The position numbers and the translations under genes are program-made. From a virus: DNA of 34,008 bases. The notes beneath the pieces were generated by a model. The model was not told where the DNA came from, did not search any database, and was given only the letters and a program-made list of their open reading frames with translations. Shown one piece after another: positions 1 through 34,008 of the stretch; position 1 is the stretch's first letter, and each line of letters starts with the position of its first letter. The stretch is from IMG/VR virus record IMGVR_UViG_3300048925_000678, positions 1 through 34,008 of that record; one strand, 5' to 3'.

Positions 1-579
1 ATGGTTGAGAAATATAATAATAAGAAATTGGTAAGTTTACCAATTATAATCGCATTATTAACTATTCCATTTTGCGGTATTAATTACCCATTACGCAAGG
101 AAACATTGCAATTTATAATGGGAGAAAAGGCATTCTGGGTTGTCATATTTGTAGTGGTTCTATCACTAGTTTTAATGCTGCTTTATAAAACGGATGTTAA
201 TGATGAAGAAAGAACGGAAGTTAAAACTTTTAATAAATATCGTATTACATTCTATTTTCTGTTAACAATTGAGATATCTTTATTGATATACTTAGTTATG
301 AAAGAATTAATTAATCCCAGAACTTATTTTATTAATGAATTTATATGGTTCCTAGGGTTTTTATGTGTCATTAAATTCATTAAAGATGGTTTTTATATAT
401 TAAATCAGAATTCTGTTATAGATACGAATTTATTAAGTTTAAAAAGAAAATCAGGCATTAGGTCAATCATAAGCGGGATTATATTATTTTTCGTAATTTT
501 ATTAACAGGGAATAAGATACTTGCAGCTATTATTGTAATTGTAAGCATACTAATTTGTGGAAATAAAACTTCTGATTAA
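1..579 (+). CDS. Multi-pass membrane protein of unknown function (host side)
   Basis: I do not recognise the family. The 192-residue protein is strongly hydrophobic, with about five or six likely membrane segments (roughly residues 11-30, 43-62, 82-100, 112-128, 153-170 and 172-187) and short charged loops. The first ATG lies exactly at the window edge, so its ribosome binding site cannot be seen and the true start could lie upstream. It sits left of the tRNA 3' fragment that I take as attL, so it is most likely a chromosomal gene and not part of the phage. It ends in TAA and is followed by more than 500 bases without a convincing gene. Confidence 0.6.
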   Translation: MVEKYNNKKLVSLPIIIALLTIPFCGINYPLRKETLQFIMGEKAFWVVIFVVVLSLVLMLLYKTDVNDEERTEVKTFNKYRITFYFLLTIEISLLIYLVMKELINPRTYFINEFIWFLGFLCVIKFIKDGFYILNQNSVIDTNLLSLKRKSGIRSIISGIILFFVILLTGNKILAAIIVIVSILICGNKTSD

Positions 580-866
580 TGTTTTATAGATCTGATAGTT
601 GATATAGGTACAATAAAATTAGATATACAGAGGATTACCTTTTACAGGTGAATTATCCGCCTGCTATTGACATGTAACAGCATATGCTGTATTGGGTAAT
701 ATAAAGATAAAGCCCGTACCTAGCAAGAGGATGGAATAAATCTTTGTGTCTAGTACAAAGAATTACTTGTTGTGTAAAGCCAATTAAAAAAATGAAACAA
801 TTTTTTAAATTATCGAATAGGTATGTGGTCAATAGTAGTAATTGTAGTCACAAAACATAAAAAATA
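580..866. other. Intergenic stretch without a recognisable gene
   Basis: No convincing coding frame is seen. The stretch holds a perfect 14-base palindrome at 677-690 (ACAGCATATGCTGT) and a short hairpin near 742-762 (CTTTGT...ACAAAG) that is not followed by a T-run. I recognise no riboswitch or promoter. Because it lies left of the inferred attL it should be host DNA. Confidence 0.5.
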
Positions 867-884
867 GCACTCAGCAATGAGTGC
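867..884 (-). terminator. Rho-independent terminator downstream of the tRNA fragment
   Basis: On the minus strand a 7-bp stem (GCACTCA/TGAGTGC) with a 4-base loop is followed directly by TATTTTTT. It lies about 50 bases past the tRNA 3' end on the same strand, so it is probably the original terminator of the host tRNA gene. It would now also end leftward transcripts from the integrase operon. Confidence 0.65.
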
Positions 885-936
885 CATAATAATTTATAAA
901 TTGCTATAATCCTTGATTTCACTGTATTTCCAAATA

Positions 937-961
937 TGGAGCATAGGGGACTTGAACCCCT
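937..961 (-). other. Candidate attL: 3' end of a tRNA-like gene (partial)
   Basis: Read on the minus strand, 961-937 gives a complete T arm (stem AGGGG/CCCCT around the loop TTCAAGT), a 7-base acceptor 3' strand (ATGCTCC) and the discriminator base A. CCA is not encoded. The matching 5' acceptor strand, D arm and a convincing anticodon arm are absent upstream (above about 975), where AT-rich phage DNA begins. This is expected when a phage integrates into the 3' end of a tRNA (or tmRNA) gene: the 3' remnant stays at the integrase-proximal junction and the restored gene sits at the other end, here outside the window. The attachment core may extend a few bases past 961. I cannot name the isotype. 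Confidence 0.65.
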
Positions 962-1022
962 GACCCCCACACTGCCAGTCGTAAAAGCTATTTTTTGTGT
1001 ATTGTAATCTAATACTGTAAGC

Positions 1023-1041
1023 CTTGATTTTGCTTGATTTT
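1023..1041. repeat. Tandem 9-base direct repeat near attL
   Basis: CTTGATTTT occurs at 1023-1031 and again at 1033-1041, so the repeats have a 10-base period, about one helical turn. It lies between the integrase gene and the tRNA fragment, where arm-type integrase or excisionase sites are expected. A shorter match (CTTGATTT) is at 912-919. The function is inferred only from position and periodicity. Confidence 0.35.
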
Positions 1042-1095
1042 CCGTTACATACTCTTTGTAAACGATAGTCACATTTGATAAGAATTTGCGAAGAC

Positions 1096-1116
1096 AAACC
1101 CCAAATAAACCCCAAA
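1096..1116. repeat. Tandem AAACCCCAAA repeat, possible integrase arm-type sites
   Basis: AAACCCCAAA occurs at 1096-1105 and 1107-1116, separated by one base, just downstream of the integrase stop codon. Paired, helically phased short repeats beside an attachment site commonly serve as arm-type sites bound by the N-terminal domain of tyrosine integrases. The assignment rests on position and repeat structure. Confidence 0.4.
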
Positions 1117-1138
1117 ACGGCAATTAAAAATATGATTT

Positions 1139-2437
1139 CTAAGCCTTTTTAATTAATAAATTATCCAATGCATTAGATGCTTTTTTATCCAGCTTCTTAA
1201 GTGCCTTGGCATATATATTTACGGTAGTTGAAGTTTGAGCATGACCCAGTCTTACCGACACAGTTTTTATATCAATATTTTCAGATATCAAAAAAGTTGC
1301 TGATGTATGTCTTAGCCCATGTAAAGGAATATGCGGTAACTTCTGTTCTTCTTTCTCAACAGTAGAATTATATTTATCAATGATATCATGGAAAGTATGA
1401 TTGGGGGTAGAAAGGTTCATTTGCTTTCCGGATGCCTGGATAAAGATATGATTATTTCCTTCCCACTGATCTCCAAGTGAAAGCCTATATTCTAATTGTT
1501 CTTTTTTATATCTTTCCGCCAGCTTCATAATCGGATCAGGAACTACCACTGTTCTTATTGAGCTTTTACTCTTGGGCATTTTTGTTATTTGTTTATGGTC
1601 TACATATCCAGTAGACTTATTTATATCTATAGTACAATTTTTGAAATCAACGTCATCCCATGTTAGGGCGATTAATTCACCACGGCGCAGACCGCCGAAT
1701 AACGCGAAATTAAAAAATACTCTAAATTGAAGAGGTATATCTCTGGTTTCTGTATACTCCGGAACGTGATATTTTTTCCCGGTATCGTCAATTCTGTCGT
1801 GGGACTTGTAAGTTGTGGCATATTCTTTTTCCAAAGCATTTAAGAATGTTTCAGCTTGGTCTAATTCAAGGTGTTTAACATCCTCCGCAGCTTCCTTGAT
1901 TTCCTTTGGAGGAGCAACCCTGTCGCAAGGATTTGATTCTATGAGCTGCCACAACACCGCCAGCTTTAACATACCGCTTATTATGGCGTGGTCTTTTTTG
2001 ATAGTTACCGGGCTATAACCCCCTTCCTTCCCGTCTTTTCTAACTCCGTCCTCCATGAGATTATTATAAAAACTTTGTAGATGTGTAGGTTTAATTTTAG
2101 CTATTTTCAAATGACCTATAGCCGGAATGATTTTCTGATTTAGCTCCGCCTTATAAGCTTGAAGAGTTGTTTTTTCCAGATGCTTATCAGCGTACTCCTT
2201 TAACCAATATTCATAAAATTCATTAAAGGTCATTTTTTCACCATTTAAATATTTTCCGTTCTTCACTCTTTTTTCAAACTCATAAACGAAATCGTCCAAG
2301 GCTTTTTTCTGTTGCTTTTCAGTCATGTTTTCATCCGGAGTAAAGGTCGTTTTTTCTCTAATCTGTTTTCCGGTTACATCATATCCGTTACTGACTGTTA
2401 TGCGGTAAGTATTCCCTCTTTTTTCTACTGTAGCCAT
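1139..2437 (-). CDS. int: Phage tyrosine integrase
   Basis: Site-specific recombinase that would integrate and, with an excisionase, excise the prophage at the adjacent tRNA-type attachment site. The 432-residue protein has an N-terminal arm-binding domain (about 1-65), a SAM-like core-binding domain (about 70-165) and a catalytic domain (about 190-420). The catalytic residues are visible: R251 in GLRRGEL, a lysine near 289-291, H373/R376 in HGLRH, H399 in LGHA and the nucleophile Y409 in NIYA. An upstream in-frame ATG exists at 2449, but it abuts the ribosome binding site (GAAAGG). The ATG at 2437 has proper spacing and begins the family-typical MATVEKRG, so I chose it. The gene reads toward attL, as is usual for Gram-positive temperate phages. 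Confidence 0.95.
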   Translation of the reverse strand: MATVEKRGNTYRITVSNGYDVTGKQIREKTTFTPDENMTEKQQKKALDDFVYEFEKRVKNGKYLNGEKMTFNEFYEYWLKEYADKHLEKTTLQAYKAELNQKIIPAIGHLKIAKIKPTHLQSFYNNLMEDGVRKDGKEGGYSPVTIKKDHAIISGMLKLAVLWQLIESNPCDRVAPPKEIKEAAEDVKHLELDQAETFLNALEKEYATTYKSHDRIDDTGKKYHVPEYTETRDIPLQFRVFFNFALFGGLRRGELIALTWDDVDFKNCTIDINKSTGYVDHKQITKMPKSKSSIRTVVVPDPIMKLAERYKKEQLEYRLSLGDQWEGNNHIFIQASGKQMNLSTPNHTFHDIIDKYNSTVEKEEQKLPHIPLHGLRHTSATFLISENIDIKTVSVRLGHAQTSTTVNIYAKALKKLDKKASNALDNLLIKKA

Positions 2438-2457
2438 TGTATCAAACATCCTTTCGT

Positions 2458-2486
2458 ATTGTATTATTTGAGCCGGTATGATACAA
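2458..2486 (-). promoter_or_regulatory. Candidate integrase promoter
   Basis: On the minus strand a -35-like TTGTAT (2486-2481) and a -10-like TACAAT (2463-2458) are separated by 17 bases. Transcription would start only about 15 bases before the integrase ATG. The -35 box lies inside one arm of the inverted repeat at 2470-2515, which suggests regulated expression. The boxes are imperfect, so this is a moderate call. Confidence 0.4.
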
Positions 2487-2515
2487 TAAACCTGTGAGAG
2501 TTATTGTATAGGCTC
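2470..2515. promoter_or_regulatory. Interrupted palindrome upstream of int, possible operator
   Basis: The outer arms are GAGCC (2470-2474) and GGCTC (2511-2515). The inner arms are ATACAATAA (2481-2489) and TTATTGTAT (2501-2509), separated by an 11-base loop. The inner 9-bp arms are perfect. The element overlaps the proposed -35 box of the integrase promoter, so it could be a binding site for a repressor or excisionase, or a structured leader for a transcript reading through from the genes upstream. Confidence 0.45.
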
Positions 2516-2533
2516 ATGCTTATACTATATATT

Positions 2534-2566
2534 AAATCGCCCCGGCAGCAACCAGGGCGATTTTTT
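2534..2566. terminator. Terminator after the lipoprotein nuclease gene
   Basis: A 9-bp perfect stem (AAATCGCCC at 2534-2542 and GGGCGATTT at 2555-2563) encloses a 12-base loop. It follows the stop codon of the leftward nuclease gene by about 10 bases. The T-run is longer on the plus strand (six T) than on the minus strand (TTT then AATAT), so it may work best against rightward transcription or in both directions. It would separate nuclease transcription from the integrase gene. Confidence 0.6.
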
Positions 2567-2571
2567 ACGTA

Positions 2572-3534
2572 TTAATCACCGACTTTTCCGTCACCGTCCC
2601 GATCATCCATATATTTGTAAAGCCAGTTGTCTGAATAAATCGGCATTTTAAAACCTGCAGCTTTAGCTTCCGCTATTGTCACTTTGCCATTACCATTAGT
2701 ATCAATTCTTGTAAGGTCCGTCTCTTCATTTGATGGTTGTGCAGCAGTAGTTGATTCTTCCGGTGCAGTAGTGAGAGAGGCATTTACTTTATCGGGATCC
2801 ACATTGTCGAAATCATCAACTACTTTTTCGCCTTTAAGTACATACTCAAAGTGATAATGTGAAGGTATCTGTGTTTCATTATCCGGATATGTAATTGTAG
2901 CAACGAAATCTTTACACCCGCCAGCATCTCTAAGTACTTTTTCCATATATGCCTGGTCGCCATGTCTGTTTAAGGTGCTGTCCTGCGGTGTAATATTATA
3001 GGCATTTGACACACCGCCTAAAGAATCTGCAATCACATGCCCTTCGTCAAGGTCAGGGCTTTCAGTTCCTGGGACTTTTGCTTCATCCTCATAGTACCTA
3101 CCGTCAGAAGTTACTGGTTCGTTTTCGTCATCCTGTAAAATAACTTTATCCGCGATGACATGTATAAGCTGTCCATATTCGTTAGTTAAACCCCAGTAGG
3201 TCCTATCACCAAATCCGATATCTACAGCCACATTGGGTTGTCTGTCACCAGATAAGTCACCGCCGTCAACCTTAATGATGGTATAGGATTTTCCGTCATA
3301 TGTAAAAACAGAATCATTATCACTGGCAGCAGGAGTATCGTTTGGTGTTTCGGTTGGCGCTGGCGTTCCTGCTGGTTTGTCCGTAATTATTGGAGTTGGC
3401 GTGCTTTCTGCCGTTTGATTTTGAAAAATTGATGAGTCATTACTATTGACTCCGTTATTTTCACATGCTGTTATTGAAAGAAGTATAACAGAGATTACAA
3501 TAATCATTATTACATTTTTACCCGTTCTTAACAT
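2572..3534 (-). CDS. Surface lipoprotein with DNA/RNA non-specific endonuclease domain and calcium-binding-like tail
   Basis: The 320-residue protein starts with a lipoprotein signal: a hydrophobic stretch at about 8-20 and the lipobox ITAC with Cys24. A Ser/Thr/Pro-rich linker (about 35-75) follows. The region from about 82 to 240 resembles the Endonuclease_NS_2 type of metal-dependent non-specific nucleases, with DEGHVIADSLGG (His166) and Asn residues at 177-189 in the NAYNITPQD stretch. The C-terminus has an EF-hand-like loop (D278, N280, N282, E289) and DDRDGDG at 310-316, as in Excalibur/EF-hand modules. It should be anchored outside the cell membrane and cut nucleic acids there. It lies in the leftward lysogeny operon behind the repressor and ImmA genes, so it is probably expressed in lysogens. 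The ribosome binding site AAAGGAG is well placed. The nuclease call is good, but the biological role is inference. Confidence 0.75.
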   Translation of the reverse strand: MLRTGKNVIMIIVISVILLSITACENNGVNSNDSSIFQNQTAESTPTPIITDKPAGTPAPTETPNDTPAASDNDSVFTYDGKSYTIIKVDGGDLSGDRQPNVAVDIGFGDRTYWGLTNEYGQLIHVIADKVILQDDENEPVTSDGRYYEDEAKVPGTESPDLDEGHVIADSLGGVSNAYNITPQDSTLNRHGDQAYMEKVLRDAGGCKDFVATITYPDNETQIPSHYHFEYVLKGEKVVDDFDNVDPDKVNASLTTAPEESTTAAQPSNEETDLTRIDTNGNGKVTIAEAKAAGFKMPIYSDNWLYKYMDDRDGDGKVGD

Positions 3535-3561
3535 AGTTCTCCTTTGTTTAATTCTCTATAC

Positions 3562-4020
3562 TTATATCATTTTCATGACCGCCAAATTAGGCTCAAAATA
3601 AATTATGTAACTGTCAATCGTGGCAAATACCCCATACTTACCACGATAACATTTAATAGCTTCGATTAAAAATTCTTCTGTAATATCCAAATATTCAGCC
3701 ATGTCATATAAGGACTGGCAACCGGCATTAAAGGCATTTATAATACCGATTAACCCAACTTGTTTATCGTATGCCCATAATCTGGCTCTATATTCCTGTT
3801 TACGGTTCGCTGTGGTTCGTTGGTCTAGTATATCACCATAAGTAGTATAATAGTGACCGATTTCCTCCGACAGAATACAGGATTTTTCTTTTAATGTTGG
3901 TATATCCTTCCGGATAGCAACCCTATTACCTTTTATCCGGCCCTTAAAACCCGGAATATTAAATTCTTTTACCTTAAGGCCATTATCATATGCCTCATTA
4001 ATTAAGTCCTCGTAATTCAA
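3562..4020 (-). CDS. immA: ImmA/IrrE-type metallopeptidase (repressor-cleaving)
   Basis: This family cleaves partner CI-like repressors to induce phages and mobile elements. In the 152-residue protein the zinc-binding helix reads SEEIGHYYT at about 51-59. The usual HExxH is present as EExxH (E52, E53, H56), and E76 is a candidate third ligand. From memory, first-position substitutions occur in other phage members too. It lies directly downstream of the repressor gene (20-base gap) in the same leftward operon, the classic ImmR/ImmA-like pairing. The start is a TTG at 4020 behind AAGGGGTG, since no ATG is available nearby. No membrane segment is seen, so it should be cytoplasmic. Confidence 0.85.
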   Translation of the reverse strand: MNYEDLINEAYDNGLKVKEFNIPGFKGRIKGNRVAIRKDIPTLKEKSCILSEEIGHYYTTYGDILDQRTTANRKQEYRARLWAYDKQVGLIGIINAFNAGCQSLYDMAEYLDITEEFLIEAIKCYRGKYGVFATIDSYIIYFEPNLAVMKMI

Positions 4021-4039
4021 TCAATACACCCCTTGTAAA

Positions 4040-4567
4040 CTAGTCCCAGTTCTTGTCATCGTCCATTATATCATTTGCCTGATTGATTTCTTCTTCTGTA
4101 GGTACTCCATCAGCATGAGCAGCATTAAGCACAATTTCATCTTCTTTTTGTATATCTAATAATTTTGTAGCATATGCTAATACCCTGTCTTTATTTTCTA
4201 AGTTCAGATCATTAAATAGCATCTTTATCTTTACATTAAATATATCATCTTTACTTTTAAGAGCACTCATAAAGTCGGTTAATTTAATACCTTCACGAGA
4301 ACAATAATCATATATTTCACTTGAAGTCATTCTATCAAACATTCCGTTATAATCTCTATCCATGGTAACATCATATCCCATTAACCAAGCTTCATTTACG
4401 TTCAAAGCTTTTGCTAATAGATATATATTATTTTGCTTTGGTTCATATTTTCCAGAAAGGTATGAGCTGAGGGCCCCTTTATTAATCCCAGTTTTTTCTA
4501 CTATGTCAATTTGTTTTAATTGTCTAATTTCCATTCCTTCTTTTATTCTATCAGCTATTGTTTTCAT
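4040..4567 (-). CDS. CI-like phage repressor, XRE-family HTH
   Basis: Maintains lysogeny by binding operators between itself and the divergent early genes. The 175-residue protein has an N-terminal helix-turn-helix at about residues 5-65 (recognition region near QIDIVEKTGINKGALSSYL). Its C-terminal half lacks a visible LexA/S24 self-cleavage domain, which fits inactivation by the adjacent ImmA peptidase instead of autocleavage. The C-terminus is acidic. The ribosome binding site GGAGGT sits 7-8 bases before the ATG. Putative operators with the consensus GTTTAG-N4-CTAAAC lie in the divergent promoter region. Confidence 0.9.
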   Translation of the reverse strand: MKTIADRIKEGMEIRQLKQIDIVEKTGINKGALSSYLSGKYEPKQNNIYLLAKALNVNEAWLMGYDVTMDRDYNGMFDRMTSSEIYDYCSREGIKLTDFMSALKSKDDIFNVKIKMLFNDLNLENKDRVLAYATKLLDIQKEDEIVLNAAHADGVPTEEEINQANDIMDDDKNWD

Positions 4568-4591
4568 CCATCTACCTCCAATATATGTATA

Positions 4592-4620
4592 AATATATCA
4601 TGAAAGTTTAGATAATGCAA
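4592..4620 (-). promoter_or_regulatory. Candidate repressor promoter (leftward)
   Basis: On the minus strand TTGCAT (4620-4615) and TATATT (4597-4592) are separated by 17 bases and point at the repressor gene. A GTTTAG operator half-site (4606-4611) falls in the spacer, so the repressor or Cro protein could control this promoter directly. Confidence 0.5.
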
Positions 4621-4646
4621 CATTTATTAACTAAACACTAAAAAAA

Positions 4647-4662
4647 ATTTAGTTTTCTAAAC
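4647..4662. promoter_or_regulatory. Operator-like inverted repeat O1
   Basis: ATTTAG-TTTT-CTAAAC matches the 16-base pattern GTTTAG-N4-CTAAAC in all but its first base. It lies immediately upstream of the -35 box of the rightward promoter. A further CTAAAC half-site is at 4631-4636. Confidence 0.6.
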
Positions 4663-4669
4663 ATTACTA

Positions 4670-4698
4670 TTGACACTAAAAAAATTGTGTGATAATAT
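4670..4698 (+). promoter_or_regulatory. Early rightward promoter
   Basis: A perfect -35 TTGACA (4670-4675) and a -10 TAATAT (4693-4698) have optimal 17-base spacing. It drives the Cro-like gene and the antirepressor genes. Operator-like repeats flank it at 4647-4662 and 4709-4724, as expected for repressor control. Confidence 0.75.
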
Positions 4699-4708
4699 GA
4701 TGTTGGAA

Positions 4709-4724
4709 GTTGAGAAAACTAAAC
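4709..4724. promoter_or_regulatory. Operator-like inverted repeat O2
   Basis: GTTGAG-AAAA-CTAAAC differs by one base from the pattern GTTTAG-N4-CTAAAC. It covers the region just downstream of the early promoter -10 box, where a bound repressor would block initiation. Confidence 0.6.
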
Positions 4725-4744
4725 ATTACAAAAGGAGGGTAAAT

Positions 4745-4960
4745 ATGTCATACGATTATAGTAAATTGCGCGGAAAAATAAAAGAAAAGTTTTCTACGCA
4801 AAATGAATTCGCTAAGAAAATAGGCATGGGAAGAGTGTCATTAAGTCAAAGATTAAATTGTAAATTGGAGTTTTCACAGGAAGATATAAATAAATCCATT
4901 GAAGTTTTGGATTTGACTGCATCTGATATACCTGAATATTTTTTTAATTCAAAAGTTTAG
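4745..4960 (+). CDS. DUF739-type Cro-like HTH protein
   Basis: Small early DNA-binding protein of 71 residues beginning MSYDYSKLRGKI. It has a helix-turn-helix around residues 15-45 (STQNEFAKKIGMGRVSLSQRL) and the typical ending DIPEYFF. Members of this family usually sit first in the rightward early operon, opposite the repressor, and act like Cro. The start at 4745 follows AAAGGAGGG at good spacing. Longer in-frame extensions upstream would overlap the promoter and operators, so I reject them. An exact operator-like inverted repeat lies right at and after its stop codon (4955-4970). Confidence 0.85.
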   Translation: MSYDYSKLRGKIKEKFSTQNEFAKKIGMGRVSLSQRLNCKLEFSQEDINKSIEVLDLTASDIPEYFFNSKV

Positions 4961-4970
4961 AAAGCTAAAC
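4955..4970. promoter_or_regulatory. Operator-like inverted repeat O3
   Basis: GTTTAG-AAAG-CTAAAC is the most perfect copy of the operator pattern. It overlaps the stop codon of the Cro-like gene and lies about 20 bases before the first antirepressor gene, so binding could throttle antirepressor expression. Confidence 0.6.
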
Positions 4971-4990
4971 ATATTTATGAAAGGAGTTCT

Positions 4991-5896
4991 ATGAACGATT
5001 TAATTATTAAAGGTACCCAAAAATTTTCGGGTAAAATAATCCCGGTGGTATTGGGAGGATTTGGACAGGATAAGAAATGCATGTCTGATAAGACGATTGC
5101 AGAAATTCACGGTATGGAAGTTAAAAATGTCAGGGCAAGAATTACTGACAATATCAAAAGGTTTAAGGAAAATATTGATTTTATCGACCTTAAGAAAGTT
5201 GCTTACGAGACAAGCAACAAAAGTTATACGTTAGATGCACAACAATTATTAGAGCAACTTGGATACTCACAGATGCAGATATCTAAAGCTGAACATATTT
5301 ATCTACTGTCTGAAAGAGGGTATGCTAAATTAATTAAAATCATGGATTCAGATTTAGCATGGGAGATCCACGATAAACTGATTGATGAATACTTCCAGTT
5401 TAGAGAGAATGCAACAAAGCAGATACCAAACAGGGACACTAGGGTAAAAGCTCCATTATCTTCCGCAAACAATGCAGTAAAGATTATGACAAAGCTTTAT
5501 AAGGATGCAGGAGTGGACCCAGCTTTCATTGCCGTGGCAGCTAAGAAATTCATGAAAGAAGCCACAGACCTTGACTTTGATGCCCCGATAACAACGCCAG
5601 AAGAACATTTATATGACAAAACTACTATGGCGGAAATGATGGGCGTATATTCTGAAAAAGGAAATCCTCATGCGCTGTACATAGGGGCGGTTATGTCCCA
5701 TCTTTATATTACACCAGATGAAGTTGTAAATGCTCCATATATGAATCATGGGCATAGTGGAGTAACAGAACAATATAAACAAAGCGTTTATGACAAGGTT
5801 CAGGCGTGGATAATAGAAAATAATTATCCTGAAATGGTTCATTCAAATGAAACCGGTAAGAATATCAAGGCAAAGTTAAATATGGTTTGCTGGTAA
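4991..5896 (+). CDS. ORF6N-type phage antirepressor
   Basis: Predicted antirepressor of 301 residues. The N-terminal half (about 8-140) resembles the ORF6N/KilA-N-like DNA-binding module, including the motif IHDKLIDEYFQFRE at its end. The C-terminal half (about 152-295) is a separate domain that recurs, about three-quarters identical by eye, in the gene at 6814-7494 (shared stretches include APITTPEEHLYDKTTMAE and NHGHSGV). Such proteins typically bind and inactivate repressors or reprogramme early transcription. The ribosome binding site GAAAGGAG is well placed. Its leader and first codons (GAAAGGAGTTCTATGAA) are repeated before the next gene at 6001. Confidence 0.8.
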   Translation: MNDLIIKGTQKFSGKIIPVVLGGFGQDKKCMSDKTIAEIHGMEVKNVRARITDNIKRFKENIDFIDLKKVAYETSNKSYTLDAQQLLEQLGYSQMQISKAEHIYLLSERGYAKLIKIMDSDLAWEIHDKLIDEYFQFRENATKQIPNRDTRVKAPLSSANNAVKIMTKLYKDAGVDPAFIAVAAKKFMKEATDLDFDAPITTPEEHLYDKTTMAEMMGVYSEKGNPHALYIGAVMSHLYITPDEVVNAPYMNHGHSGVTEQYKQSVYDKVQAWIIENNYPEMVHSNETGKNIKAKLNMVCW

Positions 5897-6000
5897 TAAC
5901 ATCATGCTGATTATATTTACAATAGACATAATATTGTGGAGCTGTAATGTGCTACATCTCAATTATTAGAATTGGACAAACAGTCTAAGAAAGGAGTTCT

Positions 6001-6810
6001 ATGAATCAAATAATTAAAGTTAATGATCACGATGTTTCAGTGATCGAATGGAACAACGAAAGAGTAATCACTACGGCGCAGCTGGCAGATGTTTATGAGG
6101 CGAACGAGCAGCAGGTGCAGCAGAACTTCAATAATCACCAAGATAATTTTACAGAAGGAAAGCATTACATACTTTTAAAAGGCGATGAATTAAAAAGTTT
6201 TAAAAGGTACTTCGATAATATCGAAGTGGATACCGGAGTAAGCAAATTCGCTTCACAACTTTACCTCTGGACCCGGAGAGGGGCAAGCCGCCATTGTAAG
6301 ATTCTTGATACAGAAAAAGCCTGGGAGCAGTTCGATACTATGGAGGAATCTTATTTCAATCCGAAAGCATCTGAACACAAATGCATTGAAGATGTGCTTA
6401 TTGAATCCCTCCAGGAAATGAAGTCCATGCGTGAGCGGTTAAATACTCAGGATAACAAGATTGGTACCGTGGAAACGAAATTAGATGGTATCAAGGAAAT
6501 TGTTGCGATGAATTCTATTGATTGGAGAGAAGAAACAGGAAATCTTATCCGCAAAATGAGCGTTGAGCAAGGTGGTGGACAAGCATTCAGTCAGATCAGA
6601 ACAGAAAGCTACGAACAACTTGAAAAGAGAATGGGTGCTAATCTTAAAACCCGCTTAACTTTCAAACGCGGACGGATGGCAGATGAAGGTGTTTGTAAGT
6701 CAAAGAGAGATAAATTATCATACCTTGATATTATTGCAGAAGATAAAAAACTGATAGAAGGTTATGTTGCCATAGTTAAGGAAATGGCTATTAAATATGG
6801 TGTTGTATAA
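6001..6810 (+). CDS. ORF6N-ORF6C antirepressor-like protein
   Basis: Second antirepressor-type gene, 269 residues. The N-terminal ORF6N domain (about 4-120) carries TTAQLADVYEANEQQVQQNF and ILLKGDEL. A central helical or coiled-coil linker (about 125-175) is followed by an ORF6C-like domain (about 185-269, with YEQLEKRMGANLKTRL). The role is likely DNA or repressor binding during the lysis-lysogeny decision. It starts at the ATG behind the same GAAAGGAGTTCT leader used at 4991, which points to local duplication. Its TAA stop is followed, in the same reading frame, by the remainder of a third antirepressor (6814-7494). Confidence 0.8.
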   Translation: MNQIIKVNDHDVSVIEWNNERVITTAQLADVYEANEQQVQQNFNNHQDNFTEGKHYILLKGDELKSFKRYFDNIEVDTGVSKFASQLYLWTRRGASRHCKILDTEKAWEQFDTMEESYFNPKASEHKCIEDVLIESLQEMKSMRERLNTQDNKIGTVETKLDGIKEIVAMNSIDWREETGNLIRKMSVEQGGGQAFSQIRTESYEQLEKRMGANLKTRLTFKRGRMADEGVCKSKRDKLSYLDIIAEDKKLIEGYVAIVKEMAIKYGVV

Positions 6811-6813
6811 GGG

Positions 6814-7494
6814 GTGCAAAAATTTTCTCACCCCTCACAAAGCGGAGGAATACAAGAGACATATTGCATTGACATTATGAAACTTCCTCTTGCGCTAGCC
6901 AAAATTAATATTACACCTAAAATTCAAAGTGAACTGCCAGAACTTGCGGAAAGATTAGAGCTTTATCAAGACAGATGTGCAGATGCTTTAGCAAAAGAGT
7001 TTAACGTCTATGGAGCGGCAGAGAAAGACCAAAAATCAAGAAAGATTCCTTTATCCTCAGTAAACAATTCTGTAAAGTTTATGGCTAAGTTATATCAAGA
7101 CGCAGGCGTTGAACCGTCATTTATAGCATTAGCAGCAAGCAAGGTATATAAAGAGGCGGCAGGAATAAGCTTTGACGCTCCTATTACTACACCGGAAGAG
7201 CATCTTTATGACAAGACTACTATGGCTGAATTAATGGGAGTATATTCTCTTACTGGGAATCCACATCCGAAGTACATAAGCGCTGTTATGTCTCACCTAA
7301 ACATTGCACCAGATGAAATTGTCAATGCACCATACACAAATCATGGTCATAGCGGGGTAGCTGAACAGTATAAACAGAGTGTATATGACAAGGTCCAGGC
7401 ATGGATAATAGAAAATGATTACCCTGGAACTGTTTGTTCTAATGAAACTGGTAAGAATATCAAAGCGAAATTTACATTACCAGTAGTTAAGTGA
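6814..7494 (+). pseudogene. 5'-truncated antirepressor (P22_AR_N-like remnant plus shared C-terminal domain)
   Basis: The reading frame begins within what looks like the second half of a P22_AR_N-type antirepressor domain (about residues 14-66, with ETYCIDIMKLPLALAKINITPK). It ends with the same C-terminal domain as the gene at 4991 (about 76-222). The normal N-terminal half is missing. The only nearby start is a GTG at 6814, three bases after the upstream TAA, without a properly spaced ribosome binding site unless translation restarts from the upstream gene. An inverted repeat (GGGGTG...CACCCC, 6811-6834) lies at the junction. It may be a recombination relic, or a still-translated repressor-binding domain produced by coupling. 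The rest of the frame is intact, so decay is recent or selection persists. Confidence 0.6.
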
Positions 7495-7516
7495 TAGTTT
7501 TGACAGCGGAAAAATC

Positions 7517-7540
7517 CGTTTTCTAAAATTTTAGAAAACG
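7517..7540. promoter_or_regulatory. Perfect 24-base palindrome in an early leader region
   Basis: The left half CGTTTTCTAAAA is followed at once by its exact reverse complement. Each arm contains GTTTTCTAAA, which is also present in operator O1 (4652-4661), so this could be a further repressor/Cro or antirepressor site. It lies in a 150-base gap that also has CGGA-AAAA-TCCG (7507-7518) and a 6-bp hairpin at 7596-7611 (AGCCGA/TCGGCT). No T-run follows, so it is not a standard terminator. Confidence 0.5.
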
Positions 7541-7644
7541 TCAAACCTATTTGGGAACAGACCGTAAAATTTACCGTTCGCCAAAAATTAATGAAAGCCG
7601 ACAAATCGGCTATCAGATTTAAAACAAACAGGAGGATTCTATAA

Positions 7645-7869
7645 ATGGAATTTAGAAAAACAATCGGAGATTCATGGAAAGTATTACAAGGTTTTACAAT
7701 GCAACACAAAGAAAATCAGTCCGGGTACTCAGTATTAACTTTCACAAAGCAGGTAGATAATGTAATTTTGGGAATTAAGGTAAAAGCAAATGACGATGGT
7801 ACTACAGAAATCAGCAATGAGTACATTGAGGAGATTGTTCCGGAGGAAGAATATTATGGGACTGTTTAA
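7645..7869 (+). CDS. Small hypothetical early protein (74 aa)
   Basis: I do not recognise a family. The protein is acidic at its C-terminus (EEIVPEEEYYGTV), and its central part (about 25-60) alternates like a small beta-sheet fold. No membrane segment or signal is seen. The ribosome binding site AGGAGG lies 8 bases before the ATG. A 150-base untranslated region rich in inverted repeats precedes it. It overlaps the next gene by 14 bases, which suggests translational coupling. Confidence 0.65.
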   Translation: MEFRKTIGDSWKVLQGFTMQHKENQSGYSVLTFTKQVDNVILGIKVKANDDGTTEISNEYIEEIVPEEEYYGTV

Positions 7870-8260
7870 TTATTTAGTTCTTCCCAAAGATGGGCCAATA
7901 AACGATACATGGTTTGTTGAAAACAAAAACAAGATTCTGGCTGACCTGAAAGATTATTACGAAGCCTGTATTGACTTATGTGGTGAAGATGATGATATTA
8001 ACACAATACCGGCAAAGGAACTCTATGAAAAGGCAAATATTGATATTATCTTATGTAAAGGTGAAATTGAATCTTTTTATACAGAATCAGAGTATTGGGA
8101 AAAGTTTATCGAAGAGGAATCAGCAAGGCTAGAAAAAGAGCATAGAGAGCATAACGAAATGTTCCTTGCCGGAATTAAGACAGGTATGGAATTTGTACAG
8201 GGTAAGGCTAAAAGGCATAAAACGGATAAGATTCCATGGCAATTTAAAGTTATCAAATAA
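7856..8260 (+). CDS. Hypothetical early phage protein (134 aa)
   Basis: No family is recognised. The protein is soluble, mostly helical and highly acidic in its middle part (CGEDDDINT, about 41-49), with a basic C-terminus (KAKRHKTDK). The start at 7856 is chosen because GGAGG lies 9 bases upstream and the gene then overlaps the previous one by 14 bases. A longer in-frame extension to 7790 lacks a ribosome binding site. Confidence 0.65.
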   Translation: MGLFNYLVLPKDGPINDTWFVENKNKILADLKDYYEACIDLCGEDDDINTIPAKELYEKANIDIILCKGEIESFYTESEYWEKFIEEESARLEKEHREHNEMFLAGIKTGMEFVQGKAKRHKTDKIPWQFKVIK

Positions 8261-8276
8261 GAGCGGGGGTGACAAT

Positions 8277-8525
8277 ATGTCAGACATTGTTAGAATGAGG
8301 ACGGCGCACCAAGCAGCAGAGTTTTTTAAGCAACAGGACCCGGAAACTTCCTTCACGGAGTATCATATCAACCGTCTTATTAACACGGGAGTAGTTAAGG
8401 TTTTTCGCTCGGGTCGGAAAAAGTTAATTAACTTGGACAAGCTGATTGAATATTTAAACAGAGAGGTCCAGGAGCCGCAAAAAAAAGATAATGCATATGG
8501 AAAAATAAGACGTGTAGGTGAATAA
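8277..8525 (+). CDS. Small HTH DNA-binding protein, excisionase-like
   Basis: The 82-residue protein resembles the HTH_17/MerR-like excisionase family: an N-terminal winged-helix region (MRTAHQAAEFFKQQDP, then SFTEYHINRLINTGVVKVFRSGRKKLINLDKLIEYL) and a basic tail. It could assist integrase in excision or act as an early regulator. The start at 8277 follows GGGGGTGAC. Upstream in-frame codons are read-through of the neighbour's region. It is followed by a long hairpin at 8532-8562. Confidence 0.65.
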   Translation: MSDIVRMRTAHQAAEFFKQQDPETSFTEYHINRLINTGVVKVFRSGRKKLINLDKLIEYLNREVQEPQKKDNAYGKIRRVGE

Positions 8526-8531
8526 AAAAGA

Positions 8532-8562
8532 GCCATTAAATAAGCGGCAACTTATTAATGGC
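8532..8562. terminator. Long hairpin after the HTH gene
   Basis: GCCATTAA(A)TAAG pairs with CTTATTAATGGC around a 6-base loop, with one bulged A, giving a 12-bp stem. On the plus strand no T-run follows. On the minus strand TCTTTTTT follows. It may attenuate rightward transcripts or terminate leftward ones. Confidence 0.45.
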
Positions 8563-8585
8563 AGTAACTCGTCAACACTCATATG

Positions 8586-8626
8586 ACCGGATGATACCTT
8601 TACTATAACATAGGTTTTCATCCGGT
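8586..8626 (+). promoter_or_regulatory. Stem-loop leader before an early gene
   Basis: ACCGGATGA (8586-8594) pairs perfectly with TCATCCGGT (8618-8626), and the inner ACCT (8596-8599) can pair with AGGT (8612-8615). It lies about 10 bases before the ribosome binding site of the next gene, so it could regulate translation or protect the message. No known riboswitch is recognised. Confidence 0.4.
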
Positions 8627-8647
8627 GCAAGAGAAAAGGAGAAAATC

Positions 8648-8971
8648 ATGAAATATCCCTTTAATGTAGAACTATGCACTGAGGAATTTGCAAGAACAGA
8701 AGGTGCAACTGATAAAGAAATAAGGTTCTTTAGAATATATATTGCTATACTTAATGACATTTATAACGAAGGTTTAAATAAGCCCGTTACTGGCTCTAAT
8801 GAAGATGTATTTAAGATTGAAACATGTCACGAAGATGCTTGTAAGGAGTGCTTTAAGGGAAATTATGAGGAATTTTTAAAACAAGCGAGAGATGCTTATA
8901 AACGGGGACAGGAAGATAGAGCTAAGAATACCACTGATCTTTTAAAACAGTCCGTTTCATCTGTAGGCTAA
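8648..8971 (+). CDS. Hypothetical early phage protein with Cys-His cluster (107 aa)
   Basis: I do not recognise a family. It is a soluble, acidic, largely helical protein. A CHEDACKEC segment at about 60-68 could bind a metal, but with only three cysteines and a histidine this is a guess. The ribosome binding site AAAGGAG is well placed before the ATG. The gene follows the hairpin leader at 8586-8626 and precedes another small gene by about 20 bases. Confidence 0.65.
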   Translation: MKYPFNVELCTEEFARTEGATDKEIRFFRIYIAILNDIYNEGLNKPVTGSNEDVFKIETCHEDACKECFKGNYEEFLKQARDAYKRGQEDRAKNTTDLLKQSVSSVG

Positions 8972-8992
8972 TTCAAAATGGAGGATTCAACA

Positions 8993-9223
8993 ATGCAAGA
9001 TAAAAACTTTATATGTTTTGTACAAAATAGTTGCAGTGATGCAGTAAGTCAAGATAAAGAATATATGAAACTACAGTCAGACTACTTGTTGGCTCAGAAC
9101 TGCGGTGATACGGGGTCCCAAGAGGAAATACAGTGCGAAATGGAAGCAAGGGCAGAGGAAATTTGCTTTATGGCTGGTTTTAGGGCGGCTATGCAAATAT
9201 ACATAAACGGATTATCACAATAA
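8993..9223 (+). CDS. Small hypothetical phage protein, DUF6809-like
   Basis: The 76-residue protein has the pattern of small phage proteins of the DUF6809 type, with a predicted helical hairpin. The C-terminal helix AEEICFMAGFRAAMQIYINGL is the most characteristic part. The function is unknown. The ATG at 8993 is chosen because GGAGG lies 8 bases upstream, whereas the in-frame ATG at 8978 overlaps that ribosome binding site. The stop codon lies inside TTATCACAATAA, which recurs about 50 bases downstream. Confidence 0.6.
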   Translation: MQDKNFICFVQNSCSDAVSQDKEYMKLQSDYLLAQNCGDTGSQEEIQCEMEARAEEICFMAGFRAAMQIYINGLSQ

Positions 9224-9335
9224 GCAAATACAATAGTTTCAGTAAGCGGAAAAGGGTTGTAGTTATCACAATAATTATTACAGTAACCACGGGGCAAAGT
9301 CATTCATAGTGACCTTGCTCCAATGGGAGGATTTT

Positions 9336-10166
9336 ATGTATTGTGTAATTCAAGAGATACAAACTAAAAAACCAAATAAAAACGGACATCCTAAAGAATT
9401 AATATCTAAATTTATGGAAATGTCCATGAACGGGCATGACATGAGTCACTATTATCATTTTTATGGAGAAGAGCGTTTTGAACGGCCTATTAAAAAGGCA
9501 TATAAAATCAGTATTCACCAGAGCTATAGGGAGAATGGAGAAGTTAAAAAGAATCAGTATCCTCTCTGTACGGCAAGATATTATGATATCGCGGACGGAT
9601 GGTTTAATACGTATGATTATTGCAGTAAAAAAATTATTGCTCTATCAACATTACTAAATGTAAGCGAAGAAGAAATTTATAATTTGATAGACACAAAGCT
9701 TGACCCATTAATTGAATCTATACAAGACGAATTTAGCCAGACGGAAGAATATAAGGTACAAGTAGAACATAAACGAATTACCACGCTGTATGCTGCCAAT
9801 AAGGTTAATTTTAATGAAAAGTATCAATGCGATAAGTACGACCACATATACGATGTATTCGGCAATCTCATGAATAAAGATAAACTGGACGAGGTGAAAG
9901 CAGAATATAAGGCCCGGCAAGAATATGAGAAAAGTAGCCGTAGTTATCACGAAGAATTTTACGGTAACTACAACAAATATTTTTCTGGTGCTGGCAGTGG
10001 TTACTCAGATATATTTCATAGTAATCACAATTCAGAAGATAAAGAAGCGCTTAAGCAATTTTACCGGGTACTGTCTAAGAAATTTCATCCAGATTCAAAC
10101 CCGGATAAAGATACATCTAACGAAATGAAACTATTAAACCAGATTAAAGATCAGTGGGGAATATAG
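9336..10166 (+). CDS. Phage protein with C-terminal J-domain
   Basis: The 276-residue protein ends in a DnaJ-type J-domain (about 235-276): YRVLSKKFHPDSNPDKD shows the essential HPD tripeptide and the flanking helices. J-domains stimulate DnaK-type chaperones. The N-terminal 230 residues are not recognised. They contain several His, Tyr and Cys residues, and the stretch around 195-225 is Gly/Ser/Tyr-rich. No DnaK gene is in the window, so it may recruit host DnaK, for example during replication complex remodelling. The start at 9336 follows GGGAGG. A longer in-frame start at 9309 would overlap this ribosome binding site. Confidence 0.75.
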   Translation: MYCVIQEIQTKKPNKNGHPKELISKFMEMSMNGHDMSHYYHFYGEERFERPIKKAYKISIHQSYRENGEVKKNQYPLCTARYYDIADGWFNTYDYCSKKIIALSTLLNVSEEEIYNLIDTKLDPLIESIQDEFSQTEEYKVQVEHKRITTLYAANKVNFNEKYQCDKYDHIYDVFGNLMNKDKLDEVKAEYKARQEYEKSSRSYHEEFYGNYNKYFSGAGSGYSDIFHSNHNSEDKEALKQFYRVLSKKFHPDSNPDKDTSNEMKLLNQIKDQWGI

Positions 10167-10195
10167 ATTATTTCCCTGTGAAAGGATGCGTTTGA

Positions 10196-10765
10196 ATGGC
10201 AGATATAACAATAGAACAGGCAATAGCCTTAAGGGACACAATATCCTCTCCAACGTTTATTATCAATAACTTGCTGCATAACGAGGGTATGGAAACGTAT
10301 GTTGACATGGCGTGCAGCAGGATGCTTGAGCTGGTAGACGAACACCCGGAATACCAGGAGGATATTTACCTTGATATCATGGAATTTAATGTGCGGGTAA
10401 CAGTGGTTGGATTTTGGTTGATAAAAAATATCTTATTGAGCTATATTTCAGAGGAAAAGTGGCAGGAATATATGAAGTACATAAAATTGAAAAATGAACA
10501 GATACAGACATGGAACGACATGATAAAGCTTTTAAGGGGGTTTAACCGGAAACAGTTAATTAATATATTCAAAGAAGCTGATGACAAGTTTTCGAATGAG
10601 GATAAGGAGCGAATGCAATCTTATGTTAAAGCCGAATTAAAAGCCAGAAGTATCAAAAATAAGGTGAGTCAGCGAATAATGTATTTTATTAAATATTCAA
10701 GGTTAAATATGCGGGCATTTAAGATTAAGTCATTGCTTAATGCCCGTAGGCAGCAGATCAATTAA
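10196..10765 (+). CDS. Hypothetical early phage protein (189 aa)
   Basis: No family is recognised. The protein looks helical: an acidic N-terminal half, a more hydrophobic middle (about 68-85, VTVVGFWLIKNILLSYIS) that may be buried rather than membrane-spanning, and a strongly basic C-terminus (KIKSLLNARRQQIN) that could bind nucleic acid. The ribosome binding site AAAGGATG precedes the ATG. It lies between the J-domain gene and a GIY-YIG nuclease gene in the rightward early operon. Confidence 0.65.
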   Translation: MADITIEQAIALRDTISSPTFIINNLLHNEGMETYVDMACSRMLELVDEHPEYQEDIYLDIMEFNVRVTVVGFWLIKNILLSYISEEKWQEYMKYIKLKNEQIQTWNDMIKLLRGFNRKQLINIFKEADDKFSNEDKERMQSYVKAELKARSIKNKVSQRIMYFIKYSRLNMRAFKIKSLLNARRQQIN

Positions 10766-10783
10766 TGAAAAGCAGGTGAGTTA

Positions 10784-11311
10784 ATGTGTGAAGCAACCAA
10801 AAAGATGATTGCTTATGCTACTGGAATTTCTGAGGTGCTTGGGATACAGTTACCGGATTCCAAAGATTATGCGATTATTTCATACTTCATAAGCCATCAT
10901 CAGCCAGATTTTAGAAAAGAAATTGGAAAAGCTTCTGAAATAAACAAAAAAGAAAAAATAAAGAAGCAAGTTGGAGTCATTAGTAAGGAATTTATAAATG
11001 TAGTAGAAAGCCTTGAAAAGTATACAGGTATATATTTCTTTTGGAATAATGAACAGTTGGTTTACATAGGAAAGTCAATAGATGCCAGAAGAAGAATCTT
11101 AGAATCTTTAGAGGAACGTCTACAGCAGGTACAAATCACACATTGTTCATTTGTTCCAATAGACCCAAACAGTGTCCATATTGAGGAAATGGTATGTATA
11201 TCTCATTATAAACCGCTATTGAATTTTGATGGCAAAACAAAGAAGCCGTCTGATATTTATAAGCCTACGATAGATATCAGAAAACTCTACAAAATTAAGA
11301 TTAGTGAATAA
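10784..11311 (+). CDS. GIY-YIG nuclease-domain protein
   Basis: The C-terminal two-thirds carry a GIY-YIG endonuclease fold: GIY at 82-84, YIG at 94-96, the catalytic Arg region SIDARRR at about 98-104, Glu134/135 in HIEEM and Asn147 in KPLLN. The N-terminal 75 residues are unrecognised and probably helical. Such nucleases can nick or cut DNA in recombination, homing or host takeover. No intron or inteins are visible near it. The start follows AGGTGAG. It ends directly before the replication module, so it is transcribed with it. Confidence 0.8.
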   Translation: MCEATKKMIAYATGISEVLGIQLPDSKDYAIISYFISHHQPDFRKEIGKASEINKKEKIKKQVGVISKEFINVVESLEKYTGIYFFWNNEQLVYIGKSIDARRRILESLEERLQQVQITHCSFVPIDPNSVHIEEMVCISHYKPLLNFDGKTKKPSDIYKPTIDIRKLYKIKISE

Positions 11312-11323
11312 GGGGTGATAATC

Positions 11324-12124
11324 ATCAAAAGTTTTTATATTAATGGTCATATTCTCATACATAGAAAATTGCTTTCATGGGAATGGTATGATGATATTTC
11401 TACCTGCAGATTATTCATTCATTTGTTAATAACTGTTAATTGGTATGATGAAAAATGGAAAGGTGTTTTGATAAAAAGAGGACAAAGAATAGCCTCATAT
11501 AAAACTCTTTCCGAAGAAACTAAGTTGTCAGTAAGACAGGTGAGAACAGCCATTGAACACTTAAAATCGACAAATGAAATAGCAATGAACATGACAGGGT
11601 CACAAAGCAAGAAATGTTCAGTAATTACAGTGCTTAACTATGATTTGTATCAAGTGAATGACAAAGTAAAAGACACGGTAACCGACAATCAAGCGACAAA
11701 CCAGCGACAAGGTAACGACAAGGTAACGACACAGAATAAAGAAGATAATAAGATAATAATAAAAGAAAATAATAAATATAAAGAGGCTCCAAGAGCCTCC
11801 GTTCTAAAAAACTATTATCCTCTTGATGAAAAGTTAAATGTTGCCTTTTGGGATTTTATTGACTTCCGTAAAAAGATAAAATCACCCATGACAGACCATG
11901 CCATTGACTTATTGATTAAAAAACTGGATAGGATGACCTCTGATAATGACGAGAAAATAGAAATATTGAATCAATCCATCATGAATAGCTGGAAAGGCGT
12001 TTTCCCTCTTAAACAGGATAACGGAAGTAGTAGGCAAAGACAGACACAGGATGATTTTGTTAAAAATATGGAAGGGTGGTTAGATGAATCAAAAGGAATT
12101 TGCAATCATAGCGGGGATTATTAA
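11324..12124 (+). CDS. DnaD-like replisome organiser / replication initiator
   Basis: The protein (about 266 residues) has the N-terminal winged-helix region typical of Firmicutes phage replisome organisers (HILIHRKLLSWEWY then LSEETKLSVRQVRTAIEHL, about 8-85). A variable polar linker rich in Asn/Gln/Lys and a helical C-terminal DnaD-type region (about 170-245, with NQSIMNSWKGVFPL) follow. It should bind the phage origin and recruit the helicase loader. There is no ATG. Available codons are a GTG at 11315 that is part of the ribosome binding site AAGGGGTGAT, or an ATC at 11324 placed exactly 4 bases after GGTGAT, as in several other genes here. I chose the latter tentatively. It overlaps the next gene by 41 bases. 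Confidence 0.75.
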   Translation: MKSFYINGHILIHRKLLSWEWYDDISTCRLFIHLLITVNWYDEKWKGVLIKRGQRIASYKTLSEETKLSVRQVRTAIEHLKSTNEIAMNMTGSQSKKCSVITVLNYDLYQVNDKVKDTVTDNQATNQRQGNDKVTTQNKEDNKIIIKENNKYKEAPRASVLKNYYPLDEKLNVAFWDFIDFRKKIKSPMTDHAIDLLIKKLDRMTSDNDEKIEILNQSIMNSWKGVFPLKQDNGSSRQRQTQDDFVKNMEGWLDESKGICNHSGDY

Positions 12125-12338
12125 GACGGCTTATCCTAATCATAATATTTTACCCACAAGAGAATCAATTGCTACATGGTATGAGCTACTTAATGATTTG
12201 AATTATGAGCCTTGTCGCATATCGGTTATTGAATATATAAAGTCTAATAAATACCCACCTACGATAGCAGATATCAGGGATGTATGTACTAAGGGTAATG
12301 GATTAACTATGACAACCGATGGGACATTTAAATTTTAG
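12084..12338 (+). CDS. Replicative helicase loader/inhibitor, G39P-like
   Basis: The 84-residue protein matches the pattern of the SPP1 G39P-type loader: an N-terminal helical domain with IIKTAYPNHN, WYELLNDLNYEPC and KYPPTIADIRDV. It would deliver the DnaB-like helicase to the initiator-bound origin. It overlaps the end of the replisome organiser gene by 41 bases and is followed by the helicase operon, the expected order initiator-loader-helicase. It starts at an ATG behind GAAGGGTGG. It is shorter than some family members but complete over the core. Confidence 0.75.
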   Translation: MNQKEFAIIAGIIKTAYPNHNILPTRESIATWYELLNDLNYEPCRISVIEYIKSNKYPPTIADIRDVCTKGNGLTMTTDGTFKF

Positions 12339-12355
12339 TAAAGGGGATGTTTGCT

Positions 12356-12739
12356 ATTCCTGATAAAGAATCCTTTTTAAAAGAGATAGGTGGAAGTACT
12401 GAATACAACGAACAATTTTATAAAAAGGTGTATGGGTACAGTATATGCGACAAGTCACTTCTGCCTGCGGTGGCATCTAAGTTAATCGGAATGGGCCGTA
12501 AGGATGTCATTGAAGCTTATAACGAATGGTTTTTAAAGTGGCAGGCGGAAAATAACAGGATAATGAAAAACGTTGCGTTCCTGTACCATAAAGAACAACA
12601 GAGATTATACAGAGATTTATTTAAAGAGGAGCCTGAAAGGAAGGTGAATGCAAAATGTACGAAGGAGGAACTTTTACTCCAGAAGAAGAAGCTGCTTTTG
12701 CAAAAGAAAAAGCTCTTGATGCAGAAATCTATGAGATAG
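12356..12739 (+). CDS. Hypothetical replication-module protein
   Basis: No family is recognised. The protein (about 127 residues) has a helical middle part, and its C-terminus is a lysine/leucine repeat (LLLQKKKLLLQKKKLLMQK) created where its frame overlaps the start of the helicase gene by 85 bases. The start is uncertain: an ATG at 12347 abuts the AAAGGGG ribosome binding site, while an ATT at 12356 is correctly spaced (9 bases). It may be an accessory replication factor, judged only from its position between loader and helicase. Confidence 0.5.
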   Translation: MPDKESFLKEIGGSTEYNEQFYKKVYGYSICDKSLLPAVASKLIGMGRKDVIEAYNEWFLKWQAENNRIMKNVAFLYHKEQQRLYRDLFKEEPERKVNAKCTKEELLLQKKKLLLQKKKLLMQKSMR

Positions 12740-13797
12740 ACAGAGAGTTACAGAAAACAGGGAATTCACCTTTCACCAGAGGCGGTACAGCAAATAAGGT
12801 AGACTTAAGCAGCATTGTGGGAGTGACCAGTACAGAAGTTGCAAAAGAGGAAATATTCCTTACCCCAATGAATATCAAAATACATGAACGCAATATGAAT
12901 TTTGTTATCCCCAGCGGAATTAATATGCTGGATAAGCGCATAATGGGATTTAATAAAGGCGAATTGTCAGTATGGTCCGGTTCCAATGGATGCGGAAAAA
13001 GCAGCTTGCTTTCACAGATAGCCATAGAAAGTATTGATACTGGGCGTAAGGTGGCATTATACAGTGGAGAGTTAAGGGCAGATAGGGTTATGAATTGGAT
13101 ACATCTCCAATGCGCGGGTAAGCAAAATGTAATTAGCACCCAGTATCAAAATTATTATACGGTACCGACAGCTATCAGGGATAAAATCAACCAATGGCTG
13201 GAAGGTAAGCTATATGTGTACAACAATTCATATAGCTCAAAGGTTGAGGTTCTTGTCGAGGCTGTCAAAAGGTGTATAGAGCAGCATAACATTGATGTGA
13301 TTATTATTGATAACCTTATGAGTTTAGACCTTACGTCGGTAACTGGGGAGAAGTACGAAAAGCAATCTAATCTTGTGATAGCACTTACAGCATTATGCAA
13401 ATCTAAAGATGTTGTGATTCATTTTATAACACATCCCAGAAAAACGATGATGTTCTTAAGGAAAAATGACATATCAGGGACAGCAGATATAACTAATGCC
13501 GCTGATAATGTATTTTTAGTACATAGGTGCAATACAGACTTTAGAAAAGGGATTAAGGAGCATTTGAGTATTAGAGATGATAACCCATTACTTGGATATG
13601 ATAATGTCATTGAAGTTTGTAAAAACCGAGACTTAGGTATCAGTGATGAATTCATAGGCATGTATTTCGAAAAAGAAACTAAGCGATTCATGAATTATTC
13701 AACGGAATTTAAGCATTATGGATGGGAAAAGAGTAAGGATGGATTCTTGCAGTTAAGTACTGGTGAAGAAAATCCATTCGGAAATGCAGGTGATTAG
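12655..13797 (+). CDS. DnaB-like replicative helicase
   Basis: RecA-fold ATPase of 380 residues that would unwind DNA at the phage fork. Walker A is GSNGCGKS (109-116), the catalytic-type Glu follows in LYSGEL (about 139), Walker B is VIIID (215-219), and a sensor-like histidine lies in FITHPR. The N-terminal 90 residues are short and lack a normal DnaB N-terminal helical domain or primase, so it resembles the helicase C-terminal domain or Twinkle-like proteins. The ribosome binding site AAGGTGAAT precedes the ATG. It overlaps the upstream gene by 85 bases in another frame and the next gene follows without a gap. Confidence 0.85.
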   Translation: MYEGGTFTPEEEAAFAKEKALDAEIYEIDRELQKTGNSPFTRGGTANKVDLSSIVGVTSTEVAKEEIFLTPMNIKIHERNMNFVIPSGINMLDKRIMGFNKGELSVWSGSNGCGKSSLLSQIAIESIDTGRKVALYSGELRADRVMNWIHLQCAGKQNVISTQYQNYYTVPTAIRDKINQWLEGKLYVYNNSYSSKVEVLVEAVKRCIEQHNIDVIIIDNLMSLDLTSVTGEKYEKQSNLVIALTALCKSKDVVIHFITHPRKTMMFLRKNDISGTADITNAADNVFLVHRCNTDFRKGIKEHLSIRDDNPLLGYDNVIEVCKNRDLGISDEFIGMYFEKETKRFMNYSTEFKHYGWEKSKDGFLQLSTGEENPFGNAGD

Positions 13798-14016
13798 ATG
13801 GCAGCAGTTAATAACAAGGATATACCGGTAGATTTTAATATGTTCGGTGACCTCTGGAATCTATATAAAAAATATTATCATCCAGAAGATAATGACCAGT
13901 ACTGGCAAAATATTAGAACTGATTTTATTGACTTAAGCAAGAAATATGGAACCAAATTTTCAGAAGAATTAGGACAAGTAGTTATATGTGAATTGGAAAG
14001 GAAAGCAAAGGGGTGA
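13798..14016 (+). CDS. Small hypothetical protein (72 aa)
   Basis: Unrecognised. A soluble, mostly helical protein with many aromatic residues (LWNLYKKYYHPEDNDQYW), typical of small phage proteins found between helicase and late-regulator genes. The ATG follows AGGTGATTAG and starts directly after the helicase stop codon, so it is surely translated with it. No metal or membrane motif is seen. Confidence 0.65.
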   Translation: MAAVNNKDIPVDFNMFGDLWNLYKKYYHPEDNDQYWQNIRTDFIDLSKKYGTKFSEELGQVVICELERKAKG

Positions 14017-14022
14017 AAATTA

Positions 14023-14463
14023 TTGATAGAGAAAGATTTAATTCAGTATAAAGCATTAATGGCAAGAATAGAACGTAATGAAATTAAGTTAGAGAATTTG
14101 CGGTATAAAGATATTCCTGCCGTTGCGGGTAAAGTAAAGGGATCAACAAGGGAACATCCATATATTGAAACCTACTTTCCTGTGCAAATAAGTGAGCCGA
14201 GTGAAGCAGAAAAATACAGAAATCAAATTAGTAAGTTGGAAGCGGACATTTACTCTGATAAAGCGAAGGTCAAAAAGATAGAAGATTTTATAAATGCAAT
14301 TGATGATCCGGAGCTGCAAACAGTTTTTGAATTAAGAGTTTATGAAAGAATGGGGTGGATAGAAATAGCCGCTGAACTGGATGAGGATAAAAACAGGACT
14401 ACATATTCAAGAAAGTTTAGAAAATATCTTGAAAATGCACAGAATGCACCCATTGCCCATTAG
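14023..14463 (+). CDS. Sigma-like/ArpU-RinA-type late transcription regulator
   Basis: The 146-residue protein has an N-terminal coiled region (about 1-35) and a C-terminal helix-turn-helix of sigma-70 region 4 type (about 90-140: DPELQTVFELRVYERMGWIEIAAELDEDKNRTTYSRKFRKYL). Proteins of this kind at the end of the early region and just before the terminase activate late gene transcription in Gram-positive phages (ArpU, RinA, DUF1492 groups). The start is a TTG at 14023 behind AAAGGGGTGAA; no ATG is available. A promoter-like extended -10 follows its stop codon. Confidence 0.7.
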   Translation: MIEKDLIQYKALMARIERNEIKLENLRYKDIPAVAGKVKGSTREHPYIETYFPVQISEPSEAEKYRNQISKLEADIYSDKAKVKKIEDFINAIDDPELQTVFELRVYERMGWIEIAAELDEDKNRTTYSRKFRKYLENAQNAPIAH

Positions 14464-14468
14464 ACCTA

Positions 14469-14477
14469 TGCTATAAT
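14469..14477 (+). promoter_or_regulatory. Extended -10 promoter before the late operon
   Basis: TG-C-TATAAT is a perfect -10 hexamer with the TG extension. There is no convincing -35 box at 17 bases, which fits either an extended -10 promoter or one that needs the late activator encoded immediately upstream. Confidence 0.5.
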
Positions 14478-14483
14478 TCAAAC

Positions 14484-14620
14484 TGGGAAGGTTATAAGAA
14501 ACCTCCTGACGGCTGCTTGGTGTCATAGCCGGTAGCTGTTTTAACTTGTATAGTAATTACTTTTATTGACACTCCTTTCGCAGAAAGACACATCTGAAAT
14601 CCAGGGTGTGTCTTTTTATT
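14484..14620 (+). ncRNA. Candidate structured leader or small RNA before the late genes
   Basis: A transcript from the extended -10 would contain the hairpins AGGTT/AACCT (about 14490-14506) and CGGCT/AGCCG (about 14511-14532). It ends at a strong terminator hairpin, AAAGACACA at 14584-14592 with TGTGTCTTT at 14607-14615, then TTATT. No ribosome binding site plus ORF is seen. It is either a small RNA of about 135 bases or an attenuator that the late regulator must overcome for transcription of the HNH and terminase genes. Confidence 0.45.
14584..14618 (+). terminator. Rho-independent terminator or attenuator upstream of the HNH gene
   Basis: The 9-bp stem AAAGACACA/TGTGTCTTT with a 14-base loop is followed by a T-rich tract. 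It separates the early region from the late operon. Late transcription must start after it or read through it by antitermination. Confidence 0.7.
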
Positions 14621-14642
14621 TACAAGAAAGCAAGGTAATATA

Positions 14643-14957
14643 TTGGCTCAGGAATTTTCGAAATCATTTTACAATTCAAAAGCGTGGAAGGATTGTCGGG
14701 CTTCATACATAGCCAAGAGGATAACAATAGATGGCGGAATGTGTGAGACCTGTCATGAAGAGTTAGGTAAGATAGTACATCATAAGGAATGGTTAACACC
14801 AGAGAATATAAACAATCCATACATAGCTTTGAATCATGACAACCTTAAATATGATTGTCAGACCTGCCACAACCAGGAGAAGGAGGGAGAAGAGCAGGAT
14901 CCACCAAGATATTATTTTCAGGGTGGGAAGATTGTTCTGATTCCGCCGGAAGAGTGA
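14643..14957 (+). CDS. HNH endonuclease, packaging-associated
   Basis: The 104-residue protein has the HNH fold with zinc-binding cysteines (CETC at about 34-37 and CQTC near 77-80) and the catalytic stretch IVHHKEWLTPENINNP followed by ALNHDNL. In HK97-type phages an HNH protein next to the terminase is needed for cos cleavage and packaging. That is likely here, because the next genes are the small and large terminase. The start is a TTG at 14643 behind AAGGTAAT, since no ATG is available. The downstream 100-base gap has cos-like inverted repeats. Confidence 0.85.
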   Translation: MAQEFSKSFYNSKAWKDCRASYIAKRITIDGGMCETCHEELGKIVHHKEWLTPENINNPYIALNHDNLKYDCQTCHNQEKEGEEQDPPRYYFQGGKIVLIPPEE

Positions 14958-14959
14958 GG

Positions 14960-15005
14960 GACCGCCCCCATTCGGACAAAAGGGGGTCGATCGGAAAAGA
15001 CCGAT
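14960..15005. other. Candidate cos region
   Basis: The gap between the HNH and small terminase genes contains a C-tract and a matching G-tract (CCCCC at 14965-14969, GGGGG at 14982-14986) and a second inverted repeat, ATCGG-AAAAGA-CCGAT (14990-15005). It is GC-richer than the surroundings. Position and paired GC-rich repeats resemble cohesive-end sites of HK97-like Gram-positive phages. The nick positions cannot be assigned from sequence alone. Confidence 0.45.
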
Positions 15006-15053
15006 GCAAACCCTTAAAGTAACACGCAGATTCATGTATAGGGGGTGTAGTCC

Positions 15054-15080
15054 ATGAAAGAGGGTGATTTTATTGGCTAA
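15054..15080 (+). CDS. Possible 8-codon leader peptide overlapping the terminase start
   Basis: An ATG behind GGGGGTGTAG opens a frame encoding MKEGDFIG and stops at a TAA located just past the TTG start of the small terminase gene (15073). It also spans that gene's GGTGAT ribosome binding site. It could couple or modulate terminase translation. It is too short for codon evidence. Confidence 0.3.
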   Translation: MKEGDFIG

Positions 15081-15450
15081 AAAGAAAAGTTACTTTGAAA
15101 TGACAAAAGATGAAATTATTAAAAAGGAAAAAGCAAAACTTACCGATAGATTTAAAGACCTAGAAGAAAAAACAAAAAGGTCCGTAGAATCCCTAATGGA
15201 TGAAGCTGCTTTCATGGCTGCAAGTCTTTTTGAGTTAAGAAAGATTATAAATGAAAAGGGATACACCGAAGAATACCAAAACGGAGAAAACCAAAAAGGT
15301 ACCAAAAAGTGTTCTGAGGTTGAAATATATATCAATCTTTCTAAGAACTATATGGCAATCATGAAGCAATTAACAGACTTACTACCTAAACAGGGACCTA
15401 AGATTGAAAATGATGGTTTTGATGAGTTTGTAGGTGATAGGGGTGATTAA
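15073..15450 (+). CDS. terS: Terminase small subunit (P27-like)
   Basis: DNA-recognition subunit of the packaging motor, 125 residues, highly charged and helical: a lysine-rich N-terminus (MAKKKSYFEMTKDEIIKKEKAK), then a long helical part, with YINLSKNYMAIMKQLTDLLPK near 90-110. This is typical of P27-type small terminases. It starts at a TTG exactly 4 bases after GGTGAT. The GTG at 15064 lies inside that ribosome binding site and is rejected. It overlaps the large terminase start by 8 bases. Confidence 0.75.
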   Translation: MAKKKSYFEMTKDEIIKKEKAKLTDRFKDLEEKTKRSVESLMDEAAFMAASLFELRKIINEKGYTEEYQNGENQKGTKKCSEVEIYINLSKNYMAIMKQLTDLLPKQGPKIENDGFDEFVGDRGD

Positions 15451-17131
15451 ATATCCATTAGAATACAATCCTATCCTTGAATATTGGAACTTAATAGAAT
15501 CCGGTCAAGAGGTTGTATGTAAGAAGATATATTATACATACCAGAAACTTGCTGCTGATGTAATAGATCATAGCAGTGAGTTTTTTTATTCCGTAAAAAG
15601 AGCGAACCATGCGATAGAATTTGTAGAAAATTACTGTAAGCATTCAAAAGGGGAGTTGGGCGGGAAACCGGTAAAGTTAGAACTTTGGCAAAAGGCCCTG
15701 GTTGCCGCCACATTTGGATTTATAGATATTGAAGGTAACAGAAAATATCACCGATCTATATTGATTATTGCTAAGAAGAACGGTAAATCCCTTCTTGCTT
15801 CCGCTATTGGGCTATATCTGCAAATAGCAGATAATGAACCAGGCGCCGAAGTTTATGCCGTTGCTACAAAGAAAGATCAAAGTAAAATTATTTGGTCAGA
15901 AGCAAAAAGGATGGTGAAGAAATCACCGGTTCTTAGAAAAAGGATTAAGACCTTAGTCGGCGAACTCAATAGCGAATTTAATGACAGTGTTTTTAAGCCC
16001 CTCGCAAGCGATTCTGATAGCTTAGACGGATTAAATGTACATGGGGTATTGGCTGATGAGCTGCAGCAATGGAAAAACGGAAAAGCATTATATGACATTA
16101 TGTTTGATGGTATGATTGCCAGGAGACAGCCATTATTTTTTATCACTACAACAGCCGGAATAATACGTCAGGATATATACGACACGATATACGCAGAATG
16201 TGAACGAATTATAAATGGTTATAACGGTTTAGATACATATAAAGATGATAGAACAATTTGCTTTATTTATGAACTGGATAATCGGAAAGAATGGAAAGAC
16301 CCGGCATGTTGGAAAAAAGCAAACCCCAATATTGGAATATCTTTTAAATATTCATATTTGGCTGAGAAAGTAGAGCTTGCCAAACAAAATGAAAAGCTTA
16401 TTAAAAATCTGCTCTGTAAACACTTTGATATGCCGGAAACTGGTTCAGAAGCATGGCTGACGTATGAACAGCTTAATAACAAGCTGCTTTACGACATACT
16501 TAAACTAAAGCCGAAATACGGGATTGCCGGTATTGACCTTTCCAGTACAACAGATTTAACATGTGCCACGGTTATATTCAGGGTTCCCAATGATCCGGTA
16601 TTATATGTGAAACAAATGTATTGGCTGCCAGCCGACCGATTGGAAGCAAAGATAGTCCAAGATAAAGTTCCTTATGATGAATGGGTTAGAATGGGACTTA
16701 TGAGACTTAGCGAGGGAAATAAGATTAAATATACTGATGTAACAAAATGGCTCACTGAGTTAAGAGACAAAGAAGGAATTTATCTTTATAAAGTTGGATA
16801 TGACCGTTACAGTGCAACTTATCTTATTGATGAAATAGAAAATTATTTCGGAAAGATAACCGTTCCAATAGCACAGGGAGCTAAGACATTTAATATACCA
16901 ATGCGAAATTTTGCGGCAGATCTTGAAAAAGAATTAATTAATTATAATGCTAATCCTATCACATTATGGAATCTGGCCAATGCATCGGTAACGATAGATA
17001 ATAACCAAAATATGTATTTGTGTAAGATGCAGGATACCACAAAGCGTATTGACGGTGTAGCAGCCCTCTTAGATGCTTATATTGTATATCTGGATGAACT
17101 GACAAATTACATGGCAATGGTAAATTATTAA
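15443..17131 (+). CDS. terL: Terminase large subunit
   Basis: ATP-driven packaging motor and nuclease, 562 residues. The N-terminal ATPase shows a Walker A-like AKKNGKSL (about 110-117), Walker B GVLADE (about 201-206) and the coupling motif FFITTTAG. The C-terminal RNase H-like nuclease begins at GIAGIDLSSTTDLT with acidic residues, and includes GYDRYSA. Length and layout fit HK97/phage P27-type terminases. The start is a GTG at 15443, 4 bases after AGGTGAT. A GTG at 15434 lies in that ribosome binding site. It is preceded by the small subunit and followed by the portal gene. Confidence 0.93.
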   Translation: MIKYPLEYNPILEYWNLIESGQEVVCKKIYYTYQKLAADVIDHSSEFFYSVKRANHAIEFVENYCKHSKGELGGKPVKLELWQKALVAATFGFIDIEGNRKYHRSILIIAKKNGKSLLASAIGLYLQIADNEPGAEVYAVATKKDQSKIIWSEAKRMVKKSPVLRKRIKTLVGELNSEFNDSVFKPLASDSDSLDGLNVHGVLADELQQWKNGKALYDIMFDGMIARRQPLFFITTTAGIIRQDIYDTIYAECERIINGYNGLDTYKDDRTICFIYELDNRKEWKDPACWKKANPNIGISFKYSYLAEKVELAKQNEKLIKNLLCKHFDMPETGSEAWLTYEQLNNKLLYDILKLKPKYGIAGIDLSSTTDLTCATVIFRVPNDPVLYVKQMYWLPADRLEAKIVQDKVPYDEWVRMGLMRLSEGNKIKYTDVTKWLTELRDKEGIYLYKVGYDRYSATYLIDEIENYFGKITVPIAQGAKTFNIPMRNFAADLEKELINYNANPITLWNLANASVTIDNNQNMYLCKMQDTTKRIDGVAALLDAYIVYLDELTNYMAMVNY

Positions 17132-17145
17132 AGGGGGTGATTTAA

Positions 17146-18396
17146 ATAGGGCTATTAGATAAAGTATTTTCAAAGCAGGAGCAGACACAAAAGCAGGTAC
17201 AAAAGTCTATTGAGGGATACTTTAAAATGCTCAATGCTTATATGCCATCATTCACGACATATGAGGGTGGGATTTATGAAATGGAGCTTACACGAGCAGC
17301 TATTGACAGATATGCCACATTTTGCAGCAAATTAAAACCGGAGATTCAAGGAAATGCATATAAAAACCTTGAAAAAATATTGCAGTACAAGCCCAACCCC
17401 TGGATGAATACAAGCCAATTCCTATATCGGATTGCGACAATACTTAAGGTAAATACAACGGCTTTTATCGTGCCATTGTATGCAAAGGATTATGAAACGA
17501 TAATTGGTTTTTATCCACTGTTGCCAAACAGAACAGAAGTTATACAGGTGTCCGGAGAACCTTGGCTTAGATATTATTTTAGCAATGGCCAAAAAGCTGC
17601 CATTGAATATAGTCGGGCTGGTATATTAACAAGGTATCAATATAAGAATGATTTTTTCGGTGATGGAAATGCGGCTCTGGCACCAACAATGAACCTATTG
17701 GACATACAGAAGCAGGGGATTGTCGAGGGAATAAAACAATCTGCTACATTACGATTTATGGCAAGACTGGCACAAGTACTTAATCCTGATGATATGAAAA
17801 AGGAGAAAGAAGCTTTTTCAAAAGAAAACCTTAGTGCAGATAATAAGAGCGGTGTCTTAATGTTTGATAATAAATACGCCGATGTTAAGCAGATTGATTC
17901 AAAGCCGTTCATAGTAGATGCGGAACAGATGAAAATTATTCAAAGTAATGTATTTAATTATTTTGGAACAAACGAAGATATTCTGCAAAATAAGTATGAT
18001 GAAAATAAGTGGAATGCTTATTATGAGGGCGAAATTGAGCCTTTTGCATTGCAGTTAAGTCTTGTATTGACCAATATGCTATATACTCAAAAAGAGTTAG
18101 CTTTTGACAATTCAGTAATATTTACAGCAAACCGATTACAATATGCTTCTAATACTACTAAATTACAGGTATCCAGCCAGTTATTTGATAGAGGAATCCT
18201 TACAACAAACCAGGTCATGGATATATGGAACATGGCTCACGTTGAGAATGGGGACAAGAGATATATACGGCGTGAATATGCTGAAATAAGTACTATAAAT
18301 GATACGAAAGGGGTTGAGAACATTGCCACTGACCAAGGACAGGGAATACAGGAGCCTCCTTCCGCTGACACCGCAAACACAGCAAAAGAGGATTGA
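17146..18396 (+). CDS. HK97-type portal protein, apparent ATA start
   Basis: Forms the dodecameric DNA channel at the capsid vertex; about 416 residues. Family features include ELTRAAIDRYATFCSKLKPEI and LQYKPNPWMNTSQFLYRIAT near the N-terminus and the Glu-rich region around EDILQNKYDENKWNAYYEGEI. Homologues usually begin MGLLD.., and here the in-frame sequence is ATA-GGG-CTA-TTA-GAT. That ATA lies 4 bases after an excellent ribosome binding site (AAGGGGGTGAT). The first in-frame ATG, at 17227, would remove conserved N-terminal residues and has no ribosome binding site. The C-terminus overlaps the protease gene by 74 bases. Confidence 0.88.
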   Translation: MGLLDKVFSKQEQTQKQVQKSIEGYFKMLNAYMPSFTTYEGGIYEMELTRAAIDRYATFCSKLKPEIQGNAYKNLEKILQYKPNPWMNTSQFLYRIATILKVNTTAFIVPLYAKDYETIIGFYPLLPNRTEVIQVSGEPWLRYYFSNGQKAAIEYSRAGILTRYQYKNDFFGDGNAALAPTMNLLDIQKQGIVEGIKQSATLRFMARLAQVLNPDDMKKEKEAFSKENLSADNKSGVLMFDNKYADVKQIDSKPFIVDAEQMKIIQSNVFNYFGTNEDILQNKYDENKWNAYYEGEIEPFALQLSLVLTNMLYTQKELAFDNSVIFTANRLQYASNTTKLQVSSQLFDRGILTTNQVMDIWNMAHVENGDKRYIRREYAEISTINDTKGVENIATDQGQGIQEPPSADTANTAKED

Positions 18397-18919
18397 CAGT
18401 GATTATTATGTTGAGGGATATGCAACAACATTTAATCCTTATCTGCTCTATGAGATAGACGGGATTAAATATTATGAGGTAATAGACAGAAACGCCTTTA
18501 TTGGGGCGGATATGTCAGATGTAATACTGCAATATGACCATGAAGGCAAAGTACTTGCCAGAAAATCTAATAAAACCTTGATTGCAGAGCCGGACAATGA
18601 CGGCTTATTTATTTGTGCTGATTTAAGTAAATCGGCAGCAGCGAAAGAGCTTTATGAAGAAATCAGCAATGAGCTAGTTACAAGAATGTCTTTTTCGTTT
18701 ACCGTTGCTGATGAAGAGTATAACCGGGATACTAGGACCCGGACTATAAAGAAATTTAAGAAAATATATGATGTGTCTGCCGTAAGCATACCAGCAAATG
18801 ATGGCACTGAAATATCCGCTCGATCTTACTTAAACGGAGTGATTGAAGGTGAGAAACGGGAGTCGTTAGAGCGTAGAAAAAAACTATTACAACTTATAAT
18901 TGAATTGGAGGATTTTTAG
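18323..18919 (+). CDS. HK97-family prohead protease
   Basis: Serine protease (S78/U35 type) of 198 residues that matures the prohead by cleaving the capsid protein delta domain. The catalytic His is in ILQYDHEGK and the catalytic Ser in TRMSFSF. VSAVSIPAN near the end is family-typical. It starts at a TTG at 18323, nine bases after AAAGGGG. An ATG at 18299 is rejected because it precedes that ribosome binding site. The gene overlaps the portal gene by 74 bases and the capsid gene starts 2 bases after its stop, so all three are tightly coupled. Confidence 0.9.
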   Translation: MPLTKDREYRSLLPLTPQTQQKRIDSDYYVEGYATTFNPYLLYEIDGIKYYEVIDRNAFIGADMSDVILQYDHEGKVLARKSNKTLIAEPDNDGLFICADLSKSAAAKELYEEISNELVTRMSFSFTVADEEYNRDTRTRTIKKFKKIYDVSAVSIPANDGTEISARSYLNGVIEGEKRESLERRKKLLQLIIELEDF

Positions 18920-18920
18920 T

Positions 18921-20135
18921 ATGAGAACATTAGAAGAAATTAATAAGAGGTTATCTGCAATCAAGGCGGAACTTGGTCAGGAAGGTGTTGATATTGACGC
19001 ACTCGAAAAAGAAGTGAGAGAGTTAAAAGAAGAAAGAAAAGGTCTTATAGAAAAGGCTGAAAAAAGAAGAGCATTACTTGAAGGAATTGCAGGGATGGAG
19101 GGTGCAGATGTGGTTATCCCTATGGGTACATTAGGAGAGGAGAAGAGAAAAAGCGAACTTACAGGCGAAAATGTATTGAAAAGCAAGGAATACAGAAATG
19201 CTTGGGCAAAAACATTGATGTGTGTTCAGTTAAATGAATCTGAAAAAAGAGCATTAGGAACAGCCTTGACTACTACAGCTACAACCTATACCGCCGCTTC
19301 TTCCAGTGCTGACGGTGTAAATAATGGTGGTCTTTTCATTCCGGAGGATGTGAGCCTTGAATTAATGAATCAACTTTCCTTGGCTTCCCCATTTTTTAAT
19401 GATATTGCAAAGACAGGTGTTGCAGGGTATATCAAATTTCCTTATCGTAAGGACGGTTCCGGGGCTGAAAAGCAGGTAGAAGGTACTCCAAACAAAGACG
19501 GGCAGATTGAGTGGGCTGAGTTAACGCTTACGATTCTTGAAGTATCAGAGACAATCAGAGTTACATGGAAATTGGAAGCAATGACCGTTGATGGCTTTAT
19601 CGAGTACATTACCAAGGAGCTGGCGGACCAGGTTACAGAAAAAATGGTTACAGAGGTATTCTATGGTGACGGAAGCAATACATTAACCGGAGTTACCAAG
19701 AATGCTATTAATGGAACCTACACAATAGGTACACTGGAGGGAAATGTTCCTGATATATTGGGTGGAATTGAGGCAGGATTAAAGAAACTTCCGAAGAAAA
19801 AGAAAATCGGCGCCAAGATATATGTTGCGCAGGATATCATTGAAACGATTTCATTCATGCGCGATAAAAACGGTAATTTTATTTACAATCCGCTTAATGC
19901 CGGTGGAATTAATTCCGTGGCTACATATAAGGTTGAGGTTGATCCATACCTTAATGCCGGTGAATTTATAATCGGTAATTCAAGATTCTATAGATTCAAT
20001 ACCAATGAAGCCTTTTCAATCACGAAAGACATAAGCGGAAAGAGCAGAATTAATGACTACACGGCTTATGCCGTTGTTAGCGGAGCTGCACAACCCGATT
20101 CTTTTGTATACGGTAAAAACTCAGCTTCCGTATAA
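18921..20135 (+). CDS. HK97-fold major capsid protein
   Basis: Main shell protein of 404 residues. The N-terminal part (about 5-60) is a charged coiled coil (INKRLSAIKAELGQ...LEKEVRELKEERKG), the delta or scaffolding domain removed by the protease upstream. The mature HK97-fold part probably begins around residue 100-130 (ATTYTAASSSADGVNNGGLFIP). It contains typical stretches such as TGVAGYIKFPYRKDG, the ELADQVTEKMVTEVFYGDGS helix and a C-terminal NSRFYRFNTNEAF. The ATG at 18921 follows TTGGAGG. An in-frame ATG at 18900 overlaps the protease gene and is rejected. Confidence 0.93.
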   Translation: MRTLEEINKRLSAIKAELGQEGVDIDALEKEVRELKEERKGLIEKAEKRRALLEGIAGMEGADVVIPMGTLGEEKRKSELTGENVLKSKEYRNAWAKTLMCVQLNESEKRALGTALTTTATTYTAASSSADGVNNGGLFIPEDVSLELMNQLSLASPFFNDIAKTGVAGYIKFPYRKDGSGAEKQVEGTPNKDGQIEWAELTLTILEVSETIRVTWKLEAMTVDGFIEYITKELADQVTEKMVTEVFYGDGSNTLTGVTKNAINGTYTIGTLEGNVPDILGGIEAGLKKLPKKKKIGAKIYVAQDIIETISFMRDKNGNFIYNPLNAGGINSVATYKVEVDPYLNAGEFIIGNSRFYRFNTNEAFSITKDISGKSRINDYTAYAVVSGAAQPDSFVYGKNSASV

Positions 20136-20146
20136 GGAGGTAGCTA

Positions 20147-20368
20147 ATGAAGGTACAAGCATTAGAACAGTTTAACGATATGATTGAAAAGGTTATGCGA
20201 AGAAAAGGCGATATATTCAATGTTACTGAAAAGAGGTTCGAGGAAATAAACTCGACCTCTTTTGGCATCTTAATTGAGGCTATTAAAGAAGAATCACAAA
20301 ATATAAATACGGTAGCAGAAAATAAACAAGTGAAAAGTAAAGAAAAGCAGACTAAAAAGCTTAGTTAA
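20147..20368 (+). CDS. Small hypothetical structural-region protein (73 aa)
   Basis: No family is recognised. It is a basic, helical protein with a lysine-rich tail (KQVKSKEKQTKKLS). It lies between the capsid and head-tail connector genes with a strong AAGGAGG ribosome binding site, so it is probably a minor head protein or assembly factor. The plus-strand codon pattern is phage-like, and the gene is colinear with its neighbours. Confidence 0.6.
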   Translation: MKVQALEQFNDMIEKVMRRKGDIFNVTEKRFEEINSTSFGILIEAIKEESQNINTVAENKQVKSKEKQTKKLS

Positions 20369-20381
20369 GGTTGGTGATTCC

Positions 20382-20663
20382 ATGTCTTTAGATAAAATTA
20401 GAAAAGCGTTGAAATTCGATGATGATTCAATGGATGAAGATATTCAGGATACAATAGATGCATGTATATCTGACATGGTGCTTAGCGGAGTGTCACAGAC
20501 AAAGGCGAAAAGTGATGATACATTAATCTTAAGGGCCGTAAAAAGTTTCTGTAAATCTGAATTTAGTTCAGATGATAAGGAATCACAGAGATACAGGGAT
20601 GCATATGAAAGCCTGAAAATTCATTTATGTCTGTCAAAAGATTATACGGGTGATCTGACATGA
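20382..20663 (+). CDS. Head-tail connector, gp6-like
   Basis: The 93-residue protein has the short helical pattern of HK97 gp6-type adaptor proteins (LDKIRKALKFDDDSMDEDIQDTIDACISDMVLSGVS, then LILRAVKSFCKSEF). It forms a ring beneath the portal. The ATG follows GGTGATTCC. Its stop overlaps the next gene's ATG by 4 bases. Its place directly after the capsid genes supports the call. Confidence 0.8.
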   Translation: MSLDKIRKALKFDDDSMDEDIQDTIDACISDMVLSGVSQTKAKSDDTLILRAVKSFCKSEFSSDDKESQRYRDAYESLKIHLCLSKDYTGDLT

Positions 20664-21013
20664 TTATAAACAGGTTAAATAAAAGAGTAACCTTTATGCA
20701 ACTTAAAGATGAAGATGAAAACGGTGTGCCGTATGAAAATGAGATAGGTCAGAACATTCAGAAACTGATACCTTATAAGACGGTCTGGGCTTCCGTGGAA
20801 CCAACAACCGGCAAAGAATACCTTGAGGCGCAGCGCATCCGGAATGAATTAACCTATAAAATATTTACACGGTATTTTTCTGATATTACGGCAGATATGA
20901 TAATAAAGTTTAAGAACCGTAAATTTAAGATTGAATCATTAATTAATTATCGGGAAAATAACGAAATGTTACAGTTTGTATGTACGGAAATGGTAGGTGA
21001 TAAGTTTGAGTGA
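20660..21013 (+). CDS. Head closure / head-tail adaptor protein
   Basis: The 117-residue beta-rich protein begins MIINRLNKRVTFMQ and contains YKTVWASVEPTTGKEYLEAQRIRNELTYKIFTRYFSDI, the hallmark of SPP1 gp16-like stopper proteins (Phage_H_T_join). It would seal the portal after packaging. Its ATG overlaps the previous stop (ATGA) and follows a near-perfect GGTGATC ribosome binding site. Confidence 0.85.
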   Translation: MIINRLNKRVTFMQLKDEDENGVPYENEIGQNIQKLIPYKTVWASVEPTTGKEYLEAQRIRNELTYKIFTRYFSDITADMIIKFKNRKFKIESLINYRENNEMLQFVCTEMVGDKFE

Positions 21014-21446
21014 TATGGATTTTAATATAGATGGTCTTGTAGACCTACAGCAAGATTTAACTAAGGCTATACGCCTATATCCCGATATGGCAGAACAAAG
21101 ACTCCGGAGAATAACAATCAATTTCAGAAAGGACGTTATTGAGGAAGAGAAGAAAGTTATAAAAAACGATGATGTCAGAACAAAGAATAAGCTTACCACG
21201 ACACAGGGGTTTACGATCGGAAAAACCAGAGGATATAACGAAAATATGGAAGTGGATTTTTCGGCTAAGTCAAAGATATTTCACCTCGTGGAAAATGGGC
21301 ATCAGATAACAAAAGGAGGTCAATCCAAAGGCTGGGTAAAAGGAAATTATGTCGTGAAAAAGATGCGTATAAAATATGCCGAATATGTAATGCCGTTTGA
21401 AATGGATAAGCTGCTTACAGACATTACGAAAGCGTGTAAATTATGA
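21006..21446 (+). CDS. HK97 gp10-like tail/neck protein
   Basis: The 146-residue protein resembles the HK97 gp10/tail-completion family: an early helix (LVDLQQDLTKAIRLYPDMAEQRLRRITINFRKDVIEEE) and a later GxxYxENMEVDFSAKSKIFHLVENGHQ segment containing the common HLVExGH motif. The start is a TTG at 21006 exactly 4 bases after GGTGAT, which overlaps the previous gene by 8 bases. The upstream GTG at 20997 is inside the ribosome binding site. Confidence 0.8.
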   Translation: MSDMDFNIDGLVDLQQDLTKAIRLYPDMAEQRLRRITINFRKDVIEEEKKVIKNDDVRTKNKLTTTQGFTIGKTRGYNENMEVDFSAKSKIFHLVENGHQITKGGQSKGWVKGNYVVKKMRIKYAEYVMPFEMDKLLTDITKACKL

Positions 21447-21889
21447 TTAAGATAACAGATATTGTTGCAGCGGTTAATCGGCTTCTTAAAAATAGGTATA
21501 CCGACTGTAAGACATATGGACATGAAGTTATTGAGGGCTATGATAAGCCTTCTTTTTTTGTTGACATCGGGTCACGTTCCATATCAAATGAAAGCATTAA
21601 CTTTCAAAAATGCGCTTATACAATCATGATAACATACTTTACTGATAAATCCGGTCAGGATAAAAGCCTGGACAATCTCAAAAAAATTGATGAAATCAAA
21701 GAATTATTTGGTTATAAACTGGCTATCAATGATCGGTTTATTAATGTTACTGATTTCGGATATGATTTTGTAGGGGAATTTACAGATACCTTGCAGCTCT
21801 CCATTGAGATTGAATTTTTTGACACAGTAGAAAGAAATACAGACACAACAACAGCAAATACAATGAATTTAACAGTAGAAAAGAGGTAG
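21443..21889 (+). CDS. Tail terminator-like protein
   Basis: The 148-residue protein begins MIKITDIVAAVNRLLKNRYTDC and has a pattern of strands ending in LSIEIEFFDTVER. This fits the small protein located just before the sheath gene in PBSX-like tail clusters, thought to terminate or join the tail. It overlaps the previous gene by 4 bases (ATGA) and has only a weak ribosome binding site, so it is probably translated by coupling. The exact family is not certain. Confidence 0.65.
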   Translation: MIKITDIVAAVNRLLKNRYTDCKTYGHEVIEGYDKPSFFVDIGSRSISNESINFQKCAYTIMITYFTDKSGQDKSLDNLKKIDEIKELFGYKLAINDRFINVTDFGYDFVGEFTDTLQLSIEIEFFDTVERNTDTTTANTMNLTVEKR

Positions 21890-21894
21890 ATAAT

Positions 21895-22956
21895 ATGGGT
21901 ATGCCAAGTGTAAACGTAAGTTTTACGGAAAAGGCAGTACAGGCTATAACAAGAGGTGAAAGAGGTATCGTTGCCTTAATCCTGAAAGATACTGTACCAG
22001 ACACGAATCCATTTACCGTATTAAGCATTACGGACATTCCTTCCGGATTAAGCGAAGCGAATAAAAAGCAGATAGAACTATCCCTTATCGGTTATCAGAA
22101 TGCACCGAAAAAAGTAATATGCTACATATTGGATACGGAAGCAACCGAGTATACGGAAGCCCTTAACTATTTTGAAATCGAACGGTTTGACTATCTTGCA
22201 GTCCCGACAGTTTCGACAGATGGAAAAACCGCAACCGTAGCAAGCTGGGTCAAATCCATGAGGGATAATGGCAAGAAGTGCAAAGCCGTACTCCCAAATA
22301 CAGCAGCAGACAGCGAAGGAATTATTAATTTTGCTACTGCCAGTATTATAACAGAGGATGCCGAGTACAACACAGAAGAATATTGCGCCCGGATTGCTGG
22401 TCTGATTGCCGGAACTCCGTTAACGATTGCCTGTACTTATGCTCCGCTTCCGGAAGTAACTGACTGTGATCGGCTGACAAAGGCGCAGATGGATACTGCC
22501 GTAGATACCGGAAAATTCTTTATTTTCTATGACGGGGAAAAGGTAAAAGTCGCCAGAGGGGTAAACAGCTTTGTAACAACGACAAGCGACAAAGGAAATC
22601 AGTTCAAGAAAATCAAGATCGTAGAAGCAATGGACATGATTTATGATGATATTGTCAAAACGGCTCAAGATAGTTATTTGGGAAAATTCTCAAATAGTTA
22701 TGATAATAAATGCCTTCTGATAAGCGCTATCGGCGGATATTTTGAGCAGCTTATATTAGATGGAATTTTGTCAAATGCAACCGTGGAGATAGATGTACCA
22801 ACGCAAAGGAATTATTTAAAATCTTCCGGCGTTCCTACGGACGATATGACAGATTACCAAGTAAAAATATACGACACTGACGATAAGGTATTTCTCAAAG
22901 CGTCTATTACCATCCTGGATGCGATTGAAGAAATTGTATTGCCTATCAATATTTAA
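21895..22956 (+). CDS. Contractile tail sheath protein (XkdK-like)
   Basis: The 353-residue protein forms the outer sheath that contracts during injection. It begins MGMPSVNVSFTEKAVQAITRGERGIVALIL, and the later region with YDIVKTAQDSYLGKFSNSYDNKCLLISAIGGYF and a C-terminal beta domain fits PBSX XkdK. It is shorter than T4 sheath, as usual for this group. It shows the phage is myovirus-like. RBS AGAGGTAGAT; it is followed by the tube gene. Confidence 0.92.
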   Translation: MGMPSVNVSFTEKAVQAITRGERGIVALILKDTVPDTNPFTVLSITDIPSGLSEANKKQIELSLIGYQNAPKKVICYILDTEATEYTEALNYFEIERFDYLAVPTVSTDGKTATVASWVKSMRDNGKKCKAVLPNTAADSEGIINFATASIITEDAEYNTEEYCARIAGLIAGTPLTIACTYAPLPEVTDCDRLTKAQMDTAVDTGKFFIFYDGEKVKVARGVNSFVTTTSDKGNQFKKIKIVEAMDMIYDDIVKTAQDSYLGKFSNSYDNKCLLISAIGGYFEQLILDGILSNATVEIDVPTQRNYLKSSGVPTDDMTDYQVKIYDTDDKVFLKASITILDAIEEIVLPINI

Positions 22957-22969
22957 GGAGGAATCTTAG

Positions 22970-23395
22970 ATGGGATATAAACCGGAACAGGTAATTAACG
23001 GTACCTGGGGGGAGGTTTGGCTGGATTCAGATTACATATCAGAGGTAACCGGATTAGAAGCCAAGGTCACACCGAAAACCGAACCGATAAGCCAAGTAAG
23101 ACAACTGATAGATGGAACCAAAATTACCGGGCTAGAGTGCAAAGGGACTCTCAAAATGAATAAAATCAGCTCCAGATTTATAAAACTGTTAAGTGCCAAT
23201 ATGAAAAAAGGAATCCAGACAGAATTTACTATCATATCAAAGCTGGATGATCCATCAAGTTTAGGCAGCGAACGGGTAAAGTTAATCGGATGCGTGTTTA
23301 CAGAGTTAACCTTGGCTGATTGGGAACTGAAAAAGAATTTAGAGGATAGCATGGCTTTTACCTTCCGGGATTGGGAGCCGCTTGACTTAATTTAA
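22970..23395 (+). CDS. Tail tube protein (XkdM-like)
   Basis: The 141-residue beta-rich protein is typical of PBSX XkdM-type tubes: it begins MGYKPEQVINGTWGEVWLDSDYISEV, with KGTLKMNKISSRFIKLLSANMKKG in the middle. It stacks as hexamer rings inside the sheath. A strong AAGGAGGAATC ribosome binding site fits the high copy number needed. Order sheath-tube-chaperone is canonical. Confidence 0.92.
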   Translation: MGYKPEQVINGTWGEVWLDSDYISEVTGLEAKVTPKTEPISQVRQLIDGTKITGLECKGTLKMNKISSRFIKLLSANMKKGIQTEFTIISKLDDPSSLGSERVKLIGCVFTELTLADWELKKNLEDSMAFTFRDWEPLDLI

Positions 23396-23405
23396 GGAGG
23401 ATATT

Positions 23406-23813
23406 ATGAGTTTAACAGAAAAATTGCTGGCACTGGATGCCGCGAAATATAAGGAAAAACAAACAGCAGCGATTGAGATTAAAAGGCTTTCTGAGTTAAT
23501 CGGGGAGCCTTTTATTGTTAAGGTTCAGGAAGTAGATTCAGACCGCATGCAGGAGATACAAGCAATGTTATTTGATAAGAAAGGCAGATATGATGTTTCC
23601 CAGGCCAGGAAGGTAAATAAGTTAGTGGTACTGGAAGGAGTCCTGGAACCGAATTTAAAAGATGATAAGTTACAAAAACACTTTGGCGCAGCCACCCCGA
23701 AGGACCTTGTCGAGATTCTATTCAAAGGCATTGAATTAACTACGGTTGCCGATAAGATTGCAGAAATATCCGGATTTATAGAAGCGGAGGCAGAGGAAGA
23801 AATAAAAAACTAA
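23406..23813 (+). CDS. Tail assembly chaperone, zero-frame product (XkdN-like)
   Basis: The 135-residue product binds the tape measure during tail assembly. The pattern IKRLSELIGEPFIVKVQEVDSDRMQEIQ and the C-terminal acidic end (EAEAEEEIKN) match XkdN-type proteins. The last two sense codons and the preceding base form the slippery heptamer A-AAA-AAC (23804-23810) directly before the TAA stop, so some ribosomes should shift to the -1 frame and make the longer product described next. Confidence 0.9.
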   Translation: MSLTEKLLALDAAKYKEKQTAAIEIKRLSELIGEPFIVKVQEVDSDRMQEIQAMLFDKKGRYDVSQARKVNKLVVLEGVLEPNLKDDKLQKHFGAATPKDLVEILFKGIELTTVADKIAEISGFIEAEAEEEIKN

Positions 23814-23986
23814 TCTATGATGAAATCGAAGAAGTGGGGGAAGTACAGCTAATGTACCTGCTTTTCCGGTTTCATCATGTCATGCCTCATACTTATAAGA
23901 AACTTGGACCCGGGGAAAAGCATATTGTAAGTACATTTATGTACCGGGAGATGGAAGATATGAGAAAGGAGGCACAGAGTGAGTAA
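23810..23986 (+). CDS. -1 frameshift extension of the tail assembly chaperone
   Basis: After slippage on A-AAA-AAC the -1 frame stays open for 58 codons (LIYDEIEEVGEVQLMYLLFRF..., ending ..MEDMRKEAQSE) up to TAA at 23984-23986. It fills the otherwise non-coding gap before the tape measure exactly. The fusion would be about 193 residues, equivalent to lambda gpGT. It has no ribosome binding site of its own at its beginning. The frame ends 8 bases into the tape-measure gene. Confidence 0.85.
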   Translation, partial: LIYDEIEEVGEVQLMYLLFRFHHVMPHTYKKLGPGEKHIVSTFMYREMEDMRKEAQSE

Positions 23987-25739
23987 AGTAGTAGATGCAA
24001 CCTTAAGATTCGTCGATAAGTTTACTTCTCCATTCAATAAAGCAGTTGAAAACATGGAACGGGGACAGAAGCAGGCAAAACGGCTAGGTAAAGAGATTCA
24101 GAAAACAGGAGAACACTTTACTAATGCAGGAGAAAAAATGTCAATTGGCTTCACTGCTCCAGTAGTGGCAGCAGGAATCGCTTGTTTTAACGCGGCCAGT
24201 GATATGGATGAAAGTATGAATAAAGTAGACGTTGCTTTTGGAAGAAACTCGGTAGAGATTAAAAATTGGTCGAATACCACCCTTGAAAAGTTCGGTATTG
24301 CGAAAGGTACTGCCTTAGATATGGCTGCAACTTATGGAGACATGGCTACCGGCATGGGACTCGGAACAGGAACAGCCTCTAAAATGTCACAAAGCTTGGT
24401 TGGTTTAGCCGGGGACCTGGCTTCTTTTAAGAATATATCCATTGACACAGCCAATACCGCATTAAGAGGCGTATTTACCGGTGAAGGTGAAAGTTTAAAA
24501 AGCTTAGGTATTATCATGACTGATACTACTTTAAAGGAGTATGCACTTGCCAAAGGATACAAACAAAAGTATGCCGACATGTCACAAGCTGAAAAGGTAC
24601 AGCTAAGATATAATTATGTCATGGATATGGCTAAAAATGCTCAGGGTGACTTTGCACGTACCAGTGATGGGGCTGCCAATCAACAGCGCATTTTAACGGA
24701 AAGCATTAAAGAGCAAGCAGCAAATATTGGACAGAAATTACTGCCAATGGGAACAAAGCTTATTACGAATGTCAATGGTTTGATTAATAAGTTTAGCGGC
24801 CTGACCGATGAACAGCAGAATACGATTTTAAAAGTAGTTGGTTTTGTCGCTGCTGCCGGTCCGTGTCTACTCATAATCGGAAAACTTACAACCGGTGTCG
24901 GAAAGCTAATCAGCAATACGAAGAGTATTGTTAAATTCATGAAGCTTTTTACTGCTGAAAACATTAAGGTCAAGGTGGCATTAGTACAGTCTCGCGTAGC
25001 CACGGCAGCAGAAACAGCCGCCAAGATTAAGAATAGAGTTGCAACCGTTGCTGTCAATGTTGCAAACAAAGCGGCAGCAGCTGGTACTTGGTTAATGACA
25101 GCAGCCCAGAAAGCGTTAAATTTTGCCTTTGTAAGTTCCCCTATCGGATGGGTAGTATTGGGTATCGGTGCCTTGATTGCGGTCGGAGTATTACTCTATA
25201 AAAATTGGGATACCGTGAAAGCAAAAGCTGCCGAATTATGGGGGTATATCAAAGGAGTATTCGGCGGCATCGGTGAATGGTTTGGAGGTATCTGGGATGG
25301 GGTTAAGACAGGGTTTAAATCCTTTATTAATTTCCTGATCGGCGGTATTAATAAGATTCCAGAAGCCTTAAACTCCATGAAAATATCCGTGCCGGATTGG
25401 GTACCTGGTATTGGCGGTAAAACAATAGGGTTTAATATCCCTTCTATCCCATTACTGGCAAAGGGTACATCAAATTGGCAGGGTGGTCTTGCTGTCACAC
25501 AGGATCGCGGCGGCGAAATCATGGACTTGCCTAGAGGAACCAGAGTATATCCGAATGACAAATCTGTTCGGATGGCAAGGCAGGAAGGTTCAAAGAATGC
25601 AACAAAAAGCATTACTATTAATAAGCTCGCGGATAAAATCGAATTTCACAACAATGCGGATATGGACACATTTATAGATAAACTAGCAGATAAATTACAA
25701 AAGATTGTAGATAACGGCGGAGGGGAGGTCTTTGCATAA
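23979..25739 (+). CDS. Tail tape measure protein
   Basis: The 586-residue protein sets the tail length. An N-terminal helical region is followed by a PhageMin-type tail domain (about 50-240: GIACFNAASDMDESMNKVDVAFG, FKNISIDTANTALRGVFTGEGESL), then hydrophobic/glycine-rich segments (about 285-300, 370-410) and a C-terminal LAKGTSNWQGGLAVTQDRGGEIMDLPRGT motif common in tape measures. It is rather short, suggesting a short contractile tail. Start GTG at 23979 follows AAAGGAGG; it overlaps the chaperone extension and, by TAATG, the LysM gene. Confidence 0.92.
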   Translation: MSKVVDATLRFVDKFTSPFNKAVENMERGQKQAKRLGKEIQKTGEHFTNAGEKMSIGFTAPVVAAGIACFNAASDMDESMNKVDVAFGRNSVEIKNWSNTTLEKFGIAKGTALDMAATYGDMATGMGLGTGTASKMSQSLVGLAGDLASFKNISIDTANTALRGVFTGEGESLKSLGIIMTDTTLKEYALAKGYKQKYADMSQAEKVQLRYNYVMDMAKNAQGDFARTSDGAANQQRILTESIKEQAANIGQKLLPMGTKLITNVNGLINKFSGLTDEQQNTILKVVGFVAAAGPCLLIIGKLTTGVGKLISNTKSIVKFMKLFTAENIKVKVALVQSRVATAAETAAKIKNRVATVAVNVANKAAAAGTWLMTAAQKALNFAFVSSPIGWVVLGIGALIAVGVLLYKNWDTVKAKAAELWGYIKGVFGGIGEWFGGIWDGVKTGFKSFINFLIGGINKIPEALNSMKISVPDWVPGIGGKTIGFNIPSIPLLAKGTSNWQGGLAVTQDRGGEIMDLPRGTRVYPNDKSVRMARQEGSKNATKSITINKLADKIEFHNNADMDTFIDKLADKLQKIVDNGGGEVFA

Positions 25740-26371
25740 TGGAAATATGGCTAAAACAAGGGTCAGAACGGATCAGGCTTCCAGTCCTTCCAAATGGATA
25801 TGAGTTTACGGAGCCTTTTAAAAATACAACAGTCGATATTGCAAATTTCGGTGAAGTAAATATTATCGGAAAAAAAGCCTTGGCAACGACCAGTATTTCA
25901 TCCTTCTTTCCGAACAAAAATTATAGTTTTATTGCTTATAAAGGGTTTCCTACCCCTAAAAACTGTGTAAAGTTGATTAAATCATGGATGGATAATCCGG
26001 TACGTCTGACAATTACAGGAACCGGTATTAATCTACTCATGACAATTGAAAATTTTACCTATTCAGAGCAGGACGGGACTGGGGATATTTATTATTCCTT
26101 AGACCTAAAAGAATATCGGGTACCGAAATTAGTTGCCAAAGCAAATAGTAAGATCACTGCAACAACGACTAAAATAGTAAAGCCGGTAAGCTCCAGGGAT
26201 ACCAAAACAGTTAAGACAACGGTAGTAACTGTAAAAAAAGGCGATACCATTTCTAAAATTGTGAAAAAAGCCACTGGTAGTTCATCCAATTCAAAAGCAG
26301 TTATCAATCAGAATAAGATTTCACACCCCAATAATTTGAAACCGGGGCAGCAGGTCAGGATGGTGATGTGA
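25739..26371 (+). CDS. LysM-domain tail/baseplate protein (XkdP-like)
   Basis: The 210-residue protein has a hub-associated N-terminal region and a LysM domain at about 165-210 (TVKKGDTISKIVKKATGSSSN...LKPGQQVRMVM). LysM proteins at this position bind tail tube and baseplate and may contact peptidoglycan. The ATG overlaps the tape measure stop (TAATG). This order is the same as in PBSX XkdO-XkdP-XkdQ. Confidence 0.9.
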   Translation: MEIWLKQGSERIRLPVLPNGYEFTEPFKNTTVDIANFGEVNIIGKKALATTSISSFFPNKNYSFIAYKGFPTPKNCVKLIKSWMDNPVRLTITGTGINLLMTIENFTYSEQDGTGDIYYSLDLKEYRVPKLVAKANSKITATTTKIVKPVSSRDTKTVKTTVVTVKKGDTISKIVKKATGSSSNSKAVINQNKISHPNNLKPGQQVRMVM

Positions 26372-27345
26372 TGATTATTAAGTGGGATAAGCAGAATACA
26401 ACCTATGACATCACCCCGTTTGTATCAACCATTACATGGAGTGGATCCGTAAGCCAGGCAAGTAGACAATTGGAAATAACGGTTTTATATAGTCCACTGG
26501 ACAACAACATTAAAAACATTGATATTGAATTAGGAGATAGGCTTAAACTGTATACAGATGATAAAACACTCTTAATCGATGCTATGGTATATACCAGGGA
26601 AAGAGTCAGCAGCCAAGGGACGATTACTTATAGTTGTTACGATGATTTAAACCGGCTGTTAAAAAGCAATGGAACGTACCCATTTAAAAATACAACCCCA
26701 GAAAAAATAACTACCGTTGTCTGCAATGACTTAAATATTAGCGTTGGGACGATAGCAACAACCAAGGTGCCAATCAGTAAGATGCTGGTAGACTCAGAAA
26801 GTTATTATAATATTATCATGAAGGCATATACGAAAGCTTATCATTCCAATGGTAAGAAGTATATGCCTCTTATGATTGGAAGAAAATTGAACGTTTTAGA
26901 AAAAGGTGAAATCGTGGAAGGGTTTTACCTTCAGGATGATTACAATATCACATCAAGTAATTACTCAGAATCCCTTGATAGCATGGTGAATAAGGTTAAA
27001 ATCTATGATGATAAAGGGCAGCAGATTGGTGAGGCAAAAAATGAAGAATGGATTAACCTTTACGGGATTTTTCAAGATATCTATACAAAAGAAGACGGCG
27101 TAAATGAATTAACAAAAGCAAAAAGTTTGATAAAAGGAATCACGCAGGAAGCAAGTATAGAAGCATTGGGAAATGTTCAATGCATAAGCGGTTATGGAGT
27201 TAAAATAAGAGACTCTATAACCGGATTGTGGGGGAATTTCTGGATAGATACGGATACCCACACCTGGCAGAGCGGAGTCTATACCATGAGCCTGGATTTA
27301 ACTTTTCGGAATATTATGGATGCGCAGGAGGCAGAAAATGAGTGA
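26371..27345 (+). CDS. Baseplate hub protein (XkdQ-like)
   Basis: The 324-residue protein is related to the gp27/late control D-type hubs: it begins MIIKWDKQNTTYDITPFVSTITWSGSVSQASRQLEIT and contains YSCYDDLNRLLKSNGTYPF and MVNKVKIYDDKGQQIGEAKNEEW. It connects tube and spike. The ATG at 26371 is preferred over the adjacent GTG at 26368 because of GGTGAT spacing. It overlaps the previous stop by one base. Confidence 0.9.
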   Translation: MIIKWDKQNTTYDITPFVSTITWSGSVSQASRQLEITVLYSPLDNNIKNIDIELGDRLKLYTDDKTLLIDAMVYTRERVSSQGTITYSCYDDLNRLLKSNGTYPFKNTTPEKITTVVCNDLNISVGTIATTKVPISKMLVDSESYYNIIMKAYTKAYHSNGKKYMPLMIGRKLNVLEKGEIVEGFYLQDDYNITSSNYSESLDSMVNKVKIYDDKGQQIGEAKNEEWINLYGIFQDIYTKEDGVNELTKAKSLIKGITQEASIEALGNVQCISGYGVKIRDSITGLWGNFWIDTDTHTWQSGVYTMSLDLTFRNIMDAQEAENE

Positions 27346-27616
27346 TAGACCTTATGAAAAACTAATTGATTGCCTTAAAGGACTGAACAATGTGCAGCAG
27401 CAAACCATATATATGGGTCAAATGTTAAGCACTAACAGTTGTCAGATCAATGCACTTAAATTAACTTCTGATGATTTACTATTTTCAGAGCATTTAATAA
27501 CCGGATATCAAGGTGTTGACGCTTATATAGAGCCACTTGATAAAGGGGATATTGTTTTAGCTTTAAAACTGAATGAGGATAAATATATCATCGTTGAAAG
27601 GTTGGTGAGTACATGA
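27338..27616 (+). CDS. DUF2577 baseplate protein (XkdR-like)
   Basis: The 92-residue protein begins MSDRPYEKLIDCLKGLNN and ends with a beta region (YIEPLDKGDIVLALKLNEDKYIIVERL) that matches the small spike-like or OB-fold baseplate proteins of PBSX clusters. RBS AGGAGG lies 7 bases before the ATG, inside the end of the hub gene (8-base overlap). A longer in-frame start at 27320 would overlap the ribosome binding site. Confidence 0.85.
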   Translation: MSDRPYEKLIDCLKGLNNVQQQTIYMGQMLSTNSCQINALKLTSDDLLFSEHLITGYQGVDAYIEPLDKGDIVLALKLNEDKYIIVERLVST

Positions 27617-28008
27617 GTTTCCCTTTTGTGGCAGCCGAAAATGAAAGTACAGAAGAGTACAACATACCAAAAGAATATCAGATAGATTTTGGCACCGGAC
27701 AATTAACCGGAAATTTGGTGGAAGGACTGGAAGCAATTAAAATGTGGGCTTTCCTTGCAATAAACACCACCAGGTACCGGCATGACATTTATAGCTGGGA
27801 TTATGGCTGTGAAATTGAAGATATGATAGGACAATCACTTACACAGGAATATCTCGATACAGAGATACCTCGCGTCATAGAAGAGTGCTTAACGGTGAAT
27901 CCGCATATTAAAAGTATCAGTAATATAAGCATAGCACTGAATGATGATAAATTATCCGGTAACTTTACAATAAATACAGATTATGGGGAGGCTGAAATTA
28001 ATGTATGA
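27613..28008 (+). CDS. DUF2634 baseplate wedge protein (XkdS-like)
   Basis: The 131-residue protein resembles gp25-type wedge proteins: IDFGTGQLTGNLVEGLEAIKMWAFLAINTTRYRHDIYSWDYGCEIEDMIGQ and a C-terminal DKLSGNFTINTDYGEAEINV. It nucleates sheath assembly. It overlaps its neighbours by 4 and 8 bases. Confidence 0.9.
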   Translation: MSFPFVAAENESTEEYNIPKEYQIDFGTGQLTGNLVEGLEAIKMWAFLAINTTRYRHDIYSWDYGCEIEDMIGQSLTQEYLDTEIPRVIEECLTVNPHIKSISNISIALNDDKLSGNFTINTDYGEAEINV

Positions 28009-29062
28009 AAACAATACCTATGAAAACATTTTAAGCCGAATGTTTGATCGGGTGAAACCTTCCGGGGTTGATGTAAGCGAAGGCAGTTTGATTTATAGTG
28101 CGATTGCTCCGGAAGCCTGGGAGCTTGCAGAGGCTTATATCGCAATTGACACAATATATAACAACACGTTTGCGGATACCGCTCCAAGGGAAGAACTGAT
28201 CCTAAGAGCCAAGGAAAGAGGCATGAAACCCAAAGAAGCAACCTATGCGGTGCTTAGAGGGGTTTTTAACATAGATATTCCACTTGAATCAAGGTTTTCG
28301 CTTGGTGACTTAAATTATATTGCCACCGAGAAAATTGATACCGGAATCTATAAAATGCAATGTGAAACACCCGGTACAGATGGCAATAAAAAGTTCGGGG
28401 AATTGATACCGATTGAATATATTGAAGGGCTAGAAAGCTCCGAACTAACTGAATTATTGATACCTGGTGAAAATGAGGAAGAGACAGAATCTTTCCGGAT
28501 ACGATATTTTAATAGCTTTAGCAGCTTGGCATTTGGCGGCAATCAGGCTGATTACATAGATAAGATAACCTCAATCAATGGAGTGGGCGGCGCCAAGGTT
28601 TACCGGGTAAGTGGTGAAGCATATAACGTCAAGGCAATTATTATTAACAGTGAATATGGTGCGCCAAGTTCTGAGCTAATAGCAACGGTCCAGGAGACCA
28701 TAGACCCGACCCAGGACGGGGACGGGGTAGGAATGGCTCCAATTGGTCATATCGTATTGATTCAAGGCGTTTCCGGTACTTCCATTGATATAACTACTAC
28801 TATTACTTTGGATGATGGTTATGTCTGGGAAGATGTATCAGAGGCGGTTAACACTGCCATAGATAATTATTTTTTGTCTCTGTCCCAGAGTTGGGAAAGT
28901 ACAGAAAATTTGATTGTACGTATTGCGCAGTTAGAGTCAAAACTACTTGATATAATAGGAATATTGGATATAACCGGGACACAATTAAATGGTGCGGCAA
29001 GTAATTTAACCCTGCCAAATAACCAAATACCAATAAGGGGGAGCATAGATGCAGACAATTAA
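28001..29062 (+). CDS. Baseplate J-like protein (XkdT-like)
   Basis: The 353-residue wedge protein of the gpJ/gp6 family begins MYENNTYENILSRMFDRVKPSGVDVSEGSLIYSAIAPEAWELAEAY and carries RYFNSFSSLAFGGNQADYIDKITSINGVGGAKV, a strong family signature. The ATG at 28001 follows GGGGAGG at 9 bases. An in-frame ATG at 27983 overlaps that site. It partners XkdS and XkdU in the baseplate wedge. Confidence 0.93.
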   Translation: MYENNTYENILSRMFDRVKPSGVDVSEGSLIYSAIAPEAWELAEAYIAIDTIYNNTFADTAPREELILRAKERGMKPKEATYAVLRGVFNIDIPLESRFSLGDLNYIATEKIDTGIYKMQCETPGTDGNKKFGELIPIEYIEGLESSELTELLIPGENEEETESFRIRYFNSFSSLAFGGNQADYIDKITSINGVGGAKVYRVSGEAYNVKAIIINSEYGAPSSELIATVQETIDPTQDGDGVGMAPIGHIVLIQGVSGTSIDITTTITLDDGYVWEDVSEAVNTAIDNYFLSLSQSWESTENLIVRIAQLESKLLDIIGILDITGTQLNGAASNLTLPNNQIPIRGSIDADN

Positions 29063-29582
29063 CTATCTACCCCCGGTGTTGCAGGAAATAAAGGAAATAA
29101 AGGTCCTTATGGCTGGAAATGATACGGAAAATTTGACACTTAATACAGCAATTGAAGATTTATATAAGGATCAGTTCATTTCCACTACAGAAAAGGCGAT
29201 ACAGCGTTATGAATCTATGCTTGGAATTATACCGAAAGGAACCGACACCCTGGAAGACAGGCGATTCCGGATATTGGCACTTTATAATAAACAATTGCCT
29301 TATACCAGAATCGTGTTAGAGCAGAACCTAACTACATTCTGTGGTAAAAATGGTTATAAATTATTTCTGGATTATTCCAGTAAGGTATTAACTGTAAAGA
29401 TAGCTTTAACTGCTAAATCTATGTACGATACCGTAAAAAGTTATTTAGAGGGCGTTGTACCAATGAATCTTATCATTGATTTAATCTTACTGTATAACCA
29501 GTATAAGTTACTAAAGCAATTTACCCATAAGCAGTTAAATGAATTTACTCATAAGCAGCTAAGAGAGGATGTGATTATATAA
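29049..29582 (+). CDS. DUF2313 baseplate protein (XkdU-like)
   Basis: The 177-residue protein is a gpI-like wedge component that connects the baseplate to the tail fibre. Its C-terminus has two FTHKQL repeats, similar in kind to the short tandem repeats seen at the ends of this family. It starts at an ATG behind AGGGGGAG with a 14-base overlap, and its stop overlaps the tail fibre ATG (TAATG). Confidence 0.88.
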   Translation: MQTINYLPPVLQEIKEIKVLMAGNDTENLTLNTAIEDLYKDQFISTTEKAIQRYESMLGIIPKGTDTLEDRRFRILALYNKQLPYTRIVLEQNLTTFCGKNGYKLFLDYSSKVLTVKIALTAKSMYDTVKSYLEGVVPMNLIIDLILLYNQYKLLKQFTHKQLNEFTHKQLREDVII

Positions 29583-30769
29583 TGGCAGAACAAACAACAA
29601 ATTACGGATTAACGTTGCCGGGTGAAAATGACTTTTATAACGTGGGTGATTTTAACGGAAACATGGAAAAGATTGATACCGAATTAAAAACCGCCCAGGA
29701 TAAAGCAGACCAGGCTTTTCAGTCAGCCAGTAATGGTAAGACAGCTATTAAGGCAGCCATTACTGGCGTGGATCCGGATGTAACCATACCAACCGATGCA
29801 ACCTTTACGCAGCTTGCGGCAGCTATAGGACAGATAAAGACTGGGGTTGATACTGAGGACGCTACAGTAATAGCAGAACAGATACTGGCAGGTATGACCG
29901 CATATGTTAAAGGGGTCAAGGTGACCGGTACCATGACAAACCGTGGAGCTATAAACATTACTCCAGGGACAGCTAACCAAGCAATCCCCCAAGGTTATCA
30001 CAATGGGAGTGGGGTGGTTGCTGGTGACCCTGATTTAGTAACTGGTAATATTAAGGCAGGCGTTAATATATATGGGGTTGCCGGTAAGAGTAGTGTCATT
30101 GATACAGCAGACGCTACAATAATTGATGGAACTCAGTTAATAAATGGTTATACTGCTTACAAAAATGGTTCGAAAATAATAGGTTCTATGGCTACACAAT
30201 CTCCTGACTACGCAGACCAAATACCATGTCTTACTCAAACGGTTGGTGCTGGTTCGGGTGATGGCTTAAATTATGCATATATGCAGATACCTAACGCAAG
30301 ATTTTATACGGGCGCAATAAATTGGGTAAGACATTTAGAACCGGATTTAGTACCACAAAATATTTTATCAGGTAAATCAATATTCGGTGTCTCCGGTGGT
30401 GCTACTACTGGGAAAAGGTCTGCAAGTGGAACCACAACATCTAATAGTGGTGGCACATATTTTGATGGTGATGGTACCACGATAACTGCTTACGGGATTG
30501 TTGTGTCAGGATTAACTTTTCAGCCTTCCTACATCATGGCTTTTTACGAATACCCTGCTACGGGTAATCCTTATGTAATATTTAACGCGAATGGTGTTGG
30601 ACTGGATTCATATGGAATTAAAATACTTGCAGGATTTAGTCAAGTCCGTCTTGCTACAAAACAGATAAGTGGATTTAAATTACAAGGAGCTGCCTATGTA
30701 AATGCAACTGGTTTTAATATGCCAACTTTAACAGGTGGGTTAGTTTATCATTGGACAGCAATAGAATAA
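29582..30769 (+). CDS. Tail fibre protein with repeated receptor-arm modules
   Basis: The 395-residue protein begins MAEQTTNYGLTLPGENDFYNVGDFNGNMEKID, the typical start of fibres that attach to XkdU. The middle holds short repeats of the form (D/E)PDLV-xx-NI-xxG-xxIxGV-G (about 150-168 and 262-285) and ADATII-xx-Q-xxxG-xTAY-xxG-xKxxGxM (about 95-120 and 182-208). The C-terminal 110 residues (about 285-395) are Gly/Ser/Thr/Tyr-rich and probably bind the host surface. It overlaps the previous gene by one base. Confidence 0.85.
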   Translation: MAEQTTNYGLTLPGENDFYNVGDFNGNMEKIDTELKTAQDKADQAFQSASNGKTAIKAAITGVDPDVTIPTDATFTQLAAAIGQIKTGVDTEDATVIAEQILAGMTAYVKGVKVTGTMTNRGAINITPGTANQAIPQGYHNGSGVVAGDPDLVTGNIKAGVNIYGVAGKSSVIDTADATIIDGTQLINGYTAYKNGSKIIGSMATQSPDYADQIPCLTQTVGAGSGDGLNYAYMQIPNARFYTGAINWVRHLEPDLVPQNILSGKSIFGVSGGATTGKRSASGTTTSNSGGTYFDGDGTTITAYGIVVSGLTFQPSYIMAFYEYPATGNPYVIFNANGVGLDSYGIKILAGFSQVRLATKQISGFKLQGAAYVNATGFNMPTLTGGLVYHWTAIE

Positions 30770-30786
30770 AAAGAAAGGATGATTAT

Positions 30787-31107
30787 ATGAATACTTTAGT
30801 AATTTATGATAACACAGGAAAAATTTATTATCAGGCAAACGGCAATGTTCAGGATCCGATAGGTTTAAAATTTATTAAAGTCGAAATTCCAGAAGGAAAG
30901 AGAATTACCAGCGTAGACACTTCTAAAACTCCTAACGTTCCGGTATTTGAAGATATCCCGATTGATTTAATACAAGAATTATATCAAAAATTAACAGCAA
31001 TACAAACTGAACTTAGTTCCAAGCTGGAGTCAAATACGGAATTGAATTTAATGGTTTTAGAAGCTATGGCGCAAACCTATGAGACAGTGCTGCCATTTCT
31101 ACCTTAG
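30787..31107 (+). CDS. Hypothetical protein after tail fibre, possible fibre accessory
   Basis: The 106-residue protein has a beta-rich N-terminal half (LVIYDNTGKIYYQANGNVQDPIGLKFIKVEIPEGKRITSVD) and a helical C-terminal half (LIQELYQKLTAIQTELSSKLESNTELNLM). From its position and composition it could be a fibre assembly or tip protein. No exact family is named. The ATG at 30787 follows AAAGGATG; an in-frame start at 30751 overlaps the fibre gene and has no ribosome binding site. Confidence 0.65.
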   Translation: MNTLVIYDNTGKIYYQANGNVQDPIGLKFIKVEIPEGKRITSVDTSKTPNVPVFEDIPIDLIQELYQKLTAIQTELSSKLESNTELNLMVLEAMAQTYETVLPFLP

Positions 31108-31115
31108 GAGGAAAC

Positions 31116-31232
31116 ATGGAAAAAGTATATTATATGCTTGTGAAGTCCGGACGGAGGACATTCAAGCAGGTACCCAAGGAACACCAGGAAGCCGTCAGGG
31201 CATTGTTAGCAGCAGACGGGATAACCGTATGA
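31116..31232 (+). CDS. CD1375-like small phage protein
   Basis: The 38-residue peptide MEKVYYMLVKSGRRTF... contains the pattern VY-xxLV-xxGRRT-xxQVPKE-xxxAV-xxLLAADG, typical of small CD1375-like proteins found after tail fibres in clostridial phages. A strong AGGAGG lies 5 bases before the ATG. It is a probable paralogue of the next gene. The function is unknown. Confidence 0.65.
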   Translation: MEKVYYMLVKSGRRTFKQVPKEHQEAVRALLAADGITV

Positions 31233-31294
31233 TAAATAGGCTGTTTCAATCGTTAAGCATTATTAAAGCATTATGGGAAGGTGGTGTAACAATT

Positions 31295-31438
31295 ATGGTA
31301 GACGTTTATGTGGCATTAATTATACATAAGATCAGGACAATAGACCAGGTACCGAAAAACTTAAGACCGGCAGTCTTGGAAGAGCTTAACGCGCTTGGTC
31401 TTGATGGATACGGTGATCCGTTGGAAGCTAAAAAGTAA
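31295..31438 (+). CDS. Second CD1375-like small phage protein
   Basis: The 47-residue protein repeats the pattern of its neighbour (VYVALIIHKIRTIDQVPKNLRPAVLEELNALG). It starts at the ATG behind AAGGTGGTG. An in-frame ATG at 31229 overlaps the previous stop (ATGA) and would give a 69-residue form, but it has a poor ribosome binding site. The function is unknown. Confidence 0.6.
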   Translation: MVDVYVALIIHKIRTIDQVPKNLRPAVLEELNALGLDGYGDPLEAKK

Positions 31439-31456
31439 GATTATATTACCACTAGG

Positions 31457-31487
31457 GGGGCGTGTAAAAGCGCTCCTTATTATTTTT
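31457..31487 (+). terminator. Weak terminator-like hairpin before the lysis genes
   Basis: GGGGCG (31457-31462) pairs with CGCTCC (31471-31476) through one G-U wobble around an 8-base loop, followed by TTATTATTTTT. It may attenuate transcription into the lysis cassette. Confidence 0.5.
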
Positions 31488-31507
31488 AGATTGAGAGGTA
31501 GTGATGT

Positions 31508-31813
31508 ATGACAGTAGAAGTAGCTTTATTAATTTCCGGTCTTTCCATGGTATTTGGTATATATACCGGTATTTTTAATCTTAAAAGAAATCAAAAAACT
31601 GATACCAAACAGGACACGGCTGAACTGACAACCGTGATTGTTAAGCTTGAAAACATCGGTAACGGTATAACGGAAATAAAATCCGAACTGTCCAATGTGA
31701 AAAATGATATTAAAGAGGACAGGGAAAGAATTATCCGGGTGGAGGAGTCCGCTAAGCAGGCTCATAAAAGATTAGATGTCATTGATAACTATAAACGTGT
31801 TATGGACGAGTAG
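31508..31813 (+). CDS. XhlA-like membrane-anchored coiled-coil protein
   Basis: The 101-residue protein has one N-terminal membrane segment (about 3-23: VEVALLISGLSMVFGIYTGIF), then a long charged coiled coil (about 40-95: LENIGNGITEIKSELSNVKNDIKEDRERIIRVEESAKQAHKRLD). This resembles XhlA/hemolysin-type holin partners. It lies immediately before the holin, as in PBSX xhlA-xhlB. RBS GAGAGG. It could help disrupt the membrane at lysis. Confidence 0.75.
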   Translation: MTVEVALLISGLSMVFGIYTGIFNLKRNQKTDTKQDTAELTTVIVKLENIGNGITEIKSELSNVKNDIKEDRERIIRVEESAKQAHKRLDVIDNYKRVMDE

Positions 31814-31835
31814 TCCGGGAAAGAGAGGTAATATT

Positions 31836-32111
31836 ATGGATCTATCATTTTTATCTGGTTACATCAATTTAGTGGTTTTGGGTATTTGTCTTTGTATAGG
31901 TTATGTCATTAAGACAAGCTTAGATTTTATCGATAATAAATACATACCTGTAACAATGCTGGTAATCGGTACGGCTGTTAATGCAGCTATGAATATCGGA
32001 AATATTAATGCAGCTGTGATCCTTGGCGGCATGATTAGTGGTCTGGCAAGCACAGGGCTATATGAAGCAATGCGTAACTTAATAGATAAAGACGGCAAGA
32101 AGGAGGAATAA
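31836..32111 (+). CDS. Phage holin (Hol44/Phage_holin_5_2-like)
   Basis: The 91-residue protein has about three hydrophobic segments (about 9-27, 39-55 and 58-74: VILGGMISGLASTGLYEAMRNLI) and a charged C-terminus (DKDGKKEE), typical of Hol44-type holins. It would form holes for release or activation of the endolysin. The ATG at 31836 follows GAGAGGTAAT. An in-frame ATG at 31776 overlaps the XhlA-like gene and is rejected. The endolysin gene starts 4 bases after its stop. Confidence 0.85.
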   Translation: MDLSFLSGYINLVVLGICLCIGYVIKTSLDFIDNKYIPVTMLVIGTAVNAAMNIGNINAAVILGGMISGLASTGLYEAMRNLIDKDGKKEE

Positions 32112-32115
32112 CACC

Positions 32116-32775
32116 ATGGATGTAACAAAAATATGTAAGGATCTAAACGAACTTAATCCTCTGGTAAGAGTAATGCTGGAGCTCTCTCTTGCCGAAATTC
32201 GGAGTCAAGGGGTTAATCCCTTGGTGGTTGAGACATACCGCCCGCAGGAACGGCAGAATTATCTTTATTGCCATCATAGGACAGTAGCGCAATGCGTAGC
32301 AGCTGGCATAAGCAAACCCTTCGCAGAAAAGTATTGTGATCTAAATGCGATTAAAGAAACATCCACTCTCCATAGCATACATACAGAACACAAAGCAGTT
32401 GATGTGGTGCCTCAACGTCTTGTAAATAAAAAGATGAAAGCTATCTGGAATGTGAAGGATCCACAGACTCAAATAATTATAAATACCATGGTTAAATACG
32501 GGTTTGAAGCGGGGGTTAATTGGTCAACATTCCAGGATAGTCCACACTTCCAGGTAAAGGGTGATTTTAAAGATCTCTTTTTATTTGGTCATGCAACCCC
32601 TTATGTTACAATGGCGATACAGATTGCTCTTAATCGTAAAACAGGCGCTGGATTGACCACAGACGGAGCTTGGGGGGACAAGACAACCGATGCCGTGAAT
32701 AAGTTCCGGCAGGCTAATAAATGGAGCACTAATGGTAAACTTGGAGCCACGGCACTTAAAACATTATTGTCATAG
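32116..32775 (+). CDS. Endolysin: M15-type peptidase with peptidoglycan-binding domain
   Basis: Cell-wall peptidase of 219 residues. The N-terminal domain (about 1-150) is of VanY/L-Ala-D-Glu peptidase type: zinc ligands H89 and D96 in SIHTEHKAVDVV and H144 in DSPHFQ. The C-terminal 55 residues (165-219: MAIQIALNRKTGAG...TTDAVNKFRQANKW...LGATALKTLL) form a PG_binding_1-like domain. There is no signal peptide, so it depends on the holin encoded just upstream. RBS AAGGAGGAAT. A Clostridia-typical insertion (about 53-85) lies between the domains' motifs. Confidence 0.92.
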   Translation: MDVTKICKDLNELNPLVRVMLELSLAEIRSQGVNPLVVETYRPQERQNYLYCHHRTVAQCVAAGISKPFAEKYCDLNAIKETSTLHSIHTEHKAVDVVPQRLVNKKMKAIWNVKDPQTQIIINTMVKYGFEAGVNWSTFQDSPHFQVKGDFKDLFLFGHATPYVTMAIQIALNRKTGAGLTTDGAWGDKTTDAVNKFRQANKWSTNGKLGATALKTLLS

Positions 32776-32806
32776 TAAAATAAATATGGAATTATTCCAA
32801 AATATA

Positions 32807-32835
32807 TTGACTAATTTAATAAAAGTGGATATAAT
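32807..32835 (+). promoter_or_regulatory. Strong constitutive-type promoter after the endolysin
   Basis: TTGACT (32807-32812) and a perfect TATAAT (32830-32835) have 17-base spacing. It is the best-matching promoter in the late half of the window. Only about 45 bases follow its expected start site before a terminator. Confidence 0.75.
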
Positions 32836-32841
32836 TGGGAA

Positions 32842-32887
32842 TGAGGGGAAGGGCCGTTTCTGGTAACTATAGAGATGGTCCTTTTTT
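32842..32887 (+). ncRNA. Candidate very short RNA (about 46 nt)
   Basis: From the promoter at 32807-32835 transcription should begin near 32842 and end in the terminator AAGGGCC (32849-32855) / GGTCCTT (32877-32883) plus six T. No ribosome binding site with an ORF fits in. The product would be nearly all hairpin with a 21-base loop (32856-32876) and a short purine-rich 5' tail (GAGGGG). It could be a small regulatory RNA, or a decoy or terminator-leader of the prophage. Confidence 0.5.
32849..32887 (+). terminator. Late operon terminator
   Basis: A 7-bp stem with one G-U pair is followed by TTTTTT. It would terminate both the late operon and the short RNA described at the same place. Confidence 0.75.
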
Positions 32888-32895
32888 AATAAGAA

Positions 32896-32919
32896 AGCCC
32901 GGACAATTACGTCCGGGCT
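32896..32919. terminator. Bidirectional terminator between converging genes
   Basis: The perfect 9-bp stem AGCCCGGAC/GTCCGGGCT with a 6-base loop (AATTAC) has T-rich sequence on both sides (ATGTTTTTATT on the plus strand, TTCTTATT on the minus strand). It separates the rightward late operon from the leftward secreted-protein gene. Confidence 0.8.
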
Positions 32920-32925
32920 ATGTTT

Positions 32926-34008
32926 TTATTGATTATATTCTTTTACTTCAAAACTTGAAATTTTATCAAATGATACATATTCTTTAATACTTAGGTAAGG
33001 AGCTATATTTGTAGTTTTGTTGATGATATAGTAAGACTTTCCTGTTCCATCAGATTTTTTATCATACCAAGTCAAGAAGGAGTCAAGATCATTTATTGTT
33101 AAATCATAACTCTTAATTCCACCATTAGTCATTGTTAAAATAAGAGTGGCAGTATTACCGGTATGATCTGGAGGTGTAGTCACATCGGGTATTGTAACTG
33201 AAACCACATTAGAATTAGCGCTTTCCTTCCCTGATATTACAGTACTAACTACATAATAATATGTTCCAGGTTGTAGGTTTTTATCGGTGAAATTTATTGC
33301 TGAACTTGTAGCAATAGTAGTATCAAAAGGGCCTTCTGGATTCGGAGAACGCTTTATATTATAGTATTGAGCATTTACTGCAGGAGTCCAAGATAAATTT
33401 GCATTAGAATTAATAGCTGTTGCGGAGAGCGTTGTCGGTGATGGTATAGTTTCCATCATTTCTAATTCACCAATCGCTGTATAAGCATAACCTCCACAAT
33501 TATTAGTTATATTTATTCTATATTTTTTATATAAGTTTGAATTAGAAAATGTAAATTCCTTTTTAACAAGATAATTCCAATCTGTAATATTTGCTTGTGT
33601 ATCTAAAACCACCCATTTAGCTAGAAGTTCATCATATGCTTCAAAAGTCCAATCTTTTGGTAACTGTGATACGTTAGAGCCTGCATCTGGTCTACAAATT
33701 ATCTTATATTTTGTTATACTTTTCGCATCTATAAAATCATATTCTAACCATCCTGCAACACTTCCATTTGCAGTAACCCAGCCATTTAAATTAGTGGAGA
33801 TGTTCTTGTCAAAAGCCTTCCACGCCGGAAAATCACTAGCAAAAACACTACTTGCACTAGCTATCCCGCTTGGTGATGTATTATTTGTCATAGTTGGAAT
33901 TATATTACCGGTATACTGTACTTCTGCAGCAAAGCTCTTTGTATTACTTAATAAAACTGTTGAAATAAAAACTAAACCCAAAATTAATAATCCTTTTAAC
34001 CGTTTCAT
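32926..34008 (-). CDS. Secreted discoidin-like plus fibronectin type III protein
   Basis: The 360-residue protein begins with a signal peptide (MKRLKGLLILGLVFISTVLL...SFAA, about 1-28). A galactose-binding/discoidin-like (F5/8 type C) domain follows at about 30-190: WKAFDKN, GWLEYDF, YKIICRPDAG, YRINITNNCGGYAYTAIGELEM. A fibronectin type III-like domain lies at about 192-275 (LSATAINSNANLSWTPAVNAQYYNIKRS). The C-terminal 80 residues are unrecognised. It should be exported and may bind carbohydrate or cell wall. The ATG is at the window edge, so the ribosome binding site is unseen, but the signal peptide supports this start. As no attR precedes it, it is probably prophage cargo. Confidence 0.75.
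   Translation of the reverse strand: MKRLKGLLILGLVFISTVLLSNTKSFAAEVQYTGNIIPTMTNNTSPSGIASASSVFASDFPAWKAFDKNISTNLNGWVTANGSVAGWLEYDFIDAKSITKYKIICRPDAGSNVSQLPKDWTFEAYDELLAKWVVLDTQANITDWNYLVKKEFTFSNSNLYKKYRINITNNCGGYAYTAIGELEMMETIPSPTTLSATAINSNANLSWTPAVNAQYYNIKRSPNPEGPFDTTIATSSAINFTDKNLQPGTYYYVVSTVISGKESANSNVVSVTIPDVTTPPDHTGNTATLILTMTNGGIKSYDLTINDLDSFLTWYDKKSDGTGKSYYIINKTTNIAPYLSIKEYVSFDKISSFEVKEYNQ

Follow-up and report, generated by a model that had tools for sequence, protein, structure and literature searches.

A predicted surface nuclease in a prophage lysogeny operon and its recurrence in a second lysogeny module

The window analysed here, which is the whole stretch of 34,008 nucleotides at positions 1 to 34,008 of IMG/VR virus record IMGVR_UViG_3300048925_000678, carries a gene for a predicted surface nuclease directly behind the repressor and immA genes of a prophage. 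Judging from gene order and alignments, the same surface nuclease sits in the same slot of a second, otherwise unrelated lysogeny module, with another kind of predicted anchor. What is notable is this recurrent lysogeny-operon wiring of the nuclease, in other words its use by prophages, and not the combination of parts found in the protein.

The nuclease gene and its product

The gene is an unbroken ORF at 2572..3534 on the minus strand, starting with an ATG preceded by a strong ribosome-binding site, AAAGGAGAACTATG (AAAGGAG). According to the ORF, Pfam, alignment and structure comparison, it codes for a lipoprotein nuclease of 320 aa made of an Endonuclea_NS_2 domain and an EF-hand/Excalibur-like tail. 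Its N-terminus has the basic start, the hydrophobic stretch and the lipobox cysteine of bacterial lipoproteins, so that lipidation is predicted from inspection of the sequence; the signal peptide covers residues 1–24 (3463..3534, minus strand), and the lipobox, ITAC with Cys24, is read directly as the earlier note had read it, a similar box being present in 81 of the 91 family members of the alignment.

The His-Me finger nuclease domain extends over about residues 70–256 (2767..3327, minus strand), as delimited by Pfam, alignment and structure. Pfam Endonuclea_NS_2 matches residues 158–231 with 33.9 bits vs a curated cut-off of 27 (E 4e-8), the motif DEGHVIADSLGG with His166 (codon 3037–3039) is found exactly in the protein, and His166 is invariant across the aligned family; the non-specific endonuclease-type domain that had been recognised around this histidine is thus confirmed. 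Along with H166, residues D163, N189 and R190 are invariant or nearly so among 91 homologues. The catalytic residue of the EsaD nuclease is H528; N551 is its Mg2+ ligand, and R552 forms a bond with D525 (PMC9616950). The spacing between H166 and N189 (23 residues) is that between H528 and N551, and D163 and R190 occupy the positions of D525 and R552, so that, by comparison with EsaD, H166 is the putative catalytic residue and N189 the putative metal ligand.

Structure prediction, the check suggested for the nuclease fold, yielded a full-protein model with a mean pLDDT of 65, slightly better once trimmed (68), in which the catalytic stretch is poor in confidence. EsaD is the top Foldseek match of this model (E 1e-6) and its best structural match (Z 10.7, rmsd 3.0, 126 residues), followed by S. 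agalactiae NucA, endonuclease G, pneumococcal EndA and the Serratia nuclease, and all 15 best structural matches (15/15) are His-Me finger nucleases. At the sequence level, phmmer matched EssD at E 0.07, and a profile search of PDB sequences with family alignment A3 returned none up to E 0.1, though structure gave EsaD clearly. The confidence of the model is only moderate, yet it picks EsaD and other His-Me nucleases, which makes the predicted fold assignment solid; enzymatic activity is predicted along with it. We regard the surface-nuclease anatomy of the product as very probable.

The C-terminal, calcium-binding-like module (residues 276–320; 2575..2709, minus strand; Pfam and sequence) comprises an EF loop at residues 278–289 and a DxDxDG loop at 311–320. 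The former is a canonical 12-residue EF loop, D278-TNGNGKVTIA-E289; the latter, DRDGDGKVGD, forms the extreme C-terminus of the protein, with a glycine replacing the Excalibur cysteine. Pfam EF-hand_1 falls below its cut-off in this tail (15.4 bits vs 25.4, E 0.013), and the Excalibur family, whose motif cysteine is missing, gives no match in the nuclease up to E 1; the last 51 residues do align with proteins annotated Excalibur (E 3e-6). The description of the region as EF-hand/Excalibur-like therefore stands for the EF loop and for the similarity to Excalibur-annotated proteins and falls short on both Pfam families; it is a fair label for the predicted tail as long as Excalibur-like is meant, and not Excalibur itself. 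A 50-residue module of this kind (window 2575–2727, minus strand, residues 270–320) is also present in Excalibur-annotated proteins on Vibrio, Alteromonas and Pseudoalteromonas plasmids.

The base composition of the gene (40.7% G+C vs 37.1 ± 2.9% for the window, with third-position G+C inside the phage range) gives no clear sign of a recent arrival.

The lysogeny operon and its recurrence

Reading leftward from 4567, with all genes on the minus strand, one finds the repressor gene (4040..4567; HTH_19/HTH_3, Pfam), a 19 bp gap, an ImmA-like metalloprotease gene with a TTG start (3562..4020; PHROG 87 metallo-protease, E 3.5e-33), a 27 bp gap, the nuclease gene, a hairpin and the tyrosine integrase gene int (1139..2449; Phage_integrase, E 3e-25), an order that agrees with the leftward placement behind the repressor and ImmA genes and before int described earlier. 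The hairpin, with a 13 bp stem past the nuclease stop codon (2530..2563), is terminator-like (−28.3 kcal/mol, z −4.8); its T run is better on the plus strand (TTTTTT) than on the minus strand, and it is possibly bidirectional. A terminator-pattern scan picked up nothing on the gene strand behind the nuclease, though the hairpin is strong, and a promoter scan of the minus strand directly ahead of the repressor recognised no consensus promoter. From this layout we infer that the nuclease would be co-expressed from the repressor operon in the lysogen. The record also carries terminase, capsid, DnaB-type helicase and endolysin genes besides the integrase; with terminase, capsid and endolysin on the same record, the predicted exported nuclease is encoded in a prophage.

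Two other regions of the window deserve mention. The antirepressor-like proteins encoded at 4991–5896 and 6814–7494 (plus strand) resemble each other at the C-terminus, where a duplicated region shows 77% identity over 146 residues. Behind the endolysin gene, at the right end, the gene at 32926–34008 (minus strand) codes for a secreted protein that has a signal peptide as well as fibronectin III-like and F5/8 type C-like domains; no other gene of the record has a third-position G+C as low (0.19), and this one may be another surface moron or belong to the host flank.

The second lysogeny module was found in IMGVR_UViG_3300037045_000039 (L208), where the gene order is HTH, HTH, immA, nuclease, tyrosine integrase. 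Compared with their counterparts in the window, ImmA is 39% identical, the nuclease 65% and the integrase 19%, and DNA similarity is limited to the nuclease gene plus about 17 bases beyond its stop codon; a hairpin follows these shared bases in L208 as well. The L208 nuclease has an N-terminal membrane helix and no lipobox, so its anchoring appears to have been reached by a different route. Both the terminator-like hairpin and the independent occurrence of the same gene order in L208 reinforce the placement in a lysogeny operon.

The family is much wider than these two phages. Among 84,980 prokaryote genomes scanned, 295 loci proved homologous, and the best 80 of these are 52–71% identical to the window protein; homologues are also carried by 45 plasmid records and about 18 IMG/VR records, and none was found in GenBank phages, so that all phage relatives come from IMG/VR predictions. 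The lipobox and the same tail are present in most of the family members examined, and the chromosomal homologues have no conserved neighbourhood, no neighbour recurring at more than 4 of 80 loci. Lipobox, nuclease and EF-like tail thus appear, from these alignments, to be the standard architecture of a gene that roams among Bacillota under the annotation “DNA/RNA non-specific endonuclease”, of which the literature searched held no characterised member. The enzyme itself is ordinary, and its combination of parts is already widespread and not peculiar to the prophage; the earlier view that no described system combines these parts leaves out of account this chromosomal and plasmid family, as well as the surface DNases already known from prophages.

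A tree of 50 homologues places the window copy in a mainly phage-borne clade, with 8 viral rows out of 10 (support 98/96). The position of the gene varies among phages: it lies beyond the endolysin gene in L002 and L193, in L003/L195 within the late operon, flanked by tail-fibre and holin genes, after tail genes in L004 (the L004 and L196 copies being near tail or head genes), beside serine recombinases in L005 and L006, and next to a LexA-like repressor in L009. Since it is found beside tail, lysis or recombinase genes in other phages, the nuclease gene is not tied to the lysogeny module. In L124, which is the same record as L193 (IMGVR_UViG_3300042922_000861), the ImmA is a related one, the immA–int slot is empty (13 bp), and the same nuclease is encoded at the other end, beyond the endolysin.

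Possible roles of the nuclease and the cargo of the immA–int slot

By analogy with prophage DNases of other bacteria, we lean, tentatively and with a little less than even confidence, towards an anti-transformation role, whereby a nuclease on the surface of the lysogen would destroy naked DNA. The scheme that we infer, from expression in the lysogen to the benefit for the prophage, would run as follows. The gene would be a lysogenic-conversion gene (moron), co-transcribed with the repressor and immA in the prophage state, and its product would be exported as a lipoprotein that stays attached to the outside of the host membrane. Its anchored domain would act as a Mg-dependent His-Me finger nuclease of the EsaD/EndA/NucA kind, with Ca2+, bound through the EF-hand-like tail, possibly stabilising the enzyme or holding it near the wall. 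Naked DNA approaching the cell would be cut, and the main benefit for the prophage would be a reduction in natural transformation or free-DNA uptake, which can replace or cure a prophage or admit competitors; one would also expect consequences for DNA scavenging and for the DNA of biofilms.

Precedents for such a role exist. A review credits YokF with a drop of one order of magnitude in the transformation of B. subtilis, the CJIE1 Dns of C. jejuni with a drop of three orders, and the CJIE2 and CJIE4 enzymes with one of two (PMC4774983); in field strains, those with a broken dns or dns2 are transformable (PMC10893306). In pneumococcus, transformation efficiently deletes prophages (PMC12637031), which would provide a motive for an anti-uptake nuclease. 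Because of the prophage DNases, the limitation of DNA uptake is better precedented than superinfection exclusion (PMC4774983, PMC10893306). Several points speak against the anti-transformation reading: phage copies lie among tail, lysis and recombinase genes, where lysogen expression is less obvious; the other cargo of the immA–int slot includes anti-phage genes, which favours a role against phages; and the many chromosomal and plasmid homologues need not share a prophage-specific role. One has to add that many Clostridia are not known to be transformable.

This slot was surveyed in related prophages with ImmA as bait, replacing a sister-phage search in which the integrase bait had given distant matches only. 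Among 53 non-redundant phage loci with immA and a downstream integrase, the slot was empty in 24 and held cargo in 29; the cargo list takes in truncated loci besides these 53 complete immA–int loci. It includes the known or candidate anti-phage genes AbiD (L110, L122), PDC-S19 (L102), PDC-S02 (L177) and a ThsB-like TIR protein (L151), the toxin–antitoxin genes HicA (L105) and ParE (L104), a pair in L177 that looks by eye like HicA/HicB, as well as RhuM (L106), a DUF5067 protein (L140) and small lipoproteins. Lipobox-like ORFs make up 10/87 of the cargo ORFs vs 10/691 elsewhere (odds ratio 8.8, p 1e-5), an enrichment that rests on a simple pattern with several plainly false control matches, with at least one cargo match (L176) that may be a sensor kinase outside the true slot and with some cargo lipoproteins that look mutually related; an enrichment of the slot in predicted lipoproteins is thus suggestive only. 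The Ltp family had no match among the slot cargo lipoproteins and exported proteins tested. Tandem pairs of differing lipoprotein genes lie right behind immA at L154:4716–6016 and L180:5476–6879, with no Pfam match above cut-off. In the related Bacillota prophages (L097–L191), the immA–int slot may be a cargo hotspot.

Such a slot bears on superinfection exclusion, the main rival, in which the tethered nuclease would cut phage DNA crossing the envelope or stalled in entry. Tail-delivered phage DNA is normally shielded while crossing the envelope, which argues against this idea, as do the occurrence of the nuclease outside the slot in phages and on chromosomes, and the outcome of a search of the PADLOC-DB models of known anti-phage systems, where the nuclease was without a match up to E 0.01. 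The anti-phage and toxin–antitoxin genes held by related slots and the frequency of lipobox-like ORFs there point in its favour, together with the exclusion of phages by Ltp, a lysogeny-module lipoprotein of phage TP-J34 (PMC3952083); Ltp is, however, thought to act via the tape-measure protein of the infecting phage and not by DNA cutting (PMC3952083), and Pfam found no Ltp domain in the window nuclease. On balance, we consider superinfection exclusion unlikely, and we would also be surprised if the immA–int slot of Bacillota prophages proved to be a general anti-phage gene store, with many unnamed lipoproteins, in which the nuclease served as a surface exclusion effector. The nuclease could instead simply be a host-benefit moron that lets the lysogen draw nucleotides and phosphate out of extracellular DNA, or that loosens the DNA of biofilms, and plays no direct part in genetic conflict. 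The approximately 300 chromosomal loci and 45 plasmid records, with no conserved neighbours, resemble a general-purpose secreted nuclease, and a DNase carried by a C. jejuni phage keeps biofilm from forming and also removes it (PMC4372405); since this explanation by itself accounts neither for the recurrent placement in the repressor operon nor for the mainly phage-borne clade, it seems doubtful to us.

The two remaining readings were judged weaker, on operon placement in one case and on the N-terminus and neighbours in the other. A lytic-phase function, in which the enzyme would digest the DNA released at lysis, making the lysate less viscous or setting virions free, and its place in the lysogeny module would be incidental, could draw on the late-operon copy of L003/L195 and on the L004 and L196 copies near tail or head genes; in the window and in L208, orientation and spacing group the gene with the repressor and immA, at a distance from the late genes, and a hairpin closes it off, which renders a lytic-phase function improbable. 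An antibacterial toxin of the EsaD kind is very improbable: EsaD, a T7SS toxin, is the nearest solved fold, but the N-terminus here bears a lipobox and is not of the T7SS type, and the neighbours are immA and int, with no adjacent gene fit for an EsaG-like antitoxin.

Returning to the anti-transformation role, secreted prophage DNases are known, while here the enzyme is predicted to be cell-anchored and is wired to the repressor operon, an arrangement repeated beside an unrelated integrase. If it limits DNA uptake, it would add a Bacillota case of prophage self-protection against replacement by transformation; if it attacks phage DNA, it would represent a new exclusion mechanism. The immA–int slot is a simple place to seek further lysogen-expressed defence genes and lipoproteins.

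Comparison with known systems

YokF of the B. subtilis prophage SPbeta is, like the predicted window product, a lipoprotein, and it is Ca-dependent; its domain is of the staphylococcal-nuclease type and not Endonuclea_NS_2. As a prophage-encoded DNase that lowers transformation (PMC4774983), it resembles the nuclease in the role proposed here. The same holds for the extracellular DNases of C. jejuni prophages (CJE0566 on CJIE2, CJE1441 on CJIE4 and Dns on CJIE1), which lower natural transformation (PMC4774983, PMC4372405, PMC10893306); these belong to Gram-negative hosts, and the likeness is one of description, a signal peptide being reported for them in the text consulted without mention of a lipid anchor or an EF-hand-like tail.

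Ltp of S. thermophilus phage TP-J34 shares with the window nuclease its status as a lysogeny-module lipoprotein; lysogens express it, and it is located outside the membrane (PMC3952083); it differs in blocking the injection of phage DNA, as proposed via the tape-measure protein (PMC3952083). SzaL and SpaL of pneumococcal ImmAR prophages are likewise surface-exposed proteins from the lysogeny module of ImmA-regulated prophages, but they are not described as nucleases and are implicated in induction control (PMC12637031).

As for the enzyme, EsaD/EssD of Staphylococcus aureus has the His-Me finger fold and the catalytic spacing in common with the window nuclease (PMC9616950); it is a T7SS toxin with the antitoxin EsaG, with other targeting and about 18% identity, and neither a T7SS N-terminus nor an adjacent EsaG-like antitoxin was found for the window nuclease and its neighbours. 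The same fold is shared by two non-specific nucleases that are secreted or sit at the cell surface, EndA of Streptococcus pneumoniae, which has a role in DNA uptake, and NucA of S. agalactiae; both are chromosomal, with a structural Z of only about 5. Homologous to the window nuclease are the lipoproteins annotated “DNA/RNA non-specific endonuclease” on chromosomes and plasmids of Bacillota (52–71% identity for the best 80 of 295 loci), which have the same lipobox, domain and tail and differ in lying outside a prophage lysogeny operon.
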